A DNA stretch of 64,000 nucleotides from Phorcysia thermohydrogeniphila (GTDB lineage Bacteria; Aquificota; Aquificia; Desulfurobacteriales; Desulfurobacteriaceae). Below the pieces are notes generated by a model. That model had not been told where the DNA came from. It made no database searches and saw only the letters and a program-made list of their open reading frames with translations. A program made the position numbers and the translations under genes. Shown piece after piece: positions 1 to 64,000 of this stretch. Location: the NCBI RefSeq assembly GCF_004339575.1, contig NZ_SMFV01000005.1, positions 1 through 64,000 of the forward strand, in the 5' to 3' direction. Numbering within the stretch: the first letter of the stretch is position 1; every line of letters starts with the position of its first letter.

Positions 1-179
1 TTATTTAGCTCACACTCTAAGTTTCTGATTTTTCCTTCTCTTTTGAAGGTTTTGATCTTGCCGTTTACGATGATGGCAATTCCGGCAGAGTCGTAACCTC
101 TGTATTCAAGCTTTTTTAGACCATCCAGAATGATGTTCTTTGCGTTGTCTTTACCGATGTAGCCTACAATGCCACACAC
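1..179 (-). CDS. glmS: Glutamine-fructose-6-phosphate aminotransferase (isomerizing), N-terminus, cut by window edge
   Basis: Only the first 59 codons are present; the gene runs off base 1. The product starts MCGIVGYIG and contains [12 protein letters not shown], the signature of the N-terminal glutaminase domain of GlmS, which makes glucosamine-6-phosphate for peptidoglycan and LPS. Cys2 would become the N-terminal nucleophile after Met removal. The start is GTG at 179-177: it is the only start that puts Cys directly after the initiator, and GGAGGA lies five bases upstream. An out-of-frame ATG two codons earlier is a decoy. It lies 52 bases downstream of the Uma2 gene on the same strand and may be cotranscribed with it. 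The family call is very secure. Confidence 0.95.
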
Positions 180-231
180 ACATGTCCTCCGACGAGAAGA
201 TACAAGGACTAAAGACTATTGTATTATACAT

Positions 232-858
232 TTAACTGTTGTTGACTTTTCTACCTGTGCTTTTCTTAAGCTCTTTTCCAAGGCTAAAGTTTATGCCGTC
301 AATGATTTCTACATCTTCATTCCAGTCTGTAATGAACCATCTTTTTCCTTTTTCCGCTACCATAACCTTTTTGTCAAAGGTTGTGTACCAGATTACTTTC
401 TCAACGCCGGCGTCAAGGAGGTCCTGAATCTTTTCTCTTGCATAGTTCATGAAGTCCCCGTATTTTCTTAGGTCTGCTTTGGTGTCAACTTCTATTACAA
501 CCTTTGGGGGAGTTTGAGCGTCCTTTTCATTTATTCCTTCTTTTAGGATTTTCTCTCTTTCAAAGATGGCTATATCAAGATTTCTCCATGTTCTTGGTGC
601 CCACTGAAAACCGACTTCATTGGTAGCAATTGCATACCTTCTGTTGTCCAAAGTTTGGTAAAGGAAACTAAGCATTATGCTTATGACCCACCACTGAAGC
701 TTACTACTTCCCATTACTTCCTCCAGCGTCTTCTCACCTGCTAAAACCTTGTCATAGTCCCTGTAGTAGATGGGTTTCCCGTATCTCATCTCGTAGATGA
801 GTTCTCTTGGGACTCCTCTTCTCGTTTTCTTTTCTCCTTTAACTTGGGTTGTACTCAT
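232..858 (-). CDS. Uma2-family (DUF820) PD-(D/E)XK nuclease-like protein
   Basis: 208 residues with the Uma2 layout: an Asp in NLDIAIF after a conserved aromatic segment, then PPKVVIEVDTKADL, then KIQDLLDAGVEKVIWY. The E-x-D and downstream Lys are the expected restriction-endonuclease-fold catalytic residues; DAGVEKVIWY is the usual 'GV.EYWivD' element. The substrate and role of this family are not established; it is abundant in cyanobacteria and in scattered thermophiles. The N-terminus (first ~25 residues) is Lys/Arg-rich. It precedes glmS on the same strand, with no obvious functional link. Start ATG 858 has a weak AAGGAGAC ribosome site. Family call is good, biochemical activity is inferred. 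Confidence 0.75.
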   Translation of the reverse strand: MSTTQVKGEKKTRRGVPRELIYEMRYGKPIYYRDYDKVLAGEKTLEEVMGSSKLQWWVISIMLSFLYQTLDNRRYAIATNEVGFQWAPRTWRNLDIAIFEREKILKEGINEKDAQTPPKVVIEVDTKADLRKYGDFMNYAREKIQDLLDAGVEKVIWYTTFDKKVMVAEKGKRWFITDWNEDVEIIDGINFSLGKELKKSTGRKVNNS

Positions 859-935
859 TTCTTGTCTCCTTAGGACAGGTTTGGGGCTTCTGTTTCTTTC
901 CGACTCCGTTTAGAAAATATGGAGACTTTTAGCTC

Positions 936-964
936 TTGACAAATGCCCTCCTTGAATGTAAATA
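936..964 (+). promoter_or_regulatory. Sigma-70 type promoter for the rplY operon
   Basis: A perfect -35 TTGACA (936-941) is followed after 17 bases by TAAATA (959-964). It lies 40 bases before the rplY start and faces the long rplY-rplI gene run. Seen by eye; the -35 is exact, the -10 is two mismatches from TATAAT. Confidence 0.6.
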
Positions 965-1003
965 TTGCGTGCTTTCCCGCGAAAAAAGAATCAGGAGGTA
1001 GGA

Positions 1004-1594
1004 ATGAAGATTGTGGAGCTCAAGGCTACCCGAAGGGAGAAGACAGGTAAAGGGGTAGCGAGGAAGTTGCGCAGGGAAGGCCTTCTGCCTGCCGTTGTAT
1101 ACGGCGGTGGAAGACCGGCAACGCACATCGCTATCTCTGCAAAGGACGTAAAACGTATCAAGCACCACCACGGTCTCATCAAGCTGGACGTTGAGGGAGA
1201 AGAGAAGATCTGTATCCTCAAGGACATCCAGTACAACTGGCTGGGTGATGTGCCCATCCACGTGGACTTTCAAGAGGTAACCTTCGGAGAGACAATTGAG
1301 GTTACCGTAGAACTTGAATTTGTTGGAACGCCAGTTGGAGTGTCTGAAGAAGGTGGAGTGCTTGAGATCTTCAAGCGTGAAGTTACGATTGAGACACTTC
1401 CACGTCAGATTCCTGAGAAGATTGTTGTTGACATTTCAGGCCTTCGTGCAGGGGATGCTCTCCACGTTGGAGACCTTCCAATACCTGAAGGAGCTAAACT
1501 TGTTGATCACCCAGAAGAGACCGTTGTAGTTGTAGCTGAGCCTGAGGAAGAGGCAGGAGCTGAAGGCGAATCTGAAGAAGCGACTGGAGAGTAA
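1004..1594 (+). CDS. rplY: 50S ribosomal protein L25 (Ctc/TL5 type)
   Basis: 196 residues starting MKIVELKATRREKTGKG, the N-terminal 5S-rRNA-binding L25 domain (RKLRREGLLPAVVYGG is diagnostic). It is followed by the C-terminal Ctc/TL5 beta domain (roughly residues 95-180) and an acidic tail rich in Glu/Ala. The two-domain, ~200-residue form is the general-stress-protein/TL5 type, longer than the E. coli single-domain L25. I chose ATG 1004 over an upstream in-frame TTG at 965 because AGGAGG (993-998) sits directly before it and homologues begin there. The stop overlaps the pth start (TAATG), so the two are translationally coupled. First gene of a ribosomal/replication operon. Confidence 0.95.
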   Translation: MKIVELKATRREKTGKGVARKLRREGLLPAVVYGGGRPATHIAISAKDVKRIKHHHGLIKLDVEGEEKICILKDIQYNWLGDVPIHVDFQEVTFGETIEVTVELEFVGTPVGVSEEGGVLEIFKREVTIETLPRQIPEKIVVDISGLRAGDALHVGDLPIPEGAKLVDHPEETVVVVAEPEEEAGAEGESEEATGE

Positions 1595-2169
1595 TGGTTA
1601 GGCTAATAGTAGGGCTTGGTAATCCCGGGAAGGAGTACGAGAGAACTCGCCATAACGTAGGGTGGATGGTACTTGATAAGCTCTGTGAGGAGCTTGGTTG
1701 CTCCTTTTCCCGGGAAAAGTTTGATGGTCTCTTTGCCGAGTATAGAACTGACGACGGTGGCAAAGTGTTGCTCCTTAAACCCCTTACATTTATGAACAGG
1801 AGCGGTGAGAGCGTTGGTAAGTTCGTGAGGTTCTACAAGTTACAGCCTAAAGAGGTGCTTGTAGTTTACGACGACCTTGACCTTCCTCTTGGAAAACTCA
1901 GGCTGAGGCTAAAGGGGAGTAGCGGTGGACATAAAGGGGTTCTCTCAGTTGAACATGCTCTTGGAACGAAGGACTTCCCGCGCCTTAGAGTTGGTATCGG
2001 AAGGCCTGAAAGGAAGGAAGAGGTTGTTGACTACGTGCTTTCTCCTTTTAAGAAGGAAGAGATTGATATCATTGAGAAAGCCATATGTAAGGCTGCAGAC
2101 TGTCTAAAGGCAGTACTTGAGTCAGGGGAGATAGACAACAAAATCATGAACAGGTGTAACGGAGGTTGA
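1594..2169 (+). CDS. pth: Peptidyl-tRNA hydrolase
   Basis: 191 residues, normal length for bacterial Pth, which cleaves the ester bond of stalled peptidyl-tRNAs in the cytoplasm. Visible motifs are IVGLGNPGKEYERTRHNVGW with the catalytic His, FMNRSG with the substrate-binding Asn, YDDLDLPLG with the catalytic-supporting Asp, and SSGGHKG. The start ATG overlaps the rplY stop; the rplY-pth pairing is widespread in bacteria. Confidence 0.97.
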   Translation: MVRLIVGLGNPGKEYERTRHNVGWMVLDKLCEELGCSFSREKFDGLFAEYRTDDGGKVLLLKPLTFMNRSGESVGKFVRFYKLQPKEVLVVYDDLDLPLGKLRLRLKGSSGGHKGVLSVEHALGTKDFPRLRVGIGRPERKEEVVDYVLSPFKKEEIDIIEKAICKAADCLKAVLESGEIDNKIMNRCNGG

Positions 2170-2170
2170 G

Positions 2171-2551
2171 ATGAGGGAGTACTACTACGAGATGGTTTAT
2201 ATACTGAGGCCTACGATGTCTGATGAGGAGATTGAGAAGGGAATAGAGAAAGTAAACTCCTACGTTGAGAGGTACGGAGGAGAGGTACTCAAGGTTGACA
2301 GGTGGGGTAGAAGGCAGCTTGCTTACCCCATCAACGACTACGATAAGGGTTACTACGTCCTTGAGTACATCAGGACAACGAAGAACGACTTTGTGAAGAA
2401 CATGGAAAACTTCTTTAGAATTAATGAAGACGTTTTGAGGTTTCTCACTTTTAGACTTAAGCCCTCTGAGGTGAAGGAGTTGAAAGAAAAGCTTGCTGCT
2501 AAAGAGGAGCAAACTGCTCCTGCTGCTGAAGAGTCTAAGGGAGAAGAGTAA
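2171..2551 (+). CDS. rpsF: 30S ribosomal protein S6
   Basis: 126 residues: YYYEMVYILRPTMSDEE at the N-terminus, then the WGRRQLAYPIND segment and GYYVLEYI, all classical S6 landmarks. The C-terminal ~25 residues form an Ala/Glu-rich acidic extension, as in several thermophiles. It starts two bases after pth stops, and its TAA overlaps the ssb ATG. The order rpsF-ssb-rpsR is the conserved bacterial arrangement. Confidence 0.96.
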   Translation: MREYYYEMVYILRPTMSDEEIEKGIEKVNSYVERYGGEVLKVDRWGRRQLAYPINDYDKGYYVLEYIRTTKNDFVKNMENFFRINEDVLRFLTFRLKPSEVKELKEKLAAKEEQTAPAAEESKGEE

Positions 2552-2928
2552 TGGCAAGTCTTAACAGAGTGTTTCTGATAGGGAGACTCGTGGCGGATCC
2601 TCAGCTTCAGCATACCCAGAGCGGGACGCCATTTACAAGGTTCAGGATTGCCGTTAACACGCCTTACAGGGACAGGAGCGGTAACTGGCAGGAGGATACG
2701 CTTTTTATAGACGTTGTCCTCTGGGGAGAAGCTGCTGATAGAGCTGTGAGCCGCTTTAACAAAGGAACGAGGGTTTTGGTAGAGGGAAGGTTAAGACAGT
2801 CCACGTGGGAAACTGAGGAAGGTGAAAGACGTTCCAGAATTGAAGTAAGGGCCGACAGGGTTGTGGCCCTTGACCCGAGAAGGGAATCTGAAGAGAACAT
2901 TGAGGACATTGACGACATTGAATTCTAA
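2551..2928 (+). CDS. ssb: Single-stranded DNA-binding protein
   Basis: 125 residues, shorter than E. coli SSB (178). The N-terminal ~100 residues are an OB fold: [53 protein letters not shown]. The Gly/Gln-rich linker is almost absent, and the protein ends in an acidic tail DIDDIEF, the counterpart of the DDDIPF tip that recruits replication and repair partners. Sits between the two ribosomal proteins S6 and S18 as usual. Confidence 0.96.
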
Positions 2929-2939
2929 GGGAGGTGGCA

Positions 2940-3182
2940 ATGAGCAACGTACTTCCACAGAGAAGGTTTATAAGAAGGAGAAAGTACTGCAAGTTCTGTG
3001 CTGAGAAGATAGAGAAAATTGACTATAAGAACGTAGAGCTCCTAAAGCCTTTTATCTCTGAGAGGGGAAGGATTATCCCCAGAAGGATTTCTGGTGTCTG
3101 CTCCAAGCACCAGAGACAGCTTGCAAGGGCCGTTAAAAGGGCAAGGCACCTTGCTCTCCTGCCCTTCGTGAAAATTGACTAA
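2940..3182 (+). CDS. rpsR: 30S ribosomal protein S18, zinc-type (C+)
   Basis: 80 residues from ATG 2940 (an in-frame GTG at 2934 lies inside the GGGAGGT ribosome site, so is less likely). The core RRKYCKFC...[14 protein letters not shown]...GKI-like...[18 protein letters not shown] is unmistakable S18. A CxxC (YCKFC) near residue 15 and a CSKH pair near residue 60 make a plausible four-ligand zinc site, so this looks like the C+ paralogue type. Partner of S6 in the 30S platform. Confidence 0.95.
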
Positions 3183-4003
3183 TGGCAAAGGGAATGAAAC
3201 AGCTGAAGTTACCGGCGATCTACGTTGCCCTTACGGCTGGTTCAGGAATCCTGCTGGGTACGGAGGTCTTAGTGCCTCTGGCCCTTGGGTTTTCTATTTT
3301 TATTCCTGCTCTCTGCTACGTAGTGGCAAGGGAGTACGGAATCGCTGCGGCTGCAATTTTGTCTATCGCTGCTTTGGGAGTTGCTGTACCAGTTTCTGGG
3401 TGGAAGGTGTGTTTTGACCTTTCTTCTTTTCCCCTTATAGGGATACTGGCAAGGTTCCTTAAAGGGAAACTTTCTCTTGAAAATTTCTTGCTTATTTTGG
3501 GAGCTCTACTTTTCTCCGTTACTCTGCTTGAGGAGCAGATACTAGGGTTACCCGAGGAAGTGAGGCAGCTTGCTGGGTTTATGAACTTAAGGTGGGGAAT
3601 ATACTTCTTTTCCTCGTTTATACTAGCTGCAATCTCAACTGGCGTTATTTCACTCCTTTCGCGGGAGGATTTTGGATTTAAGAGGCTAAAATTTGGATTC
3701 TGGGTAGTGCCGATTTTCTTGGTCTCAGGATTCTTAGCCGTTTTGGACCTCTTCCCTGAAGTTAAGCAGCCTGCTGCTAACGTTCTGATAGCGACGTTTT
3801 CTATTTTTACCGTTCAGGGGTTTGCTGTTCTTTCCTCTTTTGTTGAACGTTTATCGCTCCTTTCAAAGGTCCTGCTCTTGGCTGCTATATTCCTGTTTCC
3901 GATTGGAGCTCTGATTGTCGCCATGTTGGCCGGAATTTTTGACTTCTGGTTTGACTTTAGAAAACTTAAGGGAGGTGAGAGAGATGGAGGTAATTCTCAT
4001 TAA
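3182..4003 (+). CDS. DUF2232 (YybS-like) multi-pass membrane protein
   Basis: 273 residues, almost entirely hydrophobic, with about eight predicted membrane helices and few polar loops. Position between rpsR and rplI, plus the overall profile, match the DUF2232/YybS family that occupies this place in many bacteria; the molecular function is unknown. The ATG at 3182 overlaps the rpsR stop; MKQLKL at 3194 is an alternative start. The 3' end overlaps rplI by 20 bases, so expression of the two is probably coupled. Confidence 0.7.
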   Translation: MAKGMKQLKLPAIYVALTAGSGILLGTEVLVPLALGFSIFIPALCYVVAREYGIAAAAILSIAALGVAVPVSGWKVCFDLSSFPLIGILARFLKGKLSLENFLLILGALLFSVTLLEEQILGLPEEVRQLAGFMNLRWGIYFFSSFILAAISTGVISLLSREDFGFKRLKFGFWVVPIFLVSGFLAVLDLFPEVKQPAANVLIATFSIFTVQGFAVLSSFVERLSLLSKVLLLAAIFLFPIGALIVAMLAGIFDFWFDFRKLKGGERDGGNSH

Positions 4004-4436
4004 GGATATGGAAAACCTTGGAAAAGTGGGAGACATCGTAAGGGTTAAGGACGGATATGCAAGGAACTACCTCATTCCTGCAGGTATAGCCCTTCCAGCT
4101 ACTGAGTCTAACATCAGGAGGGTAAAGAACGAGCTTAAAGCTCTCCAGAAGAAGATGCAGAGGCAGATTGAAAGGTACAAAGAGCTTGCAGAGAAGCTCA
4201 ACACTACAAGGATTGTTATTGAGCACGAAGCGGGTGAAGAAGGTAAGCTCTTTGGTTCTGTTACCACCTCCCAGATTGAGAGGGCTCTCCACAAGGCCGG
4301 CTTTGAGGACGTAGAGAAGAAGCAGATTATTCTTGAGAAACCTATCAGGGAAGTTGGAAGTTATGAAGTTAGGATTCACCTCTTTAAGGACATAGAGGCA
4401 ACAATTACTGTTGACGTTGTTCCACTTAAGAAATAG
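3984..4436 (+). CDS. rplI: 50S ribosomal protein L9
   Basis: 150 residues, the standard L9 length. MEVILIKDMENLGKVGDIVRVKDGYARNYLIPAG is the N-terminal rRNA-binding domain, followed by a long charged connecting helix (about residues 40-75) and the C-terminal domain with LFGSVTTSQIERAL. ATG 3984 is chosen over the upstream open frame because it begins exactly at the conserved MEVILI and has AGGGAGGTGAG upstream. It closes the rplY-rplI gene run. Confidence 0.97.
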   Translation: MEVILIKDMENLGKVGDIVRVKDGYARNYLIPAGIALPATESNIRRVKNELKALQKKMQRQIERYKELAEKLNTTRIVIEHEAGEEGKLFGSVTTSQIERALHKAGFEDVEKKQIILEKPIREVGSYEVRIHLFKDIEATITVDVVPLKK

Positions 4437-4478
4437 TTTTCTGCCCCGGCCGGGCTAACCTTAATTGTGGAGGGCGCA

Positions 4479-5006
4479 ATGGAATTCGTTGGAAGGCATA
4501 TAATGATGGATGCAATCGTTACAGATATTGGAAGGATTAACGCCATACAGCCTATCTATGACTACATGGAAGAGCTGGCAAGGCAGCTTGACATGACCCT
4601 TGTTTATCCTCCCATTGTGGCAAGATTTCCTTTTGCCCAGTCTGAGCTTGAACAGTTCGTAAAGAGGCTTTCTGAGGAGAACGTCAAGAGCAAGACCTTG
4701 GAGTTTATGGAGGAGACCCTCAAGAGGAGGGCTACAGAAGATAGCGGCGTTTCTGGCGTTTCCATCTGGCTTGAGAGCCACTGTACTATCCACACGTGGC
4801 CAGAAGAAAAGTTCTTCAGCTTGGACGCTTACAGCTGTAAGGATTTTGACCCAATGGTTGCCTTTGAGTTAACGGTTAAGTGGTTTAAGGTTGAATACGC
4901 CTCCTTTGTTGACGTTGAGAGGTATATTGGCGGTCCTTGCGTTATAAAGGCTTACGAGTACAAGGACGGAGAGCTTAAGCCTCTGCAGCCGTCAATCCCT
5001 AAATAG
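4479..5006 (+). CDS. speD: S-adenosylmethionine decarboxylase proenzyme
   Basis: 175 residues. The segment SIWLESHCTIHTWPE contains the self-processing site: cleavage between Glu99 and Ser100 would generate the pyruvoyl group. The His of SHCTIH, the downstream CK pair and DAYSCKDFDP match the prokaryotic AdoMetDC. Decarboxy-SAM feeds aminopropyl transfer in spermidine-type polyamine synthesis; the by-product methylthioadenosine could be handled by the MTA phosphorylase encoded at 42.5-43.4 kb. At 175 residues it is longer than the ~130-residue SpeH type. ATG 4479 follows GGAGGG; the GTG at 4467 is upstream of that ribosome site. It converges on rsmI with a 15-base overlap. Confidence 0.93.
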   Translation: MEFVGRHIMMDAIVTDIGRINAIQPIYDYMEELARQLDMTLVYPPIVARFPFAQSELEQFVKRLSEENVKSKTLEFMEETLKRRATEDSGVSGVSIWLESHCTIHTWPEEKFFSLDAYSCKDFDPMVAFELTVKWFKVEYASFVDVERYIGGPCVIKAYEYKDGELKPLQPSIPK

Positions 5007-5843
5007 TTTGAGCGCTATTCTGTAGACCTCGTTTCTGGGGAAACCTGTCTTCTGGCAGGTTTCCTTCACTGCTTCCTTTAGTGTATATCCTTTCTCCTTA
5101 AGTTCCTTTAAGAAAGATTCAGGGTCTTTTTCTTCTTCACTTCTTTCCTCCTTTCTTGGTGGAAACAGTAAAACGAACTCTCCCTTGATTGTGTCTTTCC
5201 TTTCAAGTTCCTTTAAAAGGTCTTGGGCCTTCCCGTAGAGAAACTCCTCGTTCACTTTTGTTATTTCTCTGTAAATGCCTATTTCTCTTTCTGGTTCTAC
5301 TGCAGCAATTATTTCAAGGGTTTTCTTTAGCCTGTGAGGAGACTCGTAGCAGACGACTGTAAAGGGTAAGGAGAGGAGCTCCTTTAAAGTTTCTTTGAGC
5401 TGTTTCTCTTTGCGGGGTAGGAAACCTGTAAACAGGAAACGGTCTGTAGGGAGTCCAGAGGCTGAAAGGGCGGTAGCGAAGGCCGTTGCTCCGGGGATAG
5501 GAATAACGTTTATAGACTCTTTTCTTGCCAAATTAACGAGCCTGTAGCCGGGGTCGCTGATGCAGGGCGTTCCAGCATCAGACACTAAGGCAACGTTTTT
5601 GCCCCGCAGGAGCTCCTTTACTATCCTTTTGGCCTGTTCCCTCTCGTTATGCTCGTGGTAGGAAATCAGCTTTTTACCGGTTATCTCATAGTAGTTGAGG
5701 AGTTTGAGGGTTCTCCGAGTATCCTCACAGGCTATTATGTCTACTTCTTTTAGGACCTTTAAAGCTCTTAAGGTAATGTCCTCAAGGTTCCCTATAGGGG
5801 TTGCGACGACGTAGAGAGTTCCTACCTTATCTGGGCTATGCAT
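4992..5843 (-). CDS. rsmI: 16S rRNA (cytidine(1402)-2'-O)-methyltransferase RsmI
   Basis: 283 residues, typical length. GTLYVVATPIGNLEDITLRAL at the start, ACEDTRRTLKLL, SDAGTPCISDPGYRLV and VIPIPGATAFATALSASGL are the four landmark segments of the RsmI (YraL) branch of the tetrapyrrole-methylase fold; YESPHRL is also present. It methylates the ribose of C1402 in the decoding centre. Its start overlaps the end of ridA by 22 bases, so the pair is an operon. Confidence 0.95.
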   Translation of the reverse strand: MHSPDKVGTLYVVATPIGNLEDITLRALKVLKEVDIIACEDTRRTLKLLNYYEITGKKLISYHEHNEREQAKRIVKELLRGKNVALVSDAGTPCISDPGYRLVNLARKESINVIPIPGATAFATALSASGLPTDRFLFTGFLPRKEKQLKETLKELLSLPFTVVCYESPHRLKKTLEIIAAVEPEREIGIYREITKVNEEFLYGKAQDLLKELERKDTIKGEFVLLFPPRKEERSEEEKDPESFLKELKEKGYTLKEAVKETCQKTGFPRNEVYRIALKLFRD

Positions 5844-6202
5844 TCTACCTCCACCTCTGCACCTAAAGGTAGAGCGGATACTTCAACGACAGACCTTGCA
5901 GGCCTTACGGGACAGGAGGAGAGGAACTCCTCGTAGATAGAGTTGAAGGTTTTAAACTTGCTTATGTCCGTTAGGAAAACGGTAACTTTTAAGATGCTAC
6001 ACTTACTCGCTCCAGCAGCGTTAAGGATGGCTTCAAGGTTTTTGAGAGCCTGCCTTACCTGATTTTCAAAACCCTCGGTGAGCTTTCCCGTTTGAGGGTC
6101 TATACCGAGCTGTCCCGAAACAAAAACCAGATTGCCGCTCAAGATACCCTGAGAGTAGGCTCCGACCGGAACAGGAGCCCTGTTGGTTTTTATAATTTTC
6201 AT
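5822..6202 (-). CDS. ridA: RidA/YjgF family enamine/imine deaminase
   Basis: 126 residues, standard. APVPVGAYSQGI, VFVSGQLGIDPQTGKL, QALKNLEAILNAAGAS and RPARSVVEVSALPLGAEVEVECIA cover the family signature; the Arg of PARSVVEV corresponds to the carboxylate-binding Arg of RidA. Members hydrolyse reactive enamines such as 2-aminoacrylate released by PLP enzymes. First gene of a two-gene unit with rsmI; divergent from arsR. Confidence 0.93.
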   Translation of the reverse strand: MKIIKTNRAPVPVGAYSQGILSGNLVFVSGQLGIDPQTGKLTEGFENQVRQALKNLEAILNAAGASKCSILKVTVFLTDISKFKTFNSIYEEFLSSCPVRPARSVVEVSALPLGAEVEVECIAQIR

Positions 6203-6262
6203 ATTTACCTCCCTTAAAACCTTGAAAGCATAATCTTACAATCGTATATTATGAGTCAACAT

Positions 6263-6283
6263 AGTAGAGTCAAGAATTCTACT
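6263..6283. promoter_or_regulatory. Possible operator: AGTAGA-N9-TCTACT inverted repeat
   Basis: AGTAGA (6263-6268) and TCTACT (6278-6283) form a six-base inverted repeat with a nine-base spacer in the ridA/arsR divergent gap. ArsR-family proteins bind imperfect dyads near their own promoter, so this is a candidate site for the neighbouring regulator. Short arms make chance occurrence possible. Confidence 0.3.
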
Positions 6284-6338
6284 TGTCTTATATTTTAATT
6301 GTTGTAAAATAGAAATTAAACATCTATAAGGAGGTAAC

Positions 6339-6653
6339 ATGGCAAAAAAGAACGAGGAAATCATACTTGATGATGAAAGGATTGAGGAAGGTGCTGAGTG
6401 CCTAAAGGCCCTTGCATCCCCAGTGAGGCTAAAGATACTGTTTACCCTCAAAGATAAGCCAATGTGCGTAACTGACCTTGAGCAGGAGCTCGGTATCTCC
6501 CAGTCATCCCTTTCCCAGCACCTGAGAACCTTGAGGTACAAGGGAATAGTTGCCAAAACGAGGAAGGGGAATAAAGTTTATTACACGATATCCTCAGAGG
6601 CCTTTAGGGAGCTCCTTAACATCCTGCCCCAGATTGCCTGCTTTAGAGGTTAG
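6339..6653 (+). CDS. ArsR/SmtB-family winged-helix regulator
   Basis: 104 residues. LKALASPVRLKILFTL (helix 2 region), VTDLEQELGISQSSLSQHLRTLRYKGIV (HTH recognition) and the beta-wing GNKVYYTI are classic ArsR/SmtB. Cysteines occur at GAEC, PMCV and IACF; there is no CVC metal box of ArsR and no obvious alpha-5 D/H zinc set. Two of the cysteines, one before the HTH and one in the last helix, resemble the pair used by persulfide sensors of the BigR/SqrR branch, but this is only a suggestion. AAGGAGG precedes ATG 6339. accD begins three bases after its stop, an unusual pairing. Confidence 0.85.
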   Translation: MAKKNEEIILDDERIEEGAECLKALASPVRLKILFTLKDKPMCVTDLEQELGISQSSLSQHLRTLRYKGIVAKTRKGNKVYYTISSEAFRELLNILPQIACFRG

Positions 6654-6656
6654 TTG

Positions 6657-7493
6657 ATGTTCGGTAAGCTGTTCAGGAAGAGGTTTGAAAAGGAGAAGCC
6701 TCAATCCCCTGTTCCAAGTGGCCTATGGGTTAAGTGTGAAAGCTGTAAGGCTCTCCTTTTTAGGGGAGAGCTTGAGAGTAACTTGATGGTCTGCCCAAAG
6801 TGTGGGTATCACTTTCCGGTTCCGGCGAAAGAAAGGCTCTACATGCTCTTTGACAAGGGAGACTACGAGGAACTTGATACGGAGCTCTCTCCTCAGGATA
6901 TACTCGGTTTCGTTGATAGAAAGCCGTACACTCAGCGCTTGAAGGAGGCACAGGAAAAGACGGGCCTCAAGGATGCCGTCGTAAACGCGAAAGGTGAGAT
7001 AGACGGCCGAGAGGTTCTTGTGAGCTGTTTTGATTTCCGCTTTATGGGCGGAAGCATGGGCTCGGTGGTCGGCGAGAAGGTAACAAGAAACATAGAAAGG
7101 GCTGCCAAAGAGCACCTCCCCTTCATCTGCATTACGGCCTCTGGTGGGGCAAGGATGCAGGAAGGGGTGGTTTCCCTTATGCAGATGGCCAAAACTTCGG
7201 CAGCCCTTGCACGCCTTGAGGAAAGGGGGGTGCCGTACATCTCCGTCCTGACTCACCCGACAATGGGCGGAGTGTCGGCTAGCTTTGCTTTCCTTGGGGA
7301 CGTGATAGTGGCAGAGCGTGGAGCTCTGATTGGTTTCGCCGGCCCCCGAGTCATTGAACAAACAATACGTCAAAAACTTCCTAAAGGCTTTCAGAGGGCT
7401 GAGTTTCTCTTAGAGCACGGCCTCATAGATATGGTTGTTGAAAGACACCAGCTTAGAGAGACTCTTGCGAAGCTGGTTGAGTTGCTTTCTTAG
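6657..7493 (+). CDS. accD: Acetyl-CoA carboxylase carboxyltransferase beta subunit
   Basis: 278 residues. An N-terminal zinc ribbon (VKCESCK...LMVCPKCGY, two CxxC pairs near residues 25-45) precedes the crotonase-fold carboxyltransferase core with ITASGGARMQEG, GGVSASFA and GFAGPRVIEQTI. It pairs with AccA (not in this window) to transfer CO2 from carboxybiotin to acetyl-CoA, giving malonyl-CoA for fatty acids. ATG 6657 is preferred to the TTG directly before it. It is likely cotranscribed with arsR. Confidence 0.95.
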   Translation: MFGKLFRKRFEKEKPQSPVPSGLWVKCESCKALLFRGELESNLMVCPKCGYHFPVPAKERLYMLFDKGDYEELDTELSPQDILGFVDRKPYTQRLKEAQEKTGLKDAVVNAKGEIDGREVLVSCFDFRFMGGSMGSVVGEKVTRNIERAAKEHLPFICITASGGARMQEGVVSLMQMAKTSAALARLEERGVPYISVLTHPTMGGVSASFAFLGDVIVAERGALIGFAGPRVIEQTIRQKLPKGFQRAEFLLEHGLIDMVVERHQLRETLAKLVELLS

Positions 7494-7534
7494 CTATTTT
7501 CCCTTTTTTTTGTTAGGTTTTAAGAGGTATAAAG

Positions 7535-7639
7535 ATGGGAGTTATTGTTGTTAATTTGCTTATTGCTATAATGCTTTTGATTGCAGCATTAAGTATCTCA
7601 TGGATTGCTTTTAGGGAAAGGAAACAGTACTCTGGATGA
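7535..7639 (+). CDS. 34-residue single-pass membrane peptide
   Basis: ATG 7535 to TGA 7639. It starts MGVIVVNLLIAIMLLIAA, one continuous hydrophobic helix, and ends with a short basic tail (AFRERKQ). AGAGGT lies seven bases before the start. It stands in the accD to 80-residue ORF gap, same direction. Not recognised. Its hydrophobic-helix-plus-basic-tail plan, including an IAF-(Y)R-x-R motif, resembles the broken ORF at 26718. Real translation is plausible but unproven. Confidence 0.45.
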   Translation: MGVIVVNLLIAIMLLIAALSISWIAFRERKQYSG

Positions 7640-7648
7640 GGAGGGGTT

Positions 7649-7891
7649 ATGGCAAGGGGAGATAAGGCCCAAAGGCTTGCAAGGACGATAGTTGCGGACT
7701 TTTTCCTCTACAATCAGGATAAGATTGACAGAGGGCTCCTAAACGACGACTTCTTTGAACTTCTAAAGGGAGAGATTGAGGATTCGGTTGCTTTCTTTAA
7801 AGAGCATGCTAAGGGAGAAAATACGGCTATATTTTGGGATACACTTTTTAACAGGCTAATGCAGAGAGAAGCAAAGCTTATAGAAGGATAA
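7649..7891 (+). CDS. Conserved hypothetical protein, 80 residues
   Basis: Small, charged, helical protein; ARTIVADFFLYNQDKIDRGLLNDDFFELLKGEIED recalls short conserved proteins with an 'IVADI.LYN' motif found mostly in anaerobes, function unknown. GAGGAGGGG precedes ATG 7649, and the stop overlaps the mfd ATG (ATAATG), so it is translationally coupled to mfd. No cysteines, signal peptide or membrane helix. Confidence 0.65.
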   Translation: MARGDKAQRLARTIVADFFLYNQDKIDRGLLNDDFFELLKGEIEDSVAFFKEHAKGENTAIFWDTLFNRLMQREAKLIEG

Positions 7892-10800
7892 TGAACGAGC
7901 GATCATTTAGACTCCTCTCCGGGAAAATAAAGTCTCGGGAAGAAGCTGCCGTCTATGGCCTTCCCGGTGCCTCAAAGGCTCTGCTGCTTAAAAAAGTAGT
8001 TCCACTTATTGGAACTTTCTTCTTAGTTGTACCGGCAGAGAATTTAGCGGAGGCAATAACTGAGGATCTTAAAAGGTCGGGTCTAAAGGCTTTACACGTT
8101 CCCGGCTGGGATGTCCCTCCCCTTGACGTCTCTTCCCCCCTTTCACTTAGCCAGTACAGGCGTCTCAGAGCTCTCTACCGTCTTTTGACAGAAAATTTCA
8201 ACGTTATCGTAGTTACGCCGGCCTCTCTCTTCCAGAAAGTCCCATCTCCAGATGTCCTAATTGAAAGGGTTATAGAGTTAAGGAAAGGTGAAGACGTAGA
8301 TTACTCTTTACTTCCCTCCCGTCTTACCTCTTCTGGCTACATGAGAGTGGACAGCGAGCCGGAGGAAGGGGAGTTCTCTATAAGAGGAGATACCTTAGAG
8401 CTCGTTACCGTAGAGGGGGAGAGGGTTATTGTAGAGCTCTTTGGAGATACAGTTGAGAGGATACTCTTAAATGGGGAAGATGTTGACAGTTTTGCGATTA
8501 TTCCCACCTTAGAGCTCCCTCAGGATAGGGAGAGGTTAAGTAAGATAGAAGAGCTTTATCCAGAAATTGTTGAAAAGCACCTTCTCCTTGGGGAGATAAG
8601 TGGGGCAGAAAAGTTACTTCCGGAGGTTGTTGAGCTTGTCCCATTAACGGAGTACACGGGGGAGCTCCCCTTTGTTACCGTTGAGCCAGACCAAGTAAGA
8701 ACCGCTGGAGAGGCCTTTCTCTCTCAGGTAAAGGAAAACTACGAGATTTTAAAGAGGGAAGGAATTCCTTCCTCAAGGCCTGAGGATTTTGTCTGTGAGA
8801 TAGAAATAAAATTCCTCTTTTCAATCTACGATAAGCCGATTAAGGATGGAATTGACTTTGGAGTTACACCTCTTCCCGATGTAAACGAGGAGAACGTAAA
8901 AGAGCTCTTTAAGTCCCTCCTTGGCTTTTCGGTGCGCTTTATCTATACAACCGAAACCTTAAGGAAAGAGGCTGAAAAGGTCGCCGAAAAGCTCGGACTC
9001 AAGGTCTCTTTTGAGAAAGGAATCTCCTCAGGGAGCTTTAAAGATACTGACGAAAAGTTGGCTTTCCTCTCAGAATCTGAGTTTACTCTTGAGGTAAGGC
9101 AGAAGGACGACATAACCACCTTAGAGCCCGGCACTCTCGTTGTCCATCGGGACTACGGGATAGGTATCTTCAGAGGGATTACGAGTAGGAATCTTGGCGG
9201 GAAAACTTACGACTTTATTGAGATTGAATACGCCGGAGGAGAGAGGCTCTACGCTCCCTTTACCCAGATTGACAGAATCTACAGGTATACAGGCTACAAG
9301 GGTAAATCTCCAAAGCTTGACAGGCTTGGTGGTACATCTTGGAAGAACCTTGAGAGGAAGATAAAGGCCTCCTTAGTCAAGTTTGCGAAAGAACTTGCGG
9401 AGCTCTACAAAGAAAGGAAGACGGCGAAAGGGGAGAAGTTAATAGGGGATGAGAACCTCATCAGAGAGTTTGAGAGGCGTTTCCCCTACAAGTTAACTCC
9501 CGACCAAGCTAAGGCCATAAGGGAAGTCTACAGGGATATGGAATCTGAAAAGCCTATGGACAGGCTCATATGTGGCGACGTTGGCTTTGGAAAGACAGAG
9601 GTTGCAATGAGGGCCGCCATGAAGGCGGTTTCTGCCGGCAAACAAGTAGCAGTTATTGCTCCAACTACAATATTGGTTGACCAGCATTACAGAACCTTCA
9701 AAAAGCGGTTCAAGGGATTTCCCGTTAACATAGAGATGATTTCCCGTTTTAAGACGAAGAAGGAGCAAAAGGAAATTCTTGAGAGGCTTAAGAAGGGAGA
9801 AATTGACATAATAATCGGTACCCACAGGCTCACTCAGGACGACGTAGAGTTTAAGGATTTAGGGCTTTTAATAATTGACGAGGAGCACAGGTTCGGCGTC
9901 AGGACGAAGGAAAAACTCACAAAGATGAAGAGTAACATTGACGTCCTCTACCTCTCAGCAACTCCCATTCCGAGAACCCTTTACTCTGCCCTTTCTGGGT
10001 TTAGGGACATCTCCCTTATAGAAACCCCTCCTGCTGGAAGGAGAGGGACAAAAGTCGTCGTTACAAAGTATTCAGACAAAATCTTAAGAACTGCCATAGA
10101 AAGGGAGCTTGAAAGGGGAGGACAGGTCTTTATTGTCCAGAACGACATAGATGAGCTTGAACCTTTAAAGGAAAAAGTAAAGGGAATGTTTCCCGAAGTT
10201 TCTGTTGAAATCGTTCACGGCCAGATGAAGGCTGATAAGATAGAGAGAATTATGCACAGCTTCTTTGAGGGGAAAGTTCAGGTTCTTGTAGCAACTTCCA
10301 TTGTTGAGTCTGGACTTGACGTTCCGTCGGCTAACACGCTTGTCGTCATTGGGGCAGAAAGGTTTGGACTTTCTCAGCTCTATCAACTTAAAGGGAGAGT
10401 CGGAAGAGGTATAGAGAAGGGATACTGTTACCTTCTTACCTCTCCAAACGCAAAGCTTACATCTGAGGCCGTTAAAAGGCTTGAGGCTATGAAGAAGCTT
10501 TCTCCCCTTGGAGGAGGCTTCCAGCTTGCGCTGAAAGACCTTGAGATAAGGGGAGCTGGAACGCTCCTCGGGCCAAAGCAGAGCGGTTTTGTAAACACTG
10601 TAGGGCTTGACCTATACCTTAAGCTCTTTGAGGAAGTGGCAAAAGAAAAGGAGGAAGAGGACGTCAAGATTAGCATTCCTGTAGAGGCTTTCATTCCTGA
10701 GGATTACATAGAGGATACGAAAGAGAGGTTAAGGATTTACGGAGAGCTCTCTAAGGCCGAAGACCCGGAAGAGATAATGAAGGAGCTTAAGAAGGTTCAC

Positions 10801-11070
10801 GGCTACTTACCTGACCCACTTGTAAACATGTTTAAGGTTATGAAGGTTAAAAAGCTAGCTAAGGAAATTGGTATAAAAGAAGTGAGCATGACACCTTCAG
10901 GGAAAGCAATAGTTACTTTTGGTGATGAGCCGACCCTTTCTCCGGAAAGGCTTGTTGAGTTTGTGAAGGAGAAGGGAGCTACGTTTACTCCCGACAGGAA
11001 ACTCTATGTTGATGCAGAGAGCTTGGATGGACTTCTTAAAATCCTTGAGGAGTTAAATCAAACTGTTTAA
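7891..11070 (+). CDS. mfd: Transcription-repair coupling factor Mfd
   Basis: 1059 residues, slightly shorter than E. coli Mfd (1148). Order: UvrB-homology N-terminal half; RNA-polymerase-interacting CarD-like domain (LEPGTLVVHRDYGIGIFRG...YDFIEIEYAGGERLYAP, near residue 415); RecG-like SF2 translocase with Walker A GDVGFGKTEVA (~560) and DEEHRFG (~663); motif VATSIVESGLDVPSAN and QLKGRVGRG; C-terminal TRCF domain. It removes stalled RNA polymerase at lesions and recruits UvrA. The first half keeps the UvrB fold but without helicase motifs, as in the family. Confidence 0.96.
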   Translation: MNERSFRLLSGKIKSREEAAVYGLPGASKALLLKKVVPLIGTFFLVVPAENLAEAITEDLKRSGLKALHVPGWDVPPLDVSSPLSLSQYRRLRALYRLLTENFNVIVVTPASLFQKVPSPDVLIERVIELRKGEDVDYSLLPSRLTSSGYMRVDSEPEEGEFSIRGDTLELVTVEGERVIVELFGDTVERILLNGEDVDSFAIIPTLELPQDRERLSKIEELYPEIVEKHLLLGEISGAEKLLPEVVELVPLTEYTGELPFVTVEPDQVRTAGEAFLSQVKENYEILKREGIPSSRPEDFVCEIEIKFLFSIYDKPIKDGIDFGVTPLPDVNEENVKELFKSLLGFSVRFIYTTETLRKEAEKVAEKLGLKVSFEKGISSGSFKDTDEKLAFLSESEFTLEVRQKDDITTLEPGTLVVHRDYGIGIFRGITSRNLGGKTYDFIEIEYAGGERLYAPFTQIDRIYRYTGYKGKSPKLDRLGGTSWKNLERKIKASLVKFAKELAELYKERKTAKGEKLIGDENLIREFERRFPYKLTPDQAKAIREVYRDMESEKPMDRLICGDVGFGKTEVAMRAAMKAVSAGKQVAVIAPTTILVDQHYRTFKKRFKGFPVNIEMISRFKTKKEQKEILERLKKGEIDIIIGTHRLTQDDVEFKDLGLLIIDEEHRFGVRTKEKLTKMKSNIDVLYLSATPIPRTLYSALSGFRDISLIETPPAGRRGTKVVVTKYSDKILRTAIERELERGGQVFIVQNDIDELEPLKEKVKGMFPEVSVEIVHGQMKADKIERIMHSFFEGKVQVLVATSIVESGLDVPSANTLVVIGAERFGLSQLYQLKGRVGRGIEKGYCYLLTSPNAKLTSEAVKRLEAMKKLSPLGGGFQLALKDLEIRGAGTLLGPKQSGFVNTVGLDLYLKLFEEVAKEKEEEDVKISIPVEAFIPEDYIEDTKERLRIYGELSKAEDPEEIMKELKKVHGYLPDPLVNMFKVMKVKKLAKEIGIKEVSMTPSGKAIVTFGDEPTLSPERLVEFVKEKGATFTPDRKLYVDAESLDGLLKILEELNQTV

Positions 11071-11084
11071 GAGAGGGAAAAGCG

Positions 11085-11792
11085 ATGAGGAGAGCTCTTT
11101 CAGTTTCATTGGCGCTACTTCTATCCTTAGCCGTTCCGTCAGTTTCTTTGGCAGGTCAGGAAGTAAAGGTCCAGAGTGTAAAGGTTGACAAGAAGACCAA
11201 GAGGGAGTTCTTTAGGGCTCTAAGGAAGGGAGACTTAGAGAAAGTAAAGGAGCTCATTAATAGTGGTGTTCCTGTTGATATTAGGAACAAATTTGGACAG
11301 ACACCGCTATTTTACGCTGCCGACTCAGACAACATTGAGCTTGCTAAGTTCCTAATTGAGCGCGGCGCAAATATAGAGGCTAAGGACTACTACGGTTTAA
11401 CGCCCCTTCATCAGGCTGTGATAAGGGGAAGTTACAGGGTTACAAAGCTCCTGATAGATAAGGGAGCAGATATTGAAGCAACAGATAACTACGGCTATAC
11501 ACCTTTACACTTAGCGGCTATATACAACAGGGTAAAAACAGCAAAGCTCCTTATAAAGAAGGGAGCTAAAGTTAATGCGAAAGACAGCTTTGGGAACACC
11601 CCACTCCACTACTGCGCTACCACAAAGGGAACCTACTCTGTAGCAAAGGTACTGCTTGAAAACGGGGCAGATCCGAACATAAAGAACAATAGAGGTAAAA
11701 CTCCTCTTGAGCTGGCCAATGAAACAAAAAACTTCCGAATTTCAAGGTTAATTATCAAGTATGTACAGAAAAAAGGGGGAAGTAGCTCGTGA
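11085..11792 (+). CDS. Exported ankyrin-repeat protein
   Basis: 235 residues. A signal peptide (MRRALSVSLALLLSLAVPSVSLA) ends at an ALA-like site near residue 24. About five ankyrin repeats follow, each with the T-PL-H/FYAA and LLI-x-(K/R)GA-(D/N) pattern (for example GLTPLHQAV, GYTPLHLAA, GNTPLHYCA). Likely a periplasmic protein-interaction module; partner unknown. It follows mfd by 14 bases and is probably the last gene of that transcript. The phosphate porin promoter region begins directly after it. Confidence 0.85.
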   Translation: MRRALSVSLALLLSLAVPSVSLAGQEVKVQSVKVDKKTKREFFRALRKGDLEKVKELINSGVPVDIRNKFGQTPLFYAADSDNIELAKFLIERGANIEAKDYYGLTPLHQAVIRGSYRVTKLLIDKGADIEATDNYGYTPLHLAAIYNRVKTAKLLIKKGAKVNAKDSFGNTPLHYCATTKGTYSVAKVLLENGADPNIKNNRGKTPLELANETKNFRISRLIIKYVQKKGGSSS

Positions 11793-11801
11793 GTCTCCTT
11801 T

Positions 11802-11874
11802 CGTGGGTGTGGTGTTTCTTAACAATTTCTTAACAAATTTCCCCTAAACTTAAACCCAGTACGCCACACCCACG
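11802..11874. repeat. 14-bp inverted repeat flanking the Pho-like repeats
   Basis: Arms 11802-11815 and 11861-11874 are complementary over 14 positions (CGTGGGTGTGG opposite CCACACCCACG perfect, then one G-T pair and two more pairs). The 45-base interior holds the tandem TTAACA repeats, and the right arm abuts the porin ribosome site. In read-through RNA from mfd/ankyrin it would fold into a long stem just upstream of the porin start; no U-tract follows, so it is not a standard terminator. Confidence 0.6.
11815..11836 (+). promoter_or_regulatory. Pho-box-like tandem direct repeat (2 x TTTCTTAACAA)
   Basis: Two perfect, directly abutting 11-base repeats (11815-11825, 11826-11836) place TTAACA cores exactly 11 bases apart. 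PhoP of Bacillus recognises TT(A/T/C)ACA repeats at that spacing, and PhoB boxes also repeat every 11 bases. The site lies 55 bases before an OprP-like porin that is followed by pstS, so a phosphate-starvation response regulator is the natural candidate. Confidence 0.6.
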
Positions 11875-11890
11875 CAGGGAGGAAAGAAGT

Positions 11891-13045
11891 ATGAGAAAGA
11901 AACTAATGTCTCTCGGGTTTATTTTCCTCGGGGGACTTTTCTGTACTTCAAACGTGGAAGCAAAGGAGGTAACAATACTTATTAACGGCGTTCCTGTGAA
12001 GGAGCTCTACGTAGATAGCGAAGGAAGACTTTACATTACGCCCGGAGCTGGCAGGAAACCTGTAAAGATAGAAGTTCCTGCTGTTGAAGGTGAGCCTGTA
12101 GTTTCCAAGAGCAAAAAGATAAAAATTGGTGGAAAGGCCTATATCCACTGGGATTACAACATGGCTGGTGAGGAGGAATCAAACGCCTTTAAAATTACAA
12201 GGAACTACCTTGAAATTCGTGGTTACTTTAACGACAGAGATTACTTCAGAACAACCTTAGATGTTAAGCAAACAGATAGCGTGGATGGAGGTTCATACGT
12301 TGCAAGGTTAAAGTACGCTTACGTTTACTTCCATGACGTTCTTCCCTATACAGGCGTTGAGCTTGGTATGGCTCATAGGCCTTGGATTGACTGGGAAGAG
12401 CACCATGGATGGCTCCATAGGGATGTTGAAAAGACGTTTATAGAGAGTAAAGGCGGAGCTCATCTTATGAACTCTGCGGACTTGGGAGTAAACTTTAAGG
12501 GCAAGTATGGGATAGCTTCATGGGAAGTAGCTATCTTCAACGGTGAAGGTTATCATGACGTTGAGGATAGTGACCACTTCGGTAAGTCCTTAGAAGGAAG
12601 GCTTTCTCTAAACCTCCTTGACGGGTTTACTTTCTCTTTCCATACAACCCACTCCTTTGACCATAAAGGTGAAAACTACGACAGGCACATCTATCAAGTT
12701 CACGCCGTTTATAACAATCCTTACTTCTTAGTTGCTGGACAGTATGTTTGGAACAACATTGACAGCTACAGTGGAGAGGATAAAGATCAAAAGGGTTACT
12801 CCATTAATGGGGATATCAAACTTAAACCTGTCGTGGGGTATCCGTTAGGCGTCCTTGCAAGGTATGACCATTGGGATCCAAATGATAAAGTCTCGGATGA
12901 CGAAAGGGAGCAGTTCATTTACGGCGTTTTCTACCATCTCAATAAACACGTGAAGTTTTCGCTTGTCCATGAGAGAATCGTAGACGAGGGAGAGGAAGTT
13001 GGAGATAAAAGCACACTTATGGCTGTAGCGAGAATCAAGTGGTAG
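11891..13045 (+). CDS. Phosphate-selective porin O/P family outer-membrane protein
   Basis: 384 residues. A signal peptide precedes NVEAKEV; then a short N-terminal domain (roughly 25-80) and a beta-barrel with alternating aromatic strands: YIHWDYNM, LEIRGYFNDRDYFRTTLDVKQ, ARLKYAYVYF, LGMAHRPWIDWEEHHGW. It ends in ARIKW, a terminal aromatic as expected for BAM-inserted barrels. This layout matches OprO/OprP-like porins. With a Pho-like repeat upstream and pstS downstream, it very likely admits phosphate. GGGAGGAAAG precedes ATG 11891. Confidence 0.8.
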   Translation: MRKKLMSLGFIFLGGLFCTSNVEAKEVTILINGVPVKELYVDSEGRLYITPGAGRKPVKIEVPAVEGEPVVSKSKKIKIGGKAYIHWDYNMAGEEESNAFKITRNYLEIRGYFNDRDYFRTTLDVKQTDSVDGGSYVARLKYAYVYFHDVLPYTGVELGMAHRPWIDWEEHHGWLHRDVEKTFIESKGGAHLMNSADLGVNFKGKYGIASWEVAIFNGEGYHDVEDSDHFGKSLEGRLSLNLLDGFTFSFHTTHSFDHKGENYDRHIYQVHAVYNNPYFLVAGQYVWNNIDSYSGEDKDQKGYSINGDIKLKPVVGYPLGVLARYDHWDPNDKVSDDEREQFIYGVFYHLNKHVKFSLVHERIVDEGEEVGDKSTLMAVARIKW

Positions 13046-13098
13046 AGTGTAGAATCTGCAGACGAGGGAACTTAAATAATATCTTAAGAGGAGGTTCT

Positions 13099-14166
13099 AT
13101 GAGGTTTGAAGCAAAGAAGTTAGTAGCTCTTACTCTTCCAGCTGTAGTTGTTTTGTTCGGTTGTTTTGGAGGCGAGAAGAAGGAGGAAGCTCAACAGGAA
13201 ACTAAGAAACAGGTTAGGGTTGCCATCAATGGGGCAGGAGCGACTTTTCCATACCCTGTTTACGTTAACTGGGCTAAGGAGTATAAGAAGGAAACGGGTG
13301 TTAGGGTTAACTATCAAGGTATAGGTTCTGGCGGTGGAATCAGGCAAGTTACGGAGAGAACCGTTGATTTTGGCGGTTCTGATAAGATGCTCTCCCCAAA
13401 GGAGCTTGAAAAGAGAAAACTTTACCAGTTCCCGGCTGTTATCGGTTCAATAGTTGTTGTCTACAACCTTCCCGGCATTGGAGATGGTGAACTTAAACTT
13501 TCAAACAGGGCAGCTTGCGATCTGTTTATGGGTAAGGTTAAGTACTGGGATGATCCGGAGATAAAAAAGGATAACCCGGGTATTAAGCTACCTCACCAGA
13601 GGGTAACCGTTGTCCACAGGTCTGAAGGTTCTGGAACGACATGGAACTTTACCTACTGGCTCAGCCAAGTTTGTTCTGAGTGGAAAGAGAAGGTCGGTTA
13701 CGGAAAAGTTGTTAACTGGCCTACTGGAATTGGTGCTAAAGGGAACGCTGGAGTTACGAACTACGTAAGGCAGACGCCGGGAGCTCTCGGCTATGTTGAG
13801 TACGCTTATAAGCTCCAGAACGGTCTTTCTGCTGCCCAGCTCCAGACTGCAGAAGGGAACTTTGTAAAGCCAACGGAAGAGACCTTTAAGGCTGCTGCAT
13901 CTCACGCCAAGTGGAGTAAAGACAGCCACTTCTACTTAGAGGGCAATCTCTTACTGCAGCCCGGAAAAGAAAGCTGGCCTCTGACAGCTACGACTGTGAT
14001 ACTCCTGCCGAAGGAGAAGAAGGAGAGGAACAAGCTTGTTGTTGACTTCTTTGACTGGGCCTTTAAGAAGGGAGATGCGATTGCAGTGAAGCTTGGTTAC
14101 GTTCCCCTTCCCGAGAACGTAAAGCAGGAGATAAGGGACTACTGGAAAGAAGTTGTTCTAAAGTAA
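13099..14166 (+). CDS. pstS: Phosphate ABC transporter substrate-binding lipoprotein PstS
   Basis: 355 residues from ATG 13099 (AAGAGGAGG upstream; an upstream in-frame start at 13039 adds unrelated residues). A lipobox VVVLFGC puts the lipidated Cys near residue 22. The mature part shows INGAGATFPYPVYVNWAKEY, NYQGIGSGGGIRQ, DFGGSDKML and HRSEGSGTTWNFTYWLS, the phosphate-binding loops of PstS. No pstCAB follows; the membrane and ATPase subunits must be elsewhere. Same direction as the porin, gap 53 bases, so probably one Pho-controlled unit. Confidence 0.95.
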   Translation: MRFEAKKLVALTLPAVVVLFGCFGGEKKEEAQQETKKQVRVAINGAGATFPYPVYVNWAKEYKKETGVRVNYQGIGSGGGIRQVTERTVDFGGSDKMLSPKELEKRKLYQFPAVIGSIVVVYNLPGIGDGELKLSNRAACDLFMGKVKYWDDPEIKKDNPGIKLPHQRVTVVHRSEGSGTTWNFTYWLSQVCSEWKEKVGYGKVVNWPTGIGAKGNAGVTNYVRQTPGALGYVEYAYKLQNGLSAAQLQTAEGNFVKPTEETFKAAASHAKWSKDSHFYLEGNLLLQPGKESWPLTATTVILLPKEKKERNKLVVDFFDWAFKKGDAIAVKLGYVPLPENVKQEIRDYWKEVVLK

Positions 14167-14173
14167 TGAGTTT

Positions 14174-14210
14174 AAAAGGGGGAGGATTTAACCTCCCCCT
14201 TTTCTTTTTT
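14174..14210. terminator. Bidirectional intrinsic terminator between pstS and purH
   Basis: AAAAGGGGGAGG (14174-14185), loop ATTTAA, then CCTCCCCCTTTT (14192-14203) and CTTTTTT. A perfect 12-bp stem with a T-run on the plus strand and A-run on the other side, so it can end both convergent transcripts. Confidence 0.93.
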
Positions 14211-14219
14211 AAAGAAAGG

Positions 14220-15815
14220 TTAGTGCCTAAAGTGTCTGATGCCGGTAAAGACCATGGCCATTCCGTGCTCGTTGGCGGCTTGGATTACTTCACCGTCCCT
14301 TATAGAACCACCCGGCTGGATGATTGCAGTCACACCTACCTTGGCTGCCTCGTCAACGCTATCCCTAAATGGGAAGAAAGCTTCGGAAGCTAAGACAGAA
14401 CCTTGTAGGTCTAATCCCATCATCTTGGCCTTTTCTGCTGCACAGCGGGCAGAGTCTACCCTTGAAGTCTGCCCAACGCCGATTCCGACTGCAACGCCGT
14501 CCTTTGCGTAGACGACAGAGTTGGACTTAACCCACTTAACGACTTTAAAGGCGAAGAGAAGGTCTTTCCACTCCCTTTCTGTTGGCTCTCTATCCGTTAC
14601 GACTTTTAGCTTTTCCGGGTCAACTGTTATGAGGTCTCTATCCTGAACTAAGAGACCGCCAGTTATTCTTCTATACTCAAATGGAGAATCAACTCCTCTC
14701 CTTTCAAGTCCGTCAAGCCCGTTCGTTGTTAAAACTCTGAGGTTTTTCTTTGTTCTCAGTATTTCAAGGGCCTCTTCATCGTAGTCGGGAGCAATGATGC
14801 ACTCGTAGAACCTTTCGGTTATGAGCCTTGCTACTTCTGGAGTTACTTTTGCGTTGAAGGCAATTATTCCACCAAAAGCAGAAACTGGGTCAACTTTTAG
14901 TGCTTTCTCGTAGGCCTCTTCTGGCGTTTTACCGAGTGCCATTCCGCAGGGGTTTGCGTGCTTTATGATCGCGCAGGCGATACCATCAGTTTGTGGGTCA
15001 AACTCTGTAACTAAGCCAAAGCTAGCGTCAAGGTCGTAGATGTTGTTAAAGGAGAGTTCCTTTTCACCGTGCAGTTTCTCTGCCCTTGCAACGCAGGGTT
15101 CTTTAATAAAGACCTCTTTGTAGAAAGCTCCTCTCTGGTGGGGGTTTTCTCCGTATCTAAGGTCAGAAACCTTCTCAAAGGTTATCGTTAGAGGATTTCT
15201 CATCTCCCTGCAGTTAACAGGATTTCCTTCTTCATCTATTGAGTAGAGGAACTCAGCTATTAGGGCGTCGTAGTGGGCTGTCAGGTTAAAGGCCTTCCTT
15301 GCAAGGTAGAAGCGGGTTTTAAGGGAAATTTCACCGGTTTCTTTCAGTTCCTTAATTACGCGCTCATAATCACTTGGGTCTGTTACGATTGCAACGTGGG
15401 CGTAGTTCTTTGCAGCAGCCCTTACCATTGTAGGGCCGCCGATGTCTATGTTTTCAATGATTTCCTCTAAGGAAGCGCCTTTCTTGACAGTTTCCTTGAA
15501 CGGGTAAAGGTTAACGACGACCATGTCTATTCTTTCTATTCCGAGCCTCTCCATCGCTTTTAGGTGCTCTTCTTTGTCCCTTCTTGCAAGGATTCCGCCG
15601 TGGACTTTTGGATGGAGGGTTTTTACTCTTCCCTCCATTATTTCTGGGAATCCCGTAAGGTCGGAGATTTCTCTAACAGAGATTCCGGCTTCCTTTAAAA
15701 GCCTTGCCGTTCCACCGGTTGAGATGATTTCAACGCCAAGGTTGGAGAGCTCCCTCGCAAAATCCACTATTCCTGTCTTATCAGAAACGGAGATTAGAGC
15801 TCTAACCGGTCTCAT
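14220..15815 (-). CDS. purH: Bifunctional AICAR transformylase / IMP cyclohydrolase
   Basis: 531 residues from ATG 15815, which follows AGGAGG; an upstream in-frame ATG at 15857 lacks a ribosome site. N-terminal MGS-like IMP cyclohydrolase (ALISVSDKTGIVDFARELSNLGVEIISTGGTARLL, then VNLYPF and NIDIGGPTMVRAAAKN); C-terminal transformylase with YGENPHQRGAFY, IIKHANPCG and SDAFFPF-type SEAFFPFRDS. It carries out the last two steps of IMP synthesis. Monocistronic, divergent from alr. Confidence 0.97.
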   Translation of the reverse strand: MRPVRALISVSDKTGIVDFARELSNLGVEIISTGGTARLLKEAGISVREISDLTGFPEIMEGRVKTLHPKVHGGILARRDKEEHLKAMERLGIERIDMVVVNLYPFKETVKKGASLEEIIENIDIGGPTMVRAAAKNYAHVAIVTDPSDYERVIKELKETGEISLKTRFYLARKAFNLTAHYDALIAEFLYSIDEEGNPVNCREMRNPLTITFEKVSDLRYGENPHQRGAFYKEVFIKEPCVARAEKLHGEKELSFNNIYDLDASFGLVTEFDPQTDGIACAIIKHANPCGMALGKTPEEAYEKALKVDPVSAFGGIIAFNAKVTPEVARLITERFYECIIAPDYDEEALEILRTKKNLRVLTTNGLDGLERRGVDSPFEYRRITGGLLVQDRDLITVDPEKLKVVTDREPTEREWKDLLFAFKVVKWVKSNSVVYAKDGVAVGIGVGQTSRVDSARCAAEKAKMMGLDLQGSVLASEAFFPFRDSVDEAAKVGVTAIIQPGGSIRDGEVIQAANEHGMAMVFTGIRHFRH

Positions 15816-15898
15816 AACACCTCCTAATAATTGGCTTGGCGGGTGGGATTCTACCATTTGTAGTAGAATTTGGCAGAAATTCAGGACGAAGGCTTGCT

Positions 15899-16963
15899 AT
15901 GCTTAGATGGGCTGAGGTTTACCTTAATAGGCTCCTGTCAAACTATCGCGTCATCAAAAAGCTTTCAGGTAAAAAGAAGATATTTGCCGTCGTCAAGGCA
16001 AACGCCTACGGCCACGGAAGCGTTCCAGTTGCCAAGTTTTTAGAGGAAAACACAGACGTTCACGGCTTTGCTGTTGCAACCTATGAAGAGGGGGCAGAGC
16101 TCCGAGAGGCCGGAATAAAGCGTGAAATCCTCGTTATGGCCTCTATGCTCCCTGAAGGGATTCACCTTTTAAAGGATTACAGTCTTACTCCAGTTGTTTA
16201 CGACTTTGAGGAGCTCTCCCTTATAAGGGAGCTCTCCCTCCCTTTCCACGTTAAGGTTGATACCGGAATGGGAAGGCTCGGCTTTTTGGAAAGGGATTGG
16301 GATAGGTTACTAAGTGAGCTCTACAACTTGCCCGTTGCAGGCGTTATGAGCCACTTTTCTTCTGCTGACAGTGATGAAGAGTTTACGCGCTACCAGTTTT
16401 TAAAGTTTAAAGAGTTTGTAGAGAAGCTTAAAAAGTTCAAACCTGACGTAGCCGTTCACGTTGATAACAGTGCCGCGATTCCAAAAAAGTTTGACTCCCT
16501 ACTTACCCACTGCCGAGTAGGTCTTGCTCTTTACGGTTCAAAGCCTTACAGGGGTTATGAAGCAGAGCTCTTGCAGGTTATGGAGGTAAAGGCGAAAGTC
16601 ATAAGCGTTAAGGAGCTCCCTCCTGACTTTCCGATTTCCTACTCAAAAACTTACAGGACGAAAAATAAGGAAAAGGTTGCAGTCATAGCCTTTGGCTACG
16701 CCGACGGCCTTTTAAGGAGTCTTTCAAACAGAGGCTCTGTTCTAATCAACGGGAAGCGCTGTCCCATAAGAGGGAGAATCTGTATGGACATGACTGTCGT
16801 TTCGGTTGAAGGTGTTCCCGTTAAAAAGGGAGATACTGCCGTAGTTAGCGGGAAAGAGATTACCTTTGACGAGATAGCCGAGCTTGCCGGAACGATCCCC
16901 TATGAGGTTATGTGCGATATAAGTCCAAGGGTTAAGAGGATTTATAGGTATGAGGAAGTTTAG
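15899..16963 (+). CDS. alr: Alanine racemase
   Basis: 354 residues. The PLP lysine lies in VVKANAYGHG and the second catalytic base Tyr in ISYSKTYR; KVDTGMGRLGF, VMSHFSSAD and RGRICMDMTVV are also present. Makes D-Ala for peptidoglycan. ATG 15899 is chosen because homologues start at the segment RWAEVYLNRL; the upstream open frame runs into the purH promoter area. The 3' end overlaps prmA by 14 bases, so alr-prmA-PHP form an operon. Confidence 0.96.
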   Translation: MLRWAEVYLNRLLSNYRVIKKLSGKKKIFAVVKANAYGHGSVPVAKFLEENTDVHGFAVATYEEGAELREAGIKREILVMASMLPEGIHLLKDYSLTPVVYDFEELSLIRELSLPFHVKVDTGMGRLGFLERDWDRLLSELYNLPVAGVMSHFSSADSDEEFTRYQFLKFKEFVEKLKKFKPDVAVHVDNSAAIPKKFDSLLTHCRVGLALYGSKPYRGYEAELLQVMEVKAKVISVKELPPDFPISYSKTYRTKNKEKVAVIAFGYADGLLRSLSNRGSVLINGKRCPIRGRICMDMTVVSVEGVPVKKGDTAVVSGKEITFDEIAELAGTIPYEVMCDISPRVKRIYRYEEV

Positions 16964-17747
16964 GGTATTCGTGTTCTCGGTTTCTCCTTTAGAGAAGGAG
17001 CTTTTGGAAGAGGAGCTCTTCTCTCTTGGCTGTCTTGGGATAGAGGAGATTAGTGAAAAGGAGTTTAAGGCCTACTTCCCAGACGAGGTTTCCTTACCGA
17101 AGGAGATAGAAGAGAAAGCCGTAAATAGTTACATCCTTGAGGATAGGAACTGGAATGAAGAGTGGAAGAAGTACTTTAAGCCCGTAAAGGTGAGTGAGAG
17201 GATTTTTGTTGTTCCCTCTTGGATGAAGGATGAATTTCAGATTCCAGAAGGTGCAATTGTCATTTACATCTACCCGGGAAAGGCCTTTGGGACGGGAACT
17301 CACGAGACGACAAAGCTATCAATGAGGCTCATTGAGGAAGTTCTAAAGCCGGGCGATTCTTTCTTAGACGTTGGAATTGGAAGTGGAATTCTTTCAATCC
17401 TTGCTAAAAAGCTTGGAGCAACAAGGGTTGTAGGTTGCGATGTTGAGGATGTAAAGGAGGAAGTTGAGTTTAACAGCTCACTGAACGGGGTTTCCGGAAT
17501 AGAGGTAGTTCTTGGAAGCGTAGATAAAGTTGACGGGAATTTTGACGTTGTAGTCGCCAATATAGAGAAACACCTTCTTGAACCTCTTTTGCCTTTTATT
17601 AAGGAGAGAGCTCTCGGCTGGATTGTCCTTTCAGGAATTTTAAAGAGTCAGAGGGAAGATTTCCTTAACTTCTTGAAATCCTTAGGTCTAAAAGTAGTGA
17701 AAGAGCTGGAGGAAAGAGAATGGAAAGCATTCCTGTGCAGAAAGTAG
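16950..17747 (+). CDS. prmA: Ribosomal protein L11 methyltransferase
   Basis: 265 residues. A small N-terminal recognition domain is followed by the SAM-dependent fold: PGKAFGTGTHETTKLSMRLIE, SFLDVGIGSGILSILAKKLGA (SAM motif I), VVVANIEKHLLEPLLP and WIVLSGILKSQ. The GTGTHETT and VANI motifs are specific to PrmA. Shorter than E. coli PrmA (293). Overlaps both neighbours. Confidence 0.94.
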   Translation: MRKFRVFVFSVSPLEKELLEEELFSLGCLGIEEISEKEFKAYFPDEVSLPKEIEEKAVNSYILEDRNWNEEWKKYFKPVKVSERIFVVPSWMKDEFQIPEGAIVIYIYPGKAFGTGTHETTKLSMRLIEEVLKPGDSFLDVGIGSGILSILAKKLGATRVVGCDVEDVKEEVEFNSSLNGVSGIEVVLGSVDKVDGNFDVVVANIEKHLLEPLLPFIKERALGWIVLSGILKSQREDFLNFLKSLGLKVVKELEEREWKAFLCRK

Positions 17748-18574
17748 ACCTTCACACCCATTCCACCGCCTCAGATGGCTCTTTTTCTCCGTCTAAGATA
17801 GTTGAAGAGGCAAAAAAGAGAGGGATTTCTCTCCTATCCCTTACAGACCACGATACGACTAACGGAATCTCTGAGGCAATAAGTAAGGGAAAAGAGCTCG
17901 GCGTTAACGTTATTCCGGGAATAGAGGTAACTGCCGATACTTCCTTTTTGGGTAAAGGAAAAAAGAGGAAAGAGTTTCACATCCTTGGTTACTACTTTGA
18001 CCCGGAAGCTAAGGCCATAAAAGAGCTCACGGAGTTTTTCCATAAATCGCGGGTAAAGCGAAATGAGGAGCTCCTTTCCCGCCTTGAGGAGCTCGGCTAC
18101 GATATCTCTTACTCTGAAATGGTCAAAAGGTACGGAACAAACTTTGGAAAGCCAAACATAGCAAAGGTCTTAATTGAAAAGGGCTACTTTAAGGAGAGGG
18201 AAGAGGCGATAGACTTCCTTTCCTCTCTAAGGGTCAGGCGGGAAAAGATGGACTATAGGGAAATTACAAGGCTCATAAAAGAGGCCGGCGGAATAGCCGT
18301 GATAGCTCACCCTGTAACCCTCGGACTTTCTTATAAGGAGCTTTTCTGCTTTTTAAAGAAGGCAAAAGAGGAGGGTATCTCGGGTATTGAAGTTTACCAC
18401 TACAAGCACAGGCCGGAGGACGTTGTTGTATTTAAAGAGATGAGCGAGGAGCTGAAACTTGTCTACACCGGAGGTTCAGACTTTCACGGCGAAAACAAAC
18501 CCTGCATAGAGCTCGGCTTTTTAAATATAACGGTTGAAGATATTAACTTTCCTGTTCCTTCCCTGACTTCTTAA
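17720..18574 (+). CDS. PHP-domain phosphoesterase (YciV/RNase AM-like)
   Basis: 284 residues. Metal-binding PHP motifs are complete: VDLHTHSTASDG, LTDHDTTNG, GIEVTAD, IAVIAHPVTLG, GIEVYHYKH and GGSDFHGENKP. This is the stand-alone PHP family related to E. coli RNase AM (YciV), which acts on nucleoside 3',5'-bisphosphates or 5'-RNA ends; exact substrate here is inferred. It starts 28 bases inside prmA and is the last gene of the alr operon. Converges on the GNAT gene. Confidence 0.85.
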   Translation: MESIPVQKVDLHTHSTASDGSFSPSKIVEEAKKRGISLLSLTDHDTTNGISEAISKGKELGVNVIPGIEVTADTSFLGKGKKRKEFHILGYYFDPEAKAIKELTEFFHKSRVKRNEELLSRLEELGYDISYSEMVKRYGTNFGKPNIAKVLIEKGYFKEREEAIDFLSSLRVRREKMDYREITRLIKEAGGIAVIAHPVTLGLSYKELFCFLKKAKEEGISGIEVYHYKHRPEDVVVFKEMSEELKLVYTGGSDFHGENKPCIELGFLNITVEDINFPVPSLTS

Positions 18575-18589
18575 TAGGGGAAGGTCTTT

Positions 18590-19210
18590 CTATGGGAGCT
18601 TTCTGTATAGCCGTAGGAACTCTTTTCCTTTGTGCTGATATTTATAGAGTTCCTTGAATCCAAGCTCTCTGTACAGAGAGAGCAACTTTTTCGATTTTTC
18701 CGGCTCTGCAATGTCCAGAATTACTATCTTACCACCTACAATTTTTGAGGCTTCTTCTATTTTTGCTAAAGCTACTTTAACTAAATAACCTTTTAATTTT
18801 TCTACTTGGGGGATTTTTCCTACTTGTCCTATTAAATATACAGCTATTTGCTTGTTTTGTTCACCTAGGGGAAAGCCTTTAAGTAAGTCATTAAGGACTT
18901 CCTCCAATTTTTCTTTTGAGACTAAGGATTCTATAGCTCTTAGGATTTTTTCATCCAAGTGAATGGCCTTTAATGCAATTGTAAAGTATGCCAGAACCTT
19001 TGGTTTTTCCTCCAGTTTACCCAGCCAAATGTATGTCCTAGCTAAGCCTGTTTTTTCAAATTTCACTGCGTTTTGGTAGAGGAATCTTTCAACATCTTCA
19101 TTGGAAGGACAGGTGAAGGTTTTGAGTAACTTCTTGAGTTGGTTTTTGGAAGGAATAGTATTCATTAGCTCAGAGAGGGAAACTAAGCGGGCAGATGAGA
19201 GGGGAATCAT
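18590..19210 (-). CDS. GNAT-fold acetyltransferase, toxin-like (type II TA candidate)
   Basis: 206 residues. EKTGLARTYIWL, KVLAYFTIALKAI, IAVYLIGQVGKI, ALAKIEEASKIVGGKIVILDI and LLSLYRELGFKEL trace the GNAT beta strands; QVGKI corresponds to the acetyl-CoA loop, and YRELGFKEL is the usual last helix/strand. The early FTCPSNEDVERFLYQNA motif is the pattern of a thermophile/Firmicute family paired with small upstream proteins. The start overlaps the upstream 63-residue ORF by four bases (ATGA), the classic antitoxin-toxin coupling. Function as tRNA- or protein-acetylating toxin is inference. Confidence 0.6.
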   Translation of the reverse strand: MIPLSSARLVSLSELMNTIPSKNQLKKLLKTFTCPSNEDVERFLYQNAVKFEKTGLARTYIWLGKLEEKPKVLAYFTIALKAIHLDEKILRAIESLVSKEKLEEVLNDLLKGFPLGEQNKQIAVYLIGQVGKIPQVEKLKGYLVKVALAKIEEASKIVGGKIVILDIAEPEKSKKLLSLYRELGFKELYKYQHKGKEFLRLYRKLP

Positions 19211-19398
19211 AGCCCTTTAAGGAATTTGTCTATGTTGTTAAGGAGTTCTTTTCCGGCTTTTTCTTGACTTTCAAGCAATTCCTTTTCTTCTGGAGTAAGT
19301 GGGACAGGTTCTCCCGGTTCTTTAAGGACTTTTAAAATCTTCAAAGCCGTTGCTTCATCTTTTATCTCAAAGCCTGCAAAGAAGCTGATTGTTGCCAC
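19207..19398 (-). CDS. Small antitoxin-like protein paired with GNAT gene
   Basis: 63 residues, GTG start at 19398 with AAAGGGG upstream. The N-terminus ATISFFAGFEIKDEATALKILKVL looks like a short strand plus helix; the rest is strongly acidic and helical (LTPEEKELLESQEKAGKELL). No DNA-binding motif is recognisable. Its place upstream of, and 4-base overlap with, the acetyltransferase suggest the antitoxin of a type II pair; TATATAAT lies about 35 bases upstream on the same strand. Not matched to a named family. Confidence 0.5.
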   Translation of the reverse strand: MATISFFAGFEIKDEATALKILKVLKEPGEPVPLTPEEKELLESQEKAGKELLNNIDKFLKGL

Positions 19399-19439
19399 CG
19401 TTTACCCCTTTGAACAGGTTTAGGTTTATTATATATCCA

Positions 19440-19529
19440 CCTGCATAGCGCAGGCAACTGCATAGTGTGAGGGTGTTTTCCCGTATCCCACGGGGTTGGA
19501 GTTCGTATACAGTACACGGCATAAGCCGT
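19440..19529. other. Non-coding stretch with short hairpins next to the TnpB relic
   Basis: The 354 bases between 19399 and 19752 contain no intact gene. Two short stems are visible: CCTGC-ATAGC-GCAGG (19440-19454) and ACGGC-ATAA-GCCGT (19516-19529). Stem-loops of this size occur at the ends of IS200/IS605 elements, and a TnpB-like tail follows at 19589. I cannot place element ends or a target site. Confidence 0.3.
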
Positions 19530-19588
19530 TGTGTAGTATAATCAGAATTAGCGATGACCAAACCTATGGTCTTTGAACAAATGAATAA

Positions 19589-19768
19589 ACCGAGTATGAT
19601 ACCAATAAATGGTTCATCTACCTTATGGTAGATGCAGGGAGGGGACTGGTAGTGGTGTCGCTCACCTTACGAGCGGTAGGGCTGGAACAACCAAAACTTA
19701 CGCCCGTGGAGAGTGCGGTTATACTTGTTGAGGAAGATATTGGGAGGAGGATATGCGGTTTTTCTTAG
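19589..19768 (+). pseudogene. Relic of TnpB (IS200/IS605 OrfB) C-terminus
   Basis: An open frame without a proper start ends at TAG 19766-19768. It encodes DAGRGLVVVSLTLRAVG, then LEQPKLTPVES, the kind of 'AGRGL...G(L)EQPK.TPVE' tail found after the last RuvC/Zn region of TnpB proteins in thermophiles and archaea. Nothing upstream encodes the catalytic DED residues or CxxC pairs, so only the last ~60 residues remain. In intact elements this DNA also encodes the omega/re-RNA scaffold. It overlaps the start of the next gene by 16 bases. The call rests on memory of the family tail, not on an alignment. Confidence 0.45.
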
Positions 19769-20199
19769 TACTCATGCTTTTACTACTTCAGTCTTTAGCT
19801 TTCGCAGCAGACGAAGAGTGGTACGGCTTTTTCACCATAGACGATTTGCCTCAGTCTTTTTCCATATCTCAAAGTTGTTTCATAACCCGACTGGGAGGAA
19901 TGGTTGCTACCACAATCACTTTTAGATATCCTGAACTTAATGCTCCTTTAGACAACTGCAAGGAGTGCTATCTTAACTCTTTTGATGAAGTAATAGAGGA
20001 TTGTCTAAACAGGTTAAAGAAAATAGCTTTGTCTGGTGGATTCAATGCTGTTTTTGGTGTAAGGGTACATGTCGTCTCCCACTTGGATACATTTCAAGGG
20101 GCTGTAGTCAATGGAAAACTTGGCTACGGCTACGGTTACGTCAGAGTTGAGGGAACACCGGTAACAATCCGGTGCGTTCCTGCGAAAACGGGCAAGTAG
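19753..20199 (+). CDS. Exported YbjQ-like (DUF74) domain protein
   Basis: 148 residues. A signal peptide MRFFLVLMLLLLQSLAFA precedes ADEEWY. The second half reads CLNRLKKIALSGGFNAVFGVRV...GYGYGYVRVEGTPVTIRC, which follows the YbjQ/UPF0145 pattern (a helix ending 'GaNAVvGvr', then 'yGTaV'), normally a cytosolic pentameric fold. Five cysteines after the signal may form disulfides. GGAGGAGG precedes ATG 19753. Function unknown; sits in the small accessory patch after the TnpB relic. Confidence 0.55.
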   Translation: MRFFLVLMLLLLQSLAFAADEEWYGFFTIDDLPQSFSISQSCFITRLGGMVATTITFRYPELNAPLDNCKECYLNSFDEVIEDCLNRLKKIALSGGFNAVFGVRVHVVSHLDTFQGAVVNGKLGYGYGYVRVEGTPVTIRCVPAKTGK

Positions 20200-20214
20200 T
20201 AGCAGTGGGGTAAA

Positions 20215-20361
20215 CTATAAGCGAAACGTGATAGGGCGGGTTGAGTAAATACCGGAAAAACAAGAATACCCAATCCTGTCCTTTTCGTCAATTGCTGTGA
20301 GCGCTTCAAAGGAGTCCTGTCCCAACTCTTTGAGTTTCTCTGGCTCTGAGAAGGTTCTATT
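20215..20361 (-). other. Short start-less open frame, possible gene fragment
   Basis: The 238-base gap between the YbjQ-like gene and 20438 holds, on the minus strand, an open stretch with protein-like composition (EKLKELGQDSFEALTAIDEKDR, then STRPITFRL and stop at 20215). It has no start codon or ribosome site. It may be the eroded 3' end of a lost gene, or chance. The family is not recognised. Confidence 0.2.
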
Positions 20362-20437
20362 TTAGCTTAGTAATTTTAATGTTTTTTCTTTGGAGGGAGC
20401 TTGTTATAATACTCCTGCCTTCATAGGGAGAGGATTG

Positions 20438-21022
20438 ATGGAGCTCCTTGTAACGGGAAGTCTAAGCGGGAACGTTGATAGGTTAAAAGGTCTTATAGAC
20501 GTTTCAAGGCCGGAGCTCGTTTTTGTTTTGGGGCCTATCGGAGTAGATAAGCCTTTAAGGCTTGGGGTAAAGTGGTTTTTTGTTAGGGGGCTTACAGATA
20601 GACTTGACGTTTTGGCAAAGAGCGACGGGGTTGACCTTCTTTCTCGCGTTTTTCGCTATAAAAGCGGACTTAGCTTCTCCGGCATAAGCGGTATTTACCA
20701 CCCTACGACGATACGCTTCACCCGCGAGGAGTGGATAAAGGCAAGAGGTAAGATAGACAGGAAGAAGAACAACTACCTCTTTAGAGAGGATATAGAGGGA
20801 CTTTTAGTCCTCTTTAGGAATTCTGGTTTAGAAAGGCTTGACATCCTTCTCCTTTCGGATTCTCCTGAAAAGCCGGTCTTTAAGGAGGTTTTAGAGGTTA
20901 CCCGTCCAAGGTACGTTTTCTTCCCGTCAAGAGGGTACGTTAAGGAGAAAGAGGGGGATACAACTTTCATAGGCCTTGAGGAAGTTTCCTCTACGAAGGG
21001 CAAGTATATAATTCGTCTATAG
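20438..21022 (+). CDS. Calcineurin-like phosphoesterase homologue lacking metal ligands
   Basis: 194 residues from ATG 20438 (GGGAGAGGA upstream). The fold signature of Icc/YfcE-type metallophosphoesterases is easy to follow, but each metal motif is altered: GDxHGN is GSLSGN (Ser8, Ser10), LGD is LGP (Pro33), GNHD is GLTD (Leu52, Thr53), and the terminal GHxH is absent (FFPSRGY). SFSGISGIYHPTT matches the 'isGisGi' strand. It should therefore be a binding or scaffold protein rather than a hydrolase, as in the CWF19L1-type domain. TATAAT at 20405-20410 may be its promoter. It stands alone before gltB. Confidence 0.65.
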   Translation: MELLVTGSLSGNVDRLKGLIDVSRPELVFVLGPIGVDKPLRLGVKWFFVRGLTDRLDVLAKSDGVDLLSRVFRYKSGLSFSGISGIYHPTTIRFTREEWIKARGKIDRKKNNYLFREDIEGLLVLFRNSGLERLDILLLSDSPEKPVFKEVLEVTRPRYVFFPSRGYVKEKEGDTTFIGLEEVSSTKGKYIIRL

Positions 21023-21071
21023 TCCTGTTAAAATTGACTCTCATTAAACCCGGCTTTCTAAAGGAGTGGCA

Positions 21072-24000
21072 ATGGAGTTTAAGGATTCTTGCGGAGTAGG
21101 TTTTATTGCAAATGTAAAGGGAGAGAGCTCCTTTGATGTAATAGAAAAGGCTCTTAAAGCTGTCTCAAACCTTACTCACAGGGGAGCTACCTTATCAGAC
21201 GGAAGGACGGGAGACGGCTCTGGAATACTCTTTCAGATTCCTCACGAGTTTTTCTTAAGAGAGGCCAAGAAAATAAGAGGCGACTTTGAGGCAGAAAAGG
21301 TAGTTGTTGGAACCTTCTTTTTAAAAGGAGATGTTGACAGAGCTCTCAAAGCAGTTGAAAAAGAGTGTAAAGGTTTATTTGGCGACTGCGTTCTAAGGGA
21401 AGTTCCGATAAATAGGAATGAGTGTGGTGAAATTGCAAGGAGAGCTCTCCCTGAAATCTATCAGGTTATAGCGCCTGCTACTGCCTCTACGTCGGAAGTT
21501 TACCTTTTAAGAAGGAGACTTGAGAAAAAGCTAAAGGAGCTATCCCCTAAAAACTACGTAGTTTCTCTTTCAGATAGCCTTGTCGTTTATAAAGGTATGC
21601 TCCTTGCTCCAGACCTTAAAAAGTTCTACTTAGACCTTCAGGAAGAGGGCTTAAAGAGCTCCTTTGCCCTCTTTCACCAGAGGTATTCAACCAATACCAA
21701 CCCGAAGTGGTCTTTAGCCCAGCCCTTAAGGCTCATAGCCCACAACGGAGAGATAAACACTGTAACGGCCAACAGGAACTTTATAAGGGTTCTTGAACCA
21801 ATTTTAGAATCCCCCGTTTTCGGTGAAAGGATAAAGGAGCTCCTTCCTTTAGTTGAGCACGACGAGAGCGACTCTGCTTCCCTTGATAGGGTCTTTGAGC
21901 TTATGGTCGTTGCCGGCATAGACCCGGTGGTTGCGATTAACATTCTGATACCTCCGGCGTGGGAGCTCTTTGACGGAGTTTCAGAGGAAGTTAGGGCGTT
22001 TTTCCAATACGCGGGCTTTTTAATGAAGCCTTGGGACGGTCCGGCGGCTGTTGTCTTCACCGACGGAAAAGTTGTTGGTGGAAAGCTTGATAGGAACGGT
22101 TTAAGGCCTGCAAGGTACATCGTTACAGAGTCAGGCGAGGTTATCTTTGGCTCTGAAGTTGGAATGACAGATGTCTCCTTTGAAGAGGTAGTAGAGTCCG
22201 GAAGGTTGATGCCGGGAGAGACCCTTCTTGTTGACCCTCAAGAGGAGAGAATAGAGAGGGGTAAAGAAATCCTTGAGAGAATAGCTTCGGAGTTTAGCTT
22301 AGAGAGGGAGGTAAGGAGGAAGCTCTATAGACTTAAAAAGCTCAGGAAAGTAGAGCCTGAGCCTTCTGAGGATTTAAACAGGGAGCTCGTAAAGTTCTGC
22401 TACTCTAAGGAGGAGCTTGAGGAAGTCGTTGAGTACATGGCTGAAATGGGTAAAGAGCCTGTCTTTTCAATGGGAGACGATACTCCCATACCTAACCTCC
22501 TTGACAGGCCTTACCTCCTCTTTAGGCACTTTAGACAAAGGTTTGCTCAGGTTACAAACCCTCCCATTGACCCGATAAGGGAAAAGGCTGTAATGTCATT
22601 AAAGATTCGCCTCGGGGCGAAGGTAAACTTCCTTGAACTTTCAAAGGAGCTCCCCCGAAGGATAGAGATAGATTCACCCCTGCTGACTCCTTCCGAGCTT
22701 GAAGAGATAAGAAATGCGGGCTTTTTAAAGGTAAAGACCTTTCCTATGGAGTTTAAAAACTCCCTGCGGGAAGGGATTGATGAGCTCTTTTCAAAGGTTG
22801 AAAAGGCTGTAAAGGAAGATGGAGTAGAGATAGTTATCCTTACAGATAGGGGAGTGGAACTCCCCATACCTTCCTTATTGGCCGTCTCGGGACTCTGCGC
22901 CTACCTTGAGAGGAAGGGTCTTCTCAACAGGGTCTCAATTATCGTAGAGACCGGAGAGGCAAGGGATACCCACCAGATAGCTGCCCTCATAGCCTTTGGA
23001 GCTTCTGCGGTTCATCCCTACTTGGTCTTTGAGTACCTCAAGGCGAAAGAGCTTGAGCTCAACATGCCTTATGCTGAACTTGAGTCAAACTATAAGAAGG
23101 CTGTAAATACAGGTCTTTTAAAGATAATGTCCAAAATGGGAATTTCCGTTCTCTCTTCATACCACCGTTCCCACCTCTTTGACATTATTGGCATCTCAAA
23201 AGAGGTCGTTGATGAGTTCATCCCAAATACCTTCTCTCCTATTGGTGGAGTTACCCTTGAGGATATAGAGAGGATTGTTAGGGAAAGGGTTAAGAAGGCA
23301 AAAGAGACGGATAAAGTAGAGTACTCGGGAGAGCTCCGTTTTCGTCCCGGTGGAATTCACCACGCTTGGAGTCCAGAGGTTGTAAGAGGAATCTTTAAGG
23401 CGGCAAGGAACGGAAAGTACGAGGACTTCAAGAAGGTAGTAGAGGCTACGAGGAAGAGGCCGACCTACTTGAGGGATTTACTAAGGATAAAGTCTGACAG
23501 GAAACCCATACCCCTTGAGGAAGTTGAGCCGGTTGAGTCTATTGTTAAAAGGCTGATGGTTCCGGGAATGTCAATAGGAGCTCTCTCAAAAATTGCCCAC
23601 GAAGTAATCGCTGAGGCTATGAACATCTTGGGGGCAAAGAGTTGCTCCGGTGAGGGTGGAGAAGACCCAGAAAGGTACGGAACGGTTAAAAATAGCAAGA
23701 TAAAGCAGGTAGCCTCCGGAAGGTTCGGCGTTACGCCCCTTTACCTTGCCTCTGCTGAGGAGATTGAGATTAAGATAGCTCAGGGAGCAAAGCCGGGAGA
23801 GGGTGGACACCTTCCCGGCCACAAGGTAACTCCGTACATTGCCTCTTTAAGGTTTTCCGTTCCGGGAGTTGCACTGATTTCTCCACCTCCCCACCACGAC
23901 ATCTACTCAATTGAGGACTTAGCCCAGCTCATATACGACCTTAAGCTTGCAAACCCAAAGGCGCGTATTGCCGTAAAGCTTGTGGCAGAAAGTGGCGTTG

Positions 24001-25403
24001 GAACTGTTGCCTGCGGTGTTGCAAAGGCAAAGGCAGATATCGTTCAGGTGAGCGGTTCAGATGGAGGAACTGGAGCTTCTCCCCTTTCGTCAATAAAGGG
24101 GGCAGGACTCCCTTGGGAGATAGGCCTTGCAGAAACCCACAGGGAGCTCCTTGAAAACGGCTTAAGGGACAGAGTGGTTCTGAGGGTGGACGGCGGTTTT
24201 AAGACCGGAAGGGACGTTGTTATTGCTGCTCTTATGGGAGCTGAGGAGTTTGGCTTTGGAACGGCCGCTATGATTGCAGAAGGTTGCGTTATGGATAGGG
24301 AGTGCCACACAAACCGCTGTCCCGTAGGAATAGCGACTCAGGACGAAAAGAGGATAAAGAGGTTTAGGGGAGCTGTTGAGTCGGTTGTCAACTACTTCAA
24401 GCTCGTTGCTGAGGACGTTCGCCACATCTTGGCTGAAATGGGCTACAGGAGCCTTGACGAGATAATCGGAAGGTACGACCTCCTTGAGGAAGACACAGAA
24501 CTAAAAGAGAAGTTCCCCTTTGCCAAGAACCTTGACCTTTCCTACATACTCAAGAATCCTGTTGCTCATTTAGATAGAGAGGATTACCCCTATACGCCGG
24601 TAGAGTCTCCTCTAAACGATAAGATTTTGGAGGACGTCCTCCCTCACCTTGAAAAGGGAGAGAAGTTCTTTGCAGAGTACGAGATAAAGAACACCGACAG
24701 GAGCGTGGGAGTACCACTCTCCTACCACATAGTTAAACGTTTTGGTAGCGAGGGGCTTCCAAAGAACCTTATTCATCTAAGGTTTAAAGGTATAGCAGGA
24801 CAGAGCTTTGGAGCTTTCCTGCCACCCGGCGTAACCCTTGAGGTAGTTGGTGAGGCGAACGACTATGTAGGTAAAGGCTTAGGAGGAGGAACTATCGTCC
24901 TTCGCTTCCCTGAGGAGTTTAAAGGAGAGCCCCACGAGAACGTAATAGCCGGAAACACTCTCCTTTACGGAGCTACTGGAGGTTGCCTATTTGCGTCCGG
25001 TGTAGTTGGAGAGAGGTTTGCAGTAAGGAACAGTGGTGCTGTTGCCGTTGTTGAGGGGACAGGCCAGCACGCCTGTGAGTACATGGTAAGGGGAATCGTC
25101 GTTATCCTCGGTAAGGTTGGCGGAAACTTTGGAGCTGGAATGACTGGAGGAACGGCCTTTGTCCTTGATAGGGACATAGAGGAGAAGATAAACAGGGATT
25201 ACGTTGAAGTAAGGAAGCTTGACGCACAGGACTACGACGTTCTAAAGTCCCTCCTCTCAAAGCACTACAAGTTTACCCGTAGTAAAATGGCTGCACTGGT
25301 TCTTGAGAACAGGTTTTTACTTGAGTCTTTCAGGAAGGTAGTCCCGATAGGTGTTAGGGAGCTTGAGATGAAGCTCTCTGGAACGGATAGACTACCTGCT
25401 TGA
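21072..25403 (+). CDS. gltB: Glutamate synthase large subunit (GOGAT)
   Basis: 1443 residues, full length. The N-terminal Ntn glutaminase begins MEFKDSCGVGFIANV, with Cys7 as nucleophile after a very short propeptide; then THRGATLSDGRTGDGSG. The central and FMN domains include CSGEGGEDPERYG and GHKVTPYIASLR; the 3Fe-4S motif is CVMDRECHTNRCPVG near residue 1075; the C-terminal GXGXG beta-helix has GGxFxGGxG repeats (GGTIVLRFP, GATGGCLFASG, GNFGAGMTGG). It converts glutamine plus 2-oxoglutarate to two glutamates. No gltD follows. ATG 21072 is taken over GTG 21066, which overlaps AAGGAG. Confidence 0.97.
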   Translation: MEFKDSCGVGFIANVKGESSFDVIEKALKAVSNLTHRGATLSDGRTGDGSGILFQIPHEFFLREAKKIRGDFEAEKVVVGTFFLKGDVDRALKAVEKECKGLFGDCVLREVPINRNECGEIARRALPEIYQVIAPATASTSEVYLLRRRLEKKLKELSPKNYVVSLSDSLVVYKGMLLAPDLKKFYLDLQEEGLKSSFALFHQRYSTNTNPKWSLAQPLRLIAHNGEINTVTANRNFIRVLEPILESPVFGERIKELLPLVEHDESDSASLDRVFELMVVAGIDPVVAINILIPPAWELFDGVSEEVRAFFQYAGFLMKPWDGPAAVVFTDGKVVGGKLDRNGLRPARYIVTESGEVIFGSEVGMTDVSFEEVVESGRLMPGETLLVDPQEERIERGKEILERIASEFSLEREVRRKLYRLKKLRKVEPEPSEDLNRELVKFCYSKEELEEVVEYMAEMGKEPVFSMGDDTPIPNLLDRPYLLFRHFRQRFAQVTNPPIDPIREKAVMSLKIRLGAKVNFLELSKELPRRIEIDSPLLTPSELEEIRNAGFLKVKTFPMEFKNSLREGIDELFSKVEKAVKEDGVEIVILTDRGVELPIPSLLAVSGLCAYLERKGLLNRVSIIVETGEARDTHQIAALIAFGASAVHPYLVFEYLKAKELELNMPYAELESNYKKAVNTGLLKIMSKMGISVLSSYHRSHLFDIIGISKEVVDEFIPNTFSPIGGVTLEDIERIVRERVKKAKETDKVEYSGELRFRPGGIHHAWSPEVVRGIFKAARNGKYEDFKKVVEATRKRPTYLRDLLRIKSDRKPIPLEEVEPVESIVKRLMVPGMSIGALSKIAHEVIAEAMNILGAKSCSGEGGEDPERYGTVKNSKIKQVASGRFGVTPLYLASAEEIEIKIAQGAKPGEGGHLPGHKVTPYIASLRFSVPGVALISPPPHHDIYSIEDLAQLIYDLKLANPKARIAVKLVAESGVGTVACGVAKAKADIVQVSGSDGGTGASPLSSIKGAGLPWEIGLAETHRELLENGLRDRVVLRVDGGFKTGRDVVIAALMGAEEFGFGTAAMIAEGCVMDRECHTNRCPVGIATQDEKRIKRFRGAVESVVNYFKLVAEDVRHILAEMGYRSLDEIIGRYDLLEEDTELKEKFPFAKNLDLSYILKNPVAHLDREDYPYTPVESPLNDKILEDVLPHLEKGEKFFAEYEIKNTDRSVGVPLSYHIVKRFGSEGLPKNLIHLRFKGIAGQSFGAFLPPGVTLEVVGEANDYVGKGLGGGTIVLRFPEEFKGEPHENVIAGNTLLYGATGGCLFASGVVGERFAVRNSGAVAVVEGTGQHACEYMVRGIVVILGKVGGNFGAGMTGGTAFVLDRDIEEKINRDYVEVRKLDAQDYDVLKSLLSKHYKFTRSKMAALVLENRFLLESFRKVVPIGVRELEMKLSGTDRLPA

Positions 25404-25452
25404 GGAAGCTGAGCTATATTTTGGCCTGACAAACACGTAGGGAGGCGGTTTA

Positions 25453-26676
25453 ATGGCTCTTGTAGTTCAGAAGTTTGGAGGAACTTCGGTAGGTTCAATA
25501 GAGAGAATTAAGCACGTTGCAAAGAGGGTTCTTGAGGAGAAGGAGAAGGGAAACGACGTAGTTGTTGTCGTTTCTGCAATGGCCGGAGAGACCGACAGGC
25601 TCATTGACCTTGTAAAGCAGGTTACTCCCGAGCCCAATGAGAGGGATATGGACTTCGTCGTCTCAACGGGAGAGCAGGTATCTGCCGGCCTTCTCTCAAT
25701 AACCTTAAACAGTATGGGACATCCGGCAATCTCTTTAACGGGCTGGCAGGCAGGAATAAAGACGGATAAGGCCTTTACTAAGGCGAGGATTCTTGACATT
25801 GACGTAGAGAGGATAGAGAAACACTTAAAGGAAGGAAAAATCGTTATAGTCACCGGGTTTCAGGGAATTACCGAAGACGGCGACATAACCACCCTCGGAA
25901 GGGGAGGTTCTGACACTTCTGCCGTTGCCTTAGCTGCAGCCCTTAAGGCAGACCGCTGTGACATCTACACCGACGTTGACGGCGTTTACACTGCAGACCC
26001 GAGGATTGTTCCGGAAGCAAGGAGGATAGACGTTCTCTCCTACGAGGAGATGTTAGAGCTCGCCTCCCTTGGAGCTAAGGTTCTCCAGATAAGGTCTGTA
26101 GAGTTTGCCATGAAGTACAAAGTTCCTTTAAGGGTTAGAAGTACCTTTACTCAGGACGAAGGAACGCTTATTAAGGAGGAAGATGAGACGATGGAAAGGG
26201 TTGTTGTAAGAGGGATTGCCCACAATAAGAACGAGGCAAGGATAACAGTTGAGAAAGTTCCAGACAGGCCGGGAATTGCTGCCAAGATATTTGACGCCTT
26301 AGCAGATGCAAACATTCCCGTTGACATGATAGTTCAGAACGTTTCAGTTGACGGCTATACAGATATTTCCTTCACCGTTGAGAAGAGCGACGCTGCCAAG
26401 GCAGAAAAGATTACGAAGAAAGTTGCAGAGGAAATTGGGGCAAAAGGCGTAATAAGGGACGATAAGATTGCAAAGGTTTCCATCGTTGGACTCGGTATGA
26501 GAAGCCACGCTGGAGTCGCCGGAAAGGTCTTTGAAACCTTGGCCAAGTACGGAATTAACATCATAATGATTTCAACTTCCGAGATTAAGATTTCCTGCAT
26601 AATAGAGGAGAAGTTTACGGAGCTCGCCGTAAGGGTTCTCCACGAAGCTTTTGGACTTGATAAAGATGAGCGGTAA
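25453..26676 (+). CDS. lysC: Aspartate kinase
   Basis: 407 residues. [54 protein letters not shown] and [13 protein letters not shown] define the kinase domain; two C-terminal ACT domains (from about residue 265) provide feedback control by lysine/threonine. First step of the aspartate family (Lys, Thr, Met, DAP). AGGGAGGCGG precedes ATG 25453. Confidence 0.96.
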
Positions 26677-26717
26677 GGTTAAAGAGAGGAGTATTAACTT
26701 AACAGAGAAATTTAGAG

Positions 26718-26818
26718 ATGGCTGAAACTGCGTTGGCATATTTTTTAATGGTTGTAATAGTGCTTTCTTCCTCGTTACTGGGTTTATAGCCTTCTACCGA
26801 GGAAGAGAAGCTAAGTAG
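26718..26818 (+). pseudogene. Possible broken small membrane peptide gene
   Basis: From ATG 26718 one frame reads MAETALAYFLMVVIV and stops soon after; shifting by one base near 26760 continues as AFFLVTGFIAFYRGREAK to TAG 26816-26818. Joined, they would make a ~33-residue helix with a basic tail, the same plan as the 34-residue ORF at 7535. The 161-base lysC-cimA gap otherwise shows nothing. No good ribosome site, so this is tentative. Confidence 0.25.
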
Positions 26819-26837
26819 AGAAAGAGGTTGGTGAAAA

Positions 26838-28451
26838 ATGGTCTACATCTACGACACAACCTTAAGGGACGGTGCTCAGACGAGGGGAGTTTCTTTTTCC
26901 CTTGAGGATAAGCTGAGGATTACGCGGGCCCTTGACGATTTGGGCATTCACTACATTGAAGGGGGCTGGCCGGGCTCAAACCCAAAGGATTTAGCCTACT
27001 TTAACGAGGTAAAGAAGTTAAACCTTAAAAATTCCAAGCTCGTAGCCTTTAGTTCAACAAAGAGAAAGGGGCTTAAGGTAGAGGAAGACGCCAACATCCA
27101 GCAGCTTGTAAGAACGGAAGTTCCGGCAGTAACGATTTTTGGCAAATCTTGGGATCTTCACGTAACTCAGGATTTAAGGATATCCCTTGAGGAGAACCTT
27201 GAGCTGATATATGAGACGATTTCCTACTTAAAGCGTTACTTTGATGAGGTTTTCTTTGACGCAGAGCACTTCTTTGACGGGTATAAGAGCAACAGTGAGT
27301 ACGCGCTTAAGACTCTAAAGGCGGCAGAAGAGGCAGGAGCTGACTGTCTCGTTCTCTGCGACACAAACGGTGGGACGCTCTGGTACGAGACAGAGGAGAT
27401 AATTGATGCCGTTTTAAGGGAGGTGAGAGCTCCCCTCGGCATCCACGCCCATAACGATTCAGACATGGCCGTTGTGAACTCCCTCATAGCAGTTAGAAAG
27501 GGAGCTATTCAGGTTCAGGGGACAATAAACGGACTTGGAGAGAGGACTGGAAACGCCAACCTCTGTTCTATTATTCCTAACCTCGTCCTTAAAATGGGTG
27601 TTGAATCAATTCCTAAGGAGAACCTTAGAAAACTCTACTCGGTATCCGGCCTTGTTGCAGAGCTCTCAAACAGGCCCCACCCTGTAAATCTCCCCTACGT
27701 TGGTGAAAACGCCTTTGCCCATAAGGCCGGCGTTCACGTTTCTGCAGTTGAGAAGAACCCAGAGCTCTACGAGCACGTAAAGCCTGAGAGCGTTGGAAAC
27801 AGAAGGAAGATTATGATTTCGGAGCTCTCTGGTAGGAGCAACATCGTAAGCAAGGCCAAGGAGTTCGGAATCAACTTAGACAAGAAGTCTCCCGAGGTTA
27901 AGGAAGTCCTTGAAAAGATAAAGGAGCTTGAAGCCCAAGGTTACCACTTTGAAGGGGCTGAGGGTTCTTTTGAGCTCTTGCTGAAAGAGACTCTCGGACT
28001 TACCAAGAAGTACTTTGAGCTTAAAGGATTTAGGGTATTAACCGAGAAGCGTTCAGAGGACGAGGAGGCCTACGCTGAGGCCACGATAAAAGTTGAAATT
28101 CCGGAAGAGGTTGCCAAGGAGAGGGGAATTAAAGACAGGTTTGAGCATACTGCAGCAGAAGGGAGAGGTCCTGTTGAAGCCCTTGACAGAGCTCTCAGGA
28201 AAGCCCTTGAGAAGTTCTACCCCTCTATAAAAGAAGTGAAGCTTACCGACTACAAGGTTAGAATTCTGAACGAAACTTCTGGAACGGCAGCTTCCCCGCG
28301 GGTTCTCATCGTCTCAACTGACGGAAAGAGGAAGTGGGGGACAGTAGGGGTTTCACCTAACGTAATAGAGGCCTCTTGGCTTGCCCTTGTTGACGCCTTT
28401 AAGTTTAAACTGATGAAGGATGACGAAGAAAAGAGAGGAAGGAATGGATAA
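26838..28451 (+). CDS. cimA: (R)-citramalate synthase
   Basis: 537 residues, the length of the CimA branch of the isopropylmalate/homocitrate synthase family. [26 protein letters not shown] and [10 protein letters not shown] are diagnostic; the TIM barrel includes [10 protein letters not shown] (metal-binding HxH) and [15 protein letters not shown]; the C-terminal LeuA dimer/regulatory domain starts near residue 400. It condenses pyruvate with acetyl-CoA for isoleucine synthesis independent of threonine, with the end product likely inhibiting through the C-terminal domain. The stop overlaps DUF996 by 8 bases. Confidence 0.94.
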
Positions 28452-28992
28452 CAGAACGAAGGTTTTGGGGGGAGTTGGAGCTCTATTAATAGTCCTAAGC
28501 TTTATTCCCTACCTTGGACTCCTCTTTGGGCTTGCAGGATTTATCCTCCTGTTTATAGCCCTTAAGAAGGCCTCTGAGGCTTACAAGGACAGGGGGATAT
28601 TTAAGAACTTTTTAAAGGGTTTCCTCGTAAGCTTTTTGGGCTTTTTAGTAGCAGGGATTTTTGCTGGATTTGCCGTCGGAGCTCACAGGGGGGGCGAAAG
28701 TTCAGTCCTATCCGTAGGCTTCTTGGTGGTAGCTTTTCTCCTCTTTTACGTTTCAACGGTTGTAAGTGTTGCTTTTTACAGGAGAGCTCTATACTCCTTG
28801 GCTGACTTTACCGGTAACGACCTCTTCATGTGGGCAGGGAGGCTCTTCTTCTGGGGAGGAATAACTACAATCATCGTTATAGGAAGCCTTGTAATGTGGG
28901 TTGGATGGGTTCTCCTGACCGTTGCATTCTTCACAGCTGAGGAAAAAGGGAAAGGTGAAGAACAACTTATTGAAAGAGAACCTCGGGGCTAA
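28444..28992 (+). CDS. DUF996 family membrane protein
   Basis: 182 residues with about five membrane helices: [105 protein letters not shown]. The opening helix pair followed by [18 protein letters not shown] is the DUF996 pattern seen in archaea and thermophilic bacteria. Function unknown. ATG 28444 with GAGAGGAAG inside cimA; the K+-channel gene starts before this one ends. Confidence 0.7.
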
Positions 28993-30480
28993 GCTTTCTG
29001 TAAGGGTAAAGAAGCTAAAGATTTGGCTCTACAACCTCCTTGAGAGCGATACGGGGCCCTATCGGCTTCTTTACGACGTTTTTGCCCTCTTTATCGTCGT
29101 TACCTCTTCAATTCCCGTTATTATTGAACTCTGGATAAATATACCGCTACCTTCAGACCTTCAGTCCCTCTTTGACCACTACGAGGAAGTTGCTCTGTGT
29201 TTCTTCGTTACAGAATACCTTCTTAGGCTCTGGGTCATTTCCGATTTCTGGGACGATTTTAAGGAAGGGCTTGACCGGACAGGGAGCCTTTTCAAAGCCT
29301 TCCTGTTTGCTCTTAGACCAAAACTTAGCTGGATGGTTAAACCTTACTCTATTATTGACCTTCTGGCAATTCTTCCGCTGTTTAGACCCTTTAGAACCTT
29401 GCGCCTTTTAAGACTTTTAAGGCTATTAAAAGTCTTCCGCTACACTTACGCTATAAGAAGCCTTCTTGTGGCTGTAAGAGAAGAAGCTCCGATAATCTCC
29501 TTCATAGTTATAACGCTGGTACTCTGGATAGTGACTATCTCCTTGACTGTCTACATTTACGAGTACAACGCCGGCAACAGAGCCTTCCACTCCGTTTTTG
29601 AGGCCCTCTACTGGGGAATAGTGACAATATCAACGGTCGGGTACGGCGACATAACTCCCATAACTAAAGAAGGAAAGTTCTTGGCCTCATTGCTGATTAG
29701 CGGGGGGATAGTTCTCGTTTCTGCCTTAACGGCTACCTTTTCTGCGACTCTCATAAATAGGATGAACATACTGAAAGGGGAAGGTTTAAAGATGGATAGA
29801 TTAAAGGACCACCTTGTAATTTGTGGTTGGAGCGAAAGTGGTGAGGAGCTCGTTGAGGAGATAATAAAGTCGGGCCTTGATAAAGAAAGGCCGGTAGTCC
29901 TCATAACGGAGATGGAAAAGTCAGAGCTCGGCGTGGATATAAGCAAGTACATCCTCTACAAGAGGGGGACTTTACGAAAGAGAGCGTCCTTATGGAGGTT
30001 TCAATCCAGAACGCGAAAGAAGTGGTCATCTTGGGGGAGAGAAAGGAGGGTTTATCAGATAGAAACGTTGATGCAAGAACTGCCTTAACGGCCATGCTCG
30101 TTAAGACTCTAAACCCAAAGGCAAAAATCTACGTTGAAGTTCTCCACGACGAGAATGCCGAAGTTTTTGAAAAGCGTCTTGGCGTAACTTCGGTCTTTAT
30201 CTACGGTAAGGTGATAGGAAGGTTAATCTTTACAAGCATTGCGACTCCCGGCTCTGCAAAGCTCGTTGAGAACCTTCTGACAAAGGAAGGGGCGTTGAGA
30301 AAAGTTATGGTTAAAGAGATAGGCAACTTCTCAACCTTCGGAGAGCTCCTTGCCTACCTCAGAAAGTACGACCTCCTTCCCATTGCAGTGGAGAAGGAGG
30401 GGCGTATGATAATCTCGCCTCCTGACGGAGAGGAGCTCTCAGAGAGGGACTACGTTTTCTTCATTTCTGGTCGGGTATAA
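28955..30480 (+). pseudogene. Voltage-gated-type K+ channel with TrkA-N/RCK domain, one frameshift
   Basis: Frame 1 encodes six-helix channel features: S4-like RTLRLLRLLRLLKVFRY, pore filter TISTVGYGDITP, then an RCK domain beginning LKDHLVICGWSESGEELVEEII. At 29964-29968 a run of five Gs breaks the frame: adding one G restores YKRG-DFTKESVLMEVSIQNAKEVVIL, which continues in the second frame as ARTALTAMLVKTLNPKAKIYVEVL and a TrkA-C-like end at 30480. Either a natural inactivation or phase-variable slip, or a homopolymer sequencing error. Start is uncertain (GTG 28955 or TTG 28922/28970). Confidence 0.7.
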
Positions 30481-30487
30481 TTTCACT

Positions 30488-32206
30488 ATGAAAAAACTCT
30501 TGTTCTTAATTCTCTTTACGCTACTTCCGCTCACTTCAAACGCGCTTACAGAGGAGAAAGCTCGGGAATTCCTGAACTACCTTAAAGAAGGGAACTTTTG
30601 TTCTAAGGAGTTTTATAGCTCTTTTAAAGCCACTGAACTTAAAGAGCCTGCACTTTTTCTCTTTGTAGATTCCTGTTTTAGCTCCGGTAAGTACGAGCCT
30701 ATCCTTGAGTTTCCGGAAGTTCCTCAAAACCCCTACGTTGCCTTTGAGAAGGCTGTTGCTCTCAAAAGGGTAGGAAGGAAAAAAGAGAGCTTAGAGATTT
30801 TCAGGAAAATTTTCTCTACGACCAACGAACTTGATGAGGATATCCTGATAGAGAACCTTGGTAACTGGAACTCCTTTTTTACACCGTCTATCCTCAGGAA
30901 AAAAGTTCTGAGAGCTCTCTCTGAAAGGGACTTTGAAACGGCGCATATCTACCTCTATTACCTAGAAGGAGACCCTTACTACACGTACCTAAGGGGAATT
31001 CTCCTTTTAAAGCAGGGGAAAAGGAGAGAGGCAAAGGAGCTCCTTGAGTCTTCTTCAGTTCCAAAGAAGTTTGTTTACCTTACCTACCTCTCAAAAGACC
31101 CTATGGAAAAGCTCTACTACTTTAAGAGAGCTCTCAGGGCACCTATCCCAGAGAGGGACAAGAGAGGCCTTACGGTTTACTTGCTTGATAAGTTCCTCTA
31201 CTCCTATCCTGAGTACTTAGAGAGAGTTCTCTCTCTTATCAAAGGTCGTTATCCGGACCTCTTTACCGATTACCATATAAAGCGTAACGTTTTATCTGGA
31301 AGGTACAGGGAAGCTTTAAAGGAGCTCTCCAAGCTAAAGGGTGAAAAGTACGACGCATGGAAAGTAGCAATATCTGCAAAGTATTTTGGGAAGTATCTGC
31401 CGTTCAACTATAAAAGAGTGAGCTTTTACACTTTACTCTTAAACCCTAAGGATCTGAAAGGCTTTATCGGGCAGGAGACTGAGAGCGAGAACATAGAGGA
31501 TTCCGGTATTAGACTCCTCTACGACGAAAAGAGATGCGATGTTATCTCCTTAATGGATGGACGTTCCCCTGACGTTGCGGTTGCTCACTACCTTTGCGGC
31601 ATTTACAGTAGAGCTCTAAAAGAAGCTGCTCGCTTTAAGAGGCAGTTTAGGGAGAGGCCTTTACTCCTAAAAGTTCTCTATCCAGCTCCTCCGCTTTTTA
31701 AGGAGGACTTAGTTTCACTCTCCCTTACCCGTCAGGAGAGTTTGTTTAATGAGAGAGCTCTTTCTCGCTCTGGTGCCATGGGTCTTATGCAGATAATGCC
31801 CTTTACAGGAAAGTACATAGCTGAAAAGTTAGGTGTGAGTGACTTTGAAATCCCCGACCTCTTTAATCCAGAGGTAAACTACAGGTTCGGCTCCTACTAC
31901 ATAGGGGAGCTCCTTAAAAGCTTTAAGCTTTTCCCAATTGCCGCTGCTGCCTACAACGCAGGGCCTACCCGCATAAAGAGAGCTCTAAAAAAGTTCGGCC
32001 CTGTTAGAACCCCTTACGACCTTGTAATTTTCGTTGATTTTTACATACCTTTTGAAGAGACGAGGAATTACGTTAAAAGAGTTATGGTTAACTACTACTT
32101 CTACTCAAAACTCTACGGGAAAGGGGACGAATGGAGGATTTTCTCTCCTACTTGGCAGAAGAAGGTTACAGCAAGAACACCCTTGACACTTACAGGAGAG
32201 TTTTAA
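30488..32206 (+). CDS. Soluble lytic murein transglycosylase (SLT, Slt70-like)
   Basis: 572 residues. Signal peptide MKKLLFLILFTLLPLTSNA; a long helical superhelix (about residues 20-400) as in Slt70; then the lysozyme-like SLT domain with catalytic Glu in LTRQESLFNERALSRSGAMGLMQIMPFTG, followed by LFNPEVNYRFGSYYIGELL and AAAYNAGPTRI. Cleaves periplasmic peptidoglycan to 1,6-anhydro-muropeptides. TATAAT at 30475-30480 lies only eight bases before the ATG, so the real promoter is probably further upstream. The last 76 bases overlap the next gene. Confidence 0.9.
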   Translation: MKKLLFLILFTLLPLTSNALTEEKAREFLNYLKEGNFCSKEFYSSFKATELKEPALFLFVDSCFSSGKYEPILEFPEVPQNPYVAFEKAVALKRVGRKKESLEIFRKIFSTTNELDEDILIENLGNWNSFFTPSILRKKVLRALSERDFETAHIYLYYLEGDPYYTYLRGILLLKQGKRREAKELLESSSVPKKFVYLTYLSKDPMEKLYYFKRALRAPIPERDKRGLTVYLLDKFLYSYPEYLERVLSLIKGRYPDLFTDYHIKRNVLSGRYREALKELSKLKGEKYDAWKVAISAKYFGKYLPFNYKRVSFYTLLLNPKDLKGFIGQETESENIEDSGIRLLYDEKRCDVISLMDGRSPDVAVAHYLCGIYSRALKEAARFKRQFRERPLLLKVLYPAPPLFKEDLVSLSLTRQESLFNERALSRSGAMGLMQIMPFTGKYIAEKLGVSDFEIPDLFNPEVNYRFGSYYIGELLKSFKLFPIAAAAYNAGPTRIKRALKKFGPVRTPYDLVIFVDFYIPFEETRNYVKRVMVNYYFYSKLYGKGDEWRIFSPTWQKKVTARTPLTLTGEF

Positions 32207-32934
32207 AGTACTTTCACAGCTTTCTTGACTTTTACGGTTTTGACTTTAAGAACTTTGACGAGGAAAAGCTCTACTCCTTCTTTTCCGTTCGCTACAGAAC
32301 TGAAAAAAGCTTTAGGACGGCGATGTCTGCCATTCAGCACTACTTAAAGTTTAGGAAAGTTAAGAGGAGACTAAAGTTTCAACCTCCAGACTACGGGGAG
32401 TTTAAGGAATTTAGACCAATAACGAGAGAGGAGTTTCAAAAGTTGACAGAGCTCGTTATGCGTCTTCGTTCTGAGGACCTTCAAACGGCGATGCTCCTCA
32501 TTTTTAAAACGGGACTTTCTCCAGCCGAGATAGGGAAGTTAAAAGTCTCTTCCTTTGGAACGTTTTTGGGAATCCCTATCCTTCAGGAAGGGAAAGTAAA
32601 GAGGTTCATAATTGACGAGGAAATAGTAGAGAGGCTAAAGGAAATAAAAGAGACAAAACTTCCCGTTTCTCCCCTCCTTAACACCCGGCCGTCAACGATG
32701 AAGGTTACGTTTCACAGGATAATGAAACAGAGTAACCTTGACCTGACAGTGGCAGATTTTAAGGACAACTACGTGGCAGAGCTCTTAAAGCGGGAGCTCC
32801 CCCTTGACATAGTTGTTGAGTATTCTGGAAGGAGCTTAGAGAGGGTTTCCTACATAAACCGCGTTCTTACCCTTAAGAGTAAGGCCGACATCATTGAGGA
32901 CAAATTGAAGAAAAGGCTTGATAGCTCAAATTGA
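32131..32934 (+). CDS. Degenerate tyrosine-recombinase-like protein
   Basis: 267 residues. The N-terminal SAM-like core-binding domain FLSYLAEEGYSKNTLDTYRRVLKYFHSFL is clearly XerC/XerD-like. In the catalytic domain the expected residues are replaced: TGLRxxE is TGLSPAE (Ser130 for Arg I), HxLRH is ADFKDN (Ala208, Lys211), LGH is SGR (Arg234); only a Tyr (Tyr241, SYINR) remains. It is probably catalytically dead, perhaps a DNA-binding remnant. It starts within the slt gene (76-base overlap, GGGGA upstream of ATG) and precedes argD; no att sites or phage genes nearby. Confidence 0.65.
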   Translation: MEDFLSYLAEEGYSKNTLDTYRRVLKYFHSFLDFYGFDFKNFDEEKLYSFFSVRYRTEKSFRTAMSAIQHYLKFRKVKRRLKFQPPDYGEFKEFRPITREEFQKLTELVMRLRSEDLQTAMLLIFKTGLSPAEIGKLKVSSFGTFLGIPILQEGKVKRFIIDEEIVERLKEIKETKLPVSPLLNTRPSTMKVTFHRIMKQSNLDLTVADFKDNYVAELLKRELPLDIVVEYSGRSLERVSYINRVLTLKSKADIIEDKLKKRLDSSN

Positions 32935-32987
32935 ACCCTCTTCTAACTTCTCCTACAATTTCCCTATTCCAAGCTGGGGGAAGAGAA

Positions 32988-34175
32988 ATGGATGTTTTTG
33001 AGAGAACAGAAAAGTTTGTTATGAAGACCTACAACCGCTATCCTGTCTGCTTTGTTAGGGGTGAAGGCTGCTGGCTCTACGATAAGGATGGCAAAAAGTA
33101 CCTTGACATGCTTGCCGGAATTGCGGTCTGTAACTTAGGACATGCCCACCCTGCTATCTCTCAGGCTATCTGTGAGCAAGCTAAGGAACTTCTCCACGTT
33201 TCAAACCTCTTCCACATAGAAACTCAGGCGGAGCTTGCAGAGCTTATTTGCAAGAACTCCTTTGGCGAAAAGGTCTTCTTCTGTAACAGTGGAGCAGAGG
33301 CCAACGAGGGAGCAATAAAGCTTGCAAGGCGTTACGGAACAGAGATTAACCCTGAAAAGTACGAAATTGTGGCTTTCAGGCAGTCCTTCCACGGAAGGAC
33401 TATGGCGGCGGTAACAGTTACCGGGCAGGGTAAATACAGCGAAGGCTTTGGGCCTATGCTGCCGGGGGTTAAGTTTGCGACATTTAACGATATTGACTCC
33501 GTTCTCTCAGTTGTTTCTGATAGGACAGCTGGAATAATCGTTGAGCCGATTCAAGGGGAAGGTGGAGTTGTTCCGGCAGATGAGGAGTTTTTGAGAGCTC
33601 TAAGGGAGATTGCCGACAGGTTTAACGCTCTCCTCATATTTGACGAGGTTCAGACGGGAATAGGCAGGACAGGTAAGCTCTTTGCCTACCAGCACTACGG
33701 CGTTGAACCTGACGTGATGACCCTTGCAAAGGCTCTCGGAAACGGCGTTCCTATTGGAGCGATTGTCGCTAAAGGGAAGGCTGCGGAGGTTTTAAAGCCG
33801 GGACTTCACGCCTCAACCTTTGGCGGCAATCCCTTAGCTACAAGGGTCGGAATAGTGGTAATGAAAGAAATGACGAAGCCGGGATTCTTAGAGGAGGTTG
33901 AGGAAAAGGGTAATTACCTTAAAGAACTCCTTGAGGGGCTCGTTAAAGAGTTCCCCCAGCTTTTAGAGTCTGTTAGAGGAAAGGGACTAATGCTCGGCCT
34001 TGTCTGTAAGAGGGAATGTAAGGACATCGTAAAGTCAGCTCTTGATAAGGGGCTTATTATTAACTGTACGGCAGGGAATGTTTTAAGGTTTGTTCCTCCT
34101 CTTGTAATATCGCGAGAGGAGATTGAAACAGGAATTGGTATCTTAAGAGAGGTTCTTGAGAGTTATGCAGGTTAA
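32988..34175 (+). CDS. argD: Acetylornithine aminotransferase
   Basis: 395 residues. Class III PLP aminotransferase: VFFCNSGAEANEGAIKLAR, FHGRTMAAVTVTGQ, LLIFDEVQTGIGRTGKLFAYQHYGVEPDV and the PLP lysine in LAKALGNGVPIGA, then HASTFGGNPLAT. Length and motifs fit ArgD (arginine) that may also serve lysine/DAP synthesis. ATG 32988 is chosen (GGGGGAAGAG upstream) over the longer open frame from 32931. It overlaps the next gene by 11 bases. Confidence 0.93.
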   Translation: MDVFERTEKFVMKTYNRYPVCFVRGEGCWLYDKDGKKYLDMLAGIAVCNLGHAHPAISQAICEQAKELLHVSNLFHIETQAELAELICKNSFGEKVFFCNSGAEANEGAIKLARRYGTEINPEKYEIVAFRQSFHGRTMAAVTVTGQGKYSEGFGPMLPGVKFATFNDIDSVLSVVSDRTAGIIVEPIQGEGGVVPADEEFLRALREIADRFNALLIFDEVQTGIGRTGKLFAYQHYGVEPDVMTLAKALGNGVPIGAIVAKGKAAEVLKPGLHASTFGGNPLATRVGIVVMKEMTKPGFLEEVEEKGNYLKELLEGLVKEFPQLLESVRGKGLMLGLVCKRECKDIVKSALDKGLIINCTAGNVLRFVPPLVISREEIETGIGILREVLESYAG

Positions 34176-35901
34176 AAGTGCTGTTACTTCTGTATTTTTT
34201 GAGGCTGAGGAGCTCCGCCAAGAGCTCGTAGTTGACGCCCTTCTCTTTTTTGCTGAGAAACTAAAGAAACTCTCCCTCAAACCTGACGCCATTTACCCGG
34301 GCGATTCTTTCGCCCTTCCCTTTGCAATGTTTCTCTCAAATAAGCTTTCTGTTCCGATTAAGACGGAAAAGTTCTTAAGCGGCAAGGAAACTGTCCTTGT
34401 AGTTTTCTCCTACCTCTCCGGTAGCGAGGTTACGGAGGAGTACATTCGGGAAAAGGTGGTTCTGCTCAGGAAAAAGTACCCCCTCTCGCCTACCCTTATT
34501 GTTGCCTCTTCTAAGTCCCTTAGCATTGTTGACTTCCAGCTCCTTAAAGTAAGAAACTTGGAGAGGGTTAACTCCTACAGGTTTCTCATGGAAGCTAAGA
34601 AAAACTTCTTTTATCCGATTGAGGGAGAGTTTACCCACTACACCTCCACCTTTTGGGAGCTCTCAAAGCAGGAGATTAAGGCCTTTGAAAGGGCTAAAAG
34701 GATAAGGGACAACGCTAAGAAATACCTGCGGGAGGAGAAACAGGAGCTTAAGATTCTTGATACAGAGCCTGAGTTAGCCATCTGGGAGAGGTTCTGTAAG
34801 GGACTCTTAGTCTATCCGGGGAAAGTAGAAGAGGAATCTAAGGAGGAGTTACCCCTTAAGCCTGAAAAGCTCATTCAGGTTGACGATAAAAGGATAACCT
34901 CTGCAGTGACATCTCTCTTGGAGTACATATCTCAGAGCCTTGAGTACTACTTTCCAGTACAACTTGCCTACTCAAGCCTTGAAATTGCCGAGCATGAAGG
35001 AATACTTATGATTCCCCGCGTCTCTGAGGTTATGGGCGGGGCGGACCTAAGGCTTGAGATAGTTTTAAAGAGCGGAAGGCTTGAGACAAACTTTAAGAAG
35101 CTCCTTTCTCTCGTGAAGGATACAATAAGAGCTCTCTTTACGGAGATTTTTGAGAAAGAGGTATTCCGTCCGTCCATAGACTCTGTTATAGATAAAGAGC
35201 TCTCCAAGGCGACCCTCTACCTTAACTGGTTCCTTGATAGAGAGATGATTGAAATCCTCTACAGGAAAATCAACCGCAGGTGGCTTCTTTCCCGTCTTCT
35301 CTACAGGAAGAGGCTGAAGTCAAGTTTAAAGGAGCTCTTAAAGAATCTAAGGGAGTTTGAGTTTACTCCAGAAAACCTTGAGCACCTTTTCGCTAGCCTT
35401 GAGTCCCTCTGGAAGAGGAGTCCGGCGCTTTTAAAGTTCTACGGCAGAGAGATAAAGGGCATTCTTGATAAAAGGGAGCTTTGGAGTATTGTCGGGGTCT
35501 ACGGCATAAAAGTGTGGAATAGTAGGTCAAAAGTGAAGGGAGAGCTCCTATCTTTCCTCCTTTCCCTTAAAGGTTACGAGAACATTCACCAGTTCCTTGC
35601 TAAAGAGAACAGGTACTTTGTTCCAGTTGTAACTAAAAGAATCTACAGACCAAACTGGGAAAGGGTTATAAGGGGAGGTCTTGAAATTTCGCTAAAGGCT
35701 GAACCTTTAAACCCAGAGTCACCGGTTACTTACGTTCTCCTGAGTCAGGAAGGTCACTTTTTAGGGACTATCCCAGAAATTGTAAGCCACTACATCGCGG
35801 CGAAAGAGTCTTCAGGAAAGAAGATAGAGTGCAAAAAACTCTACTTTGACCCGGACGTCTTCTCGGAAAACTCCTACTGGGTAGAGGTTAGATGCCTTTA
35901 G
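34165..35901 (+). CDS. Unrecognised 578-residue protein, possible HIRAN-like C-terminus
   Basis: ATG 34165, overlapping argD, with the OppD-like gene starting before its end, so it is embedded in an operon. No signal peptide or membrane helix; mostly charged helical segments, a variable acidic linker near residues 185-240 and one HNH-free, cysteine-poor core. The last ~70 residues (KAEPLNPESPVTYVLLSQEG, then GTIPEIVSHYIAAKES) resemble the HIRAN pattern 'REP.NP.D..AV.V...G..lGyiPr..a.yia', a DNA-end-binding domain, but this is a visual match only. I do not recognise the family. Confidence 0.5.
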   Translation: MQVKSAVTSVFFEAEELRQELVVDALLFFAEKLKKLSLKPDAIYPGDSFALPFAMFLSNKLSVPIKTEKFLSGKETVLVVFSYLSGSEVTEEYIREKVVLLRKKYPLSPTLIVASSKSLSIVDFQLLKVRNLERVNSYRFLMEAKKNFFYPIEGEFTHYTSTFWELSKQEIKAFERAKRIRDNAKKYLREEKQELKILDTEPELAIWERFCKGLLVYPGKVEEESKEELPLKPEKLIQVDDKRITSAVTSLLEYISQSLEYYFPVQLAYSSLEIAEHEGILMIPRVSEVMGGADLRLEIVLKSGRLETNFKKLLSLVKDTIRALFTEIFEKEVFRPSIDSVIDKELSKATLYLNWFLDREMIEILYRKINRRWLLSRLLYRKRLKSSLKELLKNLREFEFTPENLEHLFASLESLWKRSPALLKFYGREIKGILDKRELWSIVGVYGIKVWNSRSKVKGELLSFLLSLKGYENIHQFLAKENRYFVPVVTKRIYRPNWERVIRGGLEISLKAEPLNPESPVTYVLLSQEGHFLGTIPEIVSHYIAAKESSGKKIECKKLYFDPDVFSENSYWVEVRCL

Positions 35902-36833
35902 TTGTTGAGAAACTTTCCATTTCAACTTCTACCTATTCCGTGGTAAAAGAGGCTTTCCTTCGGGTAGAAAAGGGCAAACGGGTTGCCGTTGTTGGTGAAA
36001 GTGGGAGCGGGAAGTCCCTTACGGCTCTTTCAATTTTAAAGCTCCTTCCAGAAAGTTTAAAGGTTTCCGGTAAAGTGGAAGTTGACGGAACTAACGTTCT
36101 CGCTTTAAAAGGTAAAGAGCTCAGGAACTTTCGCTGGAAGAAAGTTGCGATGGTTTTTCAGGACCCTTCTGCCTCGCTGAATCCTTTGATGAAAGTGAAG
36201 GATCAAATAGGGGAGGCGATTCTATACCACGGTATAGCTCCCAAAGAAGAGGTTGAAGGGAGAGTTCTGGAGCTCCTTAAAATGGTGAACGTTCCAGAAC
36301 CTGAAGAGAAGATGAACGCTTACCCCCATCACCTTTCGGGAGGACTCAAGCAGAGGGTAGCCATAGCTATGGCCTTGGCCTGTGATCCCGATTACCTGAT
36401 TGCAGACGAGCCAACTACAGCCCTTGACGTTACCGTGCAAGCAAGGATTTTGGAACTCTTAAAGGAGCTATCAAACTCTAAGAACATGGGGATTCTTCTT
36501 ATCACCCACGACATGGGCGTTGTTTGGGAGTTTGCAGAAGAAGTCTTCGTTATGTATGCCGGCTACACGGTAGAGGCCGGAAGGACGGAAGAACTGTTCA
36601 AAAATCCCCTCCACCCTTACACGAAAGGTCTAATAGAATGTTCTCCGAGACTAAAGGGGGGAAAGAAGAGAAAACTTCCCTATATTCCCGGTAGCGTTCC
36701 AGAACCCTCAGAAGTTCAAAAGGGGTGTCCTTTCTACCCAAGATGTCCCATTGCAAAAGATATTTGCGAAAAAGAAATACCGCCTGCCGTGAAGGCAGAC
36801 GGCAGAGTGGTTAGATGTTTCCTTATTGATTGA
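35892..36833 (+). CDS. Oligopeptide/dipeptide-type ABC transporter ATPase (OppD/DppD-like)
   Basis: 313 residues. Walker A GESGSGKS, Q-loop VFQDPSASLNP, signature LSGGLKQR, Walker B YLIADEPTTALD, H-loop ITHDMG, then the Opp-specific C-terminal domain with PYIPGSVPEP and CPFYPRCPIA...C (iron-sulfur-like four-Cys motif). It would energise import of peptides or nickel-like chelates. No permease or binding-protein genes flank it, so it is an orphan ATPase here. It starts within the preceding gene (10-base overlap) and converges on the lipase gene with an 11-base overlap. Confidence 0.88.
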   Translation: MPLVVEKLSISTSTYSVVKEAFLRVEKGKRVAVVGESGSGKSLTALSILKLLPESLKVSGKVEVDGTNVLALKGKELRNFRWKKVAMVFQDPSASLNPLMKVKDQIGEAILYHGIAPKEEVEGRVLELLKMVNVPEPEEKMNAYPHHLSGGLKQRVAIAMALACDPDYLIADEPTTALDVTVQARILELLKELSNSKNMGILLITHDMGVVWEFAEEVFVMYAGYTVEAGRTEELFKNPLHPYTKGLIECSPRLKGGKKRKLPYIPGSVPEPSEVQKGCPFYPRCPIAKDICEKEIPPAVKADGRVVRCFLID

Positions 36834-38670
36834 AAAAGTCGTTTATCTGCTTCCTTGCTGCCGTTTGAGCGTTTTCAACAAACTGCAGGTCAAGCTTTCC
36901 TTCTGCTTCGGGGTACTTCTCTATTTCTGTGTGGAGAAGGAATCCGTGGTGAACCCAGTTATCTTCGTTTCCAAACATGTACCAGCCGGGAGATGGTGAC
37001 GGTGGATTTGTAGGGTCTGGGTTTTCAACGGAAGTGTACTGGTCAAAGCCGACTCTCTTAGCTAAGGCTTCGTTTGAAACGTTGGGGACGACGGTGTCAC
37101 CGTAGGCGTTCTGAAGTAGCGTCTTTGTAGAATTCGCTATTGCAAGGTATATGGGGTCTGCAGAGTCAAGGATAAGCTGGAATATCCCGAGAAGGTAAGC
37201 GTAGGCGTAGGTGTTCTTCTTTACTCCTGTGGCTTCTAAGAGGGCTTTTATCGTCTCGTTTTTTGCCGTGTCAACGATTGATATAAGGTTTGCCCCGCCA
37301 ACGTTTAGGACAACTTTATCGGGGCTTCCTACATTGGCGTAGATAGAGCCCGTTATAGCTCCCATTGAAACGCCGAGGAAGTAAACCTTTGAGGGGGTAT
37401 CGGGGTTTCCATCCCCGTCAATGTCGTACAGCCCTGCCCTTAGGAGTTTTTCAAGGAGTCTAAGGTTAAAGACCGCTTGGTAAATGTTTAGTCTGTTCTG
37501 GGTAACGTTTGATGTGAGGAAACATTTACCCCCACCGCACTCGGTCTGGCTGTTCTCTGTAAGCTTTGTGTAGTCTCCGTGAAACGGAAGGTCTATAGCT
37601 ACGACGGGAAGGTTTATGTCGCCTAAGAGGTTTTCTGCCTGTTCCTTATACCCTCCAAGTCCGTGCTGGAAGATGTAAACTGAACCGCTATAGTTCTCAC
37701 CGTTGCCGATAAATACGGGTATGAACTTCACGTAGTCTTTTATGTCAAAGGTTTCCCCTAGTGTAACTTTCTCTAAGAGCTCTTTTAGCTTTGTTATGTC
37801 AAAGGCCGGGAAGTTTTTGTTGCTTATCTCATTTCTTAGCTCTGGAGATAGCGGTATTAACCCTAAAACTGCGTCTACCGCTTGGTCAAAGTTCTTGTAA
37901 TCCTCTCCTATGTTCTGGTAAGGGAGGCCTTCTATTTCTGGGAATGGTGTATCGGGGTTACTCTGTAGGGAGAGGAGGTAGGCCTTTAGAGCTCCGAGGT
38001 CTCCTGAGGAGAGGGTCTTGTCCGCAGTTGTAAAGAGTGAGGCCTCAAGGACATTGTCCTTGCTTACGTTGGCTATCTGGTAGGCTTTGTCAAGGGAGTC
38101 TTTGAACTGTAGGTAGTATCCACCAAAGGCCTGTGGAGGAATTAAGTCGTTTCCGTTAACGTCCTTTATTCCTTTAAGGAGTATCAGGGCATACCTGTGT
38201 CCCGGCTCTAAGGGCTTAACTGGATAGAACTTAAGGTAACGTCCGTCCTGTTTGAAGGTAAGTCTATTGGTTTGGTCTTCTTCAGAGGTTACGTCAATAA
38301 GGCGGTATTTCCCCTTCAAGGATGAGGTATCAACGGGAATTTCGTTAATCAGTGGAACAATTAGCGGAGTGTTGGGACTAAAACCTCTTATTTTGAGTCT
38401 GTTTATTGCTTCGTAGAGTGCCTTTTTGGCTACGTCGTCAACGTTTGAGGTATCAAGGTAGAGGTATCCTCCGGTTTCCTTCCAGAGGGCATCGTTTGGG
38501 AAAGGTATTCCAATCGGAGCTTCTTTTTCTGTTCCGAAGGGGTCAAACACGAGGCCGTTCCTCTCGACAGAACTTGTTACAACCTCAGGAGCTGAGCTGT
38601 GCTCCTGAAGACTTCCCCCACAGGAAAACATTATCAAACAGGCCGCTATTAGTCCAGATAGTTTCCTCAT
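36823..38670 (-). CDS. Lipoprotein alpha/beta-hydrolase, VolA/Pla-1-type extracellular lipase
   Basis: 615 residues. Signal peptide with lipobox IMFSCGG, so membrane-anchored. The N-terminal part has FDPFGTEKEAPIGIPFPNDALW and PLEPGHRYALILLKGIKDVNG, the 'virulence-factor lipase N-terminal' style domain. The hydrolase half carries FQHGLGGYKEQ (oxyanion HG), DLPFHGD and the nucleophile elbow FLGVSMGAITG; DIDGDGNPDTPS is a possible Ca2+ loop; His near GWYMFGNEDNWVHHGFLLH completes a triad. Only 11 bases downstream of fadL, suggesting surface lipid hydrolysis coupled to fatty-acid uptake, as in Vibrio VolA-FadL. Confidence 0.75.
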   Translation of the reverse strand: MRKLSGLIAACLIMFSCGGSLQEHSSAPEVVTSSVERNGLVFDPFGTEKEAPIGIPFPNDALWKETGGYLYLDTSNVDDVAKKALYEAINRLKIRGFSPNTPLIVPLINEIPVDTSSLKGKYRLIDVTSEEDQTNRLTFKQDGRYLKFYPVKPLEPGHRYALILLKGIKDVNGNDLIPPQAFGGYYLQFKDSLDKAYQIANVSKDNVLEASLFTTADKTLSSGDLGALKAYLLSLQSNPDTPFPEIEGLPYQNIGEDYKNFDQAVDAVLGLIPLSPELRNEISNKNFPAFDITKLKELLEKVTLGETFDIKDYVKFIPVFIGNGENYSGSVYIFQHGLGGYKEQAENLLGDINLPVVAIDLPFHGDYTKLTENSQTECGGGKCFLTSNVTQNRLNIYQAVFNLRLLEKLLRAGLYDIDGDGNPDTPSKVYFLGVSMGAITGSIYANVGSPDKVVLNVGGANLISIVDTAKNETIKALLEATGVKKNTYAYAYLLGIFQLILDSADPIYLAIANSTKTLLQNAYGDTVVPNVSNEALAKRVGFDQYTSVENPDPTNPPSPSPGWYMFGNEDNWVHHGFLLHTEIEKYPEAEGKLDLQFVENAQTAARKQINDFFNQ

Positions 38671-38681
38671 CCCTTCCCTCC

Positions 38682-39968
38682 TTAGAACCTGTAGTTAACC
38701 GTTATACCGTAACCCCAGAGGTGTCCGTCTGCGGACATTGCAACCGTTCCCGGTTCCCCCGTACTTCCTGCATAGCTCTCATTAAGCTCAACGCTCTCCC
38801 CACCAATTTCTCTCTTATACTCGGCTATGATGTACTGTAGGACGGTATCAACCGAGAGCCTTCCAAAGTTTAGTCCAAGTCCAAAGGAGTAGGTCTTCTT
38901 ATCGGCGTCTGGCCAGAGCATATCAAAGGTTGAATCGGGAATTGGGGATGGGTCGTAGAAGTAACCGCCCCGTAGAGTTACTATCTCGCTCAGCTTGTAC
39001 TCAATTCCTATCCTGACCTGTCTTGTGTCCTTCCAGTTACGGGGGAATACTTCTTCTTTCTCGCCAAGGAGTTCTCTATCAAACCTTACCGTGTATCCGT
39101 CAATAATGCTCCAGTTCGTCCAGACCACGTCGGCAGTTAACGTTAACCTCTTGTTAGGCCTGTACATAACACCTGCCTGTAACTGTTCTGGATGGTCTAT
39201 CTCGGTAGTTGCGTGAACCTTATCAACTCCAACAACTTCAACTGTTCCCTCAAAGTCTGTCTGAGTTCTTGAGCGGTAGGTTAAACCAAAGGAGAGGTTA
39301 TCGTAAGGTTTGTAGAGTATCCCTACGTTAAAGGAAATGTTGAAGTCGTCGCTGAGCTCTCCCTTTATTATCCTGTTGTGAAGGCTCGGTATCGTTGGGG
39401 CGTAAATTCTCCTTTGAGTACCTGCGTCAGACCTTCCAAAGGAAATTCCGAAACCTACGGATAATTTCTCGCTTAGTCTCACTGCCACCGTTGGAGTTAC
39501 TACTCCCCTAAGGTAGTAGGACTCAAAGCCGTTGTAGGCGGCGGGGTTCTCTGCAGTGTTTGAGTTCCACTTGATGTGGAGACCGTAGGGAATATAGGCG
39601 GCTATTCCGAAATAAACGTTTTTAAAGAGGGGGGTTGCATAACCTACGTGGGGGACAAAGAGGTTGTCTGAGGTGTCCTTGAAAGAGATATCGTAAGGTT
39701 CAACCTTTACTCCGTTTCCGTCTGTAGCCTTAAAGTTGTGCACTTTTAGGGTAGGGTTAAGGAGCTCTCCTCCTATGGAGATAGTGGGAGAATCTATTTG
39801 GGTGAGCCCTGCAGGGTTGTAGTAGACGGCAAAGGGGTCGTCGGCGTAGGCTGAAAAAGCTCCTCCAAGTGCCGTTGCCTTTGCACCGATTCCAAAGGTG
39901 TCAACGTTTCCCGCTTTGGCAGCTAAGGGCATAAGGGCGGCAATGAGAAGAGGGAAAAACCTTTTCAT
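38682..39968 (-). CDS. FadL/OmpP1/TodX family outer-membrane transporter
   Basis: 428 residues from ATG 39968 (GGGGAGGAC upstream). Signal peptide MKRFFPLLIAALMPLAAKA; mature N-terminus GNVDTFGIGAKATALGGAFSAYADDPFAVYYNPAGL is the FadL plug signature, followed by a 14-strand-type barrel (LSFGLTYRS, VRIGIEYKLSEIVTLRGGYFYD) and C-terminal ...GITVNYRF with terminal Phe. Imports long-chain fatty acids or other hydrophobics. Middle gene of DUF503-fadL-lipase. Confidence 0.9.
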   Translation of the reverse strand: MKRFFPLLIAALMPLAAKAGNVDTFGIGAKATALGGAFSAYADDPFAVYYNPAGLTQIDSPTISIGGELLNPTLKVHNFKATDGNGVKVEPYDISFKDTSDNLFVPHVGYATPLFKNVYFGIAAYIPYGLHIKWNSNTAENPAAYNGFESYYLRGVVTPTVAVRLSEKLSVGFGISFGRSDAGTQRRIYAPTIPSLHNRIIKGELSDDFNISFNVGILYKPYDNLSFGLTYRSRTQTDFEGTVEVVGVDKVHATTEIDHPEQLQAGVMYRPNKRLTLTADVVWTNWSIIDGYTVRFDRELLGEKEEVFPRNWKDTRQVRIGIEYKLSEIVTLRGGYFYDPSPIPDSTFDMLWPDADKKTYSFGLGLNFGRLSVDTVLQYIIAEYKREIGGESVELNESYAGSTGEPGTVAMSADGHLWGYGITVNYRF

Positions 39969-39987
39969 AGCTTTCGTCCTCCCCACA

Positions 39988-40275
39988 TCAGATTATTTCT
40001 TTGTAGTAGGTAACAACCTTACCGGGATAGAGCTCCTCTATGAAGAGAACAACCTTTTCTAAGGTGGCATCTACCACTTTCTGACTTGTTCCTATGGTAA
40101 CAACGCCGACTACGGCCGACTGCCACTTGTCTTGGTCACCTATCTCGCTGACCGAGACGTTGAACTTGTTCTTTAGCCTCTCAATTATCCTCTTTACAAC
40201 TCCCCTTTTTTCTTTAAGCGAGTGCGCCTCTGGAATTCTCAGGTGGATTTCGGCTAAGCCGATAATTGCGGACAT
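39988..40275 (-). CDS. DUF503 (YlxP-like) protein
   Basis: 95 residues starting MSAIIGLAEIHLRIPEAHSLKEKR, with IIERLKNKFNVSVSEIGDQDKWQSAVVGV; both are the DUF503 hallmark. YlxP of Bacillus lies in the nusA-infB-rbfA region, with a suspected ribosome link, but no function is proven. ATG 40275 directly follows GGAGGAGG, so the ATG at 40290 is discarded. Heads the DUF503-fadL-lipase run; divergent from rubredoxin. Confidence 0.85.
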   Translation of the reverse strand: MSAIIGLAEIHLRIPEAHSLKEKRGVVKRIIERLKNKFNVSVSEIGDQDKWQSAVVGVVTIGTSQKVVDATLEKVVLFIEELYPGKVVTYYKEII

Positions 40276-40362
40276 AGTCCTCCTCCGCAAGGATTAATGC
40301 AAATATATCAAACTTTGTAGGGTATACTTTAAAGTGGAAAGCGATAATTTTTCGGGGGAATA

Positions 40363-40539
40363 ATGGAAGTAAGGCACAAGCTTTGGCGCTGTACAGTTTG
40401 CGGTTACATTTACGACGTTGACGAAGGAGACCCTGAGAGCAATATTCCACCCGGAACGCCTTTTGAAGCTCTACCCTACGACTGGGTGTGCCCCGTATGC
40501 GGAGCTACCAAGGATAAGTTTGAACCAGTTGACGACTGA
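40363..40539 (+). CDS. Rubredoxin
   Basis: 58 residues. Two CxxC knuckles, [17 protein letters not shown] and [16 protein letters not shown], ligate a single Fe(SCys)4 site. Soluble electron carrier typical of anaerobes, often serving peroxide/superoxide/NO-reducing enzymes. TCGGGGGA precedes ATG 40363; its TGA overlaps the ATG of the heptosyltransferase. Secure despite its small size. Confidence 0.96.
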
Positions 40540-41525
40540 TGAGAGCTCTCGTAATAAGGCTGTCTTCCCTCGGCGACGTTATTCTTGTAAGTTCGGTTTT
40601 ATCTCCGCTAAAGAGAGCAGGTATTGAAATAGACCTTCTCACCTACGCTCCTTTTGGGGAGCTCTATAGGGGTGATAGCAGGGTCTCACGGGTTATAGAG
40701 GTTAAAAAAGAAAGACTTAAAAGTTTTTCTGCCATTAAGGAACTTGCAGGGGAGCTCTCAGGATACTCTTTTGCATTTGACCTTCACGCTACGTTAAAAA
40801 CGAGACTTCTTACAAAATTTTTTCCCTTTCCCGTTTACACCTACAAAAAGCACTCTATACTCAGAAGGCTTATGATCGTTTTTAAGCCTTTAAAAAGCAG
40901 GTGGCTTTTTGTGCCGGAGCTCTACGCAGAAGCCGTAAGAAAGGCAGGAATAGAAGTGGAAAATCCAAGGCCAGAGATACCCGTTTCTGAAAAGGAAAAG
41001 AGTAAAGTCAGAAAATATTTGCCTCCTTCACCTTTCGTGGTTGTCGCTCCCGGTGCAAGGTGGGAAACAAAAAGGTATCCTTTAGAAAAGTTTTTGCGTG
41101 TAGCTCTCATCTTAAAAAAGCGTGGATTTTCCGTTGTATCTATCGGCGGGAAAGAAGATAACGAACTTGGAGAGTTTTTAAGGGAGAGGGCTGGAGCTCT
41201 TAACCTTTGCGGAAAACTTTCCTTAAGAGAGAGCCTTGCCGTTATTTCCTCTTCAGTTGGAGTTATATCTAACGACTCTGCCGTTTTACACATGGGAAGG
41301 GCCGTGAAAGTTCCAGTTCTTGCGATTTTTGGGCCTACCCATCCAGCCTTTGGTTTTGCTCCGTACAAAGACGAAGGAATTGCCTTAACAAAAAACCTTC
41401 CCTGTTCTCCCTGTTCCATTCACGGAAGGACCCGTTGCAAGTACCAAAAGTGTTTTGACCTTCCGCCAGAAGAAATTGTTGAGAAGTTTTTCTCTCTGGT
41501 AGAATCTGCGGAAAAAAGGAGATAG
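40539..41525 (+). CDS. Glycosyltransferase family 9, LPS heptosyltransferase-like
   Basis: 328 residues. RALVIRLSSLGDVILVSSVL opens the GT-B fold; DLHATLKTR, VVAPGARWETKRYP and VGVISNDSAVLHMGRAVKVPVLAIFGPTHPAFGFAPY match WaaF/WaaC-type ADP-heptose:LPS transferases, as does the Cys-rich tail PCSPCSIHGRTRCKYQKCF. Builds the inner LPS core at the inner membrane. Exact acceptor (waaC, waaF or other) cannot be settled here. Confidence 0.88.
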   Translation: MRALVIRLSSLGDVILVSSVLSPLKRAGIEIDLLTYAPFGELYRGDSRVSRVIEVKKERLKSFSAIKELAGELSGYSFAFDLHATLKTRLLTKFFPFPVYTYKKHSILRRLMIVFKPLKSRWLFVPELYAEAVRKAGIEVENPRPEIPVSEKEKSKVRKYLPPSPFVVVAPGARWETKRYPLEKFLRVALILKKRGFSVVSIGGKEDNELGEFLRERAGALNLCGKLSLRESLAVISSSVGVISNDSAVLHMGRAVKVPVLAIFGPTHPAFGFAPYKDEGIALTKNLPCSPCSIHGRTRCKYQKCFDLPPEEIVEKFFSLVESAEKRR

Positions 41526-41528
41526 TGA

Positions 41529-42524
41529 ATGACCCTGAAAAGGCTGACGCTTGAGTTTATTGTCGTATTTCTGGTAAGTTGGCTAATTGAGTTCCTCTAC
41601 ATGGGGATAAAAGGAGTCCTTGAAGGAACTACCCTTTCCCTCCTTGAGATATCCCTTTCCTTTGACAACGCCGTTATGAACGCCGTTATCTTAGCAGGAA
41701 TGTCTCAAATCTGGCGGCGTCGCTTCTTAACGTGGGGAATGCTCATTGCCGTTTTCGGAATGAGGTTTCTCTTCCCCGTTCTAATAGTTGCCGTTACTGC
41801 AGGCATAGGGGTATTTCACGTTATAGACCTTGCCTTTAATAAACCCTTAGAGTACGCCCACTACCTTGAAAAGGCAGAGCCTTTAATCTTGGGGTTTGGA
41901 GGTTCTTTTCTCCTTATGGTCTTTATCAACTGGCTCTTTGACGCCGGAAGGGAAATTCACTGGATAAAGTTCCTTGAGGAGAAGGCAGCAAAAATAGCAA
42001 AACTCGGGGAGGTAAAGCTTATTCTTGCCCTCTCCATTCTCTTTGTCATAGGCTTCCTGAAGAAAGACCCTGCAGTTACTTTAGCGATGATTCTTGGCGT
42101 GTTGCTCTTTGAGGTTGTTCACTTTGTAAAAGGAGCTATTGAGTACTTTAAGAAGGACGGTGTCGCAGATTCGGGTCTTGGTGGGTTTATCTACTTGGAG
42201 CTCCTTGACGCCTCCTGCTCCTTAGACGGAACTGTCGGCGCTTTTGCTATTAGCCAGAACCTTATAATCATCACCTTGGGTCTTTCTGTGGGAGCTTTTA
42301 TACTAAGGACTCTGACCCTCTACTTTGTTGAGTCCGGAAAGCTAAAACAGCTTCCCTACCTTGAGCACGGAGCTCACTGGGGAATAGGGGGACTTGGAAT
42401 AATGATGCTCTTTCAGCTCTTCCACCACATACCAGAACCTTTAATAAGCGCTATTGCCCTTACGTTTATTCTCTCTTCCCTCTACTCTTCAATTAAGAGG
42501 ACGGAGACCCTCTTTAGAGGTTAA
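41529..42524 (+). CDS. DUF475 family integral membrane protein (TerC-like)
   Basis: 331 residues with about nine membrane helices. TTLSLLEISLSFDNAVMNAVILAGM is the family hallmark (a conserved acidic pair in a helix, shared with TerC/YceF manganese exporters); a second such element is YLELLDASCSLDGTVGAFAI. Possibly metal-ion export, function unproven. It follows the heptosyltransferase by three bases and converges on mtnP with an 11-base overlap. Confidence 0.85.
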   Translation: MTLKRLTLEFIVVFLVSWLIEFLYMGIKGVLEGTTLSLLEISLSFDNAVMNAVILAGMSQIWRRRFLTWGMLIAVFGMRFLFPVLIVAVTAGIGVFHVIDLAFNKPLEYAHYLEKAEPLILGFGGSFLLMVFINWLFDAGREIHWIKFLEEKAAKIAKLGEVKLILALSILFVIGFLKKDPAVTLAMILGVLLFEVVHFVKGAIEYFKKDGVADSGLGGFIYLELLDASCSLDGTVGAFAISQNLIIITLGLSVGAFILRTLTLYFVESGKLKQLPYLEHGAHWGIGGLGIMMLFQLFHHIPEPLISAIALTFILSSLYSSIKRTETLFRG

Positions 42525-43386
42525 GTATCCACTCTTTCCACTCTTCCCCTATCTTTCCCTTCTTTCTGTACCTTTCCATAAGCTTTTGGCAGTGGCAGGT
42601 TCTCTCTTTTCTTGCTATTTCGGGAAGGAGCTCCTTCATTATTTCAGGAAATCTCTCAACGGCTCTATCTACGAGCTTCTTATCCTCTTCCGGTAGCATT
42701 CCCTCAAAGAGGACGCCAGACTTAAAGCTGTAGTCCTTTATCCCTTCTGCGTAGTTTGTTACGTAGCAGATGGCACAGTAGCACATTTCAAGCTCTTTTG
42801 CCAAGAAGACCTCCGGCACTAAGGTCATACCGACGAGGTCTCCACCAAGCTTCTTAAAGGCCTTTATCTCAGCAGGAGTCTCAAGGCGAGGGCCTTCTGT
42901 GCAGACGTAAGTTCCTCCAGAGTGGAAACTGTAACCGAGTTTTTTTAGCGTTCTGACGACTGCATCTGTAACTTGTGGGCAGAAGACGGGACTCTGTCTT
43001 ACAAACCCGAGTCCTCCATTCTCAAAGAAGGTCGTTTTTCTCCCCCTTGTGAAGTCAAGGAGGTCTGTAGGAACTACGTAATCTCCCGGTCTAAAATCTT
43101 CCCTTAGAGAACCGGGGCCCGTCCAAGAGACAATCCTCTCAACGCCGAGTTCCTTAGCAGCGTAAATGTTTGCCCTGTAGTTAACGAAGGAAGCTGTTAC
43201 GTCGTAGTCTTTCTCTCCGTGCCTTGAGAGGAAAAAGAACTCAAAACCTTCTTCGTGTCTTATTCTATATATCGGGTTTGAAAGGCCGAAGGGAGTGTCG
43301 TACCTCTTTTTCTCTAAGACCTTGCCGAAGGACTCCTTCTCTAAGAGGTAAGCTCCGCTTCCCCCGATGATTAAGACTTTAACCAC
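42514..43386 (-). CDS. mtnP: S-methyl-5'-thioadenosine phosphorylase family
   Basis: 290 residues. LIIGGSGAYLLE, DTPFGLSNPIYRI, FLSRHGEKDYDVTASFVNYRANIYAAKELGVERIVSWTGPGSLRED, GTYVCTEGPRLETPAEI and DLVGMTLVPEVFLAKELEMCYC follow the PNP/MTAP family. The usual 'LPRHG.GH' has become LSRHGEKD and GMT precedes LVPE, within the range of MTAP/MTIP. Would recycle the MTA released by aminopropyl transfer (compare speD at 4.5 kb). A ~50-residue C-terminal extension has a Cys pair (RTCHC). It overlaps queF by eight bases. Confidence 0.85.
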   Translation of the reverse strand: MVKVLIIGGSGAYLLEKESFGKVLEKKRYDTPFGLSNPIYRIRHEEGFEFFFLSRHGEKDYDVTASFVNYRANIYAAKELGVERIVSWTGPGSLREDFRPGDYVVPTDLLDFTRGRKTTFFENGGLGFVRQSPVFCPQVTDAVVRTLKKLGYSFHSGGTYVCTEGPRLETPAEIKAFKKLGGDLVGMTLVPEVFLAKELEMCYCAICYVTNYAEGIKDYSFKSGVLFEGMLPEEDKKLVDRAVERFPEIMKELLPEIARKERTCHCQKLMERYRKKGKIGEEWKEWILNL

Positions 43387-43870
43387 GGTTTCTCCTTATC
43401 TCTGGAGGAACTATCCTGTGGAGTTTAAACCTCTCTCTTGCCAGCTCTACTACCCAGTCTACTTCCTGATACCTCTGAACGAATGGGTCTATGGATATTC
43501 CACCACGGGGGTTAAACTCCCCGTAGACTTCTAAGTAGAAGGGATTCAGGAGTTTAAAGAGGTCATCGGCGATTACGTTGACTGTATCCTCGTGAAAACC
43601 ACGGGCATTCCTGAAAGAGAAGAGGTAGAGCTTTAATGATTTACTCTCTACGAGCCACTTATCGGGGATGTACTGGATATATATGGTAGCAAAGTCGGGC
43701 TGTCCCGTTATTGGACATAGGGTTGTAAATTCTGGACAGTTGAAAGAGACCCAGTAGATTCTATTGGGGAACTTGTTTGGAAATTTCTCTAAAACGTCTG
43801 GAGAGTAATCAAAAACATAGTCTGTCTTTTTTCCGAGTTTTGATACAGTTCCAAAGTCTTTCCTTTCCAT
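43379..43870 (-). CDS. queF: NADPH-dependent 7-cyano-7-deazaguanine reductase
   Basis: 163 residues, unimodular type. Catalytic Cys in EFTTLCPITGQPDFATIYIQY, the E-S-K-S-L-K NADPH motif (VESKSLKLYLFSFRNARGFHEDT), and NPRGGISIDPF. Reduces preQ0 to preQ1 for queuosine in tRNA (Asp, Asn, His, Tyr). Cotranscribed with mtnP. I see no preQ1 riboswitch upstream, only a GC-rich hairpin. Confidence 0.94.
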   Translation of the reverse strand: MERKDFGTVSKLGKKTDYVFDYSPDVLEKFPNKFPNRIYWVSFNCPEFTTLCPITGQPDFATIYIQYIPDKWLVESKSLKLYLFSFRNARGFHEDTVNVIADDLFKLLNPFYLEVYGEFNPRGGISIDPFVQRYQEVDWVVELARERFKLHRIVPPEIRRNRG

Positions 43871-43895
43871 CTTTCGTCCTTTTCAAGGGAAAGAG

Positions 43896-43915
43896 GGGGC
43901 GGGTTGCCCCGCCCC
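43896..43915 (-). terminator. GC-rich hairpin between tRNA-Glu and queF
   Basis: GGGGCGGG, four-base loop, CCCGCCCC: an eight-base perfect stem, extendable by weaker pairs, 26 bases before the queF start. On the minus strand it is followed by CTCTTTCCCTTG, which is T-rich but interrupted. It may end the tRNA-Glu transcript, or be a queF leader structure. Confidence 0.5.
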
Positions 43916-44012
43916 TTTCTCCATAAAGGGGAGGGAGGGGGAAAAGGGGGATTATGAAGACTATATTATGAATCTACTGAATTCCTCCCTCGGGATTTGG
44001 TTGAGGTAGAAG

Positions 44013-44090
<78 letters not shown>

Positions 44091-44107
44091 GCTACGTGTT
44101 AATCCAT

Positions 44108-44135
44108 AATATAGACTCTTTTGTCCTTGTGTCAA
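44108..44135 (-). promoter_or_regulatory. Promoter of tRNA-Glu
   Basis: On the minus strand, TTGACA (44135-44130), 16-base spacer, TATATT (44113-44108), about 18 bases before the mature tRNA 5' end. Confidence 0.7.
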
Positions 44136-44141
44136 CCTCTT

Positions 44142-44441
44142 TCACCTATTAAGAATTGTCTTAAACTCTTGGAGTCTCTCAAGGGTTAAACCAAGCTCTG
44201 CAACGCTGTTTTCTGCAGTTATAACTTTCTGCTCAAGGAGGAGTAACAGCTCACAGGGAAGGCAGAAGTCCTTTTCCGTCCTGTGCTTTTCCCACATTTT
44301 ATCTAAGTCTACCCTCTTTTCTGGAATGCCTAAGGACTCTGTCTTTTGCTGTTTATCCTTCAAATAGATAAAAATTCTGTTGTCTACTTCAGCTTCTACG
44401 ATGAGGTATCTGTCATCTTCCAGCTTCCTTAGTACCTTCAA
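44142..44441 (-). CDS. Hypothetical protein downstream of lptE
   Basis: 99 residues, not recognised. The N-terminus MKVLRKLEDDRYLIVEAEVDNRIFIYLKDK looks like a small beta sheet; the middle has FCLPCELLLLLEQKV with a CxxC; the C-terminus is a helix. It overlaps lptE by 29 bases, so it belongs to the leuS-lptE transcript. In E. coli this place holds holA, but there is no resemblance. Confidence 0.6.
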   Translation of the reverse strand: MKVLRKLEDDRYLIVEAEVDNRIFIYLKDKQQKTESLGIPEKRVDLDKMWEKHRTEKDFCLPCELLLLLEQKVITAENSVAELGLTLERLQEFKTILNR

Positions 44442-44949
44442 TCTCTTCTCCCTCTATGAAGATTCTTTCTGCGACTTCCCTGAAAATCTGGTAGGCTATC
44501 CTCTCAATACACTCCTTTCTCTTCTGTTCTATTTCTGAGGCTGTCCCTTCTGTGTCGTAGAAATCGTACCTGCTTACCGTAAATGTGGCCAAGGGCTCTG
44601 TAAAGCCGTAGCGAAAGAGTTTTACTCTGGTAGATATTTCCATTCTGTACTCTGTAACTTTGTCGTACCTGTCAAATCCTACGGCAAAGGTGGATATGGA
44701 CTTTACTTCCGGCTTGACGACTACCGTTACGGCAGGTAGAGGAGTTTTGTCTACACGGAAGCGGGGGTCTGAGTAGAAGACTTCGTTTGAAACGCGAGTG
44801 AAAATGACGTCAAGACTTTCCTCGGTGGTTCTGTTTGTCGTCGGTTCAATGTAGACGTGGCTGAGTTTGTGGGGGGTAAAGTGCGCCACCTTACCGGTGG
44901 TGGCGCAGGAAGTTATCAGGGAAATCAGGAGTAGGATAATAAGCCTCAT
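44413..44949 (-). CDS. lptE: LptE-like LPS-assembly lipoprotein
   Basis: 178 residues. Lipobox ISLITSC places the lipidated Cys at residue 15. The mature part VYIEPTTNRTTEESLDVIFTRVSNEVFYSDPRFRV, then AVTVVVKPEVKSISTFAVG, fits the 'nrT...gl...lt.al...l..d.r..lv' pattern of LptE/RlpB, the partner of LptD. Sequence conservation of LptE is low; the position just after leuS, conserved from E. coli to Aquificota, strengthens the call. Confidence 0.75.
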   Translation of the reverse strand: MRLIILLLISLITSCATTGKVAHFTPHKLSHVYIEPTTNRTTEESLDVIFTRVSNEVFYSDPRFRVDKTPLPAVTVVVKPEVKSISTFAVGFDRYDKVTEYRMEISTRVKLFRYGFTEPLATFTVSRYDFYDTEGTASEIEQKRKECIERIAYQIFREVAERIFIEGEEIEGTKEAGR

Positions 44950-44954
44950 ATCTG

Positions 44955-47900
44955 TTACCTGACTACAAGGTTTACGAGCCTTCCCTTTACGTAGATGAAC
45001 CTTACGATTGTTTTACCTTCTGTGTACTTCTTCACCTTCTCTGAAGATAGGGCTATCTCCTTAACGGTCTCCTCATCGGCATCTGCAGGAACAGTTATCC
45101 TGTCCCTTACTTTTCCGTTGACTTGAACGGGGAGCTCTATCTCCTCTTCCTTTAGGGCAGACTCATCAACTTCTGGCCAGCTTATTTGGGCAAGGAGCTC
45201 CTTGTGTCCCGTCATTTCCCACATCTCTTCTGCAACGTGGGGAGTAAATGGAGAGAGCATTACTATGAGCTTTTCTATTGCCTCCCTTAAGACTGCCCTG
45301 TCTCCGTCTGTTTCTGGTTTAAAGGAGCTCATGGCGTTAAAGAGCTCCATAATCGCCGCTATTGCCGTGTTGAACTTAAACCTCTCTTCAAGCTCTTCGG
45401 TTACCTTCTTTAAGGTCTGGTGAACTTTTCTCCTTAGCTCCTTACCCTTCTTGGAGGGAGCTCCTTCAGGAGAACCTTCAAAAAGTTCCCTGTTATCTGC
45501 TACAAGACTGAACACCTTCCTTAGGAATCTGTAAGCTCCCTCTATTCCTTCAGTCTTCCACTCAAATTCTGCTTCCGGTGGAGCGGCAAAGAGGATGTAG
45601 AGCCTTGTTGCGTCTGCACCGTAGCGCTCAATCATATCGTCGGGGTCAACGGTGTTTAGCTTGGATTTGCTCATTTTTGAAACTTCGCCAAATTTTATTG
45701 ACAAATCTTCTACTATCTCTTCTATTGAGTGTTTGCGGAGTTTGGCTATGTATACAATGTTACTAATTTCTATTTTGTCATACTCAAATTGGTGGTTTAC
45801 TATACCTTCCTTCTCCAATATGTTGAGAATTCCAAGAGTTAATCTGCGTTTCATATCCTCCAAATAATTTTCTCTACCTAAAATAGCTTTGGGGTTGTTA
45901 TAAAGATTACGTATTTCCACAAATAAACTCCTAAGAGTAGCATCCTTTGTAACTATCCTGTCCTTTAGACTGAGTTTTCCATTCTTCATAGGATAGACTA
46001 TAAGCTCAGAGTTTTCATTCAAGCATAGAGAAACTTTCAAGATTTTCCCTTCTAAAGAGGTTGATGGTAAAACATCCTTTGAAGTAATAAAAATACTTTC
46101 TTCTAAAAGTTTTCTCAGCTCTTCTGTTGAAAGAAGAAGTATTGCGTTGTCCCCAATCGTTATGTGGTGTCTCTTCATGAAAGAGCTGATAGTCTCCGCG
46201 TTTTCAACATCCTTACCTGTTAAGGCCTTGACGAGCTCGGAGACGGTAGACTCTTCACTCAGATTAAAGGCCTTAAGGAGGTTCTTAACGCTTACCCACC
46301 TTTTATTGACCATACCTTGGGTTAAAAGGTTCTGGAAAGGCTCTCCGGCCTTAAAGAACTCATGCTGAGGGTGGCTTTCGTCTGCTTTAAAGAGCCCTAT
46401 GTCCCTTAAAACCTTTGTAAAGAACCTTGAGTAGAGGAGGTGTAGTACTGCGTGCTCAATTCCTCCGATGTACTGGTCAACGACCATCCAGTATTCGGCC
46501 TCTTCTGGCTTAAAGGGAAGTGTCTCCTCCTTAGGTGAGCAGTAGCGGAGGAAGTACCAAGAAGAGTCAAAAAAGGTGTCCATTGTGTCGCAGTCCCTCT
46601 TGGCGTCTCCTCCACACTTTGGGCATTTAACGTTTACAAACTCGGGAACTCTCTCTAAGGGTGAGCGTCCTTCCCCAGTGAGTGGAGCGTTTTCTGGGAG
46701 TTTTACAGGGAGCTCCTCTTCTGGAACTGGGACGATTCCACACTTAGGACAGTGAATTACGGGTATCGGCGTTCCCCAGTAGCGCTGTCTTGAGATGTTC
46801 CAGTCCCTAAGGCGATACTGGATTTCCTTTTTACCTTTTCCGAGCCTTTCAAGCTCTTCGGTTATGGCCTTCTTCGCCTCTTCACTCTTCATTCCTGTGA
46901 ACTTGCCTGAGTTAACGAGAATACCCGGCTCTGTGTAGGCTTTTTCAAGCTCTTCTGCCTTGAGCTCTTCATTTTCTGGGCTTATTACAACCTTTATGGG
47001 GAGTCCGTACTTTTGGGCAAACTCAAAATCCCTCTGGTCGTGGGCAGGAACGGACATAACAGCTCCCGTTCCGTAGTCCATGAGGACGAAGTTTGCAGCG
47101 TAAACGGGGATTTTCTCTCCCGTTAAGGGGTGAACGGCGTAAACACCTAAAAAGACACCTTCCTTCTCAAGCTCTCCAGTTGTTCTCTTTCTCTTTTCTG
47201 TTTTCCTCATCTTTTCAACGAAGGCCTTAACGGCCTCTTCCTGCTCAGTGCCGGCAGAGAGTTCCAATGTTAGAGGGTGTTCTGGAGCAAGGACGATGTA
47301 GGTAACGCCAAAGAGTGTATCTGGGCGTGTGGTAAAGACCTCTATGATTTTTCCTTTTTCCGGTACTTCAAACTTTACCCTTGCGCCTATGCTTTTCCCT
47401 ATCCAGTTCTTCTGCATTGTGATAACGGGCTCGGGCCAGTGGCCTTTTAAGAGTTCAAGGTCTTTTAGGAGCTCCTCAGCGTAGTCGGTTATCCTCAAGA
47501 ACCAGCTGTCTATTTCTCTCTGCTCAACCGTAGTTCCACACCTCCAGCACCTACCTTCCTCGTCAACCTGCTCGTTAGCAAGGACTGTCTGGCAGGAGGG
47601 ACACCAGTTAACAGAGGCTTTTGAGCGGTAGGCGATGCCTTTTTCAAGCATTTTCAGGAATATCCACTGATTCCACCTGTAGTAGTCTGGAAGGCAAGTC
47701 GCGATTTCCCTGTCCCAATCGTAAGAAAAGCCAAGTTTCTTGAGCTCCTTCTTCATATAGTCTATGTTTGAGAGCGTCCACTCCTTAGGGTGAACGCCAC
47801 TCTTTATCGCTGCGTTCTCTGCCGGAAGACCAAAGGCGTCCCATCCCATAGGATGGATAACGTTGTAGCCCCTCATCTTCTTAAAGCGGGCTATGACGTC

Positions 47901-48071
47901 GCCGATTGAATAGTTCCTGACGTGCCCCATGTGAATCCTGCCGGAGGGGTAGGGGAACATCTCAAGGACGTAGTACTTCTTCTTTCCTTTCTGTGGAGAG
48001 CTTTTAAAGACGCCCTTCTCTTCCCATATCCTTTGCCACTTTTTCTCTATATCCTTAAAGTTGTACTTCAT
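44955..48071 (-). CDS. leuS: Leucyl-tRNA synthetase with large insertion before KMSKS
   Basis: 1038 residues, about 170-200 more than usual. HIGH box [15 protein letters not shown]; Zn knuckles CPSCQ...CWRCG (near residue 155) and CPKCG pairs; editing domain with [12 protein letters not shown]; class I KMSKSK near residue 799 (followed by LN instead of GN). Between LLTQGMV (~585) and KMSKS lie ~214 residues where bacterial enzymes have ~50. The DNA of the insertion is much richer in A+T (19 and 20 G+C in rows 45721-45780 and 46021-46080, against 34 in 47041-47100). No intein motifs. Heads the leuS-lptE operon. Confidence 0.95.
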
Positions 48072-48159
48072 TTTACATCCTCCGCAAGAAGCTTTCTGAG
48101 AGTCTCTTAATGATACAATAAGAGCCGTTTAAGAGTTAGATTCTAAGGGGGAGGTATTA

Positions 48160-48594
48160 ATGGAGATACCAGAGACCCTTCTAAAGGTGGCGGCAATTTT
48201 CTTTGACATCGTTTTTGTTCTACTTGTGGCCTACGTGGTCTTTGTCTTTGGATTCCGCCTCTACTGGAAGAGAAAGGTAAAGAAGATGAAGGGGCAGGAG
48301 CTCCCCCTTCTGGATGGAGAGTTCGTAAGGTTAAGGAAGGGGAAGGGCGTAATATACTTCCACTCTCCCAACTGTCAGCCCTGTAAATTCGTAGACCCGG
48401 TAATAAAGAAGCTATCTAAGGAGTTTAAGAAAGTTCACTTTGTAAAGGTGAACGTCCTTGAGAATCCCGATATGGCAAGGAAGTTTGGAATACTCGCCAC
48501 TCCTTCCATAATCATCACTAAGGACGGCCGTATTGAGGAGGTTCTTGCCGGTCCTGTAACGGAAGGAGTTCTTAGAGCTAAACTTGAAAAGTAG
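48160..48594 (+). CDS. Membrane-anchored thioredoxin-like protein
   Basis: 144 residues. One N-terminal membrane helix (FFDIVFVLLVAYVVFVFGFRLYW), a basic linker, then a thioredoxin fold with VIYFHSPNCQPCKFVDP (active site CQPC), VHFVKVNVLENPDMARKFGILATPSIIIT (cis-Pro in ATPS) and a final helix. The W-C-G-P-C of classical Trx is replaced by N-C-Q-P-C. The basic residues after the helix suggest the thioredoxin domain faces the cytoplasm (positive-inside), which is inference. GGGGGAGG precedes ATG 48160. Confidence 0.85.
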   Translation: MEIPETLLKVAAIFFDIVFVLLVAYVVFVFGFRLYWKRKVKKMKGQELPLLDGEFVRLRKGKGVIYFHSPNCQPCKFVDPVIKKLSKEFKKVHFVKVNVLENPDMARKFGILATPSIIITKDGRIEEVLAGPVTEGVLRAKLEK

Positions 48595-48604
48595 AGTGAG
48601 GGTA

Positions 48605-48633
48605 TTGACAGGAAAGAAAAACTCTTCTATATT
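48605..48633 (+). promoter_or_regulatory. Promoter of the tRNA-Phe/tRNA-Leu pair
   Basis: TTGACA (48605-48610), exactly 17 bases, TATATT (48628-48633); the tRNA-Phe gene begins 14 bases later. Strong consensus match. Confidence 0.8.
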
Positions 48634-48646
48634 TCCCAGTGTCAGT

Positions 48647-48722
48647 GCCGAGGTAGCTCAGGTGGTAGAGCAGAGGACTGAAAATCCTCGTGTCGGCGGT
48701 TCGAGTCCGCCCCTCGGCACCA
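48647..48722 (+). tRNA. tRNA-Phe (anticodon GAA)
   Basis: Acceptor GCCGAGG/CCTCGGC, D arm GCTC...GAGC, anticodon stem GAGGA/TCCTC around CTGAAAA, T arm GGCGG-TTCGAGT-CCGCC, discriminator A, encoded CCA; 76 bases. Confidence 0.97.
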
Positions 48723-48745
48723 TTTTTATTTTATGAACAAAAAAA

Positions 48746-48832
48746 GCCCGGGTGGCGGAACTGGCAGACGCACGGGACTTAAAATCCCGGGGCCGTAAGG
48801 CCGTGCGGGTTCGATTCCCGCCCCGGGCACCA
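48746..48832 (+). tRNA. tRNA-Leu (anticodon UAA)
   Basis: Class II tRNA of 87 bases. Acceptor GCCCGGG/CCCGGGC, anticodon loop CTTAAAA, long variable arm (GGCCGTAAGGCC region), T arm GCGGG-TTCGATT-CCCGC, A + encoded CCA. 23 bases after tRNA-Phe, same transcript. Confidence 0.97.
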
Positions 48833-48842
48833 ACGGTTAAAT

Positions 48843-49484
48843 TCAAAAGCGTATTCTAATTTCCAGATTGGAACTATTTTCCTCTATTCCCTTTAAACTT
48901 TTGACAAAACCTAAAACCACGCCCTTTAGTGCCGACATAACGAAGGGTTTTAACGGTATTTTCTTTCCGTCAACAAAGAGCTCCACATCCCTCTTCCTTT
49001 TTAGAAACTCCTCCTCTATAAAGTCGGCAACCTTCTCTGGCTCTTCAATCGGAAAGTTTCTAACCCCTTCAATTTCTGTATCGGAAATTACTCCAACTAC
49101 GTTTGAAACCTTTTTAAAGAGGGGAGGTTCTGGGAGCTCCTTCCTGTAAACTTCAAACTTTGGAACGTCAGAACTTTTAAAGCCTTCACAGATTACTATG
49201 TCGCAGTCGCTAAAGAGTAAAAAGGCTAAGTGGGGGAGCTCCACCTTCCCTACGTCCTTAAAAAGGACTAACTCCTTAGGTGTTACTATCCCTACGGCGG
49301 GAGTTCCAGCCTCTCTATACCTAAATGTATCCTTACCTTCTGTATCTTTTATCACCCCTTCGTGTTTTGTGGACTTTAGGATTCCAACCCTGTAGCCTCT
49401 CTCCTTTAGTATTTTGACCAACTGGGTTGCAAAGGTGGTTTTTCCTGAATTGTGGTAGCCGATGAAGGAGATGACGGGTATCAT
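48843..49484 (-). CDS. mobB: Molybdopterin-guanine dinucleotide biosynthesis adaptor MobB
   Basis: 213 residues. P-loop SFIGYHNSGKTTFATQLV, RVGILKSTKHEG, DTFRYREAGTPAVGIV and DIVICEGFKSSDVPKFEVYR are MobB landmarks. GTP-binding partner of MobA in making the bis-MGD cofactor, consistent with molybdo/tungsto-enzymes such as nitrate reductase or formate dehydrogenase elsewhere in the genome. The C-terminal ~35 residues extend past the usual fold. Confidence 0.9.
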   Translation of the reverse strand: MIPVISFIGYHNSGKTTFATQLVKILKERGYRVGILKSTKHEGVIKDTEGKDTFRYREAGTPAVGIVTPKELVLFKDVGKVELPHLAFLLFSDCDIVICEGFKSSDVPKFEVYRKELPEPPLFKKVSNVVGVISDTEIEGVRNFPIEEPEKVADFIEEEFLKRKRDVELFVDGKKIPLKPFVMSALKGVVLGFVKSLKGIEENSSNLEIRIRF

Positions 49485-49599
49485 GAGGAACCTCCAGCAA
49501 GATTTAGAAAATTATACTCCTGCTTTGTTTTCTCACTTCTTTTGCATTTGATAATCGTTACTGATAAATTATCTATAGCGCTCTTGAGGAGGTTCTCTA

Positions 49600-49833
49600 A
49601 TGGAATCCCTACTCCTTGTGGCAGTTGCCACGTTCCTTATAAACCTACCCTTTGGGTGGCTTAGGGAAGGAGTGAGGAAATTTTCGTTTCTGTGGTTTCT
49701 CTATGTTCACTTTCCAATTCCTTTCATTATCGCCATGAGGATTAGTTTGGGTATTCCTTGGAAATTCGCTCCTCTCCTCATACTGATCGCTGTGTTTGGC
49801 CAGTACGTTGGAGCAAGGCTAAGGAGGAAGTGA
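49600..49833 (+). CDS. Small conserved membrane protein upstream of hslV
   Basis: 77 residues, two to three membrane helices ([60 protein letters not shown]). The [10 protein letters not shown]...[13 protein letters not shown] pattern looks conserved among anaerobic Gram-negatives, without known function. TTGAGGAGG precedes ATG 49600; its TGA overlaps the hslV ATG, so it is the first gene of the hslVU unit. Confidence 0.65.
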
Positions 49834-50363
49834 TGAAATTTCACGCTACAACGATATGTGCTGTCCTGAGGGACGGAAAAGTTGCGATGGCCGGTGACGG
49901 ACAGGTTACGATTGGCAATACGGTTTTTAAAAACGGAGCGAGGAAGGTAAGGAAGATTTACGGTGGAAGGGTTCTTACCGGCTTTGCCGGCTCTGTTGCC
50001 GATGCCTTTGCCCTCCTTGAAAGGTTTGAGGATAAGCTCCAGACCTACGGAGGAAACCTCTTAAAGTCTGCCGTGGAGCTTGCAAAGGACTGGAGGACAG
50101 ATAGAGTCTTAAGGCGTCTTGAGGCTATGCTCCTTGTTGCAGATAAAACCAGAATACTCCTTATATCCGGTAACGGAGACGTTATAGAGCCCGATATTCC
50201 CGTTATGGCGATTGGTTCTGGTGGTCCTTACGCTCAGGCTGCTGCAACGGCACTTTACGAGAATACGAACCTTTCTGCAAGGGAAATTGCAGAAAAGGCT
50301 TTAAAGATTGCAGGAAACATCTGCGTTTACACGAACACCAACATAGTTGTTGAGGAACTTTAA
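49833..50363 (+). CDS. hslV: ATP-dependent protease peptidase subunit HslV
   Basis: 176 residues. [33 protein letters not shown]: Thr6 becomes the N-terminal nucleophile after removal of a five-residue propeptide, as in Thermotoga-type Hsl[18 protein letters not shown] and [16 protein letters not shown] follow. Forms a double hexamer capped by HslU. Start fixed by the TGATG overlap with the upstream gene. Confidence 0.96.
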
Positions 50364-50378
50364 CCTTAAGGAGGGCTT

Positions 50379-51821
50379 ATGTTAAAGAAGTTCTTTGGTG
50401 GAAATGGAGAAAAGAAAGAGGAAGTTAAGGAGATAAAAAGTGAAGAGTTCCTTACTCCTAAGGAGATTGTAAGGGAGCTTGATAAATACATCGTTGGACA
50501 GCACGAGGCAAAGAAAGCCGTTGCCATAGCCCTCAGGAATCGCTGGAGGAGACAGAGACTCCCGGAGGATATGAGGGACGAGGTAGCTCCCAAGAACATC
50601 ATAATGATAGGTCCTACGGGAGTCGGTAAGACGGAAATAGCAAGGAGGTTGGCAAAGCTCGTTAGAGCTCCCTTCATAAAAGTAGAGGCCACCAAGTTCA
50701 CAGAGGTTGGTTACGTCGGAAGGGACGTTGAATCAATCATTAGAGACCTTGTTGAGATAGCCGTTACTATGGTTAAAGAAGAGAAAATGGAGGAGGTTAA
50801 GGAAAGGGCTAAGGAGCTTGCCTACGATAGGCTTGCCGAGATAATGGTTCCTGAGCCTCAAACTCATCCCCAGTCAATTCAGAGCCTCTTTGACGTTTTC
50901 CTGTCCCCTTCTAAATCCCAGACTTCTGAGTTTGAGAAAGAACAGTCAAGGTTACGGGATGAGAGAAACAGGATAAAGAAGCTCCTTAAGGAAGGAAAAC
51001 TTGATGATGAGGTGGTTGAGATAGCCGTAACGGTTGAAACTCCGGGGGTTAACGTTATCGGTATAGGTGGAGACCTTTCAAACATTCAGGACATGCTTTC
51101 CTCCCTCCTTCCGAAGCCCAAAAAGCTCAGGAAAATGAAGGTAAAGGAGGCCCTCCGTTACCTTACTCAGGAAGAGGCCCAAAAGCTCATAGATATGGAT
51201 GAGGTAATAAGGGAGGCCATCCACAGGGTGGAGAATCAGGGAATCGTTTTCATTGACGAGATAGACAAGGTTGCTGCAAGGAGCGGTGGAAGGGGCCCCG
51301 ACGTTTCAAGGGAAGGCGTCCAGAGGGATTTACTTCCCATCGTTGAAGGTTGTAAGGTCTCCACAAAATACGGCCTTGTAAGGACAGACCACATCCTGTT
51401 CATTGCTGCCGGTGCGTTTCACATAGCAAAGCCTTCAGATCTCCTGCCGGAGCTCCAGGGTCGTTTCCCCATTCGTGTAGAGCTTAAGCCTCTAACAAAG
51501 GACGACTTTGTGAGAATCCTTACAGAGCCTAAGAATGCTCTCACAAAGCAGTATAAAGCCCTCCTTGAGACTGAAGGCGTTGAGATAGAGTTTACTCAGG
51601 ACGGAATAGAGGAGATTGCAAGGATTGCAGAGGAGGCAAACTCTAAGGCAGAGAACATAGGGGCGAGAAGGCTTCACACGGTTCTTGAGAAGCTCCTTGA
51701 GGACATCTCCTTCAACGCTCCAGATATGAAGGGGCAGAAGGTAGTTATTGACAGGGAATACGTAAGAAGAAGGCTTGAGAGCATAATAGAGGACGAGGAC
51801 CTTACAAAGTACATCCTGTAG
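50379..51821 (+). CDS. hslU: HslU ATPase/unfoldase
   Basis: 480 residues. [37 protein letters not shown] at the start, Walker [16 protein letters not shown], pore loop GYVGRDV, I-domain (residues ~110-250), Walker [14 protein letters not shown], sensor region [15 protein letters not shown]-terminal ..DLTKYIL with the hydrophobic tail that activates HslV. AAGGAGG precedes ATG 50379. Confidence 0.97.
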
Positions 51822-51832
51822 CGGAGAGGAGT

Positions 51833-52864
51833 ATGCTTGAAAGGGTCTCTCTGAAGGTAGCTTCCTTAGGTGGGGACTGCTACGTAACGTTTGATAGTGC
51901 AGAGAACTTTTACCTTACCGGATTTCGCTCCTCCTTCGGGATTTCCCTTGTTTCGGTAAGGGGGGATTCTTTCTTCATTACAGACGGTAGATACTTAGAG
52001 AGGGCAAAGAAGGAAGTTAGAGGCTTTAAGGTTGTTAAGTGGGAAAGCTGGAGTAAGCTAAAGGAATTTTTCAGGGAGAACGGTTTTAAAAGGCTCGTTG
52101 TTGACCCTAATAGGTTGAAGCTTTCTACGTATAGAGAGCTCTCTTCCGGTTTTGAAATCGTAGAGGAAAAGGGTTTCTTAAACGAGTTCAGGGCAGTTAA
52201 AACGGAGAGGGAAATCTCACTGATAACCAGAGCTGTTCAGATTGCGGAGCTCTCTCTAAAAAGCGTCCTCCACCTTTTAAAGCCGGGCATAACTGAGCTT
52301 GAGTTTAGGAGGGAGCTCCTTAACGCCTTCTTTAAGTTTGGTGGTGAAGGGGAGGCTTTCACAACGATAGTGGCCTCTGGCGAGGGTTCTTCTATCCCCC
52401 ACTGGGAAACTTCAAGGAGGGAAATAAAGGACGGTGACGTTGTAGTGGTTGACTTTGGTACTGTTTATGGCGGTTACGTTTCAGATATTACCAGAACTTT
52501 CCTTATCGGAAATGTTCCTTCTGAGATGAAGAGAATCTACGAGGTTGTCAGAGAGGCTCAAGCAGTTGGCATTAAGGCTTTGAAAGCCGGAAAATCCTGC
52601 AGGGAAGTTGACGAGGCCGTTAGGAGCTACATAGAGAGTAAGGGTTACGGAGAGTTCTTTGTCCACTCAACCGGTCACGGTATAGGAGTTGAAGTTCACG
52701 AAGCTCCCACGCTTTCCCGCAAATCTGATGAAATCCTCAAAAAGAACATGGTTGTAACGGTTGAACCGGGTATCTACATCCCGGAGCTCGGTGGAGTGAG
52801 GATAGAGGACGACTGCCTCGTCCTTGAGGAGGGAGCTTTTGTAATTTCACAACTGGATAAGTAG
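51833..52864 (+). CDS. Xaa-Pro aminopeptidase family (M24B)
   Basis: 343 residues. Creatinase-like N-terminal domain (to ~115), then pita-bread catalytic domain with all five metal ligands visible: VVVDFGTVYGGYVSDITRTF (two Asp), HSTGHGIGVEVHE (His), VTVEPGIYIPELGGVRIEDD (two Glu). Removes N-terminal residues before proline. Located between hslU and yedF in the same direction. Confidence 0.9.
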   Translation: MLERVSLKVASLGGDCYVTFDSAENFYLTGFRSSFGISLVSVRGDSFFITDGRYLERAKKEVRGFKVVKWESWSKLKEFFRENGFKRLVVDPNRLKLSTYRELSSGFEIVEEKGFLNEFRAVKTEREISLITRAVQIAELSLKSVLHLLKPGITELEFRRELLNAFFKFGGEGEAFTTIVASGEGSSIPHWETSRREIKDGDVVVVDFGTVYGGYVSDITRTFLIGNVPSEMKRIYEVVREAQAVGIKALKAGKSCREVDEAVRSYIESKGYGEFFVHSTGHGIGVEVHEAPTLSRKSDEILKKNMVVTVEPGIYIPELGGVRIEDDCLVLEEGAFVISQLDK

Positions 52865-52874
52865 GGAGGTGACT

Positions 52875-53471
52875 ATGGAGAAAATCGTTGACTGTAGAGG
52901 ATTGGCCTGTCCAGTACCGGTTCTTAAAACGAAAGAAGCGCTTGAGTCAATAGATTCTGGTGTGATTACTGTAATAGTTGATAACAGAGCTTCAAGGGAA
53001 AACGTAAAGCGTTTTGCAGAGAAGGCCGGTTGCTCCGTAACAGTTGAAGAAAAGGAAGGTCTTTACTACCTAAAAATCACAAAGGGAGAACCTGTCGCCA
53101 AAGAAGGGGTTTCTAAGGAAGAGGAAAGGAAGAAGAACTACGTTGTCTTCATTGCTTCAACTTACGTTGGAGAGGACAAGGAGCTTGGAAAAATCCTGAT
53201 AAAGGGATTTATAAAGACCTTCCTCAACGCCGACCCTCTACCATCTAAGATAGTTCTTGTAAACACTGCAGTTAAGCTTGCGTGTAGAGGAGCTGATGAG
53301 GAGATACTGGGAGCTCTAAAGGAGCTCCAGCAGAAAGGCGTAGAAATTATCTGCTGTGCGACATGTCTTAACTACTACAACCTGCTTGATGAGCTTGAAA
53401 TTGGCGTTGCTTCAAACGCCTACGACGTTGTTCAGTCCCTTGCAAACGCCGATTCAGTTGTAAGGCTATAA
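52875..53471 (+). CDS. yedF: YedF-family sulfurtransferase-like protein (TusA + DsrE-like)
   Basis: 198 residues. N-terminal TusA/SirA domain: VDCRGLACPVPVLKTKEAL with the CPxP cysteine (Cys12). C-terminal domain of ~110 residues: VVFIASTYVGEDKELGKILIKGFIKTFLNADPLPSKIVLVNTAV...ICCATCLNYYNLLDEL, a DsrE-like fold with a CxxC. This two-domain build is the YedF family tied to selenium metabolism in many anaerobes; its reaction is not established. ATG 52875 after GGGAGGT is taken over GTG 52869. Converges on thiD with a 6-base overlap. Confidence 0.88.
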   Translation: MEKIVDCRGLACPVPVLKTKEALESIDSGVITVIVDNRASRENVKRFAEKAGCSVTVEEKEGLYYLKITKGEPVAKEGVSKEEERKKNYVVFIASTYVGEDKELGKILIKGFIKTFLNADPLPSKIVLVNTAVKLACRGADEEILGALKELQQKGVEIICCATCLNYYNLLDELEIGVASNAYDVVQSLANADSVVRL

Positions 53472-54182
53472 TCTTGAAAAGTGTTGTTTCATAGAGCCCT
53501 TTTTGAAGCTGTCCTTTCTAAATACTTCAAGGAATTTGGCAGCCTCTCTAAAGGCTGCCTCTACTGAATAACCCTTTACCGTAGAACAGAGAAGGGCTGA
53601 CGAGAAGGCACATCCCGTTCCCCTTACGGTGAGGTTGTCTTTCTTATGTGAAACCTTTGAAATTACGTTATCGGCTTTTAAGAGGTGGTCTTCAACAAAA
53701 TCCCCTTTTGGAATTCCCTTAACAACTATGAAGCCCGTGTATTCCTTAAGTAAAGGTTTCAGTATCTCAAACTCTCCAAGGTTGGGAGTTATGACGGTAG
53801 ATACCTCAATGAGGGGTAGGATAGTTTCAGGCTTTTCTATAAACCTTTTTCCGAAAGTGGGAGAAATTACAGGGTCAAAAACGACGGGGACTCTTAGCTC
53901 TTTTAGGAACTCAGCTACTTTCCTGTTTACCTCGTAGTCAACGTGGGGAATGCCAACCTTTACACCTTCTATCCTAAACTCTTCTACTATGAGCTGTAGC
54001 TGTTCCTCTATCAGTTCCCCGTCAACGAAGGAAAGCTTCTTTACCCCTTTTGTATTCTGAGCTGTGTTTGCCGTTATGACGGCAGTTCCATAAAATCCAA
54101 AGTAGTTGAATGTTCTGATGTCCCTGAGTATTCCAGCACCGCCGGTTGGGTCAAAACCCGCTATTGAGAGCAGGAACTTCAA
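53466..54182 (-). CDS. thiD: Hydroxymethylpyrimidine/phosphomethylpyrimidine kinase
   Basis: 238 residues. SIAGFDPTGGAGILRDIRTFNYFGFYGTAVITANTAQNT, VVFDPVISPTFG, VITPNLGEFEIL, DNLTVRGTGCAFSSALL (catalytic Asp/anion hole region GTGC). Phosphorylates HMP and HMP-P in thiamine synthesis. FDPTGGAG replaces the commoner SDPSGGAG. GGAGGT precedes the start. Confidence 0.93.
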   Translation of the reverse strand: MKFLLSIAGFDPTGGAGILRDIRTFNYFGFYGTAVITANTAQNTKGVKKLSFVDGELIEEQLQLIVEEFRIEGVKVGIPHVDYEVNRKVAEFLKELRVPVVFDPVISPTFGKRFIEKPETILPLIEVSTVITPNLGEFEILKPLLKEYTGFIVVKGIPKGDFVEDHLLKADNVISKVSHKKDNLTVRGTGCAFSSALLCSTVKGYSVEAAFREAAKFLEVFRKDSFKKGSMKQHFSRL

Positions 54183-54247
54183 GGACTCACCTCCTTGCGT
54201 AGGATGGATTATAATTTGCCTCCTAAGTTATGGCCGGAGGTTTAAAG

Positions 54248-54700
54248 ATGAAAGTAGCTCTTGCCTGTGACCACGGAGGTTTCAGGCTTAAGGAGGTTAT
54301 AAAGTCCTACCTTGAGGAGCTCGGAGTTGAGTACGTTGACTACGGAACTTACTCTGAGGACTCCGTAGACTACCCCGATTTTGCCTACAAGGCTGCAAAG
54401 GCTATTGTTGAAGGAGAAGCTGACAGGGGTATCTTCATCTGCGGGACAGGTATAGGTATATCCATCGCTGCCAACAAAGTTAAAGGAATAAGGGCTGCCC
54501 TTTGTTACAACATCTACGCTGCTGAGATGAGCAGAAGGCACAACAACGCTAACGTTCTCTGTCTTGGTGGAAGGGTCTTAGGAGAAGAGCTTGCAAAGGC
54601 AATCGTAAAGGTCTGGCTTGAAACGCCCTTTGACGGTGGTAGACACGAAAGGCGTGTTAACAAGATTTCTCAGATTGAAGAAAACGAATGTGGAGGATAG
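54248..54700 (+). CDS. rpiB: Ribose-5-phosphate isomerase B
   Basis: 150 residues. [65 protein letters not shown] (catalytic Cys region), [17 protein letters not shown]. Interconverts ribose-5-P and ribulose-5-P. ATG 54248 follows GGAGG; the ATG at 54230 lacks one. glyA starts three bases after the stop. Confidence 0.96.
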
Positions 54701-54703
54701 ATA

Positions 54704-55960
54704 ATGAAACACCTGAGAGCAGTAGATGCAGAGGTTTTTGAGGCTCTTAAGTGTGAGTTTAAAAGGCAGAACGAGCACCTTGAGCTCATTGCCTCAGAGA
54801 ACTTTACAAGCCCTGCCGTTATGGAGGCTCAAGGGTCTGTCCTTACAAACAAGTACGCTGAAGGTTACCCCAGTAAGCGTTACTACGGCGGGTGTGAGTG
54901 TGTTGACATCGTTGAGAGGATTGCAATTGAAAGGTGTAAGGAGCTCTTTGGCGCTGAGCACGTAAACGTTCAGCCTCACTCCGGTTCTCAGGCGAATCAG
55001 GCAGTTTACCTTGCCATCTTAAAGCCCGGAGACACAATCCTTTCAATGAACCTTTCGCACGGAGGACACCTTTCCCACGGTTCTCCTGTCAACATGACGG
55101 GTAAGTACTTTAACGTTATCCAGTACGGCGTTAGGAAGGACACTGAAACGATTGACTTTGACCAAGTTTACCAGCTTGCAAAGGAGTATAAGCCTAAGCT
55201 TATCATCTGTGGTGCTTCTGCTTACCCAAGGGTGATTGACTTTGACAAGTTTAGAGAAATTGCCGATGAGGTTGGAGCTTACCTCCTTGCAGACATAGCC
55301 CACATTGCAGGTCTTGTTGTTGCAGGTCTTCACCCATCTCCAATTGAGGCCTGCCACTTCGTCACGACAACAACCCATAAGACCTTGAGAGGTCCCCGCG
55401 GTGGTGTTGTAATGTGTAAAGCAGAGTTTGCTAAGGAGATAGACAAGGCCGTTTTCCCGGGACTTCAGGGTGGACCTCTCATGCACGTAATTGCTGCAAA
55501 GGCCGTTGCCTTTAAAGAAGCCCAGACTGAAGAGTTTAAGAAGTATCAGGAGCAGATTGTTAAGAACGCTAAGGTGATGGCTGAGGAGCTCCAGCGTCAG
55601 GGCTTCAGGCTCGTTTCCGGTGGAACTGATAACCACCTCATGCTCGTTGACTTAACAGACAAGGGAATCACTGGTAAGGAAGCTGAAGCTGCCCTTGGCA
55701 GGGCTAACATCACCGTTAACAAAAACACAATACCTTTTGATACCCGCAGTCCTTTTGTAACAAGCGGAATAAGAATCGGAACTCCTGCAATAACCTCAAG
55801 GGGTATCAAAGAGGACGGAGCAAGGAGAATTGCCCAGCTCATAGCTACCGTTCTCAACAACATCAACGACGACGCAGTAATTGAGAAGGTCAAGCAGGAA
55901 GTTCTTGAGATATGTGGAAAGTATCCACTCTACAGAGAGATTGAGGAGTTCTACTCTTAG
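54704..55960 (+). CDS. glyA: Serine hydroxymethyltransferase
   Basis: 418 residues. [72 protein letters not shown] and the PLP lysine in [15 protein letters not shown]. Interconverts serine and glycine with tetrahydrofolate, supplying one-carbon units. Cotranscribed with rpiB, the widespread rpiB-glyA pair, and closed by a terminator. Confidence 0.97.
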
Positions 55961-55976
55961 TTATGATATTGAGTAT

Positions 55977-56000
55977 GGTGGGCTCTGCCCACCTTTTTGG
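55977..56000 (+). terminator. Intrinsic terminator after glyA
   Basis: GGTGGGC-TCT-GCCCACC (55977-55993) followed by TTTTTGG. Confidence 0.93.
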
Positions 56001-56148
56001 TTTTTATTCTCAGTCTTTTCGTTCCGCTGCTTTCATGGCCTTCCTCTGTTGGTTTGGCGAAAAATTCTTTGAGATTTGTCATTTACAGGAAGGTGTAGAG
56101 GCGGTATCTTAACTATTAGATAGGCTTATTTAATATTTTGGAGGAAAT

Positions 56149-57252
56149 GTGCGTTTATTTTTTGCCTTTGTTAAAAAAATTGAGGATAAAGTAAGAGATT
56201 GTTTTCATCCGACCGATATAGAAGGGGAGGGATTTAACAAAAGCTATGAGTGTACCTTAAAGGTTACACTTCTTGCGGCTTTTCTGCTGAAATTGCTGGT
56301 TATCGTAAAAAATATCCTCTTGGGATTTAATGAGTTTTTGATAGTAGATTTCCCTTTTCTGGTTGTAATTTTGTTTTGTTTTTTCCTTTTAAAGAGGAGG
56401 AGTTCCTACGTTCCGACAGTTATGATAGTTACAATCATTTTTTCTTTTACCTACTATCTTTTAAAAGGCTATCTCTATGTTCTTTTCTGGTATTCCCTAA
56501 TACCTTTAATTGCCGGTATCTTTTACGATGTAAGGAAAACGATTTATGCCTCCTTAATTCCGTTGGTTGTTAATACCCTGATTTTTCCACTTGTTGAATT
56601 TAACAAATTTGGCTTTAAGGGTTCAGAGGCAGAAGGAATTCTTTTAATATCCGTAGAATCTTTGTTGTCTTACTTTGCCTTTACTATTGCTGTAGTTATT
56701 TATAGGTCCTTTCTGGACAACTACCAGAAAGTTGTTGAGTCCCTTGTGGAGAGGGATTCTTTGACTGGTGCTTTCAGTAGAAGGAAACTCTTTAAAATCC
56801 TTGAGGAAAGGTTTAGGGTAAGTCTTGAGAAGGCGGAGCCATTGTCTCTTTTAATGTTGGATATAGACCGTTTCAAAAAGGTGAACGATACCTACGGTCA
56901 TCAAGTTGGTGACTTGGTGCTCAAGAAATTGGTAGAGGTAGTTAAGAAGAGCGTTAGGAGTAGCGACGTGGTTGGTCGTTACGGAGGGGAAGAGTTCTTG
57001 ATTGTTCTTCCAAACACCCAGCTAGGAGATGCTCTAAAAGTGGCAGAGAAGATAAGGAAGAATGTTGAAAACACCAATTTCCCTGTTGTTGGGGAAGTTA
57101 CTATAAGTATTGGTGTAACGGCCGGAGATAGAAATACTCTGAGGAATAAAAATTTAGATTCTCTGATTCAGGAAGCAGATGACGCTCTTTACTTAGCTAA
57201 GAAGAGGGGTAGAAATAGGGTAGAGACCGTTCTTGAATTAGTACGGGTTTAG
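56149..57252 (+). CDS. Membrane diguanylate cyclase (GGDEF)
   Basis: 367 residues. Six hydrophobic segments in residues 35-190 form a membrane sensor domain; a coil (RSFLDNYQKVVESLVERDSLTG) leads to the GGDEF domain: LMLDIDRFKKVNDTYGHQVGD, active site RYGGEEFLIVLP, and an inhibitory RxxD (RSSD) five residues upstream. Active-site and I-site residues are intact, so it should make c-di-GMP with product inhibition. GTG start at 56149 after GGAGGAAAT. The membrane half is unusually AT-rich. The 188-base gap upstream holds the glyA terminator and nothing else obvious. Confidence 0.92.
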   Translation: MRLFFAFVKKIEDKVRDCFHPTDIEGEGFNKSYECTLKVTLLAAFLLKLLVIVKNILLGFNEFLIVDFPFLVVILFCFFLLKRRSSYVPTVMIVTIIFSFTYYLLKGYLYVLFWYSLIPLIAGIFYDVRKTIYASLIPLVVNTLIFPLVEFNKFGFKGSEAEGILLISVESLLSYFAFTIAVVIYRSFLDNYQKVVESLVERDSLTGAFSRRKLFKILEERFRVSLEKAEPLSLLMLDIDRFKKVNDTYGHQVGDLVLKKLVEVVKKSVRSSDVVGRYGGEEFLIVLPNTQLGDALKVAEKIRKNVENTNFPVVGEVTISIGVTAGDRNTLRNKNLDSLIQEADDALYLAKKRGRNRVETVLELVRV

Positions 57253-57267
57253 TGTTTTTTCCTAAAA

Positions 57268-57294
57268 ATAAAAAGGGCGCCCACAAGGGCGCCC
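57268..57294 (-). terminator. Terminator of groESL
   Basis: GGGCGCCC (57275-57282), ACAA loop, GGGCGCCC (57287-57294); on the minus strand the stem is followed by TTTTTATTTTTAGG. It may also slow transcripts from the GGDEF gene. Confidence 0.92.
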
Positions 57295-57316
57295 CGATTA
57301 GTGCTGAGTTTAGAGC

Positions 57317-58960
<1,644 letters not shown>

Positions 58961-58989
58961 CTCTCACCTCCCTCACAGGGTTTTTTGTT

Positions 58990-59280
58990 TTACTCTTCTA
59001 CGATTGCGAGGATGTCCTCTTCCCTGAGGATGAGAAGCTCTTCCCCTTCAACCTTAACTTCGTTTCCGGCGTACTTGCTGAAGAGAACCTTATCACCAAC
59101 CTTAACTTTGAGTGGTCTTACCTCTCCGTTTTCAAGGAGCTTACCTTCGCCTACAGCGATTACTTCACCAATTTGGGATTCTTCCTTGGCAGTATCGGGA
59201 AGGATGATTCCTCCTGCAGTCTTTTGTTCTACTTCAATCTTCTTTACAACTACTCTGTCATAGAGCGGTTTGAGCTTCAT
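58990..59280 (-). CDS. groS: Co-chaperonin GroES
   Basis: 96 residues. [44 protein letters not shown] includes the mobile loop that docks on Gro[30 protein letters not shown] is the conserved C-terminal half. First gene of the groES-groEL operon, under CIRCE. Confidence 0.98.
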
Positions 59281-59304
59281 CCCGCACCCTCCTTTATCAG
59301 ATTT

Positions 59305-59331
59305 TTAGCACTCACCTTAGGTGAGTGCTAA
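59305..59331. promoter_or_regulatory. CIRCE operator (HrcA binding site)
   Basis: TTAGCACTC (59305-59313), nine bases, GAGTGCTAA (59323-59331): exact consensus. The spacer ACCTTAGGT is itself symmetrical, so the whole 27 bases form one uninterrupted palindrome. It lies between the groES promoter and start codon, so HrcA should repress groESL. Confidence 0.97.
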
Positions 59332-59345
59332 TTTGTCCACCTATA

Positions 59346-59373
59346 AATTTATAAGGAGCCCTTCAGATGTCAA
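59346..59373 (-). promoter_or_regulatory. groESL promoter
   Basis: On the minus strand TTGACA (59373-59368), 16 bases, TAAATT (59351-59346); predicted start about 59339, just before CIRCE. A TATAAA two bases earlier is an alternative -10. Confidence 0.65.
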
Positions 59374-59380
59374 GTCTCTA

Positions 59381-59406
59381 AGAATGATTCGTGAAGAATG
59401 ATTCGT
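59381..59406. promoter_or_regulatory. Tandem palindromic operator upstream of the Crp/Fnr gene
   Basis: AGAATGATTCGT occurs twice, 14 bases apart (59381-59392, 59395-59406). Each copy contains the palindrome GAATGATTC. The repeats cover the -35 region of a promoter with TATAAT at 59411-59416 and lie just upstream of the divergent groES -35. Regulator unknown. Confidence 0.55.
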
Positions 59407-59439
59407 ATGTTATAATCTTATAAAGGTTTGGGGATTATT

Positions 59440-60087
59440 ATGGAGTTTTTAAGGCAGATTCCGATTTTTTCAGGCCTTACCAAGGAGCAGCTTGAGAGTC
59501 TGGCGAATATTTCAGTCCTGAGGAACTACCCAAAGGGAACGGTTATATTTAACCCTTCTCAAAAAGCTGAAGGTTTTTACGCTCTTAAATCGGGCAAGGT
59601 GAAAATATACAGGACAAACCGTGGCAAAGAGCAGATAATCAGGATATTTACTGCACCTGCCTTTTTTGGAGAAGCAGCAGGTTTTATGGGTTCTAACTTT
59701 CCAGCTTGGGCTGAGGCCATAGAGGATTCAGAGGTTGTTTTTATTCCAAGGAAGGCCTTCATTCAACTTATGAAAGTTGACCCCGAAATTGCTATGAGAC
59801 TTATGGCCGTTATGGCACAAAGGCTTGTTTACCTTACGAATGTTATTGAAAGCCTTTCCCTTAAGGACGCTCTCTCTAAGGTAGCCTCTTACATCTTAAG
59901 GCAGGCTCAGGAGAAAGAAGGAGAAGAGTTTGTTTTCAGGACAAACCTTGCAGCTATGGAGCTTGGTTTGACTAAAGAAACCGTTTCAAGGATGTTGTCA
60001 AGACTTAAAAGTTTGGGGGCTATTGAAAAGTCAGGAAGTAAGGTAAAGATAAAGAACTTAAAGTTGCTTAAAGACTTGGCTGTTTAA
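59440..60087 (+). CDS. Crp/Fnr-family transcription regulator, cysteine-free
   Basis: 215 residues. Cyclic-nucleotide-type beta barrel (residues ~10-115: LRNYPKGTVIFNPSQKAEGFYALKSGKVKIYR, FFGEAAGF), long dimer helix (~120-150), then a winged HTH with LGLTKETVSRMLSRLKSLGAI. The recognition helix E-x-x-S-R is that of FNR/DNR-type proteins that read TTGAY-N4-RTCAA. It has no Cys at all, so no Fe-S cluster as in FNR; the arginine-serine cAMP pocket of CRP is also absent. A DNR/NnrR/HcpR-like haem-NO sensor is a reasonable guess. ATG 59440. Its end overlaps ygbA (convergent) by 20 bases. Confidence 0.88.
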   Translation: MEFLRQIPIFSGLTKEQLESLANISVLRNYPKGTVIFNPSQKAEGFYALKSGKVKIYRTNRGKEQIIRIFTAPAFFGEAAGFMGSNFPAWAEAIEDSEVVFIPRKAFIQLMKVDPEIAMRLMAVMAQRLVYLTNVIESLSLKDALSKVASYILRQAQEKEGEEFVFRTNLAAMELGLTKETVSRMLSRLKSLGAIEKSGSKVKIKNLKLLKDLAV

Positions 60088-60394
60088 ATGAGAACCTTTC
60101 TTTTATCTCGTGTATGAGCCAGCCTATCGGGTCGTAGATGAGGAGCCTTGGACCGCTGAACCTCATTACTTCCTTTATCTTTTCCCTCATTTCTGGCCTG
60201 TAGCAATGGATGGGACACTTCTTACAGGTTGGTTTATTTTCTCCAAAAGGGCAAAGGTCAAGCCTTTTAAAGGCGTACTCAAGGAGCTCCCTGCATTCGC
60301 TGCACAGTTTTCCACGTTCCTGTTTGTGCTTCCTCCAGCAGTAAATAGAAATCATTCTCTTTAAGGTTTCTCTTTCCCTCTCTACCGTGGACAT
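60068..60394 (-). CDS. ygbA: YgbA family ('nitrous oxide-stimulated promoter') protein
   Basis: 108 residues. LCSECRELLEYAFKRLDLCPFGENKPTCKKCPIHCYRPEMREKIKEVMRFSGPRLL is near-complete YgbA signature, with six ordered cysteines likely binding metal or Fe-S. In enterobacteria ygbA belongs to the NsrR nitrosative-stress regulon and aids recovery from NO. Here it lies between a Crp/Fnr regulator and the CooS-like gene, on the same strand as the latter. An inverted repeat covers its ribosome site and start. Confidence 0.88.
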   Translation of the reverse strand: MSTVERERETLKRMISIYCWRKHKQERGKLCSECRELLEYAFKRLDLCPFGENKPTCKKCPIHCYRPEMREKIKEVMRFSGPRLLIYDPIGWLIHEIKERFSFKQPSL

Positions 60395-60416
60395 TTTTCC
60401 CCTTCGCGAAAAATGT
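60391..60416. repeat. Inverted repeat over the ygbA ribosome site and start codon
   Basis: ACATTTTTC (60391-60399) and GAAAAATGT (60408-60416), eight-base spacer. On the ygbA mRNA strand the second arm includes AAAAATG with the start codon and the loop/arm includes the GGGGA ribosome site. It can act as a DNA operator or an RNA hairpin masking initiation. Confidence 0.55.
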
Positions 60417-60441
60417 AAAACCCCCTCCTAAGAGGAGGGGG
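60413..60441 (-). terminator. Terminator after cooS
   Basis: Minus strand: CCCCCTCCT, short loop, AGGAGGGGG (stem 60421-60429 with 60433-60441), then TTTTACATTTTT. Separates cooS from ygbA, which starts immediately after. Confidence 0.88.
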
Positions 60442-60459
60442 CTTGGAGGAGATAGCTGA

Positions 60460-62418
60460 TTATATACCGAGGGCTTCCCTCTTCTTCATGATGTGTTCTT
60501 CTATTCCGTTAGCTGCCTGAACTGGGTCATCGCCAACGGCAATCTTACCGCCTGTGAGGCTCTCAACTTCCTCTGTGAGGAGTTTCACGACCTTGTCAGA
60601 ACCGGTAACTGGAGGAACTGGTGATACGTGGGTATAGAGTCCCATGGCAACAGCAGAGAATCCGTCTATAACGGCCTTCTGCTCCATGTACTCAGGAGCA
60701 GTTACCGCTACTGGGAGCTGGGATGGGTCAACACCAAGGGCGTTAGCTATAGCTATAACGGTCATGATAATCCTTCCGGTGTCTGTACACGTTCCAAAGG
60801 AAAGAACCGGTGGAATACCGAGGGCCTTGCAGACGCCTGCAAGCTTAGGACCTGCGTACTTATCAACAGCTTCAAGAGTTTCAAGTCCAGCCTTCTGGAG
60901 TCCTGCGTTACCGCATCCAGCACCGATTACGAGGATATCCCTCTTAATGAGCTCCTTGGCTATCTGAACGGTCATGCTGTCCTGAGGACCGTTGCCAAGG
61001 GAGGTACAGTTAACGAGAGCAACAACTCCCTTAATGTCTCCGCTCTTTATGACTTCAAGGAGTGGATTGAGGCTTCCACCGAGGGCGTTAATGATAGCCT
61101 CTGCGGAAAATCCAACAATGGCCTTCTGCTTGAACTTTGATACGTCGGTCTTTGGAGCGTTCTTTCTCTCCTTGAAGTTCTCAATAGCGAGCCTGATTAT
61201 CTCTTTTGCAATTTCTGTTTCCTTGCCGGGCTTGTACTCAAGTTTAATTGAACCGGGGATACCCATAATGTTTGTAACGGCTATGAGCTTGAACTTGAAC
61301 TTGTCGGCGTACTCTTTAAGGTTTGCAAGAGAACAGTTCATATCCATTACAAAGGCGTCAACTGCACCAGTTGAGAGGAAGTACTCCATGGATATCCAGT
61401 TAGAGGTGAGTCCAACGAAGACGTCGTTGCATTCAAGCCTTGCCATCATTTCTTGACCAGTTTCAATGGAGCCTACTATCCTTATTCCTTTGGCTCCTGC
61501 TTCTTTTGCCATTTTTTGGATTTCAGGATCTTGAGCCAGTTTGACGAGGGCCATTCCTACGAAGGGCTCGTGTCCGTTGGGAAGGATGTTTACGTAGTCA
61601 GGGTCAAGAACTCCGAAGTCAACCTGACACTCGTGAGGTGAGGGTGTTCCGAATAGGGCGTCTTGAATGAGCTCTAATGGTACAAGTGAACCGAAAGCAG
61701 ATGCTACACCGTTCCTGAGAGCGGCAAGTGCTAAGGATACGTAATCTCCGTCGATGTTTGTCATTGAGCGGGTAACGGAGTCTACAAGCTCCTGCATTGG
61801 ACCTTTGGGCATAATGCCGAGCTTTCTGAATACCTCTTTCCTGCTCTCAGGAGCGAGCTTTTCAACGAAGATGGAGGTATCATTCTGGGAAAGGCTGTTA
61901 AGAACGCCTTCTGCAACTTTCTTTGCCTTTTCTTCAAGTGGAAGGGACTTATCTACGTCAAGGATGTCGGCAAGGAGGTCTATCTTTGAAGGGTCTTTTA
62001 TCTCGTATATAGTGTTACCCTTTGCAGTTTCAAGGAGTGTAAGAGCTGCTTCTCTACAGTGGTAGGTGTAGGCTGAAAGTCCCATGTTTGCCTTGATGAG
62101 GAGGTTCCTCATAACAATACCGTGAGCATCAATACCACATACGCCCCTTGGAGTTTGAGGTGTTATACGGCATGGACCCATTGAACAGAGTTGACATGAG
62201 ACACCTTCCTTACAGAACTTACACCTTACTTTTTCCATAGCTTCAAAACGGTCTGCTACGTTGCTGAGCTGGGCCTCTTTTACTTTTTGGTACATGTAGT
62301 TAACGCTTTCGTGAAAGCTGGGAACCTTTACTCCTACACCCGTGGCAAGGTCTGTCTCGGTGCAGAAATTTTCTTGATTCTGGTTTTTCTGGTTCCCTTT
62401 CTTGAAGAATCCGAACAT
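60460..62418 (-). CDS. cooS: CooS-family (anaerobic CO dehydrogenase-like) protein with hybrid-cluster-like ligand set
   Basis: 652 residues. N-terminal Fe-S region: Cys66 and Cys69 (CxxC, D-cluster place, not the Cx7C of Carboxydothermus), then Cys75, 78, 83, 94 for the B cluster. C-cluster region: His283 (NGHEP), Cys362 (DMNC), Cys471 (VNCTSLGNG), Cys502 (GAGCGNAG), Cys544 (FGTC) match His261, Cys333, 446, 476, 526; but VGICCTG is VGSIETG, so Cys295 is Glu319. The proton-relay His93 is Tyr117. A His+Glu+Cys set recalls the hybrid-cluster protein and the CODH-V-type proteins. No acsB, cooF or cooC nearby. Promoter carries an FNR-type box. CO oxidation is doubtful. Confidence 0.88.
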   Translation of the reverse strand: MFGFFKKGNQKNQNQENFCTETDLATGVGVKVPSFHESVNYMYQKVKEAQLSNVADRFEAMEKVRCKFCKEGVSCQLCSMGPCRITPQTPRGVCGIDAHGIVMRNLLIKANMGLSAYTYHCREAALTLLETAKGNTIYEIKDPSKIDLLADILDVDKSLPLEEKAKKVAEGVLNSLSQNDTSIFVEKLAPESRKEVFRKLGIMPKGPMQELVDSVTRSMTNIDGDYVSLALAALRNGVASAFGSLVPLELIQDALFGTPSPHECQVDFGVLDPDYVNILPNGHEPFVGMALVKLAQDPEIQKMAKEAGAKGIRIVGSIETGQEMMARLECNDVFVGLTSNWISMEYFLSTGAVDAFVMDMNCSLANLKEYADKFKFKLIAVTNIMGIPGSIKLEYKPGKETEIAKEIIRLAIENFKERKNAPKTDVSKFKQKAIVGFSAEAIINALGGSLNPLLEVIKSGDIKGVVALVNCTSLGNGPQDSMTVQIAKELIKRDILVIGAGCGNAGLQKAGLETLEAVDKYAGPKLAGVCKALGIPPVLSFGTCTDTGRIIMTVIAIANALGVDPSQLPVAVTAPEYMEQKAVIDGFSAVAMGLYTHVSPVPPVTGSDKVVKLLTEEVESLTGGKIAVGDDPVQAANGIEEHIMKKREALGI

Positions 62419-62479
62419 CTGCTCCTCCTTGGATATTAGGTTTCTCTGATAGAAAATACCAAAGTTTGTTCCTCTGGGC

Positions 62480-62495
62480 TTTGACTTAAGTCAAA
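62480..62495. promoter_or_regulatory. FNR/DNR-type palindrome between cooS and the NifX-like gene
   Basis: TTTGACTTAAGTCAAA is a perfect 16-base palindrome (TTGAC-N4-GTCAA core). On the cooS side TATTTT (62458-62453) gives a start near 62446, placing the centre at about -41.5 (class II activation). On the other side TATAAT (62535-62540) puts it near -60. The Crp/Fnr protein at 59440 is the obvious candidate binder. Confidence 0.75.
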
Positions 62496-62568
62496 TTCTG
62501 TATGTAGAACAGATTTAGGTATATTGAACTAAGTTATAATTGTGTAACTGACCAATAGGAGGTGGGTC

Positions 62569-62943
62569 ATGAGAATTGCTGTTCCTGTTCTTGATACAGA
62601 AGTTGGTGGAAGGAGGCTTGTTAATGCCCACTTTGGAAAGTCTAACCTCTTTGCCATTGTTGATACCGCCTCTGGTAGCGTTGAGATTGTTGAAAATCCC
62701 GGCCTTCACGTAGAGAGGGGAAGAGGCGTTTTTATAGCGGAGATGTTTAAGGAGAAAAAGGTTGATGTTGTTCTCGTTAAGGAGATGGGGCCCGGTGCAT
62801 TTGACAAGGTGAGAAACCGGTTGGGAATAAAGGTTTACCTCGTTCCGCCAGAGGTGAAGTTCCTTGACGATGCCGTAGAGAAGTTTAAAAGGGGAGAACT
62901 CCCAGAGCTCTTAGAGCCAAACGAAGACGAACACAGAGCTTAG
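62569..62943 (+). CDS. NifX/NafY-type (dinitrogenase Fe-Mo cofactor) domain protein
   Basis: 124 residues. MRIAVPVLDTEVGGRRLVNAHFGKSNLFAIVD opens the NifX/NifB-C fold (the conserved HFG), with RGVFIAEMFKEKKVDVVLVKEMGPGAFDKVRNRLGIKVYL. Members bind metal clusters in transit; stand-alone forms occur in many non-diazotrophs. Divergent from cooS and sharing its palindrome, so a role with that Fe-S enzyme is possible. AGGAGGTGGG precedes ATG 62569. Confidence 0.85.
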   Translation: MRIAVPVLDTEVGGRRLVNAHFGKSNLFAIVDTASGSVEIVENPGLHVERGRGVFIAEMFKEKKVDVVLVKEMGPGAFDKVRNRLGIKVYLVPPEVKFLDDAVEKFKRGELPELLEPNEDEHRA

Positions 62944-62954
62944 AGGCTTAAAAA

Positions 62955-63527
62955 ATGAAGTGTCATAGGTGTTCTTCGCCCGGTTGCTACAGGGAAGGTA
63001 AAAAGTGTAAAGAGTTACAGGAGCTTAAAGAGCTCTGCGAGTTTGAAAGGAGACTTCTTGAAGTTTCCTCAGATATAGAGAGGGAGTTTTACTGTAAGCT
63101 GACGAGGCTTGAGGAGCTCTTAGAGTTTGCGAATAGGATGGGGTTTAAGAAGGTAGGCATAGCTTTCTGCATAGGACTGTTTGAAGAGGTAAAGTTCGTT
63201 GCAGAAGTTTTTGAGCGTCGCGGTTTTGAGGTTTTCTCTGTTGCCTGCAAGGTAGGAGCTATTGACAAGTCAGAGCTTAACCTCAAAAAAATGCAGCCGT
63301 GTAAGCTGGAGGCTGCCTGTAATCCTGTAGGTCAGGCGGAAGTTCTTAATGAAGTTGGCACTGAAATGAACGTTATCGTTGGCCTCTGCGTCGGCCACGA
63401 CATGCTCTTTCAGATGTATTCAAGAGCTCCTGTAACAACGCTGATAGTTAAAGATAGAGTTCTTGCCCACAATCCAGCAGGCGCTATTTACAGCGGATAC
63501 TACAGAAAGAAACTTCTTGGCCGCTAA
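62955..63527 (+). CDS. DUF1847 putative metal-binding protein
   Basis: 190 residues. N-terminal Cys knuckles CHRCSSPGCYREGKKC, then a Rossmann-like body: KKVGIAFCIGLFEEVKFVAEVFERRGFEVFSVACKVG, LEAACNPVGQAEVLNE, NVIVGLCVGHDMLFQMYSRAPVTTLIVKDRVLAHNPAGAIYS. Seven or more conserved cysteines suggest Fe-S or zinc. Typical of strict anaerobes; function unknown. Eleven bases after the NifX-like gene, so same operon. Confidence 0.85.
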   Translation: MKCHRCSSPGCYREGKKCKELQELKELCEFERRLLEVSSDIEREFYCKLTRLEELLEFANRMGFKKVGIAFCIGLFEEVKFVAEVFERRGFEVFSVACKVGAIDKSELNLKKMQPCKLEAACNPVGQAEVLNEVGTEMNVIVGLCVGHDMLFQMYSRAPVTTLIVKDRVLAHNPAGAIYSGYYRKKLLGR

Positions 63528-63558
63528 AGTAGTTGCTTGTGGAGAGGGAGATACTACA

Positions 63559-63573
63559 TTTGACTTGGTCAAA
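63559..63573. promoter_or_regulatory. Near-FNR palindrome upstream of topA
   Basis: TTTGAC-TTG-GTCAAA repeats the half-sites of the 62480 palindrome but with a three-base spacer instead of four. It could be a weak site for the same regulator or part of a -35 (TTGACT). Spacing argues against strong binding. Confidence 0.25.
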
Positions 63574-63593
63574 ATAGACTCTAAGGGGACTGA

Positions 63594-64000
63594 ATGGGAA
63601 AGAAGAAACTCCTCATAGTTGAGTCTCCGGCTAAAGCGAAGACGATACAGAGGTACTTGGGTAAGGACTTTATAGTTAAGGCCTCTATGGGACACGTGAT
63701 AGACCTGCCGGAGGATGAGTTCGGCGTTGACATAGAGAAGGGGTTTAAACCCAAGTACGTAACGATAAAGGGCAAGGACAAGGTTTTAAAAGAAATAAGG
63801 AAAGCTGCAAAGGAGGCGGAGGAGGTCTTTTTAGCTACAGACCCAGACAGGGAAGGGGAGGCCATAAGCTGGCACATAGCCAACGCCTTAAAGAGGATAA
63901 AGAAGGACGGCATCTATCGGGTCAGGTTTCACGAGATAACTAAGAAAGCCATACAGGAGGCCGTGAAAAATCCCGATAAGATAGATGAAAACAAAGTTTA
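63594..64000 (+). CDS. topA: DNA topoisomerase I, N-terminus, cut by window edge
   Basis: First 135 codons. MGKKKLLIVESPAKAKTIQRYLG, ASMGHVIDLP, KGKDKVLKEIRKAAKEAEEVFLATDPDREGEAISWHIA form the TOPRIM domain with acidic DxD metal residues (TDPDREGEA). Type IA enzyme relaxing negative supercoils. The catalytic Tyr lies beyond the window. A weak ribosome site (AAGGGGA) precedes ATG 63594. Confidence 0.95.
   Translation, partial: MGKKKLLIVESPAKAKTIQRYLGKDFIVKASMGHVIDLPEDEFGVDIEKGFKPKYVTIKGKDKVLKEIRKAAKEAEEVFLATDPDREGEAISWHIANALKRIKKDGIYRVRFHEITKKAIQEAVKNPDKIDENKV

Follow-up and report, generated by a model that had tools for sequence, protein, structure and literature searches.

Gene Content of the Locus

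The window analyzed here is a 64,000-nucleotide stretch of DNA from Phorcysia thermohydrogeniphila, a member of the Desulfurobacteriaceae (Aquificota). Near its end, the reverse strand carries a cooS gene (60460..62418; ATG start) for a 652-residue Prismane/carbon monoxide dehydrogenase (CODH)-family protein of the CooS-V type (structural group D-1). The next gene downstream, in the same orientation, encodes a 108-residue YgbA_NO family protein (60068..60394; PF11756, 133.9 bits). The gap between the two genes contains a terminator-like hairpin (60418..60444, reverse strand; -22 kcal/mol, z -2.5), and GC-rich inverted repeats were seen by eye at the same place in most of the Desulfurobacteriaceae loci inspected. 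Because this hairpin parts cooS from ygbA, a single transcript should not be assumed. A conserved neighbor on the forward strand (59428..60087; PF00027, PF13545) encodes a Crp/FNR-family regulator that has no cysteine and whose recognition helix reads LTKETVSRMLSRL. It is convergent with ygbA in the window, whereas in genus g4 it is collinear with ygbA and follows it.

On the other side of cooS, a divergent gene for a Nitro_FeMo-Co (NifX/NafY-like) protein (62569..62943, forward strand; PF02579) has its upstream region in common with cooS and is adjoined by a DUF1847 gene (62955..63527, forward strand; PF08901). The NifX-like gene is a conserved neighbor in most family genomes; the link of either gene to cooS is uncertain. 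No ferredoxin or CooC-like ATPase gene was recognizable by reading beside the window cooS, unlike the second CODH of Desulfurobacterium thermolithotrophum. That CODH (L138, G123:C1:412000-424000) looks canonical, and ferredoxin, NuoEFG-like, and CooC-like genes, also named by reading, adjoin it.

In profile searches, the 652-residue protein scores 804.5 bits against TIGR01702 (cut-off 478) and 500 bits against PF03063 (Prismane). Its score against TIGR01703, the profile for hybrid cluster protein (HCP), is 55.2 bits, far below the cut-off of 360.8, which rules out HCP proper. TIGR01702 cannot tell CooS-V from CODH and still labels the window protein a carbon monoxide dehydrogenase. The closest match in the PDB is CooS-V (7b7q; 8e-207, 53% identity). 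An AlphaFold model (mean pLDDT 91.8) leads to the same protein by fold, with 7b9a and 7b7q at the top of the Foldseek search (TM 0.93-0.94, rmsd 1.2-1.3) and values of 0.94 and 1.2 for the best match. Homologues that are 78-98% identical were found in named Desulfurobacteriaceae records.

Residues of the Metal Clusters

The sequence-only reading had described this protein as a CooS homologue in which Glu replaces the C-cluster residue Cys295, and had named a displaced Cys among the findings that would overturn the claim. The protein was aligned with CooS-V of Carboxydothermus and with three canonical CODHs, namely those of Thermococcus and Desulfovibrio and the Carboxydothermus CODH-IV. Glu319 (codon 61462..61464, reverse strand) falls in the place of CODH Cys295, which corresponds to Glu295 of CooS-V and Glu268 of HCP, as that reading had proposed; all three canonical CODHs have Cys in this column. 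The GSIETGQ segment runs flush with the G(I/L/M)CCTGN motif with zero gap, and no displaced Cys fills the Cys295 place. The alignment also confirms the B-cluster cysteines (Cys75, Cys78, Cys83, and Cys94), the remaining four C-cluster cysteines and the His, the type III (CxxC) D-cluster motif formed by Cys66 and Cys69, and Tyr117 in place of the acid-base His. The set of five Cys and one His that characterizes the C-cluster of Ni,Fe-CODHs is thus incomplete, with Glu319 standing for Cys295.

The ligand set of a hybrid cluster, by comparison, is complete. His283 (codon 61570..61572, reverse strand) aligns with CODH His261 and CooS-V His259, and further pairs between the window protein and CooS-V of Carboxydothermus hydrogenoformans (CooS-V_Ch) are N361/N337, C362/C338, C471/C449, C502/C480, and C544/C521. 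The alignment revealed one residue that had been overlooked before, Glu579 (codon 60682..60684, reverse strand), which corresponds to CooS-V Glu556 and HCP Glu494 and would be the second hybrid-cluster carboxylate; its role is taken from the CooS-V structure (PMC9311411). Glu579 sits two residues before Lys581, which is also kept. With Glu579 present as well, all nine hybrid-cluster residues are in place, including one His, two Glu, and four Cys as ligands, by alignment to CooS-V_Ch and by the published correspondence between CooS-V and HCP.

Glu319 is found in 107/107 close homologues, which represent several phyla of both Bacteria and Archaea, and Glu579 wherever that position is covered. 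The substitution is hence no sequencing accident. In a 42-row maximum-likelihood tree, a branch supported at 100/100 separates the rows with Glu from all others. The window protein lies deep among the Glu rows, in the same clade as CooS-V_Ch on a separate sub-branch.

Relation to Group D-1, CooS-V, and HCP

Proteins of this kind have been described before. A 2019 survey of Ni-CODHs defined group D-1 by a type III D-cluster, by Glu and Tyr in the places of Cys1 and His, by a Lys, and by an extra Glu two residues before that Lys (PMC6344411), and the window protein shows every tabulated signature. The structure of CooS-V_Ch was solved in 2022 (PDB 7B7Q, 7B7T, 7B95, 7B97, and 7B9A), revealing a Ni-free enzyme with a redox-gated channel and a [4Fe-3S-nO] cluster whose arrangement changes with the redox state (PMC9311411). 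CooS-V_Ch catalyzes neither CO oxidation nor CO2 reduction; it reduces hydroxylamine slowly (kcat 0.13 per s), NO reduction was undetectable, and its potentials are lower than those of HCP by about 300 mV; the authors suggest a different role (PMC9311411). The C295E variant of CODH-II is likewise Ni-poor and inactive with CO (cited in PMC9311411), and a 2026 survey already leaves such sequences out of the Ni-CODHs (PMC13240472). Since the Glu type has been defined and its structure solved, the class is known and the window gene is a further member. The sequence-only reading had put the Glu-for-Cys type forward as a likely case; the type itself stands, as the already established group D-1 (PMC6344411).

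Likeness to CooS-V_Ch extends to the fold, all hybrid-cluster residues, the CxxC D-cluster, the Tyr in place of the acid-base His, and the Lys. The spacing between the last two B-cluster Cys differs, being ten residues in the window protein and twelve in CooS-V_Ch, and the window gene, unlike that of CooS-V_Ch, has a ygbA neighbor and an HcpR-type box. With HCP, the window protein shares the cluster ligands, including both Glu, an HcpR-type control box, and likely a niche. Its overall sequence, length, and bridging D-cluster, in contrast, are of the CODH type. Residue identity, tree, fold, and a solved relative at 53% identity (PMC9311411) together bear out the earlier proposal of a non-CO, hybrid-cluster-type enzyme. 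Judging from that relative, the window protein very probably carries a Ni-free hybrid cluster and performs no CO chemistry.

Distribution and Genomic Context

A Glu-type cooS is present in 22/22 Desulfurobacteriaceae genomes, and in each of them ygbA adjoins it downstream. In 20 of the 22, profile searches found no second Prismane-family protein, neither CODH nor HCP, so that cooS-V is usually the only gene of its kind in the genome. According to a published remark, CooS-V types are confined to genomes that also have another CODH; the window gene, by contrast, encodes the sole Prismane-family protein of its own genome. Neither acetyl-CoA synthase (PF03598) nor a heme-copper oxidase/NO reductase was found in any of the 22 genomes, and the former result rules out a CODH/acetyl-CoA synthase link. 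Flavodiiron proteins, which could handle NO, are also found in family genomes.

In enterobacteria, ygbA is an NsrR target that NO or nitrate induces together with hcp (PMC2884951, PMC5320621). Among 136 Aquificota, ygbA and Glu-type CooS share the same 8/30 genera (Fisher p 1.7e-7 by genus, with kinship ignored). Their adjacency is narrower: in the sister genus, ygbA lies away from cooS, and in a sample of 80 loci, ygbA was not found beside any D-1 gene from outside the Desulfurobacteriaceae, on which ground a ygbA link common to all D-1 genes was rejected. Six archaeal D-1 loci have a flavodiiron protein and rubrerythrin as neighbors, and fifteen others a ferredoxin-like protein. The D-1 survey reported links to COG1063, HypA, and HypB (PMC6344411), whereas the neighbors of the window gene are YgbA, the Crp-family regulator, and the NifX-like protein. 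One CooS from a public record titled as a Gammaproteobacteria MAG (L040, QOAS01000099.1) matches an Aquificota genome of family f5 (G106), and this MAG is probably mislabeled.

G112, a sister-genus genome, has no match to Glu-type CooS; the other members of its genus with a match have CooS-V. G112 encodes a true HCP (L135 1531-3540; TIGR01703, 474 bits) that is convergent with a Crp-family gene, and it keeps ygbA elsewhere in the genome (L139). This single case looks like an exchange of CooS-V and HCP.

A Predicted Control Site

A palindrome, TTGACTTAAGTCAA (62481..62494), lies 62 nt upstream of the start codon of cooS and matches the HcpR-type box TTGACnnnnGTCAA (TTGAC-N4-GTCAA), a consensus predicted for hcp control in delta-proteobacteria (PMC1274295). 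In 19/21 family genomes with upstream sequence, the pattern TTGAYnnnnRTCAA lies 57-86 nt ahead of the start codon; in one record (L013), the gap was measured from a misplaced start. In the sister genus, only 1/4 genomes tested has the box. Complete genomes contain about 4-12 copies of the pattern, and the P. thermohydrogeniphila genome contains five. Four of these were examined, the fifth (C6:86838) lying outside this set, and among the four an exact TTGAC-N4-GTCAA is seen only at cooS. Two of the other three are within genes, one of them accC, and the third is between guaA and a gene for a TolC-like protein. A wide regulon for this palindrome is ruled out from these four sites, two of which are in coding sequence. 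The accC match recurs at the same place in several genomes (L121, L122, L124, and L131) because the protein is conserved, and such coding conservation is a trap for motif scans.

In the recognition helix of the Crp-family neighbor (LTKETVSR), Lys and Glu occupy by eye the places of CRP R180 and E181. With Glu at the E181 place and no Arg at the R180 place, a TTGA half-site is expected under a published rule (PMC1274295). The context makes it fairly probable that the cooS-V box is regulated by an NO/nitrite-sensing Crp-family protein and that the substrate of the enzyme is a nitrogen species.

Nitrogen Metabolism of the Host

The contig continues beyond the window (L137, C5 64001-82000), and some 8-17 kb further on it carries a nap cluster (NapC/NrfH-like, NapA, and NapH) together with an HAO-like multiheme cytochrome. 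Close homologues of the latter occur in 14/21 other family genomes, and no NrfA reaches the cut-off in any family genome. This combination makes nitrate ammonification of the reverse-HURM type a candidate pathway. In the reverse-HURM proposal for Nautilia, HCP reduces hydroxylamine (PMC3701875), and the resemblance makes hydroxylamine a serious rival substrate for CooS-V. NapA has no match in genus g4 and only weak NapA-like matches in D. thermolithotrophum, and both keep cooS-V. These two cases rule out a strict tie to nitrate respiration. Because cooS-V is kept without full NapA, nitrate respiration is not required, and stress defense fits better than a respiratory step.

Proposed Function and Alternatives

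Our studies lead us to propose, with a probability of roughly 65%, that in the Desulfurobacteriaceae a Ni-free CooS-V-type enzyme replaces HCP and, under HcpR/FNR-like control, removes reactive nitrogen species. The CODH scaffold would hold a Ni-free Fe-S-O hybrid cluster at the C-cluster site, bound by His283, Glu319, Cys362, Cys471, Cys502, Cys544, and Glu579. Electrons would reach this cluster through the B-cluster and the bridging [2Fe-2S] D-cluster, and the enzyme would neither oxidize CO nor reduce CO2. Having taken the place of HCP, CooS-V would be induced through the HcpR/FNR-like box, either jointly with ygbA or in parallel to it, and would reductively remove NO and/or hydroxylamine, whether leaked from nitrate ammonification or environmental. 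The sequence-only reading had suggested action on nitrogen oxides or another small molecule. The neighborhood and the predicted control site favor the nitrogen-oxide part of that suggestion; the weak hydroxylamine reduction and undetected NO reductase activity of the purified relative (PMC9311411) speak against it. The counter-evidence to a nitrogen-species role consists mainly of these weak activities of CooS-V_Ch, the only relative tested.

The same genomic context could be read as that of a respiratory enzyme, with CooS-V as the cytoplasmic hydroxylamine reductase that ends nitrate ammonification: Nap would yield nitrite, an octaheme HAO-like protein would convert nitrite to hydroxylamine, and CooS-V would form ammonium. 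The nap cluster and HAO-like cytochrome on the same contig, the spread of the HAO-like protein in the family, the lack of NrfA at the cut-off in all family genomes and of HCP in 20/22, and the precedent in Nautilia (PMC3701875) are consistent with this scheme, as is the nitrite-to-ammonium step left unassigned in Thermovibrio ammonificans (PMC5441870). However, the kcat of 0.13 per s measured for CooS-V_Ch (PMC9311411) is low for an enzyme carrying a respiratory flux, genomes that lack a full NapA retain the gene, and T. ammonificans has a reported NirA-type nitrite reductase (PMC5441870). The box and ygbA also resemble stress control rather than respiration, and we consider this scheme unlikely. 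Less likely still is a redox- or O2/peroxide-responsive protein, either a sensor or an oxygen-stress reductase, with a morphing cluster that would open and close as the redox state changes and for which nitrogen species are incidental. The redox-gated channel and very low potentials of CooS-V (PMC9311411) would suit such a protein, redox sensing has been suggested for clade D (PMC13056359), and the flavodiiron protein and rubrerythrin at archaeal D-1 loci also serve in O2 defense. Yet the regulons in which ygbA and the HcpR-type box have been described are those of nitrosative stress, and a separate electron chain, which would be superfluous in a sensor, is conserved here.

It is very improbable that the protein is a working Ni,Fe-CODH in which Glu serves as an alternative ligand and which provides the CO used in carbon fixation, as has been assumed for the type V CodH of T. 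ammonificans. The fold and most ligands are CODH-like, and the T. ammonificans CodH is expressed in the proteome (PMC5441870). Against this, Cys295 is replaced, CODH-II with the corresponding C295E exchange contains little Ni and shows no activity with CO (cited in PMC9311411), CooS-V_Ch is inactive with both CO and CO2 (PMC9311411), acetyl-CoA synthase occurs in 0/22 genomes, and neither a ferredoxin nor a CooC-like ATPase gene is recognizable alongside by reading.

The enzyme class itself has already been described; what is new here is the genomic context, namely the ygbA neighbor, the box, and the absence of HCP. The structure of the CooS-V type has been solved and its physiological role has so far been unassigned, and these three features give it a concrete, testable role. 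We regard as evenly balanced a wider proposal, in which CooS-V replaced HCP family-wide as the NO/hydroxylamine enzyme under an HcpR-type switch. HCP function would then have arisen independently for a second time, starting from the CODH scaffold, and the "CodH" behind claims of CO fixation for the family and the Aquificota ancestor would be this enzyme.

Implications for CO Fixation in the Aquificota

The sequence-only reading had warned that such genes in Aquificota can be counted as evidence for CO fixation by the Wood-Ljungdahl route, and one such case is in print. The publication on the type V CodH of T. ammonificans (Theam_1337) credits this protein with the residues that coordinate NiFeS and with the conversion of CO2 to CO, and takes it as evidence that the Aquificota ancestor had a CO-fixing pathway (PMC5441870). 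The homologue that we take as Theam_1337 (L007) is 89% identical to the window protein, with the same Glu and the same neighbors, and the alignment does not support the published reading of its NiFeS residues. Because the Thermovibrio CodH appears to have no nickel-site Cys and the family has no acetyl-CoA synthase, a main support for a reductive acetyl-CoA pathway is removed. The argument for a CO-based pathway in Thermovibrio and in the Aquificota ancestor (PMC5441870) is thereby undercut.

The sole PF03598 match among the 136 Aquificota (G049:C86:1226-1708, L116) is in family f3 and may be assembly contamination. Another deviant CooS group, 40-43% identical, occurs in Aquificota families f3 and f4 (L028, L029, L030, and L031). 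It keeps Cys295 (GSLCTGQ), reads APEYYNNDA at the catalytic Lys, which is replaced by Asp, and has Asp at the place of His120 of the window protein. This group may be the Persephonella CodH described as "one of a kind" (PMC5441870).
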